This document shows, piece by piece, positions 1-59,423 of a DNA stretch of 59,423 nucleotides. The first letter of the stretch is position 1, and the number at the start of each line of letters is the position of its first letter. The notes beneath the pieces are model-generated. The model was not told the DNA's origin. It ran no database searches and was given only the letters and a program-made list of their open reading frames with translations. Location of the stretch: assembly GCA_026983675.1 (NCBI GenBank), contig JALSTP010000096.1, forward strand, positions 1 to 59,423, given 5' to 3'. This stretch comes from Sedimenticola sp. GTDB lineage: Bacteria > Pseudomonadota > Gammaproteobacteria > Chromatiales > Chromatiaceae. The translations under genes were made by a program, and so were the position numbers.

Positions 1-1
1 G

Positions 2-475
2 CCACTCAAACTGGATCTGATGGACGAGTCCGCGAAACCCATCGAGCAGGTGATGTTTACCGCTCTGCGGATCTTCCCCCGGCAGGCGGGGGAGGATGTG
101 GCGGCCCCGCTGTCGGATGAACGGAGCCGGGCCGTGGCCGGAAAGGAAAAACCCACGAACCCTGCGCTCAAGTGGCGTTTCAAGATGCTGCCCCCGGGGT
201 TTTCGGTCGAAGCGGCGGGCGAACTGGAGAATGAGGAAGGAAACAAGGTCGAACATCTCGTGGTGACCGATGGCTTCGCTGCAGTGTCTATCTATATTGA
301 ACCTTCCCCAGCCCACGGAAAGTCTTTGTTGGGAAGCACGAACATCGGCGCAGTAAACGCGTGGGGCGGCGTAGTGGATGGTTTCCAGGTGACGGCCGTA
401 GGTGAGGTGCCCCGCAAAACCATTCGCGAGATTGTCGCCGCCATGGATCATACTGCCGTGGCCTCAGCGCAGTGA
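2..475 (+). CDS. rseB: RseB/MucB sigma-E regulatory protein, 3' fragment
   Basis: The gene enters from the left edge. The frame is open from base 2 (P-L-K-L-D-L before the first ATG at base 20), so only the C-terminal 157 residues are present. RseB is a periplasmic protein that binds the anti-sigma factor RseA and protects it from proteolysis. The visible part matches the C-terminal domain of the family, including the conserved segment around residues WRF..LPPGF and HLVVTDG. Its stop overlaps the GTG start of rseC by 4 bp and mucD follows, which is the usual rpoE-rseA-rseB-rseC-mucD order. Identity rests on recognised family sequence plus context. Confidence 0.88.
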   Translation, partial: PLKLDLMDESAKPIEQVMFTALRIFPRQAGEDVAAPLSDERSRAVAGKEKPTNPALKWRFKMLPPGFSVEAAGELENEEGNKVEHLVVTDGFAAVSIYIEPSPAHGKSLLGSTNIGAVNAWGGVVDGFQVTAVGEVPRKTIREIVAAMDHTAVASAQ

Positions 476-957
476 TCGAGGAGCGGGGCATCGTGGTGGC
501 CTGTGAAGGCGACTATGCCGAAGTGGAGGCGCAACGGCGCAGTGCCTGCGGCCATTGTGCGGCAAACAGCAGTTGCGGCACGTCCCTTCTGGCGCAGACC
601 TTCGGCGTCCGCGCGAGCCGCGTCCGGGCGCTGAATTCCATCAAGGCGCAGCCCGGTGACCGCGTCGTGGTCGGTCTTCCCGAAAACGTAATGCTTCGTT
701 CTGCTTTCCTTCTCTACGCCGTGCCACTGCTGACGTTCATCGTGGCGGCAGTCGCGGGGCGATGGTTGGGCGAAGCGTTGGCCCTTCCGGCGGTGGAATT
801 CATCAGCATCGCACTGGGGCTGGCCGGACTGGGGGGCGGTCTGGCCTGGGTAAGGCACAAGACATTGGGTGAAACTGGCGGTGCAGCCAGTCACGCCGTG
901 ATCCTGCGGCGCGAAACCCGCAGCCTCACCCTCGCGCCCCCGACCTTGCAATCGTGA
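472..957 (+). CDS. rseC: SoxR-reducing system / sigma-E regulator RseC
   Basis: This 161-residue inner-membrane protein of the RseC/MucC family begins at a GTG overlapping the rseB stop. A cytoplasmic N-terminal part contains four cysteines (C11, C26, C29, C35), the last three in the C-x2-C-x5-C pattern typical of the family. Two membrane segments follow at about residues 77-100 and 107-125. Family members modulate the sigma-E response in some bacteria and belong to the complex that reduces SoxR in enterics. The exact role here is inferred from the operon. Confidence 0.9.
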   Translation: MIEERGIVVACEGDYAEVEAQRRSACGHCAANSSCGTSLLAQTFGVRASRVRALNSIKAQPGDRVVVGLPENVMLRSAFLLYAVPLLTFIVAAVAGRWLGEALALPAVEFISIALGLAGLGGGLAWVRHKTLGETGGAASHAVILRRETRSLTLAPPTLQS

Positions 958-1032
958 TGGGTCATCCGCACGGGATGCATCTTCTATTTTTGTTGCACGG
1001 GGAATCCGTGGTACGTAATCACAGGAGGCTTC

Positions 1033-2484
1033 ATGAAACCACTGGGCATGATTAGATCGATGGGTTGGCTCTGGGCGATAGCCCTGCTGGGGCTCGCTGC
1101 GACAACAGTCGTGGAGGCAAGGCCGGCATTGCCCGACTTTACTCAACTCGTCAAGGCCTATGGACCGGCAGTGGTGAATATCAGTACCACCCAGAAGGAA
1201 CATACGCTTCGGGAACTGCGTAAAAAGTTGCCGAAGGGCCTCAAGATTCCCGATATCCCCGAGGACAGCCCGCTCAACGAATTCTTCCACAAGTTCTTTG
1301 GTGAAGGCGGGATCATCCCGGATGAACCTTTGGAATCACGGTCACTGGGATCGGGCTTTTTCATCTCGCCCGACGGTTATATCCTGACCAACCATCATGT
1401 GGTGGACGATGCCGACCAGATCATCGTGCGCACCTCCGACCGCAATGAGTATGTCGCGAAGGTCATTGGTTCGGACAAGCGAAGTGATGTGGCCCTGCTG
1501 AAGGTGGACGCCAAAAATGCGCCGGTGGTCAAGATTGGTACGTCGAAGAATCTGAAGGTGGGCGAATGGGTGCTGGCCATCGGCTCTCCTTTTGGGTTTG
1601 ACCACTCGGCGACGGCAGGGATCGTCAGCGCCAAGGGACGCAGCCTGCCCAGCGAAAACTATGTGCCTTTCATCCAGACCGATGTGGCGATCAATCCCGG
1701 AAATTCGGGAGGCCCGCTTTTCAATCTCGACGGCGAGGTGGTGGGCATCAATTCCCAGATCTACAGCCGCACGGGGGGATTTATGGGCCTCTCTTTCGCA
1801 ATTCCCATTGACATGGCGATGCACGTGGTGGAGCAGCTCAAGACCAAAGGGCGCGTTACGCGTGGTTGGCTAGGCGTGCTGATTCAGGACGTAAGCAAAG
1901 AACTGGCCAATAGCTTTGGTATGTCGCGCCCCCGTGGAGCGCTGGTGGCGCAGGTGTTGCCCGACAGCCCGGCGGCGAAAAGCGATCTGCATGTGGGTGA
2001 TGTGATCGTGGCGTTCAACGGGCACGAAATCAGCATGTCCTCGGAGCTTCCCCCACTGGTGGGCGACAGCCCTGTGGACAAACCAGCGGAACTGGAAGTG
2101 CTCAGGAACGGGAAACAGCAGAAGATCCGTGTCGTGATCGGCGAGTTGCCCGCCGAAGAGGATCTCGCATCGACACCGTCCAAGCCAGCCAGGGCCAAGG
2201 CCGGGCGCCTGGGCCTGACCGTCGCTCCACTAAGCGATGAGCAGCGGGAGGCGCTCAAGATACCGGAAGGTGGCGTTGTGGTCGAAGAGGTGGGTTCCGG
2301 CTCCGCAGCGAAGGCAGGCATCAAACCGGGTGATGTCATCACTATGATCAACAACAAGCCGGTGAAGGATGTCAGGCAGTTCAAGGAGATAGTGAAAGGG
2401 CTGCCCGGCGGGCGTTCCGTGGCGGTATTGGTGCACCGCGAGTCGGGCCCCATGTTCCTGGCCCTGCGGGTTCCCGCAAAATAG
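1033..2484 (+). CDS. mucD: Periplasmic serine protease/chaperone MucD (DegP/HtrA family)
   Basis: This 483-residue Do-type protease has an N-terminal signal peptide (about residues 1-29), a trypsin-like domain and two PDZ domains. The catalytic triad is visible: H122 in TNHHVV, D152 in RSDVALL and S225 in GNSGGPL. A strong ribosome binding site (AGGAGG) precedes the ATG. It degrades misfolded envelope proteins and sits directly after rseB-rseC, the usual place for mucD. A second HtrA gene lies at 14340-15728, so the cell has at least two such proteases. Confidence 0.95.
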   Translation: MKPLGMIRSMGWLWAIALLGLAATTVVEARPALPDFTQLVKAYGPAVVNISTTQKEHTLRELRKKLPKGLKIPDIPEDSPLNEFFHKFFGEGGIIPDEPLESRSLGSGFFISPDGYILTNHHVVDDADQIIVRTSDRNEYVAKVIGSDKRSDVALLKVDAKNAPVVKIGTSKNLKVGEWVLAIGSPFGFDHSATAGIVSAKGRSLPSENYVPFIQTDVAINPGNSGGPLFNLDGEVVGINSQIYSRTGGFMGLSFAIPIDMAMHVVEQLKTKGRVTRGWLGVLIQDVSKELANSFGMSRPRGALVAQVLPDSPAAKSDLHVGDVIVAFNGHEISMSSELPPLVGDSPVDKPAELEVLRNGKQQKIRVVIGELPAEEDLASTPSKPARAKAGRLGLTVAPLSDEQREALKIPEGGVVVEEVGSGSAAKAGIKPGDVITMINNKPVKDVRQFKEIVKGLPGGRSVAVLVHRESGPMFLALRVPAK

Positions 2485-2720
2485 TGCAGCTCACCGTATA
2501 CAGCCGGTCCGGGTGTCATCTCTGTGAAGAGATGCTGGACCGGCTGGCGGCATTGCGCCCGGAGTTGGGGTACGGATTGACGGTGATCGATATCGGGAAC
2601 GACGGGGCGCTGGAAGCGCGGTTTGGGCAGAGGGTGCCCGTACTCGTCGCGGAAGGGAAAGAGATCTGCCACTATTTTCTGGACGAACCAGCGCTCCGTG
2701 AGTACGTGGACGGCGCGTGA
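2484..2720 (+). CDS. Glutaredoxin-like protein (DUF836 family)
   Basis: A 78-residue protein with a GTG start whose G is the last base of the mucD stop codon. It has a thioredoxin-fold start (LTVYSRSGCHLCEE) with a C11-x-x-C14 redox pair and ends with a C-terminal helix. Small proteins of this type commonly lie between mucD and lepA in gammaproteobacteria. They are predicted thiol-disulfide oxidoreductases with unknown partners. No signal peptide is visible, so it is probably cytoplasmic. Confidence 0.85.
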   Translation: MQLTVYSRSGCHLCEEMLDRLAALRPELGYGLTVIDIGNDGALEARFGQRVPVLVAEGKEICHYFLDEPALREYVDGA

Positions 2721-2838
2721 TCTGGTATCATGGCGGGATTCCTTTTAACCGCTTTGGTGATTGGTAAGAGCGGAACTTTCGAAGCGGAAGTTCCGTTTTT
2801 TCGATCCGCCCGATGACGCCCATGCCTCCGGTAACCCC

Positions 2839-4644
2839 ATGACCGACCTGCAACATATCCGCAACTTCTCCATCATTGCCCATATCGACCATGGCAAGTC
2901 CACCATCGCCGACCGATTTATCCAGGTCTGCGGTGGCTTGAGCGAGCGCGAGATGGAGGCGCAGGTGCTGGATTCCATGGACCTCGAGCGTGAGCGCGGC
3001 ATCACCATCAAGGCCCAAAGCGTCACTCTGGATTACAAGGCCAGGAACGGCGAGATCTATAAGCTGAACTTTATCGATACCCCCGGCCATGTGGATTTCT
3101 CGTACGAAGTCTCCCGTTCCCTGGCCGCATGCGAAGGCGCGTTGCTGGTGGTCGACGCCGCGCAGGGAGTCGAGGCGCAGAGCGTGGCCAACTGCTATAC
3201 CGCCATCGAACAGGGTCTCGAAGTCGTGCCGGTACTTAACAAGATCGACCTGCCTTCCGCGGAGCCGGAACGGGTGATCAACGAGATCGAGGAGATCATT
3301 GGGATCGAGGCGGAGGATGCCATCAGGGTCAGCGCCAAGACAGGCGAGGGCATACCGGACCTGTTGGAGGCGTTGATCGCGCGCATACCGCCCCCCGAGG
3401 GGGACGCCGATGCGCCACTACAGGCGCTGATCATCGACTCCTGGTTCGACTCCTATGTTGGGGTCATCTCGCTGATCCGCGTCATCAATGGCGAACTCAA
3501 GGCCAGGGACAAGATGTGTATCATGTCGAGCGGCCGGGTGTTCCAGGTGGATCAGGTCGGCGTCTTTACGCCCAAAAGGGAGAAGCGCGAGACACTTGGC
3601 CCCGGCGAAGTGGGTTTTGTCATCGCGGGGATCAAGGAGATCGACGGTGCGCCGGTGGGCGACACCATCACCCATGCCGACCGCAAGGCGGCAGAGCCGC
3701 TGCCCGGCTTCGAAGAGATGCGGCCACGGGTATTCGCCGGGCTCTACCCCGTGTCGTCGGACGACTACGAGGGCCTCCGGGAGGCACTGCAAAAACTGCG
3801 GCTCAACGACGCTGCGTTGCACTACGAGCCGGAGACCTCGCAAGCGCTGGGCTTCGGATTTCGCTGCGGGTTCCTTGGCATGCTGCACATGGAGATCGTG
3901 CAGGAGCGGCTGGAGCGGGAATACAACCTCGATCTCATCACCACCGCCCCCACCGTCATCTATGAGGTGGAGGAAACCGACGGCAACGTCACCCAGATCG
4001 ACAACCCGGCGGCACTGCCTGACCCCAGCCGCGTCGCTGAGATCCGCGAGCCCATCATCGAGGCCACTATCCTGGTGCCGCAGGACTACCTGGGTAACGT
4101 CATCAACCTCTGTATCGAGAAACGGGGGGTGCAGAAGTCGATGCAGTACCTCGGCGGTCAGGTGCAGATCGTCTATGACATGCCCATGAATGAGGTGGTG
4201 CTCGATTTCTTCGACCGTTTGAAGTCCGTCAGCCGGGGCTTTGCGTCCTTTGAATACGAATTCAAACGGTTTCAGGCCGCGCCGCTGATCAAGCTGGACA
4301 TCCTCATCAACGGTGAGGCGGTGGATGCCCTCTCCACCATCGTCCACCGCGACCAGGCCCAGAGCCGCGGCCGCGAGCTCACCGAGAAGATGAAGGAGAT
4401 CATCCCCCGTCAGATGTTCGACGTCGCCATTCAGGCCGCGATTGGAAGCAAGATCATCGCCCGTACGACGGTAAAGGCCCTGCGCAAGAACGTCACCGCC
4501 AAGTGCTACGGGGGCGATGTTACGCGCAAGAGAAAATTGCTGGAGAAACAAAAGGCGGGCAAGAAACGCATGAAACAGGTGGGTAAGGTGGAGATCCCAC
4601 AGGACGCATTCCTTGCGGTACTTCAGGTGGGCAAGGATAATTGA
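2839..4644 (+). CDS. lepA: Elongation factor 4 (LepA)
   Basis: A translational GTPase of 601 residues that acts on ribosomes in an abnormal translocation state. The G1 motif (AHIDHGKST), the DTPGHVDF G3 motif and NKIDLP (G4) are all present, followed by EF-G-like domains and the LepA-specific C-terminal region ([14 protein letters not shown]). I place the start at the ATG giving [10 protein letters not shown]. An in-frame TTG at 2761 would add 26 residues with no family match. Length is standard. It heads the lepA-lepB pair. Confidence 0.96.
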
Positions 4645-4668
4645 CGAATACGGACCAAGGAACAACAA

Positions 4669-5526
4669 ATGAACTTCGACTTTCCCACATTGCTGGTGTT
4701 GGCGTGCCTCGTGACCGGAGGAATATGGCTCATCGACGCTGTTTTCTTTGCTCCCGCGCGCAAGAAGGCGGCCGCCGCCGCAGGTGGTGGCGTGGCGGAC
4801 CTGCCGGAGGCGGCACAGAAGGGGGGCTATCGGGAACCGCTCATCGTGGAGTATGCGCGCTCGTTCTTCCCGGTGATCCTCATCGTGCTTTTGCTGCGTT
4901 CGTTTCTGGTCGAGCCGTTTCGCATTCCTTCCGGCTCCATGATGCCCACGCTCTTGGTGGGTGATTTCATCCTGGTCAACAAATACGCGTATGGGATCCG
5001 CCTACCGGTCACCAATACAAAAATCATCGAGATCGGCGAGCCCAGGCACGGGGACGTGGTGGTGTTTCGTTATCCGGCGAATCCTTCCGTCGATTACATC
5101 AAGCGCGTCATAGGAGTGCCGGGGGATGAAATCAGCTACCATGACAAAACGGTTTTCATCAATGGAAAACCTGCACCTCAAACCCCCATTGGGGTATACA
5201 CGGGTGCAGGTTCCGGGGCGCGCGAGACAGGAGCCCTGGAGGCCGTCGAGCAGCTCGATGGGGTTGAGCACAAGATCCTGATACATCCTTTTGCCCCTGA
5301 TCTTCCGCCCGGGTGCACAGTATTGGCGGCTGGAAAGGTGGTGGTTCCCGAGGGCCACTATTTTGTGATGGGGGATAACCGGGACAACAGTAACGACAGC
5401 CGTTGCTGGGGGTTTGTGCCGGAGGAAAACCTGGTGGGCAAGGCGTTCGGGATCTGGATGCACTGGGATACAGGGCGCAGCGGCTTCCCCATCGCCTGGG
5501 ACCGGATCGGCGATGCAGTCAAGTAA
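4669..5526 (+). CDS. lepB: Signal peptidase I
   Basis: This 285-residue inner-membrane protease removes signal peptides from exported proteins. Two N-terminal membrane segments (about residues 7-28 and 62-80) precede the catalytic part. The catalytic serine is S90 in PSGSMMPT and the general-base lysine is K145 in DYIKRVIG. The GDNRDNSNDSRCWG box is near the C-terminus. It lies 24 bp after lepA, as in most gammaproteobacteria. Confidence 0.96.
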   Translation: MNFDFPTLLVLACLVTGGIWLIDAVFFAPARKKAAAAAGGGVADLPEAAQKGGYREPLIVEYARSFFPVILIVLLLRSFLVEPFRIPSGSMMPTLLVGDFILVNKYAYGIRLPVTNTKIIEIGEPRHGDVVVFRYPANPSVDYIKRVIGVPGDEISYHDKTVFINGKPAPQTPIGVYTGAGSGARETGALEAVEQLDGVEHKILIHPFAPDLPPGCTVLAAGKVVVPEGHYFVMGDNRDNSNDSRCWGFVPEENLVGKAFGIWMHWDTGRSGFPIAWDRIGDAVK

Positions 5527-5608
5527 CCCCTGGATTGACCGATACTCTGTCATGGCCTCTGGAAATATTCAGGAGCCTGTACCCAGAGCATTTAAGGAGT
5601 GGACTTTG

Positions 5609-5986
5609 ATGACCAACAATCTTCGCGGACAACGGGGCATGACCGGTGTGGGCTGGCTCATCGTACTGGCGTTGATCGGTTTTTTTATCATGCTCGCATT
5701 GAAGCTGGTTCCAATCTATCTGGAAAACTACAATGTGAAAACGGTGCTCAACTCGTTGAAGGAGGAACCGTACATCACCAAGAAGAGCCCAATGGAGATC
5801 AAACGCCTGCTGAAGAAACGCTTCGATATCAGCTATATCAATGGCGTAGACAGTAACAAGGTGACGATCAAGAAACATAAGGGTGTGATGGATATTGGTA
5901 TCGCCTACCAGGTCAGGTCCCATATCGTGGGCAATGTGGATCTGCTTGTATCCTTCGACGACAAGGTCAGGCTGATTTCCAATTGA
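5609..5986 (+). CDS. DUF4845 inner-membrane protein
   Basis: A 125-residue protein preceded by AAGGAGT 9 bp before its ATG. A single membrane segment (about residues 12-32, GWLIVLALIGFFIMLALKL) is followed by a basic periplasmic domain of roughly 90 residues. It belongs to the DUF4845 family usually found between lepB and rnc. Function is unknown. It overlaps the rnc start by 4 bp (TTGA), suggesting coupled translation. Longer upstream in-frame starts have no ribosome binding site and no family match. Confidence 0.85.
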   Translation: MTNNLRGQRGMTGVGWLIVLALIGFFIMLALKLVPIYLENYNVKTVLNSLKEEPYITKKSPMEIKRLLKKRFDISYINGVDSNKVTIKKHKGVMDIGIAYQVRSHIVGNVDLLVSFDDKVRLISN

Positions 5987-6660
5987 GCGCGGCGTTCGAG
6001 GCGTTGCTGAGAAGGCTGGACTACCAGCCGCAGGACGACACCTTGCTGCGGTGCGCTTTGACCCACCGCAGTGCGGGCAAGCACAACAACGAGAGACTGG
6101 AGTTTCTCGGTGATGCGATTTTGGGGTTTGTTATCGCCGACCAACTCTACCGGCGGTTTCCCGAGGCCGACGAAGGACAGTTGAGCCGGTTGCGCTCCAG
6201 CCTCGTCAAGAGGGAGACCTTGGCAGAGATCGCCCGCGAGGTGGATCTCAGCCCTCACTTGGTCCTGGGACGCGGGGAACTGTGCAGCGGCGGGCACAAC
6301 CGCGCTTCCATCCTGGCGGACGCCGTCGAGGCTGTGCTTGCGGCCGTCTACCTCGACAAGGGGCTTGAGGCAGTCCGCTCTCTGATTCTCCGGCTGTTCG
6401 CCAAACGTCTCGAACGGTTGTCGCCCGATGTGCAGCAAAAGGATCCCAAAACCCAGTTGCAGGAATATCTTCAGGCACGGGGGCTGGCGTTGCCAAAATA
6501 CTCCGTGATCGATATTCAAGGGGATTCCCACGATCAGATCTTTACCGTGACGTGCCGGTCGGCAGATCTGGGCCGCGAGACCGTTGGCCGCGGTGGCAGC
6601 CGACGCAAGGCCGAGCAGGCGGCGGCCAAACGCCTGCTGGACGAGATACGGGATGACTGA
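5983..6660 (+). CDS. rnc: Ribonuclease III
   Basis: A double-strand-specific endoribonuclease of 225 residues that processes rRNA precursors and structured mRNAs. The signature NNERLEFLGDAIL is near the N-terminus. A C-terminal dsRNA-binding domain (from about residue 152, DPKTQLQEYLQ) ends in RKAEQAAAKRLL. Translation starts at a TTG overlapping the stop of the preceding gene. The 3' end overlaps era by 8 bp, the usual rnc-era arrangement. Confidence 0.96.
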   Translation: MSAAFEALLRRLDYQPQDDTLLRCALTHRSAGKHNNERLEFLGDAILGFVIADQLYRRFPEADEGQLSRLRSSLVKRETLAEIAREVDLSPHLVLGRGELCSGGHNRASILADAVEAVLAAVYLDKGLEAVRSLILRLFAKRLERLSPDVQQKDPKTQLQEYLQARGLALPKYSVIDIQGDSHDQIFTVTCRSADLGRETVGRGGSRRKAEQAAAKRLLDEIRDD

Positions 6661-7552
6661 AGCCGTCGTCCACCGATGTGGCTATGTGGCCCTCATTGGC
6701 CGGCCCAATGTGGGAAAATCGACCTTGCTCAACCGCCTTATCGGTCAGAAACTGGCCATTACCTCCCACAAGGCGCAGACCTCACGCCATGCGCTCGTTG
6801 GTATCAAGACACGGCCGGAAGGGCAGATCCTCTATGTGGACACGCCCGGTATTCACAGTCGCGGCGAGAACGCCATGAACCGCTACCTGAACCGTTCCGC
6901 GCGCAGCGTACTGGCGGAGGTGGATGTGGTGGTCTTCGTGGTGGAGGCATTGAAATGGACGCCAGAGGATGAGCGTGTTCTGAAGGATATCCAGAACAGA
7001 AGAACTCCCACGATACTGGCGATCAACAAGATCGATCAGGTCAAGAAGAAGGATCTGTTGCTGCCTTACATTGCAGAGACCATCAAGCGCCATGATTTCG
7101 TGGAGGTCATTCCGCTCTCCGCGCTGAAGGGTGATCAAGTGGATCTCCTTGAACAGGCGGCCCTCGATCACCTGCCCGAAGGCGAGAATTTCTACCCCGA
7201 GGAGCAGCTCACCGACCGTTCGGAGCGTTTTTTCGCCGCGGAACTGTTGCGGGAACAGCTCACGCGGCGCTATGCCGAAGAATTGCCCTATGCCGTCTCC
7301 GTCGAGATCGAGACATTCAAGGCGCACAAGGGCGTCTATCATATTGCAGCGATAGTATGGGTGGAACGGCCGGGTCAGAAGGCCATTCTGTTGGGTAGAA
7401 AAGGGGCCGCCATGAAGGAAGCGGCCATCAATGCCCGCAGGGAGATGGAGAAATTCTTCGATACCAAGGTCAATCTGAAGGTCTGGATCAAGGTGAAAAA
7501 GAGTTGGTCATCCGACGAGTCGGCGTTGTCGCGCCTGGGGTACAACGAGTAA
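6653..7552 (+). CDS. era: GTPase Era
   Basis: A 299-residue GTPase that binds 16S rRNA and assists 30S maturation. It has G1 GRPNVGKST, the DTPGIH G3 motif and NKID at G4, then a C-terminal KH RNA-binding domain (KAILLGRKGAAMKEA). The ATG chosen gives MTEAVVHRCG and overlaps the end of rnc by 8 bp. An earlier in-frame start lies deep inside rnc and is unlikely. Confidence 0.96.
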   Translation: MTEAVVHRCGYVALIGRPNVGKSTLLNRLIGQKLAITSHKAQTSRHALVGIKTRPEGQILYVDTPGIHSRGENAMNRYLNRSARSVLAEVDVVVFVVEALKWTPEDERVLKDIQNRRTPTILAINKIDQVKKKDLLLPYIAETIKRHDFVEVIPLSALKGDQVDLLEQAALDHLPEGENFYPEEQLTDRSERFFAAELLREQLTRRYAEELPYAVSVEIETFKAHKGVYHIAAIVWVERPGQKAILLGRKGAAMKEAAINARREMEKFFDTKVNLKVWIKVKKSWSSDESALSRLGYNE

Positions 7553-7558
7553 GGCATC

Positions 7559-8263
7559 ATGGGGAGCAGGGACGACCTGCACGCCGCTTTCGTTCTGCAC
7601 CGGCGTGACTTTCGCAACACCAGTCTCATTGTCGAACTGTTCGTCCGCCGGCTCGGACGTGTGCCGGCGGTGGCGAAAGGGGCGAAGGCCCGAAAGCGCG
7701 AAGGAGCGGGCCTGTTCGAGCCTTTCCGGCCATTGCTCGTGCGCCTTGTTGGGCGGGGCGAGATGCGCACCCTGGCACATATCGAGCCGGCGGGCGAGGC
7801 CGTGGCGCCCACGGGTCGGGCGCTCTACTGCGGTTTCTATATCAACGAGCTGCTCATGCGGCTCCTGGGGCGTAACGATCCGCACGAGGCCCTGTTCGAC
7901 GACTACCATGCTGTTTTACACGATATAACTCAGGGCGAACTGGAACAGAGCCTGCGGCATTTCGAGCTGCGGCTGCTGCGGGCGTTGGGGTATGCCCCAA
8001 TACTCGACCAGGTGGCCGGAACGGGCGCGCCGGTGGAGGCGGACAAGCGCTATCTCTACGTGCCGGACACGGGTCTCGTGCCGCTGGCCTCGTCGGAGGC
8101 AAAAGGTTATGGTGGCGCTACCTTGCTGGCGCTGGCGGCGGACGCGCCGTTGGAGGGCGCCAGCCGCCGGGAGGCGCGCCACTTGATGCGTTCGGTGCTT
8201 GCGCACTATCTCGGTGACAAACCGCTGAAAAGCCGTGAACTATTTCAGATGATGCAGAAATGA
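7559..8263 (+). CDS. recO: DNA repair protein RecO
   Basis: This 234-residue protein works with RecF and RecR to load RecA at gaps. An OB-fold N-terminus ([22 protein letters not shown]) is followed by a helical C-terminal domain with the family pattern [16 protein letters not shown] and ends in KSRELFQMM. It starts 6 bp after era and its stop overlaps pdxJ by 4 bp. Confidence 0.93.
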
Positions 8264-8988
8264 AAACAAACGATTCCCTACTGCTTGGTGTCAATATCGA
8301 CCATGTGGCCACCCTCCGCCAGGCGCGTGGCACCCGCTATCCCGAACCCATCCAGGCGGCCCTGGTGGCCGAGCAGGCGGGGGCGGATGCAATTACGCTC
8401 CATTTGCGGGAGGACCGCCGACACATCCAGGACCGTGATGTGGAGATGCTGATCGGCATTCTGCAAAGCCGCATGAACCTGGAGATGGCCGCCACCGCGG
8501 AGATGGCGGAGATCGCCACCCGTATCCGCCCAGCCGACTGTTGTCTGGTGCCGGAAAAGCGCGAGGAACTGACCACCGAGGGTGGACTCGACGTCGCCTC
8601 GAACACCGCCTATCTGGCAGAATACTGCGCCCGCCTGGCGGAGGCGGGTATCCGCGTCTCCTTGTTCATCGACGCGGAACCGCGTCAACTGGAGGCCGCG
8701 AAGGCAGTCGGTGCGCCTGTGGTGGAGATCCATACCGGCCACTACGCCGACGCCCGTTCAGCCACTGACAAGGAGAGGGAACTGGTGCGGGTCAAAGAGG
8801 CGGTGGCGATGGGCCTCGAACTGGGGCTGCAAGTCAATGCGGGCCACGGCCTTGACTATCACAATGTTCAGGCCATTGCCGCCATCGACGGCGTCCGTGA
8901 ACTCAATATTGGTCACGCAATCATCGCCCGCGCCATCTTCAGCGGCCTGGCCGCGGCGGTCGCGGAGATGAAACGCCTGATCAGTTGA
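8260..8988 (+). CDS. pdxJ: Pyridoxine 5'-phosphate synthase
   Basis: A 242-residue TIM-barrel enzyme that condenses 1-deoxyxylulose 5-phosphate with aminoacetone phosphate to make pyridoxine 5'-phosphate. Diagnostic blocks are [17 protein letters not shown] at the N-terminus, [19 protein letters not shown], and [11 protein letters not shown] near the end. It is the last gene of the lepA-to-pdxJ run and is convergent with the OmpA-family gene that ends at 9012. Confidence 0.96.
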
Positions 8989-9011
8989 TCCTTGTCCCGT
9001 CCGGGAACCGA

Positions 9012-10166
9012 TCAGTATTTCTTGATCGAAAAGGTGACGCGCCTGTTCAGCCGCCGGCCGTCTTCGCTACTGTTGTCGGCGACAGGCATGCTCTCTCCAA
9101 AGGGCTTGGCCACGAGCTGATTACGCGAAACACCCTGACCGACGAGGTAGTCGATGACTTGCTCGGCTCGCCTCCGGGAGAGTTCCATGTTGTAGTCGGT
9201 GGAACCCAACGAGTCGGTATGGCCCTCCACGTCGACCTGCATACTGGGGTATTTTTTCAGGGTGTCGACCAAGGGCTCGAGATCCTTCTTGGATTGTGGC
9301 GTCAGATCGTCTCCATCCAGCGAAAAATAGACCACGGGAAGATCCAGGTCGCTCAGGATGTGGGCAGGCACAATCGCTGCATCGGCGCGCGGTCCTCCCG
9401 TGCCCGGGCGCGCTTCGACGGCCTCACCCGACCCATCCCCGCTGGGTGCGTTGTCTGCCGTGTCACCGGCATTCGTCTCCATAGCCGCCGGCTCCTCCAC
9501 AACCGCCGCGGGTGCGGCGGCAACCATCGGTGCGGTGGCCTTGCCAAAACGCTTGATCAGACTGAGGCTCAGCAGTTTGGCGTCCTTGTCATAGGAGACG
9601 AATTCAGCACGGGCGGCAAAACCGTTGGCCCAGCCGTACTCGGCCCCGACGCCCAGATGCAAGTGAAGCTCTGCGTTCTGCCGATAGTCGAGATTGGAAC
9701 GGTTGTCCATCTTTCCCAAGCCGATGCGTCCAAACAGAGAGAGCCCCTCCCGCCGGTAAAAGCCCTCGTCGTCGTCGCTGGAGTCTGCATAATCGGCAGC
9801 GTCCTTGCTGTTGTAGAGATAGCCGAGCAGGCTGACGCCATAATGCTTATACTCGACGTCACCGGCGTGCTGACCCGTGGTGCGGTATCCTATACCCGCT
9901 TCTCCAAGGTTGGCATAATAACCTTCCAGCGTGAAGCGTGGTGACAGATCGATACCTGCATGCAGGATGCCGGCGAAATCGTTGTCGTCATCCACTTCGT
10001 AGCAGTTGCAGGAGGATTCCGGCTTTAGACGGGAGATGCCAATCCCGAGTCCCAGATATCCCCGTTGCTGGAATTCCCGTTCGCCGGACATATCCGCCGC
10101 GAACAGGCCGCCGGGCGTGAACGCTGCGCCGATTATTGCGATAGCGATAAGCTGCTTGTCGTTCAA
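9012..10166 (-). CDS. OmpA-family outer-membrane protein (beta-barrel plus peptidoglycan-binding domain)
   Basis: I place the start at a TTG (LNDKQLIAIAIIGAAF) because AAAGGAG lies 7 bp upstream and a signal peptide follows, giving 384 residues; earlier in-frame ATGs lack both. After the signal peptide comes an OmpA-like 8-strand barrel (about residues 35-215), a Pro/Ala-rich linker, and a C-terminal OmpA domain with VEGHTDSLGS and LSRRRAEQVIDYL. It should tie the outer membrane to peptidoglycan. The TTG overlaps the TGA of the upstream adhesin-like gene (TTGA), so the two are probably translated together. Confidence 0.85.
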   Translation of the reverse strand: MNDKQLIAIAIIGAAFTPGGLFAADMSGEREFQQRGYLGLGIGISRLKPESSCNCYEVDDDNDFAGILHAGIDLSPRFTLEGYYANLGEAGIGYRTTGQHAGDVEYKHYGVSLLGYLYNSKDAADYADSSDDDEGFYRREGLSLFGRIGLGKMDNRSNLDYRQNAELHLHLGVGAEYGWANGFAARAEFVSYDKDAKLLSLSLIKRFGKATAPMVAAAPAAVVEEPAAMETNAGDTADNAPSGDGSGEAVEARPGTGGPRADAAIVPAHILSDLDLPVVYFSLDGDDLTPQSKKDLEPLVDTLKKYPSMQVDVEGHTDSLGSTDYNMELSRRRAEQVIDYLVGQGVSRNQLVAKPFGESMPVADNSSEDGRRLNRRVTFSIKKY

Positions 10167-12847
10167 TTTAAAACTCCTTTCCGTTGAAACCCGATGAGGA
10201 GAAGGGCAGCTAGCAGGAACCAGTCCATTCCGCCCCCTCCATGACCCTCGATACCCGTGGTCAATTGGCAACCGGAACAGTCCGGTTCGAGAAAATCCGG
10301 AACGCCGTTACCATCACCATCGGGGAGCGCCAAAGGACGGGCGGCAAGTGTGTCGTCATACCCATCATGATCCGCGTCGGTGAAGCCGTCGATCCGGCCA
10401 TCGTCATCGGTGTCAGCAAAGCCCGCCTCGGAAATGTCCTGTTTGCCATCGCCGTCACTGTCGAGGTCGTGAACATCCGGAATGCCGTCCCTGTCGGTGT
10501 CTGGCGGGGTTAGCGTATGTTGTCCGTTGTCCGCCCTCCGATCGCCATCGCCGTCGGGCAGTCCGGCTTCGATAACATCCGGTATGCCATCGTTATCGCT
10601 GTCGAGGTCAAGAAAATCGGGCTGTCCGTCGCCGTCGGTATCCACGGGCGCATCACCGATTTGATCATTGTCGTAATCGGTCTGTCCGCTGTCCGCCATG
10701 GTCTCCACATCATCGGCGAGGCCGTTGGCGCCAAAGCTGTTGTGGGAATCGATGCGGCCGTCACCGTCCGCATCCAACGCCCCCCGTTCGGAAGCATTGA
10801 GGCCGGACTCCGCCAGATCCAGGATCCCGTCTCCATCGGCGTCGGGGTCCTGATAGTTGGGCAGGCCGTCGCCATCGAAATCGGCAGTTCCTTCCACGGT
10901 ATCCGGGATTCCATCGTTGTCGTCATCGATGTCAGTGTCATCTGCGATACCGTCCCCATCGAAGTCGGGTGCGTTCTGGGTGACATTGGCCGTGACACTC
11001 GCGGTGTCGCTCCCGCCCTTTCCGTCGCTTACGGTGTAGCTGAAGGTCTCGGCGCCAGTGAAACCGGCGGCCGGAGTGTAGTCGATGGCGTTGCCATTGA
11101 TGACCGCGTTGCCGCCATTGTCGGGCGCGCCGACGGCGGTGATGGTGAGGGTGTCGCCATCTGGATCGCTGTCATTGGCAAGTACATTGAGGGTCTGGGT
11201 GGCGCCGGCCTGGACCGTGGCCGTATCGTCGCCGGCAACGGGCGGCTGATTGGGCGTGGTGGTGACCGTCACAGTGACGTTCGCGGTGTCGTTTCCGCCC
11301 TTTCCATCGCTTACGGTGTAGCTGAAGGTCTCGGTACCCGCGAAACCGGCGGCGGGTGTGTAGTCGATGGCATTGCCATTGATGACCGCGCTGCCGCCAT
11401 TATCGGGCGCGCCGACGGCGGTGATGGTGAGGGTGTCGCCATCTGGATCGCTGTCGTTGGCAAGTACATTGAGGGTCTGGGTGGCGCCGGCCTGGACCGT
11501 GGCCGTATCGTCGCTGGCGACGGGCGGCTGATTGGGCGCGGTGGTGACTGTCACGGTGACGTTCGCGGTGTCGTTTCCGCCCTTTCCATCGCTTATGGTG
11601 TAAGTGAAGGTCTCGGTGCCGGTGAAGCCGGCGGCGGGCGTGTAGTCGATGGCATTGCCATTGATGACTGCACTGCCGCCGTTGTCGGGCGCGCCGACGG
11701 CGGTGATGGTGAGGGTGTCGCCATCGGGATCGCTGTCATTGGCGAGCACGCCGATGGTCTGGCTGGCGCCGGCCTGAACCGTGGCGGTGTCGTCGCTGGC
11801 GACGGGTGGCTGATTGGCCGCGACGGTTACCGTCACGGTACCGGTCGCCGTGCCCGCGTCGTTGTCGTAGACCGTATAGGTGAACGTCTCCGTTCCGGTG
11901 AAGCCTGCCGCAGGGACATAATCTATGGTGCGGTTGTCGGCGTTGATGGTGGCGCTCCCGCCTTGATCGGGGGTGGAGACTTGGACGACGGTGAGCGCCG
12001 CATTGCCGCCATCGTCGGTATCGTTGGCCAGGACGTCCAGATTTTTCGGGGTGTCAGTCTGGGTTGTGGGCGTGTCATTCGTCACCTGGGGCAGCTCGCC
12101 GCTGTCGAGCATCAGAAACACCTTGCCATCACCACCGTCGGATCCCGTCGCTCCGCTCTGGGTGAGCCGAATGCCGGAGATAGGCGTGTTGGCCGGGACC
12201 AGGTCGGTGAGGGGATAGATGGTGACGAATACATTCTGCGTGGCGTTGCTGTTGGGAACGCCGGCATCCACGCCACTGTCGATATAGGTGCTCCCGGGCG
12301 TGGTGGGGAGGGCGTTGCCAGTCAATGCCCCTCCACTGTCGAGCGCCTGGACCTCCATGGCGTTGTTGCCGTTCCGCTCCGTGACGAGGACGTAACGGTT
12401 GGCGGCGGCGCGGGTGGGGTGAGTGTACGCGAACTCGAGATAGTCCGTGCCGTTGATGGTTTGGTCGAGCGACAGGTAGTGGGTCAGGTCGCGGTCCTTG
12501 TTGGCATCCAGCAACGCGGGGTCGAATACGGCTGGACCGTCGGTGATGTTGTTGCCGATCACGTCGCGGTTCATGAGAAACTCGCTGGTGGCGGCGGGAG
12601 TGGCGAACTGGTAGCGCACTGAATCCGGAACGATGATGGTGTCGAACGGATTCGGTTGGCCCGTGACGGTGAATGCATTGAGGACGGCGCCGTTACTGCC
12701 GCCCGAACCGGTGATATTGAACGTTACCTCGCTGCTGTTCAGCGCGGCGCCAAAAGCGCTGGAAGCAAGGAGAACGCCCATGGCGACGCTCAGCCCCCGG
12801 AGCGCCGGCCGATACGATTTGCCTGCCGAAGTCTTCTTGTGTTCCAT
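10163..12847 (-). CDS. Large exported Ig/cadherin-like repeat protein with calcium-binding repeats and C-terminal sorting tail
   Basis: An 894-residue protein with a signal peptide ending near SSAFGAA (about residue 35), an N-terminal domain of unknown fold (about 36-255), then four tandem domains of about 94 residues of the NQPPVASDDTATVQAG / VLANDSDPDGD / DYTPAAGFTGTETF type. Around 200 residues of thrombospondin type-3-like D-x-D-x-D-G repeats, likely Ca-binding, follow. The end has CSGC, a Gly cluster, one hydrophobic segment and a basic tail, resembling GlyGly-CTERM-type sorting signals. Probably a surface or matrix protein; its ligand cannot be told. It is coupled to the OmpA-family gene downstream. 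Confidence 0.8.
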   Translation of the reverse strand: MEHKKTSAGKSYRPALRGLSVAMGVLLASSAFGAALNSSEVTFNITGSGGSNGAVLNAFTVTGQPNPFDTIIVPDSVRYQFATPAATSEFLMNRDVIGNNITDGPAVFDPALLDANKDRDLTHYLSLDQTINGTDYLEFAYTHPTRAAANRYVLVTERNGNNAMEVQALDSGGALTGNALPTTPGSTYIDSGVDAGVPNSNATQNVFVTIYPLTDLVPANTPISGIRLTQSGATGSDGGDGKVFLMLDSGELPQVTNDTPTTQTDTPKNLDVLANDTDDGGNAALTVVQVSTPDQGGSATINADNRTIDYVPAAGFTGTETFTYTVYDNDAGTATGTVTVTVAANQPPVASDDTATVQAGASQTIGVLANDSDPDGDTLTITAVGAPDNGGSAVINGNAIDYTPAAGFTGTETFTYTISDGKGGNDTANVTVTVTTAPNQPPVASDDTATVQAGATQTLNVLANDSDPDGDTLTITAVGAPDNGGSAVINGNAIDYTPAAGFAGTETFSYTVSDGKGGNDTANVTVTVTTTPNQPPVAGDDTATVQAGATQTLNVLANDSDPDGDTLTITAVGAPDNGGNAVINGNAIDYTPAAGFTGAETFSYTVSDGKGGSDTASVTANVTQNAPDFDGDGIADDTDIDDDNDGIPDTVEGTADFDGDGLPNYQDPDADGDGILDLAESGLNASERGALDADGDGRIDSHNSFGANGLADDVETMADSGQTDYDNDQIGDAPVDTDGDGQPDFLDLDSDNDGIPDVIEAGLPDGDGDRRADNGQHTLTPPDTDRDGIPDVHDLDSDGDGKQDISEAGFADTDDDGRIDGFTDADHDGYDDTLAARPLALPDGDGNGVPDFLEPDCSGCQLTTGIEGHGGGGMDWFLLAALLLIGFQRKGVLN
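10958..11804 (-). repeat. Three near-identical 282-bp tandem coding repeats
   Basis: Within the adhesin-like gene the NQPP motif recurs at about 11240, 11522 and 11804, exactly 282 bp (94 codons) apart, and the units between are almost identical at the DNA level. A fourth unit (about 11805-12090) encodes the same fold but is diverged. Such repeats allow copy-number change by recombination or slippage. The left limit is approximate. Confidence 0.85.
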
Positions 12848-13122
12848 CCTCGTTCCTCAGTCTGGGTTATCGATCTGGTGGGAGACCCTCCCGGTCTCCT
12901 GGAGATGTTGCCCGGTACCTGAGGTACTGGACCTTCCCCGGCGCTGAAATATGAATCCCGTTCCCGCGGACATGGTACTGGAATCCGGTTATTGTCCAAA
13001 GACGAGAACTGCGGGTTTACATATGTTGACAAATCAGGGCGGTCTTCGGTCGGCAACTCGGTGGCAGCGGGTATCAGGAGGGTATGAGGCTTGGCCGCCC
13101 TGTTTCACAAAATCCCACGCCC
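12848..13122. other. Non-coding stretch upstream of the adhesin-like gene
   Basis: This 275-bp stretch presumably holds the promoter of the minus-strand adhesin-like gene. A ribosome binding site (GAACGAGG on the minus strand) lies directly before its ATG. I see no convincing promoter hexamers and no gene. Confidence 0.5.
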
Positions 13123-13363
13123 TTAGTCCGACAACAATATATATCGTATTCAGCCGTGGCCTGTCTTTGAATATCATGGGGTTAGGGGCTTCAGGCAGGC
13201 GCCGGACCTGCGTTCCAGTGCGCTGGACAGGATGTCCAAGTGTCGCGAGTGCATGGATGCGCTGGAGCGACCTTGGCAAGGGAACAACCCTTGCCTGCGC
13301 ACTGCGCCTTGTTCCGACGCCTGCCTGAAGCCGTGAATGCGATATACATTGTTGCCGGGTTAA
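13123..13363 (+). mobile_element. MITE-like element A, copy 1 (short form, 241 bp)
   Basis: The ends form an imperfect inverted repeat of about 24 bp (left TTAGTCCGACAACAATATAT; right end complementary, 20 of 24 matching). Internally GGCTTCAGGCAGGCGCC near the left and its complement near 13312-13330 form a second, nested inverted repeat. It encodes no plausible protein. Two longer copies lie at 15812-16147 and 21538-21870. This copy lacks an internal module of about 93 bp that both others have. Confidence 0.82.
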
Positions 13364-13424
13364 TAATACTTCCTCGCCCCTTGAGATGTGGGGAGTGGAA
13401 CGTGCGCGGAGGTGGATGTTCGAA

Positions 13425-13460
13425 CCCTCACCCTGGCCCTTTCCCGGTCTTGGGAGAGGG
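13425..13460 (+). repeat. REP-like hairpin sequence
   Basis: The sequence begins CCCTCACCCTGG and folds into a 9-bp stem (CCCTTTCCC with GGGAGAGGG, one wobble pair) around a GGTCTT loop. This resembles C-rich hairpin repeats scattered between genes in many proteobacteria, judged from general knowledge. It lies 61 bp beyond MITE copy 1. The remaining sequence to 13573 has no gene I can support. Confidence 0.5.
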
Positions 13461-13573
13461 GGCAATCGGACTCGGGGCCGATCAATCCGGCTTTCAGCCG
13501 GTGGGGCATTCATCGAATTCGATAGGCTGAGTCGATCGCGCTCCCGGGATTTTCAGCCGGACAGCATTGAAGA

Positions 13574-14329
13574 TCAGGGGGATTCCATGGAAAGGGCGTC
13601 AAAGGCCTGCCCGGTGGTTCCGGCACTGTCGGGCCCCATCAGGTAGAGGTAGATATCCATGAAGCCGTCCGGTGTGGGTAACGTCTGTGGATCCTCGCCG
13701 GGGTAGGCGAAGGCCCGCAGCTTGGTTCGGGTCGGCGGGGGGGCAATGCTGTTGACCCGGATGTTGCTGCTGTCGCGCGTCTCTTCGGCCAGGATCTGCA
13801 TGAGGCCCTCGATACCAAATTTGGACACGCCATAGGCGCCCCAATAGGCCTTGCCGCGCCGCCCCAAGCGGTCGGACGTGAAGATCACCGAGGCGTCGTC
13901 ACTGCGGCGGAGCAGGGGCAGGCAGGCCTGGGTGAGCAGGAAGGGGGCGGTCAGGTTGACCTGCAGGACGCTGTTCCAGGCATCCAGGTCATAGTCGTCG
14001 ATCCGGCTCAGGAGTTTGAGCTGGGCCGCATTGTGCAGCAGCCCGTCGAGCCGGCCGAATTCCTGATAGAGGGTCTCCGCCATGCCGGGATACTCGCTTT
14101 CGGGCGCCTTTTCGAGATCCATCTCGAAGATGGCCGGCTGCGGGCCACCGGCCTCCTCGATTTCATCGTAGACCCGTTCCAGTCGGGGCATGGACCGGGC
14201 GAGCAGCACCACCGTTGCGCCGTGGCTGGCGAAGGTCTTGGCCGCCACGCGCCCGATACCGTCGGTCGCCCCGGTCACCAGGATGATACGGTCTTTGAGA
14301 AGGTCTTTTGGAGGAGTGTAATCGTTCAT
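13574..14329 (-). CDS. Short-chain dehydrogenase/reductase (YciK-like)
   Basis: A 251-residue NAD(P)-binding oxidoreductase with the Rossmann motif TGATDGIG (about residues 20-27), the NAA motif (HNAAQ), a serine in VIFTSDRLG and the catalytic pair Y-x3-K (YGVSK). Sequence and position at the end of a ubiG-phosphatase-SDR run match the YciK family. Its physiological substrate is not established. The gene starts 10 bp after the HtrA stop and is the last of the minus-strand block. Confidence 0.85.
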   Translation of the reverse strand: MNDYTPPKDLLKDRIILVTGATDGIGRVAAKTFASHGATVVLLARSMPRLERVYDEIEEAGGPQPAIFEMDLEKAPESEYPGMAETLYQEFGRLDGLLHNAAQLKLLSRIDDYDLDAWNSVLQVNLTAPFLLTQACLPLLRRSDDASVIFTSDRLGRRGKAYWGAYGVSKFGIEGLMQILAEETRDSSNIRVNSIAPPPTRTKLRAFAYPGEDPQTLPTPDGFMDIYLYLMGPDSAGTTGQAFDALSMESP

Positions 14330-14339
14330 GGGGGCGGGT

Positions 14340-15728
14340 TCATTGTGAGACGAGCAGGATGGTGCGTCCGCCGCGGCGCAGCTTCACCAGCGAGATGCCC
14401 CCGCTCCTGCGAACGATGCGCCGCAGGTCGCTCAGGCTGCGGATGCTCGATTTGTTGACGGCGATGACGGTGTCGCCCGGTCGCAGTCCATTTTCCCAGG
14501 CAGGACTTCCCTTGCGCACCGTCCCTATTTTCACTGCTTGATAACGGCCGAACGCGGTGGTGTCTTCCACCTCGCCGAACAGGGCGCCTTTGAACGCGGG
14601 GTCGAATTCGGCGCCATCGACATAGTCCGCATAGGGATCGGCGATAACGCCGGACAGCTCCAGTGTGCGCCCTTTGCGCACCACATCGAGCGTGAAGCGG
14701 CTGCCGGCGCGCATCAGACCGATGGTGTTGCGCAGTTCGGTGGCCGAACGCACCGACCGGCCGTTGGCGCCCACCACGAGGTCGCCTACCTTCAGTCCCG
14801 CCTTTGCCGCAGGGGAGCCATGTTCCACCTGGACGATCACCGCGCCATGGCGGTTCGGCAGCCCGAGCGCCTGGGCCACGTCGGGCGTGACGTTCTGCAC
14901 CCGGACGCCGAAGATGCCGCGCCGCACCTCGCCGAACTTGATCAGTTGTTGCATCACCGACTTCGCCATATTGACCGGTATGGCGAAGCCGATGCCGACA
15001 TTCCCTCCGTTGGGCGCGAGAATGGCGGTGTTGATGCCCACCAGTTCACCGCGCAGGTTGACCAGGGCGCCGCCGGAATTTCCGGGATTGATGGAGGCGT
15101 CTGTCTGGATGAAGTTTTCGTAGCCCTCGATACCCAGCCCGCTGCGCCCCAGGCCGCTGACGATACCGGAGGTGACCGTCTGGCCGAGCCCGAAGGGATT
15201 GCCGATTGCCACCACGAAGTCGCCCACGCGCAACGTGTCCGAGTCGGCCAGAGTAACGCTTGCGAGACCCTCCGGCGGCACCTGGATGATGGCAATGTCG
15301 GTCTCGGGATCCGAACCGATGGGTCTGGCAGTGAGTTTTCGGCCATCTTTGAGGGTTACCGTGATCTCATCGGCCTTGTCGACCACATGGTGGTTGGTGA
15401 GGATATAGCCCTTGGCTGCGTCCACGATCACGCCACTGCCAAGGCTTTGGCTCTCGCGCTTTCTGGACCGCTTGGGCAAGTCGAAGAAGTAGCGGAAGAA
15501 GGGGTCGCTCAGGAGCGGGTTTTCGTCGATACGGATCAGGGTGCGGGTGGAGATGTTCACCACCGCCGGGGTGACCCGCTCCAGCATGGGGGCGAGCGAG
15601 GGGAGCGGCCGGCCATCCACCGCCACTGGCAGGCTGGCCTGGCAGGCGCTGACTGTCATCAGTGTGCCCATGGCCAGCACAATCAGGATCGCATTGGCTT
15701 TCAGGGCCTTCCATTCTTTTCGGGCCAA
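14340..15728 (-). CDS. Second HtrA-family serine protease (DegQ/DegS-like, two PDZ domains)
   Basis: Using an in-frame TTG at 15728 the protein has 462 residues: a basic N-terminus, a hydrophobic segment and a possible lipobox ending VSA-C29, then a trypsin-like domain with H114 (TNHHVV), D144 (ETDIAII) and S218 (GNSGGAL), and two PDZ domains. The start is uncertain: no ribosome binding site precedes the TTG, the first ATG (15671) would give a very short export signal, and MITE copy 2 ends about 80 bp upstream. The frame stays open through the MITE to 16262, but the translated repeat is not protein-like. Role: envelope quality control, inferred from the family. Confidence 0.8.
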   Translation of the reverse strand: MARKEWKALKANAILIVLAMGTLMTVSACQASLPVAVDGRPLPSLAPMLERVTPAVVNISTRTLIRIDENPLLSDPFFRYFFDLPKRSRKRESQSLGSGVIVDAAKGYILTNHHVVDKADEITVTLKDGRKLTARPIGSDPETDIAIIQVPPEGLASVTLADSDTLRVGDFVVAIGNPFGLGQTVTSGIVSGLGRSGLGIEGYENFIQTDASINPGNSGGALVNLRGELVGINTAILAPNGGNVGIGFAIPVNMAKSVMQQLIKFGEVRRGIFGVRVQNVTPDVAQALGLPNRHGAVIVQVEHGSPAAKAGLKVGDLVVGANGRSVRSATELRNTIGLMRAGSRFTLDVVRKGRTLELSGVIADPYADYVDGAEFDPAFKGALFGEVEDTTAFGRYQAVKIGTVRKGSPAWENGLRPGDTVIAVNKSSIRSLSDLRRIVRRSGGISLVKLRRGGRTILLVSQ

Positions 15729-15811
15729 GCGATGGCGCGCGGAGGCGGTGCGGCAATCTGCGTGGAGCGATGCCCCGCGGTTGGAGATCCGTCTACTTTG
15801 CGAACGGCGCG

Positions 15812-16147
15812 TTACTAACTCGGCAACAATATTTATCGTATTCAGCCGTGGCGTGCCGATTCGCAGCAAGGCGGCCCATCGCCGCTGTAGCCACCCTACA
15901 GCACGATGGGGCACCGCAGTCTGCGGGCCGGCACGCCGCGGCCTGTCTTTGAATATCATAGGGTTAGGGGCTTCAGGCAGGCGCCGGACCCGCGTTCCAG
16001 TACGCTGGACAGGATGTTCAAGTGTCGCGAGTGCATGGATGCACTGGAGCGACCTTGGCAAGGGAATGACCCTTGTCTGCACACTGCGCCTTGTTCCGGC
16101 GCCTGCCTGAAGCCCTGAATGCGATATATAGTGTTGCCGGGTTAATA
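15812..16147 (+). mobile_element. MITE-like element A, copy 2 (long form, 336 bp)
   Basis: Terminal inverted repeats of about 25 bp (left TAACTCGGCAACAATATTTA, right complementary) bound a non-coding 336-bp sequence in the same orientation as copy 1. A module at about 15849-15942, bounded by GGCGTGCCG and its complement CGGCACGCC, is present here and in copy 3 but absent in copy 1. It occupies most of the gap between the squalene-synthase-like gene and the second HtrA gene. I see nothing else in 15729-16228. Confidence 0.85.
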
Positions 16148-16228
16148 CCTTCGATCGTGGTGACAACGTCGCTGCACACAGGCGTCTGCAGAGGCGGACA
16201 AGGGCGGTGTTCATCTTGGTTGCATGCC

Positions 16229-17047
16229 TCACAATGTTCGGTAAAGGCGCCATGATAGCCAAAGTTTGTACAAAGGGGTTAGCGCCACGCGCTGCCCGAT
16301 GACGGGAAAACCCGCTTTCTCCATTTCCCCCAGCAGGGTTTCAGCGAGCTGAGCCTGGATAAGCACGGGCAACAGCCGCCTGTTGGTGGGCGTGGCCGAA
16401 AGGGCGCCGTGCGAACGGGCCGCATCGGCGAGCCGGGACATGAGGGCGGTGGCGCTCTCCGGTTCGATGCCGATGGCGCACTGGACGCCATACGCCGCCA
16501 TCAGATCCTTGGGGAGCAGGCAGCGGCCGGCGCGCAGGTGCGCGCCCATGTCTTGAATCGCCGTCGCCATGCCGATCAATCCGCCCAGTCTGCGGGCCTT
16601 GCAGACGAGGGTATCGGGGGGCGCGGGGGAGAGAATGTGGGTGAAGAGTTCGCACAGGGCGCCCTGTCCTTGTTCCCAGTGCGCGATCAGGCCGGCGGTA
16701 TCGGTGAAAGGCGACCGCCGGATTTCCGCGATGATTGCATCCGCCATGTCGAACAGGGGATGGGGTGGCAGGAGACGTCGTTCGAAAAGGCGCGCGAGTG
16801 ATTCGCCAAGAGGATGCTCGGAACGTCCGCCCGTGACACTGCGTTCCAGTTCGTCCCGCCACCAGCCCGCCTTTCGCAGGGCAACCGCGGGCTCCGAACA
16901 TTCCGCCGGGATTTGGAACAGCCGGGCATAGACGGCTGCCAACAGCGCCAGGTCGTCCCGCGTATCGGGCGGGGCGTAGCGGATGGCATAATAAAGGTCG
17001 GAACCCAAGGGCGTGGCGGTATTGGGATAGCGGTCCTCGGTGGTCAA
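16229..17047 (-). CDS. Squalene/phytoene synthase-like protein with degenerate active site
   Basis: A 272-residue protein starting at a TTG that overlaps the stop of the phosphatase gene (TTGA). It has the overall pattern of the squalene/phytoene synthase superfamily: YYAIRYAPPDTRDDL at the N-terminus, GWWRDEL, and KARRLGG..MATAIQDMGAHLRAGRCLLP. In active enzymes two Asp-rich motifs bind Mg and diphosphate; here the second is reduced to a D-M-G-A-H arrangement and the first is only partly kept. It may therefore be non-catalytic or act on another substrate. The neighbours (quinone biosynthesis and wall recycling) do not settle the role. Confidence 0.6.
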   Translation of the reverse strand: MTTEDRYPNTATPLGSDLYYAIRYAPPDTRDDLALLAAVYARLFQIPAECSEPAVALRKAGWWRDELERSVTGGRSEHPLGESLARLFERRLLPPHPLFDMADAIIAEIRRSPFTDTAGLIAHWEQGQGALCELFTHILSPAPPDTLVCKARRLGGLIGMATAIQDMGAHLRAGRCLLPKDLMAAYGVQCAIGIEPESATALMSRLADAARSHGALSATPTNRRLLPVLIQAQLAETLLGEMEKAGFPVIGQRVALTPLYKLWLSWRLYRTL

Positions 17048-17721
17048 CCGGCTTGGAGCCACGTCAGGATCTCCTTCGGGTGCTGGATGCAGCCGTCCGC
17101 GCCCCATTGGCCAGGTCGGTCGCTATCAGCGAGATAGCCGAACAGGGCAACCAGCGTTCGGGTCCCGGCCCGCCGGCCCGCCTGGATATCGCGTTCGGCG
17201 TCGCCCACGTAAAGGCATGCCTCTGGCGGGGTGTCGGTGATCTCGCAGGCGTGCAGTACGGGCGTTGGATCGGGTTTGGGGCGGGAGGTGGTATCACCGC
17301 TGACAATACAGGCCGCCCGCTGTCGGAGACCGAGCCCCTCCATGAGTGGATCAGTGAGCCAGGCGGGTTTGTTGGTCACGATCCCCCACGGATGTCCCTC
17401 GGCGTCCAGGGTGTCGAGCACTTCGGACAGGCCGGGGAACAGCCGTGTCTCCCGGCAAATGTTGTCGCGATAGAGGTCCAGAAACTGCTGGCGCAGCGGA
17501 GCGGCCTCCGCACTCTCGGGGTCGAGCCCGAAGCCCAGCCGGATCAGCGCCTTGCCCCCGTGCGAGACCACCGGCCGGATCTGCGCGAAAGGCAGGGGCG
17601 CCCGGCCGTGGGCGATCAGCACCTGGTTCAGCGCCCAGGCGAGGTCGGGGGCGGTGTCGGCGAAAGTGCCGTCGAGATCGAACAGCACAGTGCGAATGGC
17701 GCCGTTCGGACCGTCATTCAT
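17044..17721 (-). CDS. HAD-family sugar-phosphate phosphatase (MupP/Gph-like)
   Basis: This 225-residue HAD-IA phosphatase has the nucleophile motif FDLDGT (D15, D17), a helical cap, IVTNKP (motif II), the lysine in SRPKPDP and the acidic motif YVGDAERD. The ATG overlaps the ubiG stop by 8 bp. Homologues next to ubiG are annotated either as phosphoglycolate phosphatase (Gph) or as N-acetylmuramic acid 6-phosphate phosphatase (MupP). The WGIVTNKP and HWGAD-like (QWGAD) blocks look closer to MupP from memory, but I cannot decide without an alignment. Confidence 0.8.
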
Positions 17722-18433
17722 CCGCGGGTCTTTGGCAGGCGACCATGTAGTTGACGCTGACATCGTGGTCAAGGCGGTAGCGTCGGGTCAACGGGTTGTA
17801 GACCAGGCCGGTCATATCGCGCATCCCGAGCCCCGCGCGCCGTATCCAACGTTCCAACTCGGAAGGGCGGATAAACTTGCCGTAGTCGTGGGTACCCTTG
17901 GGCAGCAGGTGCAGGATGTATTCCGCACCGATGATGGCGAACAGATAGGACTTGGGGTTGCGGTTGAGGGTGGAGAAGAACACCCAGCCGCCGGGCCTTA
18001 CCAGATCATGGCAGGCCTGCACGATGGAGGCGGGGTCGGGGACGTGTTCCAGCATCTCCATGCAAGTCACCGCGTCGAACGCGGCCGGGCGCTCCTCCGC
18101 CAGCCGCTCTGCCGGAATACGTTCATACTCGACCTCGAGACCCGATTCCAGCAGGTGCAGCCTCGCCACCTCCAGTGGCGCTTCCCCCATATCAATGCCG
18201 GTGACCTGCGCGCCACGGGCCGCCATGCTCTCGGAGAGGATGCCGCCACCGCAGCCCACGTCCAGTATCTTCTTGTCCGCCAGGCCACCGCACATCCTTT
18301 CGATATATTCGAGACGCAGGGGATTGATGTCGTGCAGGGGCTTGAATTCGCTGTGAGGATCCCACCAACGGGATGCGAGTTCTTCGAATTTGCCGATTTC
18401 GTGATGATCGACATTGTGTGCGTTGCTGGCCAT
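17714..18433 (-). CDS. ubiG: Ubiquinone biosynthesis O-methyltransferase UbiG
   Basis: A 239-residue SAM-dependent methyltransferase for both O-methylation steps of ubiquinone synthesis. Visible blocks are [19 protein letters not shown] at the N-terminus, the SAM-binding loop [12 protein letters not shown], and [10 protein letters not shown]. Length matches the family. It is the first gene of the minus-strand block. Confidence 0.95.
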
Positions 18434-18738
18434 AAGGCGTCTGTCCGGTGGTGGAATAGGAATAAAAAGATTATATATCAGCGGTCACTGCCCTGGGGGA
18501 TAAACAAAAACTATGACCAAATTAGTTGACATTTTACTCGAGGTTTCAAAAGCATCATTAGGTCAATCCACGCCATTTATTCCGCCGACGGGTGTGCGGA
18601 ATGGGCAAAAAGTTCTTTAATAACAAAATATTATAGTTGAGTGATTTCCCTAACGGAATAGGGGTTCTGCCTATAACATTTCTCTTGAATTCTGATATAC
18701 GATCAAGGCTCGGATTCATGCATATAAGGAGCAATCGT
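18434..18738. other. A+T-rich intergenic region between divergent ubiG and the Cys-rich gene
   Basis: About 305 bp, clearly richer in A+T than its surroundings. It contains a 7-bp palindromic stem, ATTCCGC (18579-18585) and GCGGAAT (18596-18602), around a 10-base loop without a T tract. Promoters for both divergent genes should lie here, but I cannot assign hexamers with confidence. Confidence 0.5.
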
Positions 18739-18981
18739 ATGGCTCATGTTGCAAGTACAAATCTGAACCCCAAGCTGTTCGAAACTGTTCAGTGTGGCGA
18801 AGATTTCGCCTGTTTGGAAGACGAAGCGGTATGCAAGGTGGAATACTTCGTGGATCGGGAGGTTGAGCTCGCCCGTTGTCTCGATTCCCGGGCTTGTGTA
18901 TACAAGACCCAGTATGGCAGCAGCCTCGTCTGTACATGCCCGGTCAAGAAAGCACAGGGACGTCGTCCGAAGCCCTGCTGA
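18739..18981 (+). CDS. Small cysteine-rich protein of unknown function
   Basis: An 80-residue protein. I chose the ATG at 18739 because AAGGAG lies 8 bp upstream; an upstream in-frame start would add 34 residues without such a site. Eight cysteines occur at positions 19, 25, 32, 47, 53, 65, 67 and 80, with C-x5-C twice, a C-x-C and a C-terminal Cys. There is no signal peptide or membrane segment, and the tail is basic (KKAQGRRPKPC). The pattern suggests metal or Fe-S binding, or a disulfide-rich fold. I do not recognise the family. It has its own A+T-rich upstream region and a terminator directly after it. Confidence 0.7.
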   Translation: MAHVASTNLNPKLFETVQCGEDFACLEDEAVCKVEYFVDREVELARCLDSRACVYKTQYGSSLVCTCPVKKAQGRRPKPC

Positions 18982-18994
18982 TTGCCTGCGGCAA

Positions 18995-19030
18995 GCCGGA
19001 GTGGCAGGGCGCATCGCCCTCCGGCATTTT
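18995..19030. terminator. Intrinsic terminator between convergent genes
   Basis: An outer stem GCCGGAG (18995-19001) pairs with CTCCGGC (19019-19025) and an inner GGCG/CGCC stem has a CAT loop; ATTTT follows on the plus strand. It sits between the convergent Cys-rich gene and mtaD and may serve both, though the T tract favours the plus-strand gene. Confidence 0.72.
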
Positions 19031-19032
19031 CC

Positions 19033-20349
19033 TCATCCGCGCCCGCTGATCCTATCCTGCCAGGCGCGCGCCCGTTGCAGGATCGCCTCCTGGTCCAGGG
19101 TGGTCAGGCGGCGGTTGCGCAGCACCTGTCGCCCGCGAATCCAGACATCGGTGACCTTGTCCCGGCCAGTGGCATACACCAGCTGGGACAGCACATGATA
19201 GAGAGGGCTCCCTTCGACGTCACCCAGATGGACGGCGGCGATGTCCGCCGACTTTCCCTTTTCCAGCGAGCCCGTCTCGTCCTCGATGCCGAGCGCCGCG
19301 GCGCCGTTGAGCGTTGCCATGCGCAATGCATCCGCAGCGGGGACGCTGGCGGCGTCTCCAGACACGCCTTTCGCCAATAGCGCCGCCGTGCGCATCTCAC
19401 CGATCATATCGAGATCGTTGTTGCTCGCCGCGCCGTCCGTGCCAATGGCCACATTGACCCCGTTTTCCGCCAACTCGGCGACAGGACAGAAGCCGCTCGC
19501 GAGCTTGAGGTTCGATTCCGGGCAATGGATGACCGAGGCGCCGGAGGCATACAGCAGCGCCTTGTCTTCCGCATCCAGTTGCGTCATATGAACGGCCATC
19601 AGGCTGGATGAGAGCAACTCCATCTCCGCCAGCCGCCGGAGGGGGCGTTTGCCGGTTGCCGTCACTGCGGCCCGCACCTCGTCGGCTGTTTCATGTACAT
19701 GCATGTGGACCGGGATCTCAAGCTCATCCGCCAGCATGCGGATACGTTCCAGGGGCCCGTCGGACACCGAATAGGGTGCGTGGGGCGCAAAGGCGGTGCG
19801 GATGAGGGCGTCGTTGCGAAACTGATCATGGATCTCAAGGCCTCGGCTGAGATATTCGTCTGCGTCGGCCGCCCATACGGTGGGAAAATCCAGCACGATG
19901 AGCCCGATGGTGGCGCGCATGCCCGCCATCACCGCGGCGCGGGCAGTGCAATCGGGGAAGAAGTACATGTCGTTGAAACAGGTCACGCCGCCGCGCAGCA
20001 TCTCGGCCATCGCCAGCAAGGTGCCATCGTGCACGAACTCCTCGCTGACCCATTTCTGCTCGGCCGGCCAGATGTGGCCGTTAAGCCACTCCATCAGCGG
20101 CAGATCGTCCGCCAGGCCACGCAGCAAAGACATGGCGGCGTGGGTGTGGGCATTGATCAATCCGGGGATGAGGGCATGCCCGGGGAGTTCCAGTTCCTCC
20201 GTGACGCCTTCGAGCGTTCTGGCCTCGGCGGTGGGGAGGACCGCGAGGATACGACCGCCGCCGATGACAATGGAGTGCGCCTCCAAAACCGTGCCCGCGG
20301 GATTGACGGGCACGATCCAGCCGGCGTGAATGATCAGGTCGGGATTCAT
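19033..20349 (-). CDS. mtaD: 5-methylthioadenosine/S-adenosylhomocysteine deaminase
   Basis: A 438-residue TRZ/ATZ-type metal-dependent amidohydrolase. Metal-binding motifs are H68-x-H70 in NAHTHAAMS, FAPHAPY, MHVHETADEV and the aspartate in IGTDGAASNNDLDM. The family deaminates methylthioadenosine to methylthioinosine or S-adenosylhomocysteine to its inosyl form. It is divergent from mtnA with only 57 bp between, supporting a role in methylthioadenosine salvage. The start giving MNPDLIIHAG is preferred over more upstream starts that would run into mtnA. Confidence 0.88.
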   Translation of the reverse strand: MNPDLIIHAGWIVPVNPAGTVLEAHSIVIGGGRILAVLPTAEARTLEGVTEELELPGHALIPGLINAHTHAAMSLLRGLADDLPLMEWLNGHIWPAEQKWVSEEFVHDGTLLAMAEMLRGGVTCFNDMYFFPDCTARAAVMAGMRATIGLIVLDFPTVWAADADEYLSRGLEIHDQFRNDALIRTAFAPHAPYSVSDGPLERIRMLADELEIPVHMHVHETADEVRAAVTATGKRPLRRLAEMELLSSSLMAVHMTQLDAEDKALLYASGASVIHCPESNLKLASGFCPVAELAENGVNVAIGTDGAASNNDLDMIGEMRTAALLAKGVSGDAASVPAADALRMATLNGAAALGIEDETGSLEKGKSADIAAVHLGDVEGSPLYHVLSQLVYATGRDKVTDVWIRGRQVLRNRRLTTLDQEAILQRARAWQDRISGRG

Positions 20350-20370
20350 CGGGTTTCCCTGCGAATGGGT

Positions 20371-20390
20371 TAGAATAGGCGCAAATTTGC
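20371..20390 (+). promoter_or_regulatory. Divergent mtaD-mtnA control region with a 10-bp palindrome
   Basis: A TAGAAT (20371-20376) could be the -10 box of mtnA. The perfect palindrome GCAAATTTGC (20381-20390) sits where transcription would start. A regulator binding site is possible; this is inference from symmetry and position only. Confidence 0.35.
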
Positions 20391-20406
20391 CACGGGAGAG
20401 ACCAAT

Positions 20407-21489
<1,083 letters not shown>

Positions 21490-21537
21490 ATGGGGAAGCC
21501 ACAGATCCCACGCTTTCAGGCGGCAAGGCGGTTCTTA

Positions 21538-21870
21538 ATTAACCCGGCAACACTATATATCGCTTTCAGGGCTTCAGGCAGGCGCCGGAACAAGGCGCAG
21601 TGAGCAGGCAAGGGTTGTTCCCTTGCCAAGGTCGCTCCAGTGCATCCATGCACTCGCGACACTTGGACATCCTGTCCAGCGCACTGGAACGCAGGTTCGG
21701 CGCCTGCCTTAAACCCCTCACTCTATGATATTCAAAAACAAGCGGTGGCGTGCCGGCCCACAGACTGCGTTGCCCCATCTTGCTGTAAGGTGGCTACAGC
21801 GGCGATGGGCCGCCTTGCTGCGAACCGGTACGCCACGGCTGAATACGGTATATAGTGTTGCCGGGTTAAT
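21538..21870 (-). mobile_element. MITE-like element A, copy 3 (long form, inverted, 333 bp)
   Basis: Terminal inverted repeats match at 24 of 25 positions (left ATTAACCCGGCAACACTATA). The internal sequence is the reverse complement of copy 2, including the palindromic module. It lies 48 bp after mtnA and upstream of gyrA, and encodes nothing plausible. This copy has the best preserved ends and may be the most recent insertion. Confidence 0.85.
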
Positions 21871-21984
21871 AACGCTCTCACCACTGGAGGGAAGAGGGGG
21901 CGAGCGGCCTTGGGGCCGATCGCGCCGGCTTGAAATTGCGGGATCTGAATCGACCATGTGCGGGGAAGAGCTCCACTGCTTGAC

Positions 21985-22067
21985 GAACAGGACATGCTGA
22001 GCCGATATCCAGGTATCGGCAGCCGAACAGCGTTCGGTCCGGAGCTCAGCACGCCTCATGTCCGTTC
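21985..22067 (+). ncRNA. Multi-branched structured element upstream of gyrA
   Basis: An outer stem GAAC-(A bulge)-GGACATG (21985-21996) pairs with CATGTCCGTTC (22057-22067). Inside it CTGAGC (21997-22002) pairs with GCTCAG (22044-22049), leaving a 7-nt bulge on the 3' side. Two small hairpins then branch off: CGATA/TATCG (22003-22018) and CCGAAC/GTTCGG (22023-22037). The four stems are nested without conflict. It could fold in DNA as a cruciform or in RNA. It ends about 40 bp before the predicted gyrA -10 box. Whether it is transcribed is unknown. Confidence 0.6.
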
Positions 22068-22104
22068 TAAGCCGCCTTCACACATGCAGCGCACCCCGGG
22101 CCTA

Positions 22105-22113
22105 TGCTAGAAT
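22105..22113 (+). promoter_or_regulatory. Probable gyrA promoter (extended -10)
   Basis: TGCTAGAAT gives a TG-n extended -10 element with TAGAAT at 22108-22113, about 75 bp before the gyrA ATG. No good -35 box is seen, which is usual for extended -10 promoters. The stretch 21871-22187 holds only this, the structured element, and a short segment resembling the flank of MITE copy 1. Confidence 0.5.
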
Positions 22114-22187
22114 GACGCATTCTCATTTGGCGTCTGAATCGGACTGCGCGGCGGTCGGAGACGCCCTGACGCACGACGCAACGGATC

Positions 22188-24770
22188 ATGGCCGAATTCG
22201 CAAAAGAAGTTCTCCCGATCAATCTCGAAGACGAGATGCAGCATTCCTACCTCGAGTACGCCATGAGCGTCATCGTGGGGCGGGCACTGCCAGACGTTCG
22301 GGATGGCCTCAAGCCGGTTCACCGGCGCGTGCTCTACGCCATGAACGAACTCGGCAACGACTGGAACAAACCGTACAAGAAGTCTGCCCGCGTGGTGGGC
22401 GATGTCATCGGTAAATACCACCCGCACGGCGACACCGCCGTCTACGACACCATCGTACGCATGGCGCAGCCCTTCTCGATGCGCTATATGCTTATCGACG
22501 GGCAGGGCAACTTCGGTTCGGTGGATGGCGACGCCCCGGCGGCAATGCGTTACACCGAGGTGCGCATGGCGCGCATCGCCCATACCATGCTGGACGATCT
22601 CGACAAGGAGACGGTTGACTTCGTACCCAACTACGACGAGACCGAGCACGAACCCTCCGTCCTGCCGACGCGTATTCCCAATCTGTTGATCAACGGTTCG
22701 TCGGGCATCGCCGTGGGCATGGCCACCAATGTGCCGCCGCACAACCTGACCGAAGTGATCAATGCCGCGGTGGCCATGATCGACGATCCGGCCATCACGA
22801 TCGATGGCCTGATGGAACACATCCCGGGCCCCGATTTTCCCACTGCTGGCATCATCAACGGCGCGCGCGGCATTCGCGAGGCCTACCGCACCGGCCGCGG
22901 CCGCATCTACATGCGGGCGCGCACCGAGATCGAGGAGAGCGAAAAGGGCAACAAGCAGACCATCATCGTCAACGAACTGCCCTATCAGGTGAACAAGGCG
23001 CGGATGATCGAGAAGATTGCCGAATTGGTGAAGGAGAAGCGCATCGAGGGCATCACGGAAATGCGTGACGAATCCGACAAGGACGGCATGCGTATCGTCA
23101 TCGAACTGCGCCGTGGCGAGGTGGCCGAGGTAGTGCTCAACAATCTCTTTCAACATACTCAGATGCAGACGGTCTTCGGCATCAACATCGTGGCGCTGGT
23201 GGATGGCCGGCCGCGGCTGCTCAACCTGCGTCAACTGCTTGAATACTTCCTGCGTCACCGCCGCGAGGTCGTGACCCGACGTACCCTGTTCGAATTGCGC
23301 AAGGCGCGCGATCGCGCTCATATCCTCGAGGGGCTGGCAGTGGCGCTGGCCAACATCGACGAAGTGATTGCCCTCATCAAGGCCGCTGCCAGTCCCGCGG
23401 AGGCCAAGGCGGCGCTGTTGGCCCGGCACTGGAAGTCGGGCGTCGTCGAGGCGATGCTGGAGCGGGCGGGCGCCGCCGCCACCCGCCCCGAGGAACTGGA
23501 GGAAAAGTACGGCCTGAGTGAGAAGGGGTACCTGCTCACCGAGGTTCAGGCCCAGGCGATTCTCGACCTGCGGCTGCACCGTCTCACCGGGCTGGAACAG
23601 GACAAGATCATCAAGGAGTACGAGGACCTGCTGGAGAAGATTGCCGACCTGCTCGATATCCTCTCCAGTCCCGACCGGCTGATGCAGGTGATCCGCGATG
23701 AACTGGTGGCCATACGCGAGCAGTACGGCGATGAACGCCGCACCGAGATCCTCCACGACCGCCTCGACCTCACCCTGGAAGACCTCATCAGCGAGGAGGA
23801 TGTCGTGGTGACCCTGTCCCACGCCGGCTATGCCAAGGCCCAGTCGCTGGACGCCTATCAGGCCCAGCGCCGGGGTGGCAAGGGCAAGGTGGCCACCCGT
23901 ACCAAGGAAGAGGACTTCGTGGAGAAGCTGTTCGTGGCCAACACCCACGACACCATTCTCTGTTTCTCGAGTCATGGCAAGGTCTACTGGATGAAGGTCT
24001 TCGAACTGCCCCAGGCAGGGCGCAACGCCCGCGGCAAGCCGATGATCAACCTCCTGCCTCTGGAGGAGGGGGAACGCATAAATGCGGTGTTGCCGGTGCG
24101 CGACTTCCCGGAGGACCGCTACGTATTCATGGCCACCAGCCATGGTACGGTGAAGAAGACCCCGCTGAAGGATTTCTCCCGTCCGCGCGCCAGCGGCATC
24201 ATTGCCGTCGATCTGCGGGGTGGCGATCAACTGGTGGACGTGATGCTGACCACTGGCGATCAGGACATCATGTTGTTCAGCTCGGGTGGCAAGGCGGTGC
24301 GCTTCCACGAGGAAAAGGTGCGCCCGATGGGCCGGACCGCCTGCGGAGTGCGCGGTATCCGGCTCGACGAGGGGCAACGAGTGGTATCGCTGATCGTGGT
24401 GGATGAAGGGGATGTGCTGACCGTCACCGAGCACGGCTATGGCAAGCGCACCCCCATCGATGAGTATCCGGTGCACGGCCGTGGGGGGCGCGGCGTGATC
24501 TCCATCCAGACCTCCGAGCGCAATGGGCCGGTGGTAGGGGCGGTGCTGGTAGGCGAGGATGATGAGGTCATGCTGGTCACCGATGGCGGGGTGCTGGTCA
24601 GGACGCCCGTCAAGGACATCTCGGTCATGAGCCGCAACACCCAGGGCGTAACCCTGATCCGGCTGGCCAAGGGGGAAAGGGTGATTGGCGTGGAGCGTAT
24701 CGATTCCCTTGGCGACGAAGAAGAGGAGAGTGAGGGGACCCCCGAGAGTGGACCGGCCGACGGCGAATAG
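22188..24770 (+). CDS. gyrA: DNA gyrase subunit A
   Basis: An 860-residue type II topoisomerase subunit that cuts and religates DNA during negative supercoiling. The catalytic tyrosine is Y122 (AMRYTEVRM), and the C-terminal beta-pinwheel contains the GyrA box region (QRRGGKGK). In the quinolone-determining region position 83 is Thr and position 87 is Asp; Thr83 is a natural variant in some gammaproteobacteria. The C-terminus is acidic ([11 protein letters not shown]). It is followed by a terminator and then serC. Confidence 0.98.
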
Positions 24771-24800
24771 CGGAAGATCCCGCCATCGCGATCCGCCATC

Positions 24801-24841
24801 GGTCCGGCGCAGGCCGGAACGACGGACGGCCCTGTTTTTTA
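24801..24841 (+). terminator. Probable terminator after gyrA
   Basis: GTCCG (24802-24806) can pair with CGGAC (24823-24827), or TCCGGC with GCCGGA in a tighter hairpin; GGCCCTG then a run of six T follows (24835-24840). It lies between gyrA and serC. The two alternative foldings and the gap before the T run keep confidence moderate. Confidence 0.5.
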
Positions 24842-24880
24842 TCGCAAGACGCACGAGCTTACATAAGGTGTAACCAGACA

Positions 24881-25963
24881 ATGGCACGAGTATTCAATTT
24901 CAGCGCCGGCCCCGCCATGTTGCCGGAAGAGGTCCTTCAGCAGGCCCGGGACGAGTTGATGGAGTGGAAGGACAGCGGCATGTCGGTGATGGAGATGAGT
25001 CACCGGGGTGCGGAGTTCATGTCCATCGCCGGGCAGGCCGAGGCGGACCTGCGTGAACTGATGGCGATTCCCGACAACTATAAGGTCCTGTTCCTGCAAG
25101 GTGGTGCTTCCAGTCAGTTTGCCATGGTGCCCATGAACCTGTTGCGCGGCAGGGACAAGGCGGACTACCTCAATACCGGCTCCTGGTCAAAGAAGGCGAT
25201 TGCGGAGGCAAAGCGCTATTGCGACGTGAATGTGGTGGCGAGTACGGAAGAGAGCGGCTTCACCACGGTTCCGGACGCCGCCAGCCTCGCCTTTAGCGAC
25301 AATGCCGCCTACGTTCACTACACCCCCAACGAGACCATCCAGGGGGTGGAGTTTCCCTATGTTCCGGACACCGGTGCCTTGCCGTTGGTGGCGGACATGT
25401 CGTCCACTCTCCTGTCGCGGCCCATCGATGTCTCCCGCTATGGGGTCATCTACGCCGGTGCGCAGAAGAACATCGGCCCGGCGGGGCTGACGGTGGTGAT
25501 CGTGCGCGATGACCTGATCGGCGAGACCCTGGAAGGCACCCCCACCATGTTCGATTACGCTACCCATGCCAAGGCCGGCTCCATGTACAACACCCCGCCC
25601 ACCTATGCCTGGTATCTCGCGGGACTGGTGTTCCAGTGGCTGAAGCGCAATGGTGGACTGGAGGCCATGGGTGAGATCAACCGGCGCAAGTCCGAGGCGC
25701 TGTACGCAGCGATCGATGAATCCGATTTCTACAGCAATCCCGTGGAGCCCAAGGCGCGCTCCTGGATGAACGTCCCTTTCACCCTGGCCGACCCCGCCCT
25801 GGATCCGGTGTTTCTCGATGAGGCGAAGGCGGCGGGACTGCTCACCCTCAAGGGGCACCGCTCGGTGGGCGGCATGCGGGCAAGCATCTACAACGCCATG
25901 CCCGAGGCGGGCGTCGAGGCGCTGATTGGCTTCATGGCCGATTTCGAGAAACGGCATGGTTGA
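24881..25963 (+). CDS. serC: Phosphoserine aminotransferase
   Basis: This 360-residue PLP enzyme makes phosphoserine from 3-phosphohydroxypyruvate and also acts in pyridoxine synthesis. Diagnostic blocks are [14 protein letters not shown] at the N-terminus, the PLP lysine in [13 protein letters not shown], and the C-terminal [16 protein letters not shown]. It begins the serC-serA-pheA-hisC-tyrA-aroA-cmk-rpsA-ihfB run, an order known from pseudomonads and relatives. Confidence 0.97.
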
Positions 25964-25976
25964 GGGCGGGACGGCA

Positions 25977-27155
25977 ATGTACAAGATTCTGACATTGAAC
26001 AACATCTCTGTCGCAGGACTGGACCGGCTGCCACGCGACACCTACGAGGTGGCGTCCGAGATGGCGCGACCCGATGCCATCCTCGTGCGCTCCCACAAAA
26101 TGCACGACATGGTCATTCCCGAGACGGTCAAGGCCATCGGCCGGGCCGGCGCCGGGGTCAACAATATCCCTGTGGAGCAGATGACAAAGCGGGGCGTGGC
26201 CGTTTTCAACGCCCCAGGCGCCAATGCCAATGCGGTCAAGGAGCTGGTGCTGGCAGGCATGCTGATGGCGGCGCGCAATATCGCCCAGGCCTGGTCCTTC
26301 GCGCGCGGTCTGGAGGGCAGCGACGCGGAGATCGGGAAGGCGGTGGAGGCGGGCAAAAAGCAGTTCGTCGGCTTTGAGCTGCCAGGGCGCACCCTGGGCG
26401 TCATCGGCCTGGGCGCGATCGGGGTCAAGGTCGCGAATGCGGCGCGCGCCCTGGGCATGGATGTGGTGGGTTACGACCCCACCATCACCGTCAAGAGCGC
26501 CTGGAAACTCTCCTCCGAGGTACAACAGGCGCTGAGCGTGGACGATCTTTTGTCGCGCGCCGATTTCGTCACCTTCCACGTGCCGCTGGTGGAAGAGACC
26601 GCCAATATGATCAACAGCAGCCGTTTGAAGCTGATGAAGGACGGCGCGGTGCTGCTCAACTTTGCACGCAATGGCATCATCGACGACGCGGCTGCGGTGG
26701 CGGCGCTGGACAGCGGCAAGCTCTACGCTTATGTCTGCGACTTTCCCAGCAACCTGCTCAAGGACCACCCGCGAGTGGTGACGCTGCCGCACATCGGCGC
26801 CTCCACCAAGGAGGCGGAGGACAACTGCGCCATCATGGTGGCCGATGAGGTGCGGGAGTACCTGGAAAACGGCAATGTCAGTAACTCGGTCAACTTTCCC
26901 GAAATCATGCTGCCGCGTAATGGCGGACACCGCATTGCCGTGGTCAACAGCAACGTCCCCAACATGGTCGGGCAGATCTCCACCGTGCTGGCGGAGCGCG
27001 AGCTGAACATCGCCGACATGCTCAATCGTTCCCGTGGTGATATCGCCGTCACCCTGCTGGATGTGGACCGCGCCCCCACCGAGGAGACGATGCAACGCAT
27101 TGCCGCGGTGGAAGGCGTTTTGTCGGTGCGTTGCCTTGGGTGCGCGTCGGACTAG
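25977..27155 (+). CDS. serA: D-3-phosphoglycerate dehydrogenase
   Basis: A 392-residue NAD-dependent 2-hydroxyacid dehydrogenase for the first step of serine synthesis. Visible are GRAGAGVNNIP, the Rossmann motif GRTLGVIGLGAIGVKVAN, the NFARNGIID and LPHIGASTKEA segments around the catalytic residues, and a C-terminal ACT domain (from about residue 320, IAVVNSNVPNMVGQIS) likely used for feedback by serine. The start giving MYKILTLNNI is 14 bp after serC; an earlier in-frame start lies inside serC. Confidence 0.94.
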   Translation: MYKILTLNNISVAGLDRLPRDTYEVASEMARPDAILVRSHKMHDMVIPETVKAIGRAGAGVNNIPVEQMTKRGVAVFNAPGANANAVKELVLAGMLMAARNIAQAWSFARGLEGSDAEIGKAVEAGKKQFVGFELPGRTLGVIGLGAIGVKVANAARALGMDVVGYDPTITVKSAWKLSSEVQQALSVDDLLSRADFVTFHVPLVEETANMINSSRLKLMKDGAVLLNFARNGIIDDAAAVAALDSGKLYAYVCDFPSNLLKDHPRVVTLPHIGASTKEAEDNCAIMVADEVREYLENGNVSNSVNFPEIMLPRNGGHRIAVVNSNVPNMVGQISTVLAERELNIADMLNRSRGDIAVTLLDVDRAPTEETMQRIAAVEGVLSVRCLGCASD

Positions 27156-27170
27156 GCGGGACGGTTTCCC

Positions 27171-28259
27171 ATGCGAGGAGACGACCAGAAACTGAACGGG
27201 GCCCGGGAGCAGATCGACCGCCTGGACGAGCAGATTCAGCAGTTGATCAACCAGCGCGCGGCCGCCGCCCAGGAGGTGGCCCGGATCAAGCTGGCGGAGG
27301 ACCCCGACGCCCATTTCTACCGCCCCGAGCGCGAGGCGGAGGTCTTGCAGAAGGTCAAGGCGCGCAACCGGGGGCCTCTCGACGACGAGGAGGTGGCGCG
27401 CCTGTTCCGAGAGATCATGTCCGCTTGCCTGGCGCTGGAGCAACGTCTCAATATCGCCTTCCTGGGTCCCGAGGGCACCTTCACCCAGGCGGCGGCGCTC
27501 AAGCACTTCGGCCATTCGGTCATCACCCAGCCCTTGGGTTCCATCGCCGATGTGTTTCGCGAGGTGGAAGCGGGTTCCTGCCACTACGGCGTGGTGCCGG
27601 TGGAAAACTCCACCGAGGGGGTGATCAGTTACACCCTGGACATGTTCATCGGTTCGCCATTGAAGATCTGCGGTGAGGTGATGTTACGCATCAATCACCA
27701 TCTCCTGGCCGAGGAGGAGGACGCAACGAAGATCGAGACCGTCTACTCCCATCAGCAGTCGTTTGCCCAATGCCGAGGCTGGCTCGACCGCCACTTGCCC
27801 CATGCGGAACGTGTTGCCGTGGGCAGCAACGCGGAAGCGGCGCGGCAGGCGCAAGGCCACCCCGCCAGCGCCGCCATCGCCGGCGAGGCGGCTGCGGAGA
27901 TCTATGGCCTCAAGTTCGTGGCGCGTAACATTGAGGACGAGCCCGGCAATACCACCCGCTTCCTGGTAGTGGGCAAGCGAGACGCTGCCCAAAGCGGTAA
28001 CGACAAGACCAGCCTGTTGCTCGCCACCCGCAACGAGGCGGGCGCCCTGTACGGCATGTTGAGTCCTCTTGCCCGCCACGGCATCAGCATGACGCGCATT
28101 GAGTCGCGGCCTTCGCGACGCGGCATCTGGGACTATGTTTTTTTTGTCGACGTGGAGGGGCATCGCAAAGACCCCCAAGTGGCGTCGGCGCTGGCCGAGC
28201 TGGAGCGCGAATCGCGCCTGTTCAAGGTGCTCGGTTCCTACCCCTGCGCCTTGCTCTGA
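27171..28259 (+). CDS. pheA: Bifunctional chorismate mutase/prephenate dehydratase
   Basis: A 362-residue enzyme that turns chorismate into phenylpyruvate. An N-terminal AroQ-type mutase (about residues 8-90, LDEQIQQLINQRAAAAQEVARIK) is fused to prephenate dehydratase (FLGPEGTFTQAAALKHFG through NTTRFLVVG) and an ACT domain with the ESRPSRRGIWDYVFFVD segment that binds phenylalanine. Length and domain order are standard. Confidence 0.96.
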   Translation: MRGDDQKLNGAREQIDRLDEQIQQLINQRAAAAQEVARIKLAEDPDAHFYRPEREAEVLQKVKARNRGPLDDEEVARLFREIMSACLALEQRLNIAFLGPEGTFTQAAALKHFGHSVITQPLGSIADVFREVEAGSCHYGVVPVENSTEGVISYTLDMFIGSPLKICGEVMLRINHHLLAEEEDATKIETVYSHQQSFAQCRGWLDRHLPHAERVAVGSNAEAARQAQGHPASAAIAGEAAAEIYGLKFVARNIEDEPGNTTRFLVVGKRDAAQSGNDKTSLLLATRNEAGALYGMLSPLARHGISMTRIESRPSRRGIWDYVFFVDVEGHRKDPQVASALAELERESRLFKVLGSYPCALL

Positions 28260-28262
28260 ACC

Positions 28263-29399
28263 GTGTCGGCGTCTGTGGACAACCCCTTCCTCGCACTTGC
28301 CGCGCCGGGCATCTCCGGTCTGCATCCCTATGTGCCGGGCAAGCCCATCGAGGAGCTGGAACGTGAACTGGGACTCTCGCACACCATCAAGTTGGCCTCC
28401 AACGAGAATCCTCTTGGCCCCAGCCCCATGGGAGCGGGCGCCGCGTCGGGGGTCATTGACGGCGTCAACCTCTACCCCGACGATGCCGGGTTCCGTCTGC
28501 GGAACGCCCTGTCCAAGCGTTTTGGTGTCGCGCCAGAGGCCATCACCCTTGGTAGTGGCTCGTCGGATGTCATCGACATGGTGGCACGCGCCTTCCTCGC
28601 CCCCGGCCGCAACGCTGTGTTTGCCCGCCATAGCTTTGCCATGTATCCCATCTACACCCAAGCGCAGGGCGCCGGGAGCCGGGTGGCGGCGCCTTTTCCT
28701 CCCGATCATGCGCGCATGCCTTACGGACACGACCCCTCGACCCTGCTCGATGCGGTCAATGCGGAGACCCGCGTACTGTTCATCGCCAACCCTAACAATC
28801 CCACCGGCACCTGGATGACGCGGGATGAACTCACCGGTTTGCTCGACCGCCTGCCCTCCCACGTGGTGGTAGTGCTGGATGAGGCCTACATCGAGTATGT
28901 GGAGGAACCGGCCTTTCCCAACGGTCTCGACCTGTTGCCGCACTATCCCAATCTGATCGTCACTCGCACCTTCTCCAAGATCTACGGGTTGGCGGGGTTA
29001 CGCATCGGTTACGGCATCAGCGCGCCCGACCTGGCCGCCGTCATCAACCGCGTTCGCCATCCCTTCAACGTCAACAGCGCGGCCTTGGCCGCGGCGGAGG
29101 CGGCGTTGAACGACACGGCCCATCTCACGCGTAGTCGCGAGGTCAACCGCGCTGGTCTGCGCCAGCTCTCGGAGGGACTCGCGTCGATGGGATTACGCTG
29201 CATCCCGTCGATGGCCAACTTCATCACGGTGGATATCGGCCGCTCCGGTTCCGACGTCTTCGAGTCCCTGCTGCGGAAGGGAGTGATCGTACGGCCGGTG
29301 GCCAACTACGATATGCCCCACCACTTGCGCGTCACCGTGGGTCGCGAGGCGGAAAACCGGCGCTTCCTGGAGGCGTTGGCGGAGGTGCTGGAGAGATGA
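28263..29399 (+). CDS. hisC: Histidinol-phosphate aminotransferase
   Basis: A 378-residue class I/II aminotransferase starting at GTG 3 bp after pheA. It has IKLASNENPLGPSP at the substrate end, NPNNPTGTW, DEAYIEY and the PLP lysine in TRTFSKIYGLAGLRIGYG. In this aromatic gene run HisC-type enzymes can also transaminate phenylpyruvate and hydroxyphenylpyruvate, which would explain the location; that dual use is inferred. The stop overlaps tyrA by 4 bp. Confidence 0.93.
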   Translation: MSASVDNPFLALAAPGISGLHPYVPGKPIEELERELGLSHTIKLASNENPLGPSPMGAGAASGVIDGVNLYPDDAGFRLRNALSKRFGVAPEAITLGSGSSDVIDMVARAFLAPGRNAVFARHSFAMYPIYTQAQGAGSRVAAPFPPDHARMPYGHDPSTLLDAVNAETRVLFIANPNNPTGTWMTRDELTGLLDRLPSHVVVVLDEAYIEYVEEPAFPNGLDLLPHYPNLIVTRTFSKIYGLAGLRIGYGISAPDLAAVINRVRHPFNVNSAALAAAEAALNDTAHLTRSREVNRAGLRQLSEGLASMGLRCIPSMANFITVDIGRSGSDVFESLLRKGVIVRPVANYDMPHHLRVTVGREAENRRFLEALAEVLER

Positions 29400-30277
29400 G
29401 GATCGAGCGGCTGGCAATCATCGGCGTGGGCCTGATCGGCGGCTCGCTGGCGCGCGCCCTGCGCGCGGCGGATGCCGTTGGCGAGGTGATCGGCTGCGGG
29501 CGAAGCGCCGCCAACCTCGAACGGGCGGTGGCGCTGGGTGTCATCGACCGGTTCACCCATGACCCGGCAGCGGCGGTGACGGGGGCCGATACGGTCTTCA
29601 TCGCCGTGCCGCTCGGGGCCATGCGTGGTGTCTTTGAGGCGATCCGTGGTCATCTCGACGATGGCGCGATCATCACCGACGGCGGCAGCGTCAAGGGGAG
29701 CGTAATCGCCGATGCCGAGGCGGCGTTCGGCGGCGTGCCGCCCCGCTTCGTGCCCGGGCACCCCATCGCCGGCACCGAGCGCAGCGGGGTGGAGTCGTCC
29801 TTCGCCGAACTCTACCGGCAGAGGCGCGTGATCCTTACGCCCGTGGAGAACACCGATCCAGAAGCCCTCGCCCGTGTCGAGGCAATGTGGGGCGTCTGCG
29901 GGGCCGAGGTGACCCGGATGTCACCGGGACATCACGACGAGGTGCTGGCCGCCACCTCCCATCTGCCGCACATGCTGGCCTTCAGCCTGGTGGACAGCCT
30001 CGCGCGGATGAAGGAGAACGACGAGATCTTCCGCTTCGCCGCCGGCGGTTTCAGCGACTTCACCCGCATCGCCTCCAGCAGCCCCGTGATGTGGCGCGAT
30101 ATCTGTCTCGCCAACCGGGGGCCCCTGCGGTCGGTCATCAAGCGCTTCGCCGGTGAACTGCATGATCTGGCGGCCGCCCTCGACGCCGGTGATGGCGACC
30201 GTCTGTTGGCCATCTTCGAACGGGCCAAGGCGGCACGTGACCGCTACGCCGGTAACGACCGGAAGGCATCGTCGTGA
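29396..30277 (+). CDS. tyrA: Prephenate/arogenate dehydrogenase
   Basis: A 293-residue NAD(P)-dependent enzyme in tyrosine synthesis. The dinucleotide motif is IIGVGLIGGSLARALR at the N-terminus; FVPGHPIAGTERSGVE and ATSHLPHMLAFSLVD mark the catalytic region. No chorismate mutase or ACT domain is fused to it. In pseudomonads the equivalent is often fused to aroA; here the two are separate and overlap by one base (TGATG) at ATG 30277. Confidence 0.93.
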   Translation: MRIERLAIIGVGLIGGSLARALRAADAVGEVIGCGRSAANLERAVALGVIDRFTHDPAAAVTGADTVFIAVPLGAMRGVFEAIRGHLDDGAIITDGGSVKGSVIADAEAAFGGVPPRFVPGHPIAGTERSGVESSFAELYRQRRVILTPVENTDPEALARVEAMWGVCGAEVTRMSPGHHDEVLAATSHLPHMLAFSLVDSLARMKENDEIFRFAAGGFSDFTRIASSSPVMWRDICLANRGPLRSVIKRFAGELHDLAAALDAGDGDRLLAIFERAKAARDRYAGNDRKASS

Positions 30278-31587
30278 TGGGGCGCGACGTTTATTACCGG
30301 GTGATGCCCGGCGGTCCACTGCGGGGCCGGATACGGGTGCCGGGCGACAAGTCCATCTCTCACCGCGCCATCATGCTGGGCGCTATTGCGGAGGGGGTCA
30401 GCCATATCCGCGGTTTCCTGGAAGGCGAGGACAGCCTTGCCACCCTGCACGCCTTCCGCGCCATGGGGGTGGAGATCGAAGGACCAGAGCACGGCGATGT
30501 GCGCATTCATGGGGTGGGTCTGCACGGCCTGCGGCCACCGGAGGCCCCCCTCGACCTCGGCAACTCCGGGACCTCCATGCGTCTGCTCAGCGGTCTGCTG
30601 GCGGGGCAGGGATTCGAGGCGACGCTCACGGGCGACGTCAGTCTCTCCTCGCGTCCCATGAGGCGTGTGATCGATCCACTGACCCGCATGGGGGCGCGCA
30701 TCAAGGCCACGAAGAAGGGAACGGCGCCGCTGCATATCCTCCCGGTGGATCGCCTCGACGCCATCGACTACGCGCTGCCGGTGGCCAGCGCACAGGTCAA
30801 GTCCTGCGTGCTGCTCGCCGGCCTCTTTGCCCGGGGCAAGACCTGCGTCACTGAACCGGCGCCGACCCGGGATCATACTGAGCGCATGCTGCGTGGATTT
30901 GGCTATGAGGTGAGCACGGATGGCGCCCGCATTTGTCTCGAAGGCGGCGGGCGGCTGCGCGCGGCCAACGTGGAGGTGCCCGCGGATATCTCGTCCGCGG
31001 CCTTCTTCATGGTGGGCGCGAGTATCGCCGCCGGTTCCGATGTATTGCTGGAACATGTGGGTATCAACCCGACACGGGAGGGAGTGATCAACATACTGCG
31101 CCGGATGGGGGCCGATATCGAAGTACTGAACCCGGTCGAGGTGGGCGGCGAACCGGTGGCCGATCTGCGGGTCCGTTCCGCGCCGCTGCACGGCATCCGC
31201 ATCCCCGAGGATCAGGTGCCGCTGGCGATCGACGAGTTTCCCGCGATCTTCGTTGCCGCCGCCTGCGCCAAGGGCGAGACGGTACTCACCGGGGCGGCGG
31301 AGCTGCGGGTCAAGGAGAGTGACCGTATCCAGGTGATGGCCGACGGCCTGGGCGCGCTGGGGATCGATGCCCGTCCCACGCCGGACGGCATGGTCATCCG
31401 GGGTGGGCGACTGCGGGGCGGCGCGGTGGAGAGTCACGGCGACCACCGCATCGCCATGGCGTTTGCCATGGCCGGTCTGGTGACGGAAGGGCCGGTGACC
31501 ATCCACGACTGCGCCAATGTGAACACCTCCTTTCCCGGTTTCGTCCCGCTGGCCGCAAACGCGGGTCTGGGGATAGAACAACAATAG
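30277..31587 (+). CDS. aroA: 3-phosphoshikimate 1-carboxyvinyltransferase (EPSP synthase)
   Basis: The enzyme joins shikimate 3-phosphate and phosphoenolpyruvate in the shikimate pathway. The protein of 436 residues has VPGDKSISHRAIMLGAIAEG, LGNSGTSMRLL, SSRPMRRVIDPL and ESHGDHRIAMAFAMA. The phosphoenolpyruvate loop reads NSGT rather than the NAGT of the E. coli enzyme. A GTG one codon upstream is an equally possible start. Confidence 0.95.
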   Translation: MGRDVYYRVMPGGPLRGRIRVPGDKSISHRAIMLGAIAEGVSHIRGFLEGEDSLATLHAFRAMGVEIEGPEHGDVRIHGVGLHGLRPPEAPLDLGNSGTSMRLLSGLLAGQGFEATLTGDVSLSSRPMRRVIDPLTRMGARIKATKKGTAPLHILPVDRLDAIDYALPVASAQVKSCVLLAGLFARGKTCVTEPAPTRDHTERMLRGFGYEVSTDGARICLEGGGRLRAANVEVPADISSAAFFMVGASIAAGSDVLLEHVGINPTREGVINILRRMGADIEVLNPVEVGGEPVADLRVRSAPLHGIRIPEDQVPLAIDEFPAIFVAAACAKGETVLTGAAELRVKESDRIQVMADGLGALGIDARPTPDGMVIRGGRLRGGAVESHGDHRIAMAFAMAGLVTEGPVTIHDCANVNTSFPGFVPLAANAGLGIEQQ

Positions 31588-31604
31588 GTCGTAAGGAACA
31601 GGGT

Positions 31605-32279
31605 ATGCAAAAGGTCCCGGTGATCACCATCGACGGCCCCAGCGGAGCGGGCAAGGGCACCATCGCCCAGATGTTGGCGGCGCGGCTGGGCTGGCGCCTG
31701 TTGGACAGCGGCGCGCTCTATCGGGCGTTGGCCTATGCCGCCGGGCAGGCCGGTGTCTCGCCTGAAGAGGAGGATTCACTGGCGGCGCTGGCCTCACGGA
31801 TGAATCTCGAATTCCGGGCGGGCAGGGTGCTGCTCGATGGTGAGGACATCACCGATGCCATCCGTACCGAGACCGTGGGCAATGCCGCCTCGAAGATCGC
31901 CGCCATCCCGAAGGTACGCGAGGCCCTCCTCGCATGGCAGCGCGCCTTTGCCAGGCCCCCGGGACTGGTCGCGGATGGCCGGGATATGGGCAGCGTGGTT
32001 TTCCCTGATGCTCCGGTGAAGATCTTTTTGACGGCAAGCCCGGAAGAGCGGGCAAAACGCCGCTATAACCAGTTGAAAGAAAAAGGAATAGATGTTAATG
32101 TCCTAGAACTTGCTGAGGCGATTCGAGAACGCGACGCGCGCGACCGGACCCGCAGCATCGCTCCATTGAAAGCGCCGGCCGCAGCGCTGGAGGTGGATTC
32201 CACCGGCCGCTCCATCGAGGAGGTGTTCGGTCAGGTCATGGCGAAGGTCGAGGAGACCCTGCCGGATCTGAAAAACTAG
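31605..32279 (+). CDS. cmk: Cytidylate kinase
   Basis: A 224-residue kinase that phosphorylates CMP and dCMP. The P-loop is DGPSGAGKGTIAQ, followed by WRLLDSGALYRALAY, the VADGRDMGSVVFPDA motif and the lid sequence RAKRRYNQLKEKG. It lies 17 bp after aroA and upstream of rpsA, the usual order. Confidence 0.96.
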   Translation: MQKVPVITIDGPSGAGKGTIAQMLAARLGWRLLDSGALYRALAYAAGQAGVSPEEEDSLAALASRMNLEFRAGRVLLDGEDITDAIRTETVGNAASKIAAIPKVREALLAWQRAFARPPGLVADGRDMGSVVFPDAPVKIFLTASPEERAKRRYNQLKEKGIDVNVLELAEAIRERDARDRTRSIAPLKAPAAALEVDSTGRSIEEVFGQVMAKVEETLPDLKN

Positions 32280-32379
32280 GCGGGCTGGCGCGGTGCCGGC
32301 CTGATGTTCAACCCCAACCTGGTCTGGCAGTCTGCATCGCCGGTATCAGATAACGAGCGGCACCAGGAAAACCTAACTC

Positions 32380-34056
32380 ATGACCGAAAGTTTCGCACAA
32401 TTATTCGAAGAGAGTATCGCCAACAAACAGCTGCGCCCCGGCGCCATCGTGATTGGCACGGTACTCGACATTACCGACGATTCCGTGATCGTCAACGCCG
32501 GCCTCAAGTCCGAAGGCGTCATCCCCAAGAGCCAGTTTCTGGATGCCAACGGAGAGTTGGAAGTGAAGGTGGGCGATCAGGTGGAGGTCGCGCTCGATGC
32601 GGTGGAAGATGGCTTCGGCGCCACCCGGTTGTCGCGCGAAAAGGCCAAGCGTAACCAAGCGTGGGGCCGTCTCGAAAAGGCCTTCGAAGCGGGAGAGACC
32701 GTAAAGGGCGTCATCACCGGCAAGGTGAAGGGCGGCTTTACCGTCGAGCTGGGCGAGGTCCGCGCCTTCCTGCCGGGTTCGCTGGTGGATGTCCGCCCGG
32801 TCCGCGACACCTCCTATCTGGAAGGAAAAGAACTCGAATTCAAGGTGATCAAGCTGGATCGCCGGCGCAACAACGTGGTGGTGTCGCGTCGTGCCGTTGT
32901 GGAGTCTGAATACAGCGCCGAGCGCGAGGAACTGCTGAAGAACCTGCAGGAAGGGATGGAGATCAAGGGTATCGTCAAGAACCTCACCGATTATGGTGCG
33001 TTCGTGGATCTTGGAGGTATCGATGGCCTGTTGCATATCACCGACATGGCCTGGAAGCGGGTCAAGCACCCCTCCGAGGTGGTGGAGATCGGCGACGAGA
33101 TCACCGTCAAGGTACTCAAGTTCGATCGCGAGCGCCAACGTGTCTCGCTGGGTCTCAAGCAGATGGGCGACGATCCATGGGTCAATCTCGCGCGCCGCTA
33201 TCCCGAAGGGACCCGCCTGTTTGGCAAGGTGACCAACATCGCCGACTACGGTTGTTTCGTGGAGATCGAAGAGGGGGTCGAGGGTCTGGTCCACGTCTCC
33301 GAGATGGATTGGACCAACAAGAACATCCATCCCTCCAAGGTGGTGCAGCTTGGCGACGAGGTCGAGGTGGTCGTGCTCGATATCGACGAGGAACGCCGCC
33401 GCGTCTCTCTCGGCATGAAGCAATGCAAGCCCAACCCCTGGGAAGAGTTCGCCGAGACCCACAAGAAAGGCGACCATGTCACCGGCAAGATCAAATCGAT
33501 TACCGACTTCGGCATCTTCATTGGTCTTGAGGGCGGTATCGACGGTCTGGTCCACCTCTCCGACATCTCCTGGGATGAAACGGGTGAGGACGTGATCCGC
33601 CAGTACAAGAAAGGCGATGAACTGGAGACCGTTGTTCTGTCCGTGGATCCCGAGCGGGAACGCATCTCGCTGGGCATCAAACAACTGGACAAGGACCCCT
33701 TCTCCTCCTTTCTCGCAACCCATGAGAAGGGCAGTGTGGTGAAAGGCGTAGTTGCGCAGGTCGACCCCAAAGGCGCGGTGGTGACGCTGGCGGAGGGCGT
33801 GGAAGGCTATCTGCGCGCCTCGGAGTTGTCGCGTGACCGGGTGGAAGACGCCCGTACGGTGTTGAAGGAAGGTGACGAAGTCGAGGCGAAGTTCCTGGGG
33901 GTGGATCGCAAGAACCGCTCCATTTCGCTCTCGATCAAGGCGAAGGATGCCGATGAGGAACAACGCGCCATCAAGGGGTATGCCCAGGAAGCACAGGGGG
34001 CGACAGCCACCTTGGGCGATCTTCTCAAGGAACAGATGGACAACAGCAGAGATTAG
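32380..34056 (+). CDS. rpsA: 30S ribosomal protein S1
   Basis: A 558-residue protein with six S1 (OB-fold) domains that holds mRNA on the 30S subunit. Repeats are recognisable by segments such as [53 protein letters not shown] and [27 protein letters not shown] (each quoted only in part by family resemblance). The length is typical of gammaproteobacteria. The 100-bp leader after cmk may carry its promoter and autoregulatory structure, which I cannot define. Confidence 0.97.
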
Positions 34057-34082
34057 GAAACGCTGTTTGGTAATCGGTAAGG

Positions 34083-34102
34083 GGGCGGGCGTCCGCCCGC
34101 CC
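34083..34102 (+). terminator. GC hairpin between rpsA and ihfB
   Basis: GGGCGGGCG (34083-34091) is the exact complement of CGCCCGCCC (34094-34102), separated by only two bases, so the usable stem is about 8 bp. No T tract follows (TTCCGACC). It may be a partial terminator or an RNA-processing site that lowers ihfB expression relative to rpsA. Confidence 0.4.
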
Positions 34103-34124
34103 TTCCGACCGGGGGAGCATAAGA

Positions 34125-34466
34125 ATGACAAAATCTGAACTGATTGAAGTCATCGCAAAGGCGCAGAATCATCTCGCCTATCGCGATATCGAACTGGCGG
34201 TCAAATGCATGATCGAGGAGATGAGCCAGTCGCTTGCCTCGGGTGAGCGCATCGAGATCCGGGGATTCGGGAGCTTCTCGCTGCATTACCGCCCGCCACG
34301 CATCGGTCGGAACCCCAAAACGGGAGAGACCGTGGCCCTTTCGGGGAAGTACGTACCCTATTTCAAACCGGGCAAGGAATTGCGGGATCGCGTAAACAAC
34401 CGGTATCAGGAAGAACTCGCCCGACAGGAGGCAGGGTTGCACACGCGGGAAGGACAGGCAGGCTGA
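34125..34466 (+). CDS. ihfB: Integration host factor subunit beta
   Basis: A 113-residue DNA-bending protein, one half of the IHF heterodimer. It has the HU/IHF fold with [26 protein letters not shown], whose arm inserts a proline into the minor groove. The C-terminal tail is longer than in E. coli (about 94 residues there) and hydrophilic. Its partner ihfA is at 50439. Confidence 0.95.
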
Positions 34467-34502
34467 TTCGTCGCCAGGTCATGTGCCAGCGTTTTCAACT
34501 GT

Positions 34503-34529
34503 GGCCGCGCCGCGGGGCCGGCCTTCTTT
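34503..34529 (+). terminator. Possible terminator after ihfB
   Basis: GGCCG (34503-34507) pairs with CGGCC (34519-34523) with a GC-rich loop, followed by TTCTTT. The stem is short and alternative foldings exist. The remainder of 34467-34669 shows no gene. Confidence 0.4.
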
Positions 34530-34669
34530 GATCCCAGCGCCTTTTCTTCCCCAGCGGCCATCTCTTTATGGCCCCAAGGCGTTCTGCCGAACACATTTCT
34601 CCAATGATCGCAAATAGGGTATGCCTTGCCCTGGAAACGGCACCGCTATTCATTCCCTCATTCGTCAAA

Positions 34670-34714
34670 CAGTCATCTGACCGTAATATCGCCGTAACAT
34701 ACCTCACGTAGGCT
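34670..34714 (+). promoter_or_regulatory. Pho box and promoter of pstS
   Basis: Three direct repeats lie in exact 11-bp phase: CAGTCAT (34670), CCGTAAT (34681) and CCGTAAC (34692), each followed by a 4-bp spacer. This matches the PhoB operator design (CTGTCAT or CTGTAAC every 11 bp). TAGGCT, a weak -10 box, follows the last heptamer after 10 bp (34709-34714). It lies 68 bp before the pstS start and should activate the pst operon under phosphate limitation. Confidence 0.82.
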
Positions 34715-34781
34715 GGTTCCCGGTTGCAGCAGGCGGTTGCCCGTTGCCTGATTCGTTGAAACTCATCGAGGAACCTTAGTG

Positions 34782-35849
34782 ATGTTCAAGTACGTTGTCT
34801 CTTCCGTGGCTGGGGTTGTATTTTCCCTCAGCGCCATGACGCCGTCCCATGCCCAAGTGATGCAGATAGATGGAGCGGGCGCAACTTTCCCTTATCCCAT
34901 CTATGCCAAGTGGGCCAACGCCTACAGAAAGGCCACCGGTATCAAGCTGAACTATCAATCCATTGGCTCGGGTGGTGGAATCAAGCAGATCAAGAAAAAG
35001 ACCGTGGACTTCGGTGCTTCGGACGCGCCGATGAAGCCGGAGGAACTGGACAAGTACGGGATGATCCAGTGGCCCCAGGTCATGGGCGGCGTGGTGCCGG
35101 TGATCAATCTGCCCGGCATCGATTCCGGCAAGATGCGGCTCGATGGGAAGACCTTGGCCGATATCTTCCTGGGTAACATCACTCAGTGGAACGACAAACG
35201 TATTGCTGCCTTGAATCCGGACCTGAGCTTGCCTGACAAAAAGATCACCGTGGTGCATCGCTCCGATGGTTCCGGCACCACCTTCATCTTCACCAACTAT
35301 CTGGTCAAGGTGAGCAAGGACTGGGAGAAAAAGGTTGGCAACGCCAAGGCGGTCTCCTGGCCTGCCGGTGTTGGCGGCAAGGGAAATGAGGGTGTGGCCT
35401 CTTATGTCAAGCGGATCAAGGGGGCCATCGGCTATGTCGAATACGCCTATGCTCTGCAGAACAAGATGACCTATACCCTGTTGCGTAACAAGGATGGTCA
35501 CTATGTGGCGCCAACCGCCGCCAATTTCCAGGCCGCCGCGGCAGGGGCCGAATGGGACAAGGCCAGGCACTACTACCTGATCCTCACCGATCAGCCCGGC
35601 GACACGTCCTGGCCGATCACTGGCGCCAGCTTCATTATCGTTTACAAGAAGGCTGAACACCCGGAGAAACTGACTGCGGTGCTCAAATTCTTCGACTGGG
35701 CCTTCCACCACGGCGCAGACATGGCGGACAAACTGGACTATGTCGCCATGCCGGATAACGTCGTGGAAATGATCGAGGCAACCTGGAGCAAGGAACTGCG
35801 TACCGTCGATGGCAAGCCGGTCTGGCCGGCCGACACGGCACAGAAATAG
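34782..35849 (+). CDS. pstS: Periplasmic phosphate-binding protein PstS
   Basis: A 355-residue protein with a signal peptide cleaved after SHAQ (about residue 25). Phosphate-binding loops are visible as IDGAGATFPYPIY, GSGGGIKQIK, DFGASDAPM and VHRSDGSGTTFIFTNYL. It captures phosphate for the PstCAB transporter. A GTG one codon upstream is an alternative start; GAGG lies 10 bp before the ATG. Confidence 0.95.
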   Translation: MFKYVVSSVAGVVFSLSAMTPSHAQVMQIDGAGATFPYPIYAKWANAYRKATGIKLNYQSIGSGGGIKQIKKKTVDFGASDAPMKPEELDKYGMIQWPQVMGGVVPVINLPGIDSGKMRLDGKTLADIFLGNITQWNDKRIAALNPDLSLPDKKITVVHRSDGSGTTFIFTNYLVKVSKDWEKKVGNAKAVSWPAGVGGKGNEGVASYVKRIKGAIGYVEYAYALQNKMTYTLLRNKDGHYVAPTAANFQAAAAGAEWDKARHYYLILTDQPGDTSWPITGASFIIVYKKAEHPEKLTAVLKFFDWAFHHGADMADKLDYVAMPDNVVEMIEATWSKELRTVDGKPVWPADTAQK

Positions 35850-35921
35850 CCGGGTTCCGGCCAAGGATGGCCGGTTCCACCACCGGGCCCGGTGCCCGCT
35901 GTTTCATTCCAAGAGGCTCTG

Positions 35922-36908
35922 ATGAATACCACCGCCGAAACCCTCGATAACCCGCCCGAGTCCTCGGGCCACGCCAGCCGTGCGATAGGCGATCGCCTGT
36001 TCAGCGGCGTCTCCTGGCTCGCCGCCGCTACCGTGCTCATGGTGTTGGGCGCCATTATCGTGATGCTGTATATTGGAGCGCGACCGGCGTTCGAGAAATT
36101 CGGCTTTTGGCATTTCCTCACCAGCGCCGAGTGGAACCCCGTAACCGAGGTGTTCGGCGGCCTGTCACCTCTCGTCGGCACACTGGTTTCGTCGGCCATC
36201 GCGATCATCATCGGTCTGCCAGTCAGTTTCGGCATTGCTGTGTTCATCACTGAGATGGCGCCTCCGTGGTTCAAACGCCCCGTGGGTACCGCTATCGAAT
36301 TGCTCGCCGCCATTCCGAGCATCATCTACGGCATGTGGGGGCTGTTCGTGTTCGCCCCTTTCTTCGCCGACAACATTCAACCCGCGCTCACTGATACTCT
36401 GGGTGCGCTTCCGCTGGTCGGCGAACTGTTCCAGGGTCCGCCTCTGGGGATCAGCGTCTTCACGGCGGGGATCATCCTCGCCATCATGATCATTCCCTTT
36501 ATATCCTCGGTCATGCGGGACGTATTCGAGACGGTGCCCGCGGAGCTACGCGAATCCGCCTTTGGCGTGGGTTGCACCACTTGGGAGGTGGTCTGGAACG
36601 TGGTATTGCCTCTCACCAAGGTGGGCGTTGTGGGTGGAATCATGCTCGGTCTTGGGCGGGCCTTGGGCGAAACCATGGCGGTAACCTTCGTCATTGGAAA
36701 TTCGCATGCGCTGCATGCGGCGCTGTTTGAGCCCGGAAATTCCATCGCCTCGACCATTGCCAATGAATTCACCGAGGCGGATGGCGAGGTCTATACGGCC
36801 GCGCTGGTCGCCCTTGGCCTGATCCTGTTTCTCATCACCTTTGTCGTGCTGGCCTTGGCGAAACTCATGCTGATACGCATGGCCCGCGGGGAAGGTCGCG
36901 CGAGCTAG
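35922..36908 (+). CDS. pstC: Phosphate ABC transporter permease PstC
   Basis: A 328-residue inner-membrane permease with six predicted membrane segments and the inner-membrane ABC permease domain ([25 protein letters not shown], followed by [16 protein letters not shown]). The ATG chosen has AGAGG upstream. It forms the channel with PstA. Confidence 0.95.
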
Positions 36909-36919
36909 GGGAAACACGC

Positions 36920-37756
36920 ATGGATATCTACACCCGCCGCAAGGCGATCAACTATCTCAATCTCACCTTCGCCACGCTCACCACCCTGTTTGGCCTGTTC
37001 TTTCTGACCTGGCTGCTGTGGATATTGTTCGAGCGGGGGTTCTCCCATGTCGACTGGAACCTGTTCGTGCTGGACACTCCCGGACCGGGGGACGAGGCGG
37101 GTGGTCTGCGCAATGCCATCGTGGGCAGCCTCATGCTGACCGTGGTGGGCGTTTTGATCGGCGCGCCCGTGGGCATATTGGCCGGGACCTATCTTGCGGA
37201 ATTCGGTCGCTACGCCCTGATTTCACACGCGGTGCGGTTTATCAATGATGTGCTGCTCAGCGCACCCTCCATCGTCATAGGCGTGTTCGTGTACGAGGTG
37301 ATGGTCATCCCGATGGGCAATTTCTCTGGCTGGTCGGGCGCCGTTGCCCTGTCGATCATCGTAATTCCGGTGGTGGTACGCACCACCGAGGATATGCTGC
37401 GCCTGGTGCCGGACACCATGCGCGAGGCTGCGGCGGCGCTGGGAGCGCCGCAATGGAAGGTCGTCACCCGCGTGGTGCTCAAGGCGGCAATCAGTGGCGT
37501 GATGACGGGCATCCTGCTGGCCATTGCGCGGATTGCGGGCGAGACCGCACCGCTGTTGTTCACCGCCCTGAATAACCAGTTTTTTACCCTGAACATGGAC
37601 AGACCCATAGGCAATCTGCCGGTGATGATCTTCAACTTCGCCATGGGTCCCTACGACAACTGGCACGATCTTGCCTGGGCGGGTTCGCTACTTATCACCC
37701 TCACCGTGCTGGCGCTCAACATCTTGACGCGGATTTTTCTGAGGCCGAAAAAATGA
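36920..37756 (+). CDS. pstA: Phosphate ABC transporter permease PstA
   Basis: A 278-residue permease with six predicted membrane segments and the EAA-type loop [42 protein letters not shown] is the typical PstA block. The stop overlaps the pstB start by 4 bp (ATGA). Confidence 0.95.
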
Positions 37757-38649
37757 CTGAAGTGAATATGACACCCTTGAATGTACAGGAAAAAGCCCTT
37801 GCCGATTCTGGGATTCAGCTGGATGTAACCCGTGCAATCGGCGGAGCCGATTCTCCGCCCGCCACCGATAGTCCGGCGGGATCGGCGGTGATAGAGAATG
37901 CCAAGATCGAGGTCAAGCGGCTCGATTTCCACTACGGCAAGTTCCACGCCTTGCACGACATTAGTATGAGGATTCCCGAACGCCAGGTGACGGCCTTCAT
38001 CGGCCCCTCCGGGTGCGGCAAGTCCACGCTATTGCGCACCTTCAACCGGATCTATGACCTCTATCCCGGCCAACGCGCCACGGGGGAGATACTGCTGGAT
38101 GGGCGGAATATTCTGGATCGGCGTGAAGACATCAACACGTTGCGCGCCAAGGTGGGGATGGTGTTCCAGAAGCCCACGCCGTTCCCCATGAGCATCTACG
38201 ACAATATCGCTTTCGGGGTCCGCCTGTATGAGCGTCTGCCGCGCCGCGACATGGATGAGCGAGTTGAGTGGGCGTTGAAAAAGGCGGCCCTTTGGGACGA
38301 GGTAAAAGATATCCTGAGGCGAAGCGGCAAGGCCCTGTCGGGCGGTCAGCAACAGCGCCTGTGCATTGCCCGCGCCATTGCGGTGAAACCGGAAGTCGTC
38401 TTGCTCGACGAGCCCGCGTCGGCACTCGATCCGATCTCCACCCTCAAGATCGAGGAATTGATCTCGGAACTCAAGGACAGTTATACCATCGCCATCGTCA
38501 CCCACAATATGCAGCAGGCGGCGCGGGTGTCGGATTACACCGCGTTTATGTATCTGGGCAAACTGATCGAATTCAGTGACACCCAGACATTGTTCACCAA
38601 CCCGGCATCGACCCGGACCGAAGACTATATCACCGGCCGTTTCGGCTGA
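37753..38649 (+). CDS. pstB: Phosphate ABC transporter ATPase PstB
   Basis: A 298-residue ATPase that powers phosphate uptake. Walker A is GPSGCGKST, the signature [14 protein letters not shown], Walker [14 protein letters not shown], and the switch His lies in IVTHNM. About 50 extra N-terminal residues precede the ABC domain compared with E. coli PstB; starts at the second Met would trim only a few. Confidence 0.95.
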
Positions 38650-38670
38650 CAGAGAGAGGAAAACGGACCC

Positions 38671-39396
38671 ATGAGCGACAAACGGGTAAGAGGGCACACG
38701 CTGCAGGAATTTGACCGGGAGATGTCCGCATTGAACGGCTTGGTGCTCAAGGCGGCAGCCAAGGCGCGCAAAAACCTCGCCCAGGCGATCCAATCCCTGG
38801 AAGAGAAAGATACCGAACTCGCGCGCCAGGTCGTACTGCGCGACAAGGAAATCGACGCCCTGGAACTGGAGGTGGACGAAAAGGTCTTACAAATCATTGC
38901 CCGGCGTCAGCCGGTTGCCAAGGACTTGCGTGACCTGCTTGCCGTCAGCAAGATGATGTCGGATGTGGAGCGCATCGGCGATGAAACGCGCCGGCTCGCC
39001 CGCCTGACGCTTGCCTTTTATTCGGGCGACTGCAGTCCTCCCTGCGATCAGTTGCTAAGAGATATCCCCAAGCTGGCCCGGTTCGTCGACGGGATGCTGG
39101 CAAAAGCGATGCAGGCCTTTGAAGACGACGACGCCCGAATGGCCCTCGAGGTCCTCCGCATGGATGTCCAACTGGACAACGAAATGAGAGCGGCCCTGCG
39201 CCGGCTTTCCACCTATCTGCTCGAGGATTCCCGCAGCGTGGGTCATGTGGTGAAAATCACGCTGGGCCTGCGCGGTGTGGACCGTATTGGCAGCCACGCC
39301 GCCTACATCGCTCGGCATGTCATCTTCCTGATCAAGGGACAAGACGTGCGCCATGAGAACCTGGAAGAGGTTGAACGTGAAATAGAGGGGAGCTGA
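38671..39396 (+). CDS. phoU: Phosphate transport regulator PhoU
   Basis: A 241-residue protein of two three-helix bundles with the family motifs DKEIDALELEVDEKVLQIIARRQPV-type and VERIGDETRRLARL. It links the Pst transporter to the sensor PhoR and restrains the Pho response in phosphate excess. It is the last gene of the pst operon. Confidence 0.94.
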   Translation: MSDKRVRGHTLQEFDREMSALNGLVLKAAAKARKNLAQAIQSLEEKDTELARQVVLRDKEIDALELEVDEKVLQIIARRQPVAKDLRDLLAVSKMMSDVERIGDETRRLARLTLAFYSGDCSPPCDQLLRDIPKLARFVDGMLAKAMQAFEDDDARMALEVLRMDVQLDNEMRAALRRLSTYLLEDSRSVGHVVKITLGLRGVDRIGSHAAYIARHVIFLIKGQDVRHENLEEVEREIEGS

Positions 39397-39459
39397 GGAT
39401 ATCGATCCCGTCGATCATCATGGGTCATTGCCGTCTTGAACACGCCTCTTACGTCAACA

Positions 39460-39515
39460 TGGTAACCATACCGTCATAGGACGTTAAGAATACTGCCATC
39501 TCACACGACTAAGCT
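39460..39515 (+). promoter_or_regulatory. Pho box and promoter of the PilZ gene
   Basis: Heptamers in 11-bp phase read TGGTAAC (39460), CCGTCAT (39471), CGTTAAG (39482) and CTGCCAT (39493). Two match the CTGTCAT consensus at 6 of 7 positions, the others less well. TAAGCT (39510-39515) follows the last heptamer after exactly 10 bp, the same spacing as at pstS. GGAGG precedes the gene's ATG. This indicates PhoB control of the PilZ gene. Confidence 0.65.
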
Positions 39516-39558
39516 CTGTCTAAACAAGAGCAGAACATACGTTGGAGGAGCGAATAGA

Positions 39559-39915
39559 ATGGCAGTCGAGAAACGCTATGGTCGTCGAGTCCCGATCCGC
39601 GCCGATGTATATATCCACTACCGCAGGCAGCGAATCTTCCACGCCAGGGCCGTGAATTGCTCGGCCAATGGCATATGCCTTTCAGCGAAGAACCTCTCCT
39701 TGCCCAAAGGTATGCTGGTGGAACTCGATATCGTTCACGGGGGAAATACGTGGCCGGTCAAGGGCGTCATCGTGCATACCGCCGTAAATGAGGTAGGCAT
39801 CATGTTCCGTACACCCCAGCCCGTATTGTTCGAGGTGGCTTCTTTACGATCCGCTTATGATGAGACGATATCGTCATCGCCACCCCCCTCCCCGGTTGAA
39901 GAACGCGCTTGGTGA
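39559..39915 (+). CDS. PilZ-domain protein, likely c-di-GMP binding, under Pho control
   Basis: A 118-residue single-domain PilZ protein. The two nucleotide-binding motifs are intact: R-x3-R (R6 to R10 in KRYGRRV) and N-x-S-x2-G (N33 to G38 in NCSANG), the usual c-di-GMP contacts. There is no fused output domain, so it probably acts by binding a partner. It lies between phoU and the convergent phoR; the last 61 bp overlap the 3' end of phoR on the other strand, where the protein has a low-complexity SSSPPPSPVEE tail. It is expected to link phosphate starvation to c-di-GMP signalling. Confidence 0.85.
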   Translation: MAVEKRYGRRVPIRADVYIHYRRQRIFHARAVNCSANGICLSAKNLSLPKGMLVELDIVHGGNTWPVKGVIVHTAVNEVGIMFRTPQPVLFEVASLRSAYDETISSSPPPSPVEERAW

Positions 39916-41219
39916 TTCCCCGCTGCAACGCACGCTGTGGCCGGAAACCGGCAGGTGAAGCGGGTGCCTTCACCCACCTTGCTGGAGATCAGCAGCTCCG
40001 CCCGGTGGCGGTGGAGAACGTGTTTGACGATGGCCAGACCAAGGCCAGTGCCCCCGGATTCCCGCGAGCGGGCGGTGTCGACCCGATAGAAGCGTTCGGT
40101 AATGCGCGTGATGTGCTCCTGGGGGATCCCGGGGCCATCGTCTTCCACCACGAGCACAGGCGCGCCATCCGACAAATGCCACAGGATTCTGATCCGCGTT
40201 CCCGGCGGCGTATGTTTCACCGCGTTGAAGACAAGGTTGGAGAAGGCACTGCGCAGCTCACTTTCGACACCCTCGACCCACAGGTTGGGTTCGATCTCCG
40301 TTTCGAAGGAATAGGCCCCGTCGCTGATATTCCGTGCATCGGCAACGATGGCGCGCAACAGGGCAGGCGCGTCGACCGCCCTCATTCCCGCCTCGAGGCT
40401 GTCGTTTTCAAGTCTCGACAAGGTCAGCAAGTCGTCGATCACCGAGGTCATGCGCTGCATCTGCTCTTCCATCAACTCCAGCGGGCGCCGCGCCTGGCCG
40501 ATGGGCGTCGTTTCATCCAGCCCAATGAGGTTCTCGAGAAAGCCGATCACGACGGTCAATGGCGTGCGCAACTCGTGGGAGACGTTGGCAACGAAATCGC
40601 GCCGTACCTGCTCCAGATGATGGAGCCGGGTGATGTCGCGCGCGACCAGCAGGCGCTGTCGTTTCTTCTTGCCGAAGGGGGTGACCTGTACCGAGAGAAT
40701 GCGCGCTGGATCATGGGGGGGCGAAAACTCCACCGGCTCCGAATAATCCGCGGCATGTATAGAGTCAAGCAGTGCGGGCTGCTGGAGCAGTTGAGCGATA
40801 TGGTGCCCCTTGTGCGCGGGCCAGCGTATGCCAAGCAGCGTCTTGGCGGCCGGATTTACCCACTCTATATAGCGCGCCTTGTTGAGAAGCACCACAGCAT
40901 CGGGGAGGGCGTGAGCTGCCTCCCGAAAACGCGAAGCAAACCGAACCAGGTTGCGCTTGCGCTTTCGGCTCTGGATCTGAAGATCACGCACATCCGCATA
41001 GATATCCCCCCAAAGTCCGGGAGGGAAGGGGGCCTTCAAGCGTTGGTCATTGCCCAGGGTCGCATGCAGTTGCAACAGGCGATAGAAGTGGAAGGCAAGA
41101 AAAAGCAACAGCCCGACCAGCAGGCTCAAAAAGGTCCGGCCGGAAAATTGACCGATCACTAAGGCGGCCAGCAGGATGCCAAGCAGCTGGATGGCGTCGT
41201 GTTCGAGATGGCGGAACAT
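39855..41219 (-). CDS. phoR: Phosphate regulon sensor kinase PhoR
   Basis: A 454-residue membrane histidine kinase: two N-terminal membrane segments (about residues 10-45), a PAS domain (LPDAVVLLNKARYIEWVNPAA), the phospho-accepting His in NVSHELRTPL, and an ATP-binding domain with VEDDGPGIP and GGTGLGLAIVKHV. It phosphorylates PhoB when phosphate is scarce. It lies 19 bp after phoB. Its last 61 bp overlap the convergent PilZ gene. Confidence 0.95.
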   Translation of the reverse strand: MFRHLEHDAIQLLGILLAALVIGQFSGRTFLSLLVGLLLFLAFHFYRLLQLHATLGNDQRLKAPFPPGLWGDIYADVRDLQIQSRKRKRNLVRFASRFREAAHALPDAVVLLNKARYIEWVNPAAKTLLGIRWPAHKGHHIAQLLQQPALLDSIHAADYSEPVEFSPPHDPARILSVQVTPFGKKKRQRLLVARDITRLHHLEQVRRDFVANVSHELRTPLTVVIGFLENLIGLDETTPIGQARRPLELMEEQMQRMTSVIDDLLTLSRLENDSLEAGMRAVDAPALLRAIVADARNISDGAYSFETEIEPNLWVEGVESELRSAFSNLVFNAVKHTPPGTRIRILWHLSDGAPVLVVEDDGPGIPQEHITRITERFYRVDTARSRESGGTGLGLAIVKHVLHRHRAELLISSKVGEGTRFTCRFPATACVAAGNHQARSSTGEGGGDDDIVSS

Positions 41220-41238
41220 GCGCGGAGGATACGCGAAT

Positions 41239-41922
41239 CTAAGCCGAAGGTGAAAAGCGGTACCCTACGCCACGAACGGTCTGAATCAACCGATGATGTC
41301 CGGTGGGTTCGAGCGCCTTGCGCAGCCGGCGGACGTGGACATCCACCGTACGCTCCTCCACATAGACGGTGTCACCCCATACCTGATCCAGAAGCTGGGC
41401 GCGGGTATAGGCGCGGTCGGGATGGGCCATGAAGAAATGCAGCAATTTGAATTCGGTGGGACTGATCTCCAGCGGCTTTCCCATGATCAAAACCTGATGG
41501 CTCACCGTATCCAGGGTCAGGCCCTCGACCTCGAAGCGCTCTGCCTCTTGGTCAGAACTTCGCCGCAGAACCGCCCTGATCCGGGCTTCGAGTTCGCGCG
41601 GCGAAAAAGGCTTGGTGACGAAGTCGTCGATACCCGCCTCGAACCCCTCCACCTTGTCCTCCTCCTCACCACGGGCCGTGAGCATGATGATCGGCAGTTG
41701 CCGAGTCTTCGGGTTTCGTTTCAGTTCGATGGACAGTTCCACGCCCGAACGTCCAGGCAGCATCCAATCCATGAGCACCAGATCGGGCTTGGCGGAACGG
41801 ATGGCCTGGCGGGCCTCCTCCGCATGCCCCGCTTCGATGACGTCAAAACCACCGCTCTCCAGAGAGAAACGAATCAGCTCACGTATCGAGGGTTCGTCAT
41901 CGACGATGAGTATGGTGGCCAT
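41239..41922 (-). CDS. phoB: Phosphate regulon response regulator PhoB
   Basis: A 227-residue OmpR-family regulator. The receiver domain has acidic pocket D9-D10, phospho-acceptor D52 (LMDWMLPG) and lysine in FVTKPFSP; the C-terminal winged helix contains RTVDVHVRRLRKAL. The ATG giving MATILIVDDE is preferred over in-frame upstream starts, which lie beyond the family N-terminus. It activates genes carrying Pho boxes such as those at 34670, 39460 and 42029. Confidence 0.96.
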   Translation of the reverse strand: MATILIVDDEPSIRELIRFSLESGGFDVIEAGHAEEARQAIRSAKPDLVLMDWMLPGRSGVELSIELKRNPKTRQLPIIMLTARGEEEDKVEGFEAGIDDFVTKPFSPRELEARIRAVLRRSSDQEAERFEVEGLTLDTVSHQVLIMGKPLEISPTEFKLLHFFMAHPDRAYTRAQLLDQVWGDTVYVEERTVDVHVRRLRKALEPTGHHRLIQTVRGVGYRFSPSA

Positions 41923-42012
41923 AACATTGTATCCTGCATCGGCCAGGACCATCCGTTCACCGGGGACACCGGCCATGCACCACGCGAATAGCCCGGCGTT
42001 TCAGGGAGTTCC

Positions 42013-42046
42013 ACTGTAACCGGACAATATGACGATTCTATTACAG
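42013..42046 (-). promoter_or_regulatory. Pho box and promoter of phoB
   Basis: On the minus strand CTGTAAT (42046-42040), a 4-bp spacer and TCGTCAT (42035-42029) form a two-repeat Pho box in 11-bp phase. TACAGT (42018-42013) follows after exactly 10 bp as a -10 box. The leader to the phoB ATG would be about 85 nt. This predicts positive autoregulation, as known for phoB elsewhere. Confidence 0.7.
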
Positions 42047-42139
42047 ATGACCATCCAGTAAATATCTGGCAGGGTCGGGATAGTGGAAGAATGTCTTTCT
42101 GGCCTTTACTTTAAACACACGCATCAGGCTGACAGGCTC

Positions 42140-42306
42140 TTAGCCCGGATTATTCATGAATCGCCGCGATGATTGCACAGAGAATTGTCCGCACAGGGAT
42201 ATTCCGACCGAGTGGAATACAGACTGTATTGCCGAGGAAGGAAAATTCCCTGTGTGGACAAGGATCAAGCAAGGGCCCGAGCGACTTCATGAGTAATCCG
42301 GGTTAA
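42140..42306. mobile_element. MITE-like element B (167 bp)
   Basis: Terminal inverted repeats of 20 bp match at 18 positions (left TTAGCCCGGATTATTCATGA; right end, read on the minus strand, TTAACCCGGATTACTCATGA). A second nested pair lies inside: TGTCCGCACAGGGAT near 42188 and its near-complement near 42246-42260. No coding capacity. The right end provides the TAA stop of the adjacent glycosyltransferase gene. The sequence is unrelated to element A apart from the CCCGG at the ends. The stretch between this and phoB holds only the phoB promoter. Confidence 0.78.
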
Positions 42307-43352
42307 TAGTAGTCAACTGCTCTGTACCATCTCCGGGCCAATTTATACCATACCCAGGCCAGAATGACCGCAAAGTAGGTGCCAAGGGTGTTATGTATGG
42401 CACATCCAATGATGTGGTCGTGCAACCATAAAAACGATCGCTTCTTGCTTCCCGTGATGCGCTCTCTCACCACATCGAGAAAAAAGAACAGTTGCCAGGC
42501 ATGATTACGGACATACTTGCCCGTGGCGAGCCAGCGTTGCCTGGAGATGGCAGCTCCGGAGATTTCATTGAGATGATGGATCAGTTGGAAATACGGGGTC
42601 ATCCGAAGTCGCGTCGTTCTTTGCTGGGTTCGGTACAGCTCGGGGGCCTGTTCAAAGAATTCTCTGAATCCAATTGCATGAAAATTCATGATCAGTGCAG
42701 AGAGGATCATCCGACGAGCAAAACCTTCCTGTTCGAAGCGGCGCGCGGACGTCTGAATAACGCCGGGGAGGGTAATCCACTCGCCATTTTGCCGAACGGT
42801 TTCGGCAAAGCGTTGGTCTTCGAGAAAATCCATGGACTCATCGAAACCACCGAGCGCGTCGAAGAATTCTCGATGCAACATGAAGCCTTGGTCACCATTG
42901 GTGCATTCCGGCCGGTTCAAAGCGCTCTTTGCCTCATAGTAGCGATAGGCCAGATGGTTGCCTGGCAGGGTACGTTTGAACTTTATGCGGAAATGGCCGG
43001 CGGCCCGGTGATCGCCCCTATGCGCCAGATATGCCTTTAGCGAAGACAGTGCGTTGTGCAGTTGATCTATGGAAAGGAGGACGGAATCGGCGTGCAGGAA
43101 TAACAGGAATGGAGCGGTAGCGAGCCGGGCTGCTTTATTCATCTGTCTTCCGCGCCCTGCGTTGGATTCGACTATCCTGATCCCTCGAATCCGCTCGATC
43201 GCGGCAACCGTTCCATCCGTCGAACCTCCGTCTGAGACGATAATCTCAAGCCTCAGACCTTGCTGTTCCTGCAACTGCTTCAGCAATGGAGGCAAAGACT
43301 CCACTTCATTTAGGGAAGGAATGATAACCGTAAGTTGAGGGGGTAAGCCCAC
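42303..43352 (-). CDS. Family 2 glycosyltransferase (TIGR04283-like)
   Basis: A 349-residue glycosyltransferase with a GT-A fold: IIPSLNEVESLPPLL, the DGGSTDGT nucleotide-sugar motif and LFLHADS (a D-x-S variant of D-x-D), plus NGDQGFMLHREFF. A hydrophobic segment near the C-terminus (TYFAVILAWVWYKLA) suggests membrane attachment. The family's acceptor is unknown. Start is a GTG. The C-terminal end VDYY stops at a TAA inside MITE B, so the last residues may not be ancestral. It is divergent from thrS. Confidence 0.82.
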   Translation of the reverse strand: MGLPPQLTVIIPSLNEVESLPPLLKQLQEQQGLRLEIIVSDGGSTDGTVAAIERIRGIRIVESNAGRGRQMNKAARLATAPFLLFLHADSVLLSIDQLHNALSSLKAYLAHRGDHRAAGHFRIKFKRTLPGNHLAYRYYEAKSALNRPECTNGDQGFMLHREFFDALGGFDESMDFLEDQRFAETVRQNGEWITLPGVIQTSARRFEQEGFARRMILSALIMNFHAIGFREFFEQAPELYRTQQRTTRLRMTPYFQLIHHLNEISGAAISRQRWLATGKYVRNHAWQLFFFLDVVRERITGSKKRSFLWLHDHIIGCAIHNTLGTYFAVILAWVWYKLARRWYRAVDYY

Positions 43353-43645
43353 GATATGTCAGCCTTATGTGGATTTGTCTTGCCTGTTGGAGAACCGCGT
43401 GGGATTGTGTTTGCCTTTACCCCAGAAATCAATAGAATAGGGGCCTGTTTATTGGCTGGGCCTGGGCGCTTGTCGGATTGAATACGGTTTGACGAAAAAT
43501 CCGCGGATATTGATTGGGGCGATCCTGTTCGTCGAATAGCAAGGCAATTCGCCTTGCACGATAAACACGCTGAATTCGATACCGTGAGTTTTAGCATCAA
43601 ACTAAACCCACAGGTGCCTAAAAAGGTCCGGCTTTTCGTTTGCAA
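43353..43645. other. Divergent region between the glycosyltransferase and thrS, including a leader hairpin
   Basis: No gene is supported. A 7-bp hairpin GCAAGGC (43539-43545) / GCCTTGC (43551-43557) with a 5-base loop may be part of the thrS leader. Promoters for the two divergent genes should be here but I cannot define them. Confidence 0.45.
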
Positions 43646-43666
43646 GTGGCCTCTCGTATGGGCCAC
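43646..43666 (+). promoter_or_regulatory. Probable thrS translational operator: tRNA-Thr anticodon-arm mimic
   Basis: GTGGCC (43646-43651) pairs with GGCCAC (43661-43666); a T-G pair closes a 7-base loop CTCGTAT (43653-43659). The loop has T at the position of U33, CGT at positions 34-36 and A at 37, as in a tRNA-Thr(CGU) anticodon loop. It ends 24 bp before the thrS ATG, just ahead of the ribosome binding site GAGGA (43674). E. coli ThrRS represses its own mRNA through such a mimic. Function here is inferred. Confidence 0.65.
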
Positions 43667-43690
43667 CACTGGCGAGGAAGCACAGGAAAA

Positions 43691-45610
43691 ATGCCCGTCA
43701 TCACTCTCCCTGACGGCTCCAGACGGAGCTATGAACACCCGGTTTCCATTCATCAGATCGCTACGGATATCGGGCCGGGTCTGGCCAGAGCAGCGCTTGC
43801 CGGCAAGGTGGATGGCAAGCTGGTGGACACGTCGTATGTCGTTGACAAGGATGCCGAAGTGGCCATTGTCACTGAACGTGATGAGGAAGCGCTGGAACTG
43901 CTGCGGCACGATGCGGCGCATGTGATGGCCCAGGCGGTGCAGGAACTCTATCCTGGCACCCAGGTGACGATCGGCCCCACCATAGAAGACGGTTTTTATT
44001 ACGACTTTGCCCGTGAAGCTCCCTTTACACCCGACGATCTGAAGAAAATCGAACAGCGCATGCACGAGATTGTCAAACGCGACTTGCCGATACAGCGCGA
44101 GATCTGGGAGCGGGACGAGGCGATCAAGATATTTGATGACCTGGGTGAAAAATACAAGGTGGAGATCATTCGCGACATCATCCCGCAAGGCGAGGAGGTC
44201 TCCATCTACCGGCAGGGCGACTGGTTCGATGTCTGCCGCGGTCCCCATCTGCCGAGCACAGGGAAACTGGGCAAGGCTTTCAAGCTGATGAAAGTGGCGG
44301 GCGCCTACTGGCGCGGCGACTCCAGCAAACCGATGTTGCAGCGCATCTACGGCACCGCCTGGCGCAACAAGAAGGAGTTGAAGGCATATCTTCACCGCTT
44401 GGAAGAGGCGGAAAAGCGCGACCACCGAAAGATTGGCAAGGCGCTCGACCTCTTCCATACCCAGGAAGAGGCGCCGGGTATGGTCTTTTGGCACGACAAG
44501 GGCTGGCGCATCTACCTCACCATTGAACAGTATATCCGGGAAAAGCTGCGCCACAACGGTTACCAGGAGGTGCATACGCCTCAGGTGATCGATCGCAGCC
44601 TGTGGGAGAAATCGGGCCACTGGGACAAGTTCGGTGACATGATCTTCACCACCCACTCGGAGAACCGGGACTACGCCATCAAGCCGATGAATTGTCCGGC
44701 CCACATCCAGATCTACAACCGGGGGCTGAAGAGCTACCGGGATCTGCCGCTGCGATTGGCGGAGTTCGGCTCCTGCCACCGCAACGAGCCGTCGGGGACA
44801 CTGCACGGGTTGATGCGGGTACGCAATTTCGTTCAGGACGACGCCCATATCTTCTGCACCGAAGAGCAGATCTTGGCGGAGGTCTCCGATTTCATCGACC
44901 TGCTGTTCGAGGTCTACCGCGATTTCGGTTTCGACGAAGTGCTGGTCAAGCTCTCCACACGCCCTGAACAACGGGTCGGCGCCGACGAACTCTGGGACAA
45001 GGCCGAAAAAGCGCTCGAAGATGCGCTCAGGCACAAGAAGCTCGAATGGGAGCTGCAGCCGGGGGAGGGCGCGTTCTATGGCCCCAAGATCGAATTCTCC
45101 CTGCGCGACTGTCTGAATCGTGTATGGCAGTTGGGCACCATTCAGCTCGATTTCTCCATGCCAGAACGATTGGGTGCACACTACATCGCCGAAGACAACA
45201 GCAAAAAAGTCCCCGTGATGTTGCACCGGGCCGTACTCGGTTCCCTAGAGCGTTTTATCGGGATTCTCATCGAACACTATGCCGGCGCGCTGCCGGTATG
45301 GCTTGCGCCCACGCAAGTGGTGGTCATGAATATCACCGATCGGCAGGCTGGATATGCCGAAAAGGTCACAGAAACCCTTCAGGAACACGGTTTCAGGGTC
45401 GAAATGGACTTGAGAAATGAGAAGATCGGCTTTAAAATCCGCGAGCATACACTCGCGCGCGTACCTTTCCTGCTGGTCGTGGGAGATCGGGAGGTGGAAA
45501 AGGGCGGCGTTGCTGTCCGGACCCGGTCGGGGGAAGACCTCGGTTCCATGGAAATCGAGGCATTTGCCAAGCAGTTGGAAGAAGCTGTTCAGACACGTGC
45601 GAATTCATGA
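43691..45610 (+). CDS. thrS: Threonyl-tRNA synthetase
   Basis: A 639-residue class II synthetase with an N-terminal TGS domain ([19 protein letters not shown]), an editing domain with the zinc-like [11 protein letters not shown] segment, the catalytic core ([33 protein letters not shown]) and an anticodon-binding domain at the end. The ATG chosen matches the family start. It leads the thrS-infC-rpmI-rplT-pheST-ihfA block. Confidence 0.97.
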
Positions 45611-45689
45611 CCTGCCGGCCGCAGCCGTGTGCCTTGCTGAGGGGTACGCGGGCGTCTCGCAGGTATTTGTATTTCTGGAGGACTAGAAC

Positions 45690-46208
45690 ATCGCTGCAAC
45701 AAAGAAGAATCGTCTGAACGACGAGATTACTGCGCCAGAAGTTCGATTGATTGATGAGAACGGTGAGCAGGTGGGGGTCGTCTCCCGAGAGGAGGCAATG
45801 CAGGCTGCTGAGAAATCGAACCTGGATCTGGTGGAAATCGTACCCAATGCGGAACCGCCGGTATGCCGCATCATGGACTACGGCAAGTTTGTCTTCGAAC
45901 AGAAGAAGAAACGCCAGGAAGCGAGGAAAAAGCAGAAACAGGTCCATGTAAAAGAAGTGAAATTCAGGCCAGGGACAGGCGAAGGGGATTATCAGGTAAA
46001 ACTGCGCAACCTGATACGTTTCCTGCAAGACGGGGACAAGACCAAAGTCACCATGCGCTTCCGGGGGCGTGAGCACGCTCACCGCGAGCTGGGGCTCGAA
46101 CTCCTGAGGCGTGTGGAAGCTGATCTGGCCGAATACGGAACGGTGGAACAGCAGCCGCAGATGGAAGGGCGGCAGATGGTGATGGTCCTCAGCCCCAAGA
46201 AAAACTAG
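45690..46208 (+). CDS. infC: Translation initiation factor IF-3 with non-canonical AUC start
   Basis: The first usual start codon (TTG 45747) would remove the conserved N-terminus. Reading from ATC at 45690 gives (M)[21 protein letters not shown], the expected IF-3 beginning, and TGGAGG lies 9 bp upstream. The full protein is then 172 residues. IF-3 discriminates against unusual start codons, and infC of E. coli starts with AUU so that IF-3 represses its own synthesis; an AUC here would serve the same purpose. Two domains are joined by a Lys-rich linker ([13 protein letters not shown]). Confidence 0.92.
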
Positions 46209-46286
46209 CCGTCTGGCAGTCGTGCCGGGAAACCGGTAATAGAGTACGGCAATCGACTATAAACTCGAATGCGGAGTAATGAAACC

Positions 46287-46484
46287 ATGCCAAAAATCAA
46301 GACCAATCGCGGTGCTGCGAAGCGGTTCAAGCGCACCCCGTCCGGTTCGTTCAAACGGGCCCAGTCCCACCGCCGTCATATCCTTACGAAGAAGAGTACC
46401 AAGCGGAAACGTCAGTTGCGTTCTCCCGCCACACTCCATCATGCGGATGTCGCCAGCGCCCGGCGGATGATCCCATACTGCTAA
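46287..46484 (+). CDS. rpmI: 50S ribosomal protein L35
   Basis: A 65-residue very basic protein ([17 protein letters not shown]) of normal length for L35. GGAG lies upstream of the ATG; an in-frame ATG 18 bp earlier does not match the family. It lies between infC and rplT, as usual. Confidence 0.96.
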
Positions 46485-46507
46485 CAGAACGAAACGGATA
46501 GAAAACA

Positions 46508-46867
46508 ATGCCAAGAGTCAAACGCGGCGTCACAGCACACGCCAGACACAAAAAGGTGCTGAAAGAGGCAAAGGGTTATTATGGCGCCCGGAGCAAGGTC
46601 TACCGGGTCGCCAAACAAGCGGTCATCAAGGCAGGACAGTACGCCTACCGCGATCGCCGACAGAAAAAACGTCAGTTCCGGGGGCTGTGGATTGCTCGTA
46701 TCAATGCAGCCGCGCGTGAGTGCGGACTGTCCTACAGCCGCATGATCAACGGACTGAAAAAGGCTGGGATTGAGATCGACCGGAAAGTGTTGGCCGAGAT
46801 CGCCGTTGCGGACAGTGCCGCTTTCCGAGCTTTGGCAGAGCAGGCCAAGGCGGCGCTCGCCGACTGA
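46508..46867 (+). CDS. rplT: 50S ribosomal protein L20
   Basis: A 119-residue protein ([26 protein letters not shown]) that binds 23S rRNA and is needed for early 50S assembly. In E. coli it represses rpmI-rplT by binding their mRNA. Length is standard. Confidence 0.97.
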
Positions 46868-47977
<1,110 letters not shown>

Positions 47978-48056
47978 CAATCCTTGTCCGGACGCAAGAA
48001 ATCGGTAGAAGCGTCCTCTACCTTCGGACTATCACGACAAGAAGCGGATACACGAG

Positions 48057-50435
48057 ATGAAGTTCAGTGAAGCCTGGTTGAGAGAGTGGGTCGATCCACC
48101 CGTGGATATTTCGGAACTGGCCGACCAACTGAGCATGGCCGGTCTCGAGGTGGATGCGATCATACCCGTTGCGCCGGACTTCAGGGGCGTGGTCGTAGGC
48201 GAGGTGCGTTCCGTCGAACCCCATCCCAATGCACAGAAACTGCGCATTTGCCGTGTGGACGTTGACCAGGATGCCGCCCTTACGATCATCTGTGGCGCCG
48301 CCAACGTCGCCGAGGGGATGCGCGTGCCCACGGCGCTCGTGGGCGCAGTGCTGCCAGGGAATCTCAAAATAAAGAAAGCGAAGCTGAGGGGTGTAGAGTC
48401 TTTTGGAATGATCTGCTCGGCATCGGAACTGGGGCTCGAGGAATCTTCCGAAGGCATCATGTCACTGCCAAAGGACGCGCCGGTGGGACATGATATCCGG
48501 GACTATCTTGGTTTGGACGACAACGCCATCGAGCTGGACCTCACACCGGATCGAGGGGATTGCCTCAGTATCGCTGGTGTTGCGCGCGAAGTGGGCGTCA
48601 TAAACCGCACGCCGGTGACCATCCCCACGATGGCGCCCGTATCGCCCGTGATCGAGGATCACGTCGATGTGGTTCTCGAGGCCCCCGAAGCCTGTCCCAG
48701 ATACTGCTGCCGTATCATCCGCGGCATCGACCCTGCCGCAGAGACCCCGATCTGGATGAAGGAGAAGCTGCGCCGCAGTGACATCCGCAGCATCAGTCCG
48801 GTAGTGGACGTGACCAATTATGTACTGCTGGAACTGGGACAACCCATGCATGGCTTCGACCTCGAAAAGGTGGAAGACAGGATCCATGTCCGCATGGCGC
48901 AGCCCGGAGAAAAACTCACGCTTCTCGACGGACAGGAGGTCGAACTTCAGGCAGACTCCCTGGTAATCGCTGATGCCAAGAAACCCCTGGCATTGGCCGG
49001 TATCATGGGAGGAGGCGATTCCGGTGTCACCGAGGGGACCCAGGACATACTGTTGGAAAGTGCCTTTTTTGTACCTACGGCGATTATCGGCAAGGCCAGA
49101 AGCTACGGATTGCACACGGACGCCTCACACCGATTCGAGCGCGGCGTCGATCCTGACCTGCAAGTACGCGCCATGGAGCGGGCGACGGCGCTCCTGGTGG
49201 ATGTCGCTGGAGGAGAGCCGGGTCCAGTCATCGAATCTGTGGAGCCTGCCCATTTGCCGAGTCGAACAAAGATATCCCTGCGCCGTGAACGCATTGGCCG
49301 CGTTCTGGGGGTATCGATCGACGACCACCAAGTGGTAGAGATTCTCACCCGCCTGGACATGGGAGTCACCGAAGCCGAGGAGGGATGGCAAGTGCTGCCC
49401 CCAAGCAGCCGGTTCGATATCGGCATCGAAGCAGACCTCATCGAAGAGATCGGGCGTATCTACGGTTACGAGAACATCCCCATTTCACGGGGACATTCAG
49501 GCAGTGTCATCAGTCCCGTCCCGGAGGCCACCTTCGACCTGGGGCGCGCCAAGCGGTTGCTGGTGGACCGGGGTTACAATGAAGTCATCTGTTACAGCTT
49601 CATCAGCCCGGAGATACATCGGCAATTCGACCCCGAACATGAACCCGTGCGCTTGGCCAACCCCATCTCGGCCGAGATGTCCGTTATGCGCACCACTCTT
49701 TGGCCCAGTCTGGTGCAGACCGCGCTTTACAACGAGGCGCGGCAGCAGGAGAGGGTACGCATATTCGAATCGGGACTGCGCTTTATAGACAATAATGGCG
49801 ACCTCAAACAGGAACTTGTATTGGCCGGTCTGGTGACGGGAGCGCTCTTGCCGGAACAATGGGACGCACCGGCGCGCAACGCAGACTTCTTCGATCTCAA
49901 GGCCGATGTGGAGGAAATCATACGCATTGGCGGACAGGATGGACGCGTGGAATTCGTGGCGGCAGGGCGACCTTCTCTACACCCAGGTCAAAGTGCCAGG
50001 ATCGAACTCTCTGGCGCGCCGATCGGTTGGATCGGCATGCTTCACCCGGCGTTGGAAAAGTCTCTGGGGCTAGCCCGTAGTAGTTATGTGTTCGAACTTC
50101 TCCTGGAGCCGCTCAAGGCCGGCAAATTGCCGCATTTCGAGCCTTTGTCCAAGTTTCCGTCGATTCGCCGGGACATCGCGATCGTGGTTGACGAAAATAC
50201 CACTTTTCAACAGGTAAAAGAATGTGTTACAAAGGAAGCCCCCGAAATGCTCAAGGACATCCTCCTGTTCGATGTCTATACCGGGGAAAATGTAGATTCA
50301 GGCAGAAAAAGCCTTGCTTTGGGCTTGATTTTGCAGGAGAGTTCGCGCACTCTCATGGATGAGGATGTAGAAAAAGCCGTAGGCGCGATCATACAGGGTC
50401 TGATGCGGGATCTTGGTGCACAACTGAGAGAATAA
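48057..50435 (+). CDS. pheT: Phenylalanyl-tRNA synthetase beta subunit
   Basis: A 792-residue subunit with the tRNA-binding EMAP-like domain (about residues 40-150), the B3/B4 editing region, B5 domains and a C-terminal ferredoxin-fold anticodon-binding domain (FPSIRRDIAIVVDE). It forms a heterotetramer with PheS. ihfA starts 3 bp after the stop. Confidence 0.97.
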   Translation: MKFSEAWLREWVDPPVDISELADQLSMAGLEVDAIIPVAPDFRGVVVGEVRSVEPHPNAQKLRICRVDVDQDAALTIICGAANVAEGMRVPTALVGAVLPGNLKIKKAKLRGVESFGMICSASELGLEESSEGIMSLPKDAPVGHDIRDYLGLDDNAIELDLTPDRGDCLSIAGVAREVGVINRTPVTIPTMAPVSPVIEDHVDVVLEAPEACPRYCCRIIRGIDPAAETPIWMKEKLRRSDIRSISPVVDVTNYVLLELGQPMHGFDLEKVEDRIHVRMAQPGEKLTLLDGQEVELQADSLVIADAKKPLALAGIMGGGDSGVTEGTQDILLESAFFVPTAIIGKARSYGLHTDASHRFERGVDPDLQVRAMERATALLVDVAGGEPGPVIESVEPAHLPSRTKISLRRERIGRVLGVSIDDHQVVEILTRLDMGVTEAEEGWQVLPPSSRFDIGIEADLIEEIGRIYGYENIPISRGHSGSVISPVPEATFDLGRAKRLLVDRGYNEVICYSFISPEIHRQFDPEHEPVRLANPISAEMSVMRTTLWPSLVQTALYNEARQQERVRIFESGLRFIDNNGDLKQELVLAGLVTGALLPEQWDAPARNADFFDLKADVEEIIRIGGQDGRVEFVAAGRPSLHPGQSARIELSGAPIGWIGMLHPALEKSLGLARSSYVFELLLEPLKAGKLPHFEPLSKFPSIRRDIAIVVDENTTFQQVKECVTKEAPEMLKDILLFDVYTGENVDSGRKSLALGLILQESSRTLMDEDVEKAVGAIIQGLMRDLGAQLRE

Positions 50436-50438
50436 TCG

Positions 50439-50738
50439 ATGGCGTTGACCAAAGCAGACATGGCGGAGCGCTTGTTCGAGGAATTGGGGCTGAACAAGCG
50501 GGAGGCCAAAGAGATGGTGGAGATGTTCTTCGAGGAGATCCGCATGGCCCTTGAGAATGGAGAACAGGTAAAGCTTTCCGGTTTTGGGAATTTTGATTTG
50601 CGGGAGAAGAAGCAACGCCCGGGACGAAATCCAAAGACCGGCGAAGAGATACCCATTTCTGCCCGACGGGTCGTTACGTTCCGGCCCGGGCAAAAACTAA
50701 AGGCACGAGTAGAGGCATATGCTGGACGCGAGCAGTAG
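50439..50738 (+). CDS. ihfA: Integration host factor subunit alpha
   Basis: A 99-residue DNA-bending protein ([20 protein letters not shown]) with the arm sequence [25 protein letters not shown]-type. It pairs with IhfB, encoded about 16 kb away at 34125. Its position after pheT is the classical one. Confidence 0.96.
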
Positions 50739-51078
50739 TACCGTAGATCTTCCCCCGATTCCGGGCAAGCGTTACTTCACCATTGGTGAAGTCAGCGAAT
50801 TGTGTGGTGTCAAACCTCACGTATTGCGCTATTGGGAGCAGGAATTTCCGCAACTCAAGCCGGTGAAACGGCGTGGAAACCGTCGCTATTATCAACGGCA
50901 CGACGTACTCATGATCCGTCAGATACGCGGGCTCCTGTATGACCAGGGCTTTACCATTGGCGGCGCACGGCAACAGCTCTCAGGCGAAACGGCAAAGCAC
51001 GATATCACCCAAAGCCAGCAGATCGTTCGCCAGATCCGGATGGAGCTGGAAGAGGTTCTCCAGATCCTCAAACGCTGA
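50719..51078 (+). CDS. MerR-family DNA-binding protein of the ihfA neighbourhood
   Basis: A 119-residue protein with a winged-helix MerR domain ([41 protein letters not shown] in part) and a short C-terminal helix. It has no metal-sensing C-terminal cysteines. A MerR-type gene directly after ihfA is common in gammaproteobacteria, but its targets are not known. The start overlaps the ihfA 3' end by 20 bp. Confidence 0.88.
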
Positions 51079-51084
51079 TTCTAT

Positions 51085-51113
51085 TTGACAAGTTTCGACG
51101 CTGCGCCTAGGAT
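51085..51113 (+). promoter_or_regulatory. Sigma-70 promoter of tRNA-Pro
   Basis: TTGACA (51085-51090), a 17-bp spacer and TAGGAT (51108-51113) lie 14 bp before the tRNA. The sequence after the -10 box is GC-rich (GCGCAG), typical of stable-RNA promoters under stringent control. Confidence 0.78.
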
Positions 51114-51126
51114 GCGCAGTCTCTCG

Positions 51127-51467
<341 letters not shown>

Positions 51468-51845
51468 ATGCGGCGATCGTATAGGAAAATAACGGCTGTT
51501 CTTCTCGCCCTGGTAATGGGGATGTCGCCATTGCAGGGGATATGGGCAACGATTGCCTCAGCCGAAGGCCCGCATACGGCAACGCATGGGATGGCAATGA
51601 TGCAAAATGGCCAGATGGCCCATGCGGCTGATCAAGCCGACCACAACTGCAAGAAATGCAGCAACGACCAAGGTTGCCATGGGCACTGTTGCGTATCGAG
51701 CCAGTGCGCCTCTTGTGCCGCCACGGCGCTGCTTCCGGGTTTTGCTTACGCCTTTCCCCATTCCACGGGACGCGCCGTTTTAGTAACGAGCGTACCACTT
51801 CCTATCCAACCGCTCTCCTCTCTATTTCGCCCACCTCGGGTCTGA
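51468..51845 (+). CDS. CopL-like exported Cys/His-rich protein
   Basis: A 125-residue protein with a signal peptide (about residues 1-32) and a Met/His segment (HGMAMMQNGQMAHAA). A dense cysteine cluster follows (HNCKKCSNDQGCHGHCCVSS and QCASC), and the hydrophobic end finishes LFRPPRV. The layout and position directly before copA recall CopL of xanthomonads, a metal-binding protein needed for copper-induced copA expression. Sequence similarity to CopL is judged from memory. Probably binds copper in the periplasm. Confidence 0.55.
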   Translation: MRRSYRKITAVLLALVMGMSPLQGIWATIASAEGPHTATHGMAMMQNGQMAHAADQADHNCKKCSNDQGCHGHCCVSSQCASCAATALLPGFAYAFPHSTGRAVLVTSVPLPIQPLSSLFRPPRV

Positions 51846-51969
51846 CTTCTCTGCAAACAAACGCCGTGCCTGCGGTGTTTGATCGATAAGACTCCGGGTC
51901 TTTACGGCCCGTCGACTATCCATCGGTGGCTCTGTTCTGGCTGCCGGACTGTAGAGGAAGTGAGATTTC

Positions 51970-53925
51970 ATGAGTAGCAATAAGAATCCGATAAGCGGGG
52001 GCGTCTGCCTGACGCGCCGTCGGTTTGTACAAGGGCTGGCAATGGGCAGTGCCGTCGCCGGCATGGGACTGGGCGCCCGCGCCCTCGCTGCCGCCATAAA
52101 GCGGAACGAACCCCCGGTCCTGCGTGGCACCGACTTCAACCTGACCATTGGCGAACAGGCGGTGAACTTTACGGGGGCATCCCGAATCGCCACCACCGTC
52201 AACGGCTCATTACCCGCACCGGTGCTACGTTGGCGGGAGGGTGATCGTGTCACGCTCCGGGTCACCAATATGCTGCCGGAGACCAGTTCCATCCATTGGC
52301 ATGGGATCATTCTGCCGAGCGCAATGGATGGCGTTCCGCACATTGCAAATGATTTTGAAGGAATCCGGCCGGGTGAAACCTTCACCTACCATTTCCCCGT
52401 GAAACAGAGTGGCACCTACTGGTATCACAGTCACTCGGGCTTTCAGGAACAGACCGGCCTGTACGGCCCAATCGTCATCGATCCCATCGAACCGGAGCCC
52501 TTCAGCTATGACAGGGACTACGTGGTGATGTTTTCGGACTGGACCGATGAAGACCCCACGACCGTCTACGCAAAGTTGAAGAAACTCAGCCACTACTACA
52601 ACTTCAACGAACGCACCCAGGCGGACCTTCTCAAGGACATCCGGGAGAAGGGGCTTGCCGCGACCTGGAATGCACGCAAGATGTGGAACCGGATGCGTAT
52701 GAGTCAGCGCGATCTGTCCGATGTGACCGGTTATACCTACACCTTTCTCACCAATGGACAGACTCCGGCAGACGGCTGGGTAGGGCTGTTCAAAAAAGGT
52801 GAAAAGGTGCGGCTTCGGTTTATCAACGGTTCTGCCATGACCTTTTTCGACGTGCGCATTCCCGGCCTCAAGATGACCGTGGTGGCGGCGGATGGTCAAT
52901 ACATCGAGCCGGTCACAGTGGAGGAGATCCGCATGGGCGTGGCCGAGACCTACGATGTCATCGTCGAGCCGAGCAACGACACGGCTTACACCATATTCGC
53001 CCAGGACATCGCCCGCAGTGGCTATGCCCGCGGCACCCTGACCCCTGACCCTTCCATGCGGGGTGAGATTCCCGCCCTGGATCCGGTTGGCAACCTGACC
53101 CACACCGATATGGGGATGGATATGAGTGCGATGGGTCATGACATGGGCGGAATGGACATGAAGGCGATGGGTCATGACATGGGCGGAATGGCCATGAAGG
53201 CAACAGGCCATGACATGGCGGGGATGAAACATGGCAGTCATCGGATGGAGGACGGCGCGATGATGAATGGCATGAAGCACGACCAGCATCGGATGGCCGA
53301 TAGCGGCATGAAGATGGGAATGGATCATCGAACGCATCAGATGGCCGGGATGAAAGGCAATCGGAAAATGAGATCGATGGTTTCAAATCCCTCGGAATTC
53401 ACCGCGGGACCGGTCCATCACGCCAAGACTGAATACGGACCTCATGTGGATATGCGGGCGCAAGCCCCTCAATACCGTCTGGACGATCCGGGCGTCGGTC
53501 TGCGCAACAACGGCCGCCGGGTGTTGACCTACGCGGATCTGAGGAACCTGAGAACGACCCGTGACGCGCGTGAACCCGACCGCGAAATCGAACTGCATCT
53601 CACCGGCAATATGGAGCGCTACATGTGGTCGATCAACGGCATCAAACACGCGGATGCCGAGCCCTTGCGCTGGAAGTTGGGCGAACGCCTTCGCATCACC
53701 TTCGTCAACGACACCATGATGAATCATCCCATGCATCTTCATGGCATGTGGAGCGACCTGGAAACCGGAGACAACGACTTTATCCCCCGTAAGCATACGG
53801 TGATCGTACAACCGGGTTCGCGTATCAGCTACCGGGTTACGGTGGATGCGGAGGGTGGCTGGGCCTACCACTGTCATCTGCTCTATCACATGCTCGGCAT
53901 GTTCCGCACCGTTATCGTCAGCTGA
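51970..53925 (+). CDS. copA: Copper-resistance multicopper oxidase CopA (PcoA type)
   Basis: A 651-residue periplasmic oxidase exported by the Tat route (TRRRF at 15-19). Copper ligands are visible in four blocks: H109-W-H111, H153-S-H155, H586-x2-H589-x-H591 and H634-C635-H636 with H640 and M644, so the type 1 and trinuclear sites are complete. Residues about 378-467 form a Met/His-rich insert with repeated MGHDMGGM, expected to bind Cu(I). It likely oxidises periplasmic Cu(I). It is followed 11 bp later by copB. Confidence 0.95.
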   Translation: MSSNKNPISGGVCLTRRRFVQGLAMGSAVAGMGLGARALAAAIKRNEPPVLRGTDFNLTIGEQAVNFTGASRIATTVNGSLPAPVLRWREGDRVTLRVTNMLPETSSIHWHGIILPSAMDGVPHIANDFEGIRPGETFTYHFPVKQSGTYWYHSHSGFQEQTGLYGPIVIDPIEPEPFSYDRDYVVMFSDWTDEDPTTVYAKLKKLSHYYNFNERTQADLLKDIREKGLAATWNARKMWNRMRMSQRDLSDVTGYTYTFLTNGQTPADGWVGLFKKGEKVRLRFINGSAMTFFDVRIPGLKMTVVAADGQYIEPVTVEEIRMGVAETYDVIVEPSNDTAYTIFAQDIARSGYARGTLTPDPSMRGEIPALDPVGNLTHTDMGMDMSAMGHDMGGMDMKAMGHDMGGMAMKATGHDMAGMKHGSHRMEDGAMMNGMKHDQHRMADSGMKMGMDHRTHQMAGMKGNRKMRSMVSNPSEFTAGPVHHAKTEYGPHVDMRAQAPQYRLDDPGVGLRNNGRRVLTYADLRNLRTTRDAREPDREIELHLTGNMERYMWSINGIKHADAEPLRWKLGERLRITFVNDTMMNHPMHLHGMWSDLETGDNDFIPRKHTVIVQPGSRISYRVTVDAEGGWAYHCHLLYHMLGMFRTVIVS

Positions 53926-53936
53926 GGAGTTCAACA

Positions 53937-54638
53937 ATGATGAGAAAAACCATAGCAGCCGTAGCGGCGGTGGCGTTTTCCATGCCGGCATTCCCGAGTG
54001 GCGTGGACGACCCCCTCCTCTACAAGGTCATGATCGACAAATTGGAGGTGCGCGACGCGAGCGGCCCGAATCCCGTGGTGTGGGATGCGGAAGGCTGGAT
54101 CGGCAGGGACCTCGACAAATTCTGGATCAAGTCGGAGGGCGAACGGGCGGATGACGAGACGGAAGACGCCGAGGTGCAGTTTCTCTACAGCCGGGCGGTC
54201 GCACCCTTCTGGGATTTCCAGATCGGCTGGCGGCGCACTCTCAAACCCGATCCAGACAGGGATTTTCTGGCGCTGGGCTTCAAGGGACTGGCCCCCTATT
54301 TCTTTGATGTGGATGCCAACATCTTCATAGGGGAATCGGGCCGGATCGGCGCCCGGCTGAATGCCGAGTACGAATACCTCTTCACCCAGAGGTTGATTCT
54401 CTCGCCCGAGATCGAGATCAATCTCAATGCGAAGGACGATGAAGCGGTGGGCATCGGTTCGGGGCTCTCCGACATGGAATTGGGGGTTCGGTTGCGTTAC
54501 GAGATACGTCGCGAGTTTGCGCCCTATGTCGGCGTGAACTGGTCCCGCAAGTTTGGCAAGACCGCCGACTACGCGGAGGCAGAGGGGGGCGACACGAATG
54601 ACGTACAAGTCGTCGCCGGCTTTCGTATCTGGTTCTGA
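53937..54638 (+). CDS. copB: Copper-resistance outer-membrane protein CopB
   Basis: A 233-residue protein with a signal peptide (MMRKTIAAVAAVAFSMPAFP) and an outer-membrane beta-barrel of the CopB/PcoB family (GWIGRDLDKFWIKSEGER, VQFLYSRAVAPFWDFQIGWR in part, ending in FRIWF, an outer-membrane C-terminus). The Met/His-rich N-terminal region found in many CopB proteins is missing, so it is a short form. Confidence 0.92.
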   Translation: MMRKTIAAVAAVAFSMPAFPSGVDDPLLYKVMIDKLEVRDASGPNPVVWDAEGWIGRDLDKFWIKSEGERADDETEDAEVQFLYSRAVAPFWDFQIGWRRTLKPDPDRDFLALGFKGLAPYFFDVDANIFIGESGRIGARLNAEYEYLFTQRLILSPEIEINLNAKDDEAVGIGSGLSDMELGVRLRYEIRREFAPYVGVNWSRKFGKTADYAEAEGGDTNDVQVVAGFRIWF

Positions 54639-54707
54639 GTGTTCCCTGCCTGCAGTGGACGCTGTGGGCCAACGGTCCAGGGAAGGACTCTGACAGCAGG
54701 AGAAAGA

Positions 54708-55187
54708 ATGATGAAGGGGAAGCCCCTCATACCTCTGATGGCAGCGAGTCTGATTGGGTTGGCTGCCTGTGAAAAATCACCGCAAGGAAAGGCAGAAGCC
54801 TTGCAGCAAGCGCCAACGGAACCGATTGTATCCGTCGCACGTTGGTACAGCAGCGCACAAGTGGCCCGGGGCAATGCGCTGTTTCAGGAACATTGCGCAA
54901 CCTGCCATAAACCGGATGCCTCCGGCTCACCAAACTGGAGGGAAGCGGATGCCGAGGGCAAGCTGCCTCCACCCCCGCTCAACGGCACTGCCCATGCCTG
55001 GCACCATCCATTGCCCGTCCTGCGCAGGACAGTGCGCATGGGGGGTGTGCCGTTGGGAGGCAGCATGCCGGGCTTTGCGGACAAATTGAACAGCCAGCAG
55101 ATCGACGACATCCTGGCGTGGGTGCAATCCCACTGGCCGGAGGAAATCTACAAAGCCTGGGACAGAATGAACAAGAACGGGACATAG
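54708..55187 (+). CDS. Lipoprotein cytochrome c of the copper island
   Basis: A 159-residue protein with a lipoprotein signal (LAAC, lipidated C21) and a single haem c site C63-A-T-C66-H67. A later Met in GGSMPGFADKL may be the sixth ligand. GGAG precedes the ATG. It lies between copB and the DUF411 gene, all co-directional. It could pass electrons from Cu(I) oxidation or another periplasmic donor, but this is inferred from location. Confidence 0.85.
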   Translation: MMKGKPLIPLMAASLIGLAACEKSPQGKAEALQQAPTEPIVSVARWYSSAQVARGNALFQEHCATCHKPDASGSPNWREADAEGKLPPPPLNGTAHAWHHPLPVLRRTVRMGGVPLGGSMPGFADKLNSQQIDDILAWVQSHWPEEIYKAWDRMNKNGT

Positions 55188-55199
55188 AGGAGATTGAAA

Positions 55200-55697
55200 A
55201 TGAGCAAGAAATCGACCCCGAAAGCAAAAGTGAGGAAAGGCGTAACACGATACGGGAGGCTGGTGACATGGTTGCTCGTCGTCGGTGTCACGGCCGGCAG
55301 CATCCTGATTGCCCGGCAACCGGCGAAGGCCGCGGATGTAGTGGTCTACAAGAGTCCCACCTGTGGATGCTGCAAAGACTGGGTGCGTCATCTCGAAGCG
55401 AATGGCTTTACCGTCGAGGTGCACAATCAGCGGGATCTTGATCCAATCAAGACCGATATGGGCGTGCCACGCCCCTTGCGCTCCTGCCATACCGCCAAGG
55501 TAGGGGGCTATGTCATCGAAGGCCATGTGCCAGCGGACGTGATCGCACGACTTCTCGAAGAAAGACCGGATATCAAAGGCCTGGCCGTACCCGGCATGCC
55601 GATGGGCTCGCCCGGTATGGAAGGACCGCGCAAGGATAGATACAACATCCTGACACTGGAAAAATCCGGATCCGTACGGGTCTACGCAAGCCGATGA
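55200..55697 (+). CDS. DUF411 periplasmic copper-binding protein (CopG-like)
   Basis: A 165-residue protein with an N-terminal signal or anchor (about residues 20-42) and a thioredoxin-like DUF411 domain. The metal site motif C55-G-C57-C58 is followed by SCHTAKVGGYVIEGHVPADVI, which gives another Cys and His. DUF411 proteins named CopG bind copper in the periplasm. GAGGAG lies 8 bp before the ATG at 55200; an upstream TTG is possible. Confidence 0.88.
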   Translation: MSKKSTPKAKVRKGVTRYGRLVTWLLVVGVTAGSILIARQPAKAADVVVYKSPTCGCCKDWVRHLEANGFTVEVHNQRDLDPIKTDMGVPRPLRSCHTAKVGGYVIEGHVPADVIARLLEERPDIKGLAVPGMPMGSPGMEGPRKDRYNILTLEKSGSVRVYASR

Positions 55698-55714
55698 TCA
55701 CTGGGAGACAAACG

Positions 55715-56155
55715 ATGAAAAAGAACTTTTCGCTGAAGGTCATGACCCTGGCGGCCGGTATATTGAGTGGCGCCCCACTTGCCGGGGCGCATTCCCCCTC
55801 GGAACATGCAAGAGTCTATTTCATTGGACTCGAGGATGGCGCGGTGGTGACGTGTCCGTTCACGCTGAAGCTTGGCATCGAGGGCTATGGCATCGTACCT
55901 GCGGGGACAAAAGACAAACGGCGGCATACGGGTGGCCATCATCATGTGCTGGTAGATGTCGACGGATTACCCGATATGGACGCGCCCATTCCCCGCAATG
56001 CGCACTATATCCATCTCGACCATGGAGAAACCACGGTGGTAATCGATCTGCCGCCTGGTGATCACACCCTGCAACTGCTTCTGGGTGATGAGGAGCATGA
56101 ACCCTTGGATCCGCCTCTCCTGTCGAAAAAGATCCATATCCGGGTGAAGGAGTAG
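55715..56155 (+). CDS. DUF4399-domain periplasmic protein
   Basis: A 146-residue protein with a signal peptide (cleavage near LAGAHS) and the DUF4399 pattern: ARVYFIGLEDGAVV, GGHHHVLVDVD, HYIHLDHGETTVVIDLPPGDHTLQLLLGD (in part). It is rich in His, with an HHH cluster, so metal binding is plausible. Function of the family is unknown. It sits between the DUF411 and second cytochrome genes in the copper island. Confidence 0.8.
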   Translation: MKKNFSLKVMTLAAGILSGAPLAGAHSPSEHARVYFIGLEDGAVVTCPFTLKLGIEGYGIVPAGTKDKRRHTGGHHHVLVDVDGLPDMDAPIPRNAHYIHLDHGETTVVIDLPPGDHTLQLLLGDEEHEPLDPPLLSKKIHIRVKE

Positions 56156-56161
56156 ATAGCG

Positions 56162-56620
56162 ATGGCAATGAAGCAGCATAAGGTGCGCTCGCTTTTGGGC
56201 ATTGTCGCAGTCTTGGTGCTCGGAGGTTCCGTATTGGCGGCGGGAATGATGATGAATCGCAGCATGGCCCGTCATCATCAGGGGATGATGGGGGGCATTC
56301 CCGAGCCTTACCGCGACATGCGCAACCCCCTGCCCCGGACGCGGGAGATCGTAGCTCAGGGGCAAGAACTCTTTCAGGCCAACTGTGCTGCCTGCCATGG
56401 TCCGCGCGGCTATGGTGACGGGCCAGCAGGCAAGGCGCTCTCGCCGCCACCGGCGAATCTCAACAGACTCATGAAGATGCGGATGATGGCGAGGGACAAC
56501 TATCTCATCTGGACCCTCAGTGAAGGCGGCAAGGCCTTCCAGACGGCAATGCCTGCATTCAAGGAGACACTCAGTGAAGAAGAGAGATGGAAGATTATCT
56601 GGTTTCTCAGAACACTTTGA
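56162..56620 (+). CDS. Membrane-anchored or exported cytochrome c
   Basis: A 152-residue monohaem cytochrome: an N-terminal hydrophobic segment (about residues 10-28, possibly an uncleaved anchor), a Met/His segment (MMMNRSMARHHQGMM), the haem site C75-A-A-C78-H79, and a probable sixth-ligand Met in TAMPAFKETL. It ends with IIWFLRTL like class I cytochromes. It is the second c-type cytochrome in the island. Confidence 0.87.
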   Translation: MAMKQHKVRSLLGIVAVLVLGGSVLAAGMMMNRSMARHHQGMMGGIPEPYRDMRNPLPRTREIVAQGQELFQANCAACHGPRGYGDGPAGKALSPPPANLNRLMKMRMMARDNYLIWTLSEGGKAFQTAMPAFKETLSEEERWKIIWFLRTL

Positions 56621-56630
56621 CAAAGAAGAC

Positions 56631-56662
56631 TTGACCTGTGCGCAGCGTACAGGTTGTACGCT
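56631..56662 (+). promoter_or_regulatory. MerR-type operator and elongated promoter
   Basis: TTGACC (56631-56636) is the -35 box. A 21-bp dyad (56634-56654) has arms ACCTGT-x-CGC and GCG-x-ACAGGT around a central A, nine of ten paired. A weak -10 (TACGCT, 56657-56662) gives a 20-bp spacer, longer than normal as at promoters untwisted by MerR-family activators. It lies before the Met-rich gene, merR and the ATPase. Confidence 0.75.
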
Positions 56663-56704
56663 TGGATCAGAACGATACGACAAACCAACGAGAGAGGCAG
56701 AGCA

Positions 56705-57019
56705 ATGACACTATACCGATCGACAACCATGGCCCTTTTGACTGCGATTCTGGCGGCCCCCGCGATGGCGGAGAAAACAACACCGGCGCCTATGCCGATG
56801 CAGTCGGGCATGAGGGGAAATATGCCCATGATGCAACAGGGGATGGGCAGTTCTATGCCCATGATGCAGGGCGGCAAGGGTGGCGGTATGCCCATGATGC
56901 CGATGATGCAGAAGAAGCAGGCCATGATGCAGGCGCATATGAAAAGGATGGAGACCCATATGGCAAACATCGAGGCGTTGCTGAGAGAGTTGGTGGCGCT
57001 GCAGAAGAAGCGTCAGTAG
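56705..57019 (+). CDS. Small exported methionine-rich protein
   Basis: A 104-residue protein with a signal peptide (cleavage near PAMAEK) and a central segment made of repeated MPMMQ, GGKGGGMPMMPMM-type motifs, giving very high Met content, followed by a helical tail (HMKRMETHMANIEALLRELVAL). Met-rich motifs bind Cu(I) in the periplasm, so a copper buffer or chaperone is likely. First gene after the MerR-type operator. I do not recognise a named family. Confidence 0.75.
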   Translation: MTLYRSTTMALLTAILAAPAMAEKTTPAPMPMQSGMRGNMPMMQQGMGSSMPMMQGGKGGGMPMMPMMQKKQAMMQAHMKRMETHMANIEALLRELVALQKKRQ

Positions 57020-57042
57020 TTCCGAAACTGGAGGTCCGGCCG

Positions 57043-57486
57043 ATGTTGACGATCCACGAGCTTGCGAAACGGAGCGGGGTGGCGCCCCACGTGGTGCGTT
57101 ACTACGTTCGCATCGGCCTGATCCAGCCTGCCGCCCAGAAGGAGAACGGTTATCGGCTGTTCGAGTCTAAAGAGATATCGAGGCTACGATTCATCCGCAT
57201 GGCCAAGCAACTTGGTTTTACCCTGAACGAGATTCGGCAAATCACCCGCCACGCCGATGAAGGCGACTCTCCTTGCGGCGACGTTCGGAGGATCATCCAG
57301 CACCGTATCAAGGAAAACCGGGCGAAAATCGAACAGATGGAGCATTTGCAGAGCCGCATGGAAGAGGCGCTGGCAAAGTGGGAGGGAATGCCCGATGGCG
57401 TACCTGACGGGCATAGCGTCTGCCATCTCATCGAATCCGTTGAGGTGGAAGAAGACATCATTGACTCATCGAGTCGCGGAGGCTGA
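57043..57486 (+). CDS. MerR-family metal-responsive activator
   Basis: A 147-residue regulator with an N-terminal winged helix ([21 protein letters not shown]), a dimerisation helix and two cysteines placed as in metal sensors: C78 (DSPCGDV) at the start of the long helix and C127 (HSVCHLIE) near the C-terminus. The metal is probably copper given the neighbours, but the C-terminal loop is not the CueR type. GGAGG lies before the ATG; longer in-frame starts would run into the Met-rich gene. Its stop is one base before the ATPase start. Confidence 0.88.
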
Positions 57487-57487
57487 A

Positions 57488-59423
57488 ATGGCACACGTAG
57501 CGAAACTGGCGACACCCTGGCAGGGCAAGGACCCCGTATGTGGCATGGATGTCACGGACGGGAGCGCCCATCATCTCCAATATGAGGGGATGGACTATTA
57601 CTTCTGCAGTGAACACTGCGAGAAGAGATTCAGCGAAAATCCCGCCCGCTATCTGCACAAAGATGAAGAGACGGAGAGACCGGCGGGAAAAACAGTCTCG
57701 CAGCAGATATCGGGTGACGCCTGCTGCCACCACGAGAATGTACACGCTGGGCCCGGGCCGGAGACGGGAGTGCTCTACACCTGCCCGATGCACCCCGAGA
57801 TCGAGCAGGACCATCCTGGCGCCTGTCCCAAGTGCGGCATGGCACTGGAGCCCAAGAGCGAGCCAGCCACCGCCACACGCACCGAATACACCTGCCCGAT
57901 GCACCCGGAGATCGTTCAGGACCACCCGGGGAGCTGCCCGAAGTGCGGCATGGCGCTGGAACCACGTACCGTCGAGCTGGAGGCGAAAAACGAAGAGTTG
58001 ATCGACATGACCCGCCGTTTTCGGGTGAGCGCGATCCTTTCCGTGCCCGTATTCGGGCTTGCCATGGTGGCGGATCTGGCGCCGCAGTGGCTACCAGACG
58101 CCATCTCCATGAAGGCAGTCCAATGGATCGAATTCCTGCTTGCCACACCCGTCGTGCTGTGGGGTGGCTGGCCCTTTTTCAAGCGCGGATGGCAATCCGT
58201 GGTGAGTAGGAACCTCAATATGTTCACCCTCATCGGACTGGGTGTGGCGGTGGCGTGGGGGTACAGTGTAGTGGCACTGTTGTTTCCGGGCATCTTTCCA
58301 CCTTCGATGGTCAGCGGGGAGGGGACGGTAGCCGTCTACTTCGAAGCGGCAGCGGTGATCACCGCGCTGGTGCTGCTGGGCCAGGTGCTGGAGCTGCGCG
58401 CGCGTTCCCGCACCAATGCCGCCATCAAGATGCTCCTGGGGCTTGCGCCCAATACCGCGCGCATCGTACTGCCAGACGGCGCGGAGAGGGACATCCCGCT
58501 GGAAGAGGTGAAGCCGGGCGATATCCTGCGTATACGTCCTGGAGAGAAGGTGCCAGTGGATGGCACGGTGACAGAGGGGGCCAGTTCCGTGGACGAGTCC
58601 ATGGTTACGGGAGAACCGATCCCGGTCACGAAATCGGTGGGGGATCGCCTGATCGGCGCCACCGTCAACGGCACCGGAAGCCTGCTGATGCGGGCAGAGA
58701 AGGTGGGCAGCGATACCCTGCTGGCGCAGATCGTGCGCATGGTCAGTGAGGCGCAACGCTCGCGCGCCCCGATCCAGAAGCTGGCCGACATGGTGGCCGG
58801 CTATTTCGTCCCGGCGGTGGTGCTGGTCGCGGTGATCGCGCTCATCGTGTGGGGATTCTTCGGTCCCGAGCCCAGATTGGCCCACGCGGTGGTCAATGCG
58901 GTAGCGGTGCTCATCATCGCCTGCCCCTGTGCGTTGGGCTTGGCAACCCCGATGTCCATCATGGTGGGCACGGGCAAAGGCGCGACCCTGGGCGTCCTGA
59001 TAAAGAACGCCGAAGCGCTGGAGATCATGGAGAAAGTGGACACCCTCGTGGTGGACAAGACTGGTACCCTTACTGAAGGGCGCCCCCGTCTCGTGGCCGT
59101 GGAACCGGCGGAAGGTTTCGACCGGAACGAGGTGCTGCACCTGGCCGCCAGTCTGGAGCGGGCCAGCGAGCATCCGCTGGCCGAGGCCATCGTGCGTGGA
59201 GCGGAGGAGCAGGGCGTGCCGCTGGCATCGGTCGATGATTTCGACTCAGTCACCGGCGAAGGGGTCACCGGCAAGGTCGAGGGGCACACAGTGGCACTCG
59301 GTAACGACCGCTTGATGGAGCGGCTCGCCGTCGATATGTCCACGCTGGCGGACCGCGCGGGGCAGGGGCGCACAGAGGGACAGACCGTAATGTACGTCGC
59401 CGTCGATGGCAGACCGGCGGGCC
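57488..59423 (+). CDS. Heavy-metal P1B-type ATPase, probably copper exporting, 3' truncated by window
   Basis: 645 codons are present and the gene runs off the right edge. The N-terminus carries a YHS domain (DPVCGMDV, about residues 12-60) and two tandem metal-binding modules of the CPMHPE..CPKCGM type (about 97-128 and 137-167), in place of the usual CXXC ferredoxin-fold domains. Then come membrane segments, the actuator motif TGEP, the transmembrane C479-P-C481 motif, D523-KTGT (phosphorylated Asp) and SEHPLAEAI. The CPC motif indicates Cu(I)/Ag(I) transport. It is co-transcribed with merR. Confidence 0.93.

Follow-up and report, generated by a model that had tools for sequence, protein, structure and literature searches.

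Copper gene cluster at the contig end

The stretch of DNA analyzed here (59,423 nucleotides, hereafter the window) coincides exactly with contig C96 of a Sedimenticola sp. genome, and from position 51468 to the contig end it carries ten tightly packed genes, all on the + strand. The copper genes named in an earlier note on this DNA, together with two monohaem cytochromes and a DUF4399 protein, were all recovered in the expected order by profile scores and CxxCH motifs. The first gene (51468..51845) encodes a small exported protein rich in Cys, Met, and His; as it scored 25.3 bits with the NCBIfam model CopL_fam, under the cut-off of 40, we call it CopL-like rather than a confirmed CopL. An HMM seeded with this protein found matches in 22 of 93 copB loci, the window included. 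The multicopper oxidase CopA (51970..53925; TIGR01480, 873.5 bits against a cut-off of 478.95), with a Met/His-rich insert recognized by eye, is followed after 11 bases by the outer-membrane protein CopB (53937..54638; PF05275, 302.7 bits against a cut-off of 27), which defines a CopAB operon. It is not a classical copABCD cluster, copC (by Pfam) and copD (by gene list) being absent from the ten genes; PF04234 (CopC) had no match in the window's whole genome, and the control matched in 4 of 14 genomes. The DUF411 protein (55194..55697; PF04214, 98 bits against a cut-off of 27) is CopG-like, since it matched the solved CopG of Pseudomonas aeruginosa (PDB 6wis), itself a DUF411 protein, with E 1.6e-36 over residues 50-165, and its CGCCKDW, SCHT, and PGMP motifs align with that structure. 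CopG is cited as a Cu oxidoreductase in the available text of PMC8456105.

At the distal end lie a small Met-rich protein, probably exported (56705..57019; 22% Met by composition), a MerR-family regulator (57043..57486; PF13411, PF09278), and a P1B-type ATPase (57488..59423, cut by the contig end) with an N-terminal YHS, two HMBD stretches, and a CPC motif (PF04945, PF19335, PF00122). The regulator passed none of the ZntR, MerR, and CueR subfamily models: it is not a CueR by TIGR02044 (83.4 bits against a cut-off of 147.4), and two ZntR models gave 92.3 and 86.3 bits, each under its own cut-off. The ATPase scored 402.6 bits with TIGR01525, above the cut-off, and 381 bits with the Cu(I) P1B ATPase model TIGR01511 (cut-off 397), the protein being shortened by the contig end; an overlap of 323 bases at 98.8% identity points to contig C55 for its C-terminal remainder. 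As the gaps from copA to the ATPase gene range from -4 to 84 bases (11, 69, 6, -4, 6, 84, 23, and 1, in order), these genes look like one putative operon. No inverted repeat that could serve as a MerR operator was found in 51204-51470, and matches resembling sigma-70 promoters (3 found, 3.1 expected) and terminators (8 found, 5.7 expected) were near chance. A tRNA-Pro lies at 51127-51203, and about 265 bases separate its end from the CopL-like gene downstream. A tRNA-borne island was considered and rejected, as a search of the C55 piece gave no match to this tRNA of at least 12 bases and the G+C content was unremarkable.

Cytochromes and the DUF4399 protein

Both cytochromes passed PF13442 and PF00034, and each has a single CxxCH. 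The CopJ-like cyt1 (54708..55187) carries a lipobox-like LAAC (recognized by eye), the haem site CATCH, and the pattern PNWR...PPPPLNG..HAWHH. The cytochrome that occupies the copJ position of plasmid pMOL30 shares 35% identity with it across 107 residues, PNWR and HxWHH being common to both, and cyt1 belongs to what we call CopJ-like HxWHH cytochromes (one CxxCH and then HxWHH), a family definition of our own and not a curated one. Across an alignment of 55 members, conservation of the MP stretch, the expected axial Met site, is 90% or more; as the members were selected by CxxCH and HxWHH, the conservation of those two motifs in the alignment is no evidence. The second cytochrome, cyt2 (56162..56620), has a Met/His-rich leader and a CopT-like haem domain, with 36% identity to the cytochrome Rmet_6106, which occupies the copT position in pMOL30; this protein is longer (274 aa), and the identity spans 89 residues only. 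Met/His-containing leaders were found in 12 of 13 cyt2-like proteins, a count made without a matched control. The earlier note held that neither the cytochromes nor DUF4399 are standard parts of cop systems. For the cytochromes this has to be withdrawn, since copJ and copT of the Cupriavidus metallidurans-type cop cluster have been described as putative cytochromes (PMC12029693, in the portion available) and synteny is described for Myxococcus xanthus (PMC3707914, likewise in part). DUF4399 is the part that is unreported in such clusters.

The His-rich DUF4399 protein (55694..56155; PF14347, 96.7 bits against a cut-off of 28) belongs to a copper-linked subfamily in which a predicted N-terminal His (His33 in the window) and an extra His occur in 14 of 14 rows. 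This subfamily adjoins copAB in five sampled genomes, the window's included, and in Thiodiazotropha, and a Met-rich protein also adjoins it in six named loci. The predicted structure is Ig/Fn3-like (mean pLDDT 87.4; top Z 8.8, rmsd 2.6, and 84 aligned residues against domains of this kind), a common arrangement, so that the likeness shows no function. Comparison with solved structures by sequence gave nothing better than E 0.11, and Foldseek with the model gave no match at E 0.001, weakly listing CopC 5icu and several LPMOs (E 0.007 to 0.03) amid many other Ig-like folds. In the histidine brace of CopC and LPMOs, the ligands of Cu are the amino terminus, the side chain of His1, and one further His. 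The idea of DUF4399 as a stand-in for CopC was rejected as a special claim, as loci without CopC are the norm in the sample: CopC was found in 36 of 274 genomes and, by eye, no contig had it within hundreds of kb of a copB, a comparison by contig position that would miss neighbours split over two contigs. This absence being general, no exclusion between DUF4399 and CopC is shown. DUF4399 looks like an unreported part of the cluster and a possible copper binder, and it is the only part that looks new.

Linkage of cytochromes to copper genes

Our survey drew on sampled genomes of the class to which the window belongs and covered 93 copB loci, that of the window among them, with a stretch of up to 6 kb on each side; a locus found through DUF4399 is left out of these counts. 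A cytochrome of the PF13442/PF00034 kind was present in 28 loci, the HxWHH type in 14, and DUF4399 in 5. The linkage of cytochromes to copB is more than chance, as 34 of the 35 cytochrome ORFs lie on the copB strand. Of the 11 copB loci with DUF411, 8 have a cytochrome, a higher share than the 20 among the 82 remaining loci (p 0.0025). Genomes of other families show a comparable arrangement, such as copA-copB-cyt1-DUF411-DUF4399 in Thiodiazotropha. These counts bear out the proposal of the earlier note that the genes belong together; it had named a lack of conservation of the cytochrome and DUF4399 genes with copA/copB elsewhere as grounds for refutation, and the idea survived that comparison.

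Outside the sampled copB loci, HxWHH was present in all 40 of the best cyt1 relatives. Another copper gene was near 17 of these 40, whereas 1 of the 20 stretches used as controls had one (p 0.003). The control positions were chosen manually, 19 lay in genomes also giving a test locus, and some test stretches were shorter than the controls. One control (L254), which holds CusA, CusB, and DUF411, was kept in the count; it shares a contig with test locus L221 and so is not fully independent.

Possible redox module and known systems

To our knowledge, it is not settled how, at low O2, periplasmic Cu(I) is oxidized or kept in a safe form. Judging from gene content, we read the locus, with a probability of about 0.5, as a CopAB-type periplasmic copper-resistance operon with an accessory redox module. 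Most likely, the cytochromes would exchange electrons with CopG or CopA in periplasmic copper handling and DUF4399 would bind copper, a wiring that we infer. The ATPase would export Cu(I) to the periplasm, where CopA would oxidize it with O2 and CopG would convert Cu(I) to Cu(II) and back. Cyt1, probably anchored in lipid and bearing His-x-Trp-His-His, and cyt2, with its Met/His leader, may accept or donate electrons at this copper step and connect it with the respiratory chain; the step could then run at low O2. DUF4399 and the Met-rich protein may bind periplasmic copper. Conceivably, CopG, the CopJ-like cytochrome, and the copper-type DUF4399 could together form an O2-independent path of Cu(I) oxidation, running from CopG through the lipid-anchored HxWHH cytochrome to the respiratory chain, with DUF4399 binding the resulting Cu(II) at a novel site, akin to a histidine brace, on its mature N-terminal His; this fuller scheme we consider unlikely.

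Several observations count against a copper-redox explanation. CopA, which uses O2, can work without a cytochrome, and 65 of the 93 copB loci have no such cytochrome in the stretch examined, so the cytochrome is dispensable to CopAB. Among the 40 non-copB loci of cyt1 relatives, 23 show none of the copper markers searched, and close relatives of cyt2 are few (12 of 274 genomes at 1e-14). A CcmG-like thioredoxin, noticed by eye near the cytochrome in 4 of these 40 loci (L215, L218, L224, and L229), points to cytochrome biogenesis. It would also suit the view that the cytochromes are copper-induced spare carriers, which would restore electron flow to oxidases when copper damages c-type cytochrome assembly and would take no part in copper chemistry. 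Going by the title of a 2015 paper by Durand, this assembly is reportedly a target of copper. When a copper-induced PF13442 cytochrome of M. xanthus (MXAN_3414) was deleted, copper accumulation did not change, and the authors of that study propose an energy role for it (PMC3707914, in the text available). On the other side, the HxWHH in 40 of 40 relatives and the Met/His-containing leaders (12 of 13, again without a matched control) look copper-facing, and copper genes lie near 17 of 40 loci, a one-sided comparison that looked for copper markers rather than oxidase genes; we regard spare carriers as possible but doubtful.

The same HxWHH retention and leaders, with the Met-rich and His-rich proteins among the neighbours, would also fit cytochromes that serve chiefly to bind or sense copper, with the haem domain as a scaffold and electron transfer incidental; but the conserved MP stretch suggests selection for redox function, and we find this quite improbable. 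Hitch-hiking of the cytochrome and DUF4399 genes in gene accretion at a tRNA site, without any copper role, was already disfavoured. The tRNA-Pro just upstream and the absence of these genes from most copB loci speak for it, but the similar gene order in other families (e.g., Thiodiazotropha), the common strand of 34 of 35 ORFs, and the C55 piece free of tRNA-Pro stretches oppose it, as does the published copper induction of a cluster holding homologues (CH34 cop1, upregulated except for copE and copL, according to the available part of PMC7563307), and we hold it to be highly improbable. Cytochromes in a cop cluster, taken alone, are already known, having been noted before without a proven copper role; the HxWHH motif, the recurrent pairing with CopG, and the copper-linked DUF4399 subfamily offer concrete proteins to purify.

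The cop cluster of C. metallidurans pMOL30 (copVTKMNS1R1A1B1C1D1IJGFOLQHEW) has CopA, CopB, CopG, a P1B ATPase, and two c-type cytochromes in common with the window, CopJ resembling cyt1 and CopT resembling cyt2, and its copG adjoins copJ. It differs in having, in divergent operons, copC, copD, a response regulator, a sensor kinase, and a cupredoxin, none of which is among the window's ten genes, whereas DUF4399, the Met-rich protein, and MerR set the window apart. The copper-induced curA operon of M. xanthus, like the window, has a multicopper oxidase and a P1B ATPase, and its cytochrome MXAN_3414 shares the Pfam family PF13442 with cyt1; unlike the window, it is under two-component control and shows no CopB, DUF411, or DUF4399 in rows 3420 to 3413 of the part available, and the 2013 paper found copper genes linked in 28 of the 50 best matches of this cytochrome (PMC3707914). 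No cop cytochrome of this type was seen in the accessible portions of the papers on Acidithiobacillus (PMC7463520) and Nitratiruptor (PMC10092412), the latter describing a cytochrome c induced by copper and cadmium. The Roseobacter/Paracoccus plasmid cassettes pDSHI03 and p60130, which have no CopB or DUF4399 annotated in these stretches, unlike the window, carry a cyt1-like cytochrome near a multicopper oxidase and a P1B ATPase; pDSHI03 has four cytochromes against the window's two, and on p60130 the cyt1-like cytochrome is also near DUF411, which on the Paracoccus plasmid lies directly upstream of it.

Organization of the copper gene cluster

The window constitutes the entire contig C96 of a 3.08-Mb genome in 232 contigs; the named matches closest to it (Sedimenticola, Thiodiazotropha, and Chromatiaceae) suggest a gammaproteobacterial origin. 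From position 51468 to the contig end, it carries ten genes, all on the plus strand, encoding a CopL-like protein, CopA, CopB, a CopJ-like, probably lipid-anchored monohaem cytochrome (cyt1, 54708..55187), the CopG-like DUF411 protein (55194..55697), a DUF4399 protein (55694..56155), a second monohaem cytochrome with a CopT-like haem domain (cyt2, 56162..56620), a Met-rich protein, MerR (57043-57486), and a P1B ATPase. The copper gene set recognized in the earlier note stood as described, except that the CopL-like protein falls below the CopL cut-off. The intergenic gaps from copA to the ATPase gene are 11, 69, 6, -4, 6, 84, 23, and 1 bases; therefore, the genes from copA onward are likely to be co-transcribed. 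The MerR protein scored slightly higher with Zn(II) sensor models than with CueR, all under the cut-offs.

The P1B ATPase gene is interrupted by the contig end, which contig C55 overlaps (323 bases, 98.8%), and the C-terminal part of the ATPase apparently lies on C55. Past the ATPase end, the C55 piece (L258) encodes an apparent SHOCT-like small protein, a heavy-metal-associated-like protein, and an ABC-type solute-binding protein (named by eye), and therefore the copper cluster may end there. Upstream of the cluster, a pheT, ihfA-like, and MerR-like block (48057-51203) recurs in a Sedimenticola contig (L032, 13265-16286) in which no tRNA was found; there, about 5 to 10 kb separate it from the genes for DUF4399, a Met-rich protein, and a HxWHH cytochrome.

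Cytochromes in copB loci and beyond

CopB (PF05275) is present in 92 of the 274 genomes of the window's class, at 110 places, of which the 93 best (window included; the 17 weakest or broken left out) were sampled. HMMs seeded by the window proteins were searched against the regions flanking copB, to a maximum of 6 kb per side. A related c-type cytochrome was found in at least 28 of the 93 loci, a HxWHH-type cytochrome (one CxxCH followed by H-x-W-H-H, our own definition) in at least 14, DUF411 in at least 11, and DUF4399 in at least 5; these are lower bounds because many loci are truncated where their contig stops, and remote homologues may escape the HMMs. All but one of the 35 cytochrome ORFs share the strand of copB. 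Cytochromes occurred in 8/11 loci with DUF411 against 20/82 others (p 0.0025), and DUF4399 loci carried HxWHH cytochromes in 4/5 cases against 10/88 (p 0.0016) and DUF411 in 2/5 against 9/88 (p 0.10), p values that are optimistic because the loci are related by descent and hence not independent.

Matches to cyt1 at 1e-14 were obtained in 76 of the 274 genomes, and H-x-W-H-H was found in the best cytochrome of all 40 best-scoring places outside the sampled copB loci, which had been chosen by overall score. A CopA, CopB, CopL-like, DUF411, CusA, CusB, or P1B ATPase gene lies near the cytochrome in 17/40 of these loci against 1/20 control stretches (p 0.003), and none of these genes was found nearby in the remaining 23. 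Small proteins, which we take to be DUF302-like, are encoded nearby in 16/40 against 0/20 controls (p 0.0005; L205, L206, L208, L210, L211, L213, L216, L217, L220, L223, L225, L226, L227, L232, L233, and L236). Such proteins were also seen in two Sedimenticola loci (L032, L034) and, on visual inspection, following DUF4399 in L042 and L044. A CcmG-like thioredoxin accompanies the cytochrome in four of the 40 loci (L215, L218, L224, and L229; by eye). Among 55 aligned members that had been chosen on the basis of CxxCH and HxWHH, conservation of at least 90% extends to the W of NWR, to most of the PPPPLNG block, and to the MP stretch. Five named plasmid places with a cyt1-like cytochrome, among 278 records matched at 1e-5, were viewed closely; Dinoroseobacter pDSHI03 (multicopper oxidase, four cytochromes, P1B ATPase, and CueR) and Paracoccus p60130 (DUF411 immediately 5' of the cytochrome) show that the copper link of the family extends to plasmids.

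The second cytochrome, cyt2, has matches at 1e-14 in 12/274 genomes at 13 places. In 12 of these 13, window included, Met and His together account for roughly 10% or more of the 52-residue stretch that precedes the haem domain, a count made without a matched control. Cyt2-like genes share copB loci with a HxWHH cytochrome in L143 and L145, directly precede one in L267, lie downstream of DUF411 with one ORF in between in L269, and precede a DUF4399 gene in L270.

A copper-type DUF4399 subfamily

DUF4399 matches were found in 64/274 genomes, and the loci examined (the 30 best places of this search plus seven named loci) split by score into two groups, at or above 167 bits and at or below 118 bits. 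The upper group comprises 14 sequences, namely, the seven best of the search and the seven named ones. Six have copAB adjoining (window, L033, L040, L041, L042, and L044); L003/L039 has DUF411, Met-rich, MerR, and ATPase genes on a 3.8-kb contig that stops before copAB could appear; six from Sedimenticola or Chromatiaceae (L032, L034-L038) lie close to a Met-rich gene, with no copA/copB match in the stretch examined; and L007/L043 has no recognized copper gene within 18 kb. Among the 23 lower-scoring loci (L009-L031, about 2 to 3.4 kb each), the search for other window genes found none in 22 and a cyt2-like gene in L023.

In all 14 upper-group proteins, the mature form is predicted to begin with His (His33 in the window), preceded immediately by Ala in 13 (by eye), and an extra His lies ahead of the family's GHHH motif. 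The first position in the 23 lower-group rows is mostly Thr, Ala, or Ser (17 rows), and Ala-His also occurs near it in L023 and L031. The structure model is an Ig/Fn3-like sandwich (mean pLDDT 87.4). A more distant DUF4399 (38% identity) in L200 lies among four c-type cytochromes and a thioredoxin-like protein, followed by a P1B-type ATPase; therefore, the DUF4399-cytochrome link may reach past the copper-type subfamily. No copper role for DUF4399 was reported in the portions of the literature covered by our search, and the finding is modestly new.

Possible roles and comparison with known cop clusters

As is known for these families, the ATPase would export Cu(I), CopA would oxidize it, and CopB would handle copper at the outer membrane. 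The cytochrome gene co-occurs with that of CopG, which makes CopG a possible partner; the direction of electron flow, the partner protein, and the binding of copper are all inferred. CopG is cited as a Cu oxidoreductase helping under anaerobic conditions (PMC8456105, excerpts).

In Myxococcus xanthus, the copper-responsive curA operon includes a PF13442 cytochrome, MXAN_3414, which shares this Pfam family with cyt1; according to excerpts of PMC3707914, 28 of its 50 best matches are linked to copper genes, and its deletion mutant makes carotenoids at lower copper and accumulates copper to the wild-type level. This deletion result, together with the 65/93 copB loci without a detected cytochrome, argues that the cytochrome is not essential for detoxification and favours either a condition-specific role at low O2 or a copper-induced cytochrome that keeps respiration running under copper as a spare electron carrier, with no part in copper chemistry.

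The earlier note had regarded cytochromes as non-standard parts of cop systems; the pMOL30 cop cluster of Cupriavidus metallidurans, however, has two. In its annotated record, one cytochrome c adjoins DUF411 and the ATPase and the second lies past copM; a comparison of their positions with the operon table in the available part of PMC9045368 suggests that they are CopJ and CopT. Excerpts of PMC12029693 list copJ as a putative cytochrome c and copT as a putative cytochrome, and according to PMC7563307 (section 3.2.7), all cop1 cluster genes but copE and copL are copper-upregulated. Cyt1 is 35% identical to CopJ over 107 residues, with PNWR and HxWHH common to both, and cyt2 is 36% identical to CopT over 89 residues. 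In essence, the presence of cytochromes in this copper cluster is ordinary.
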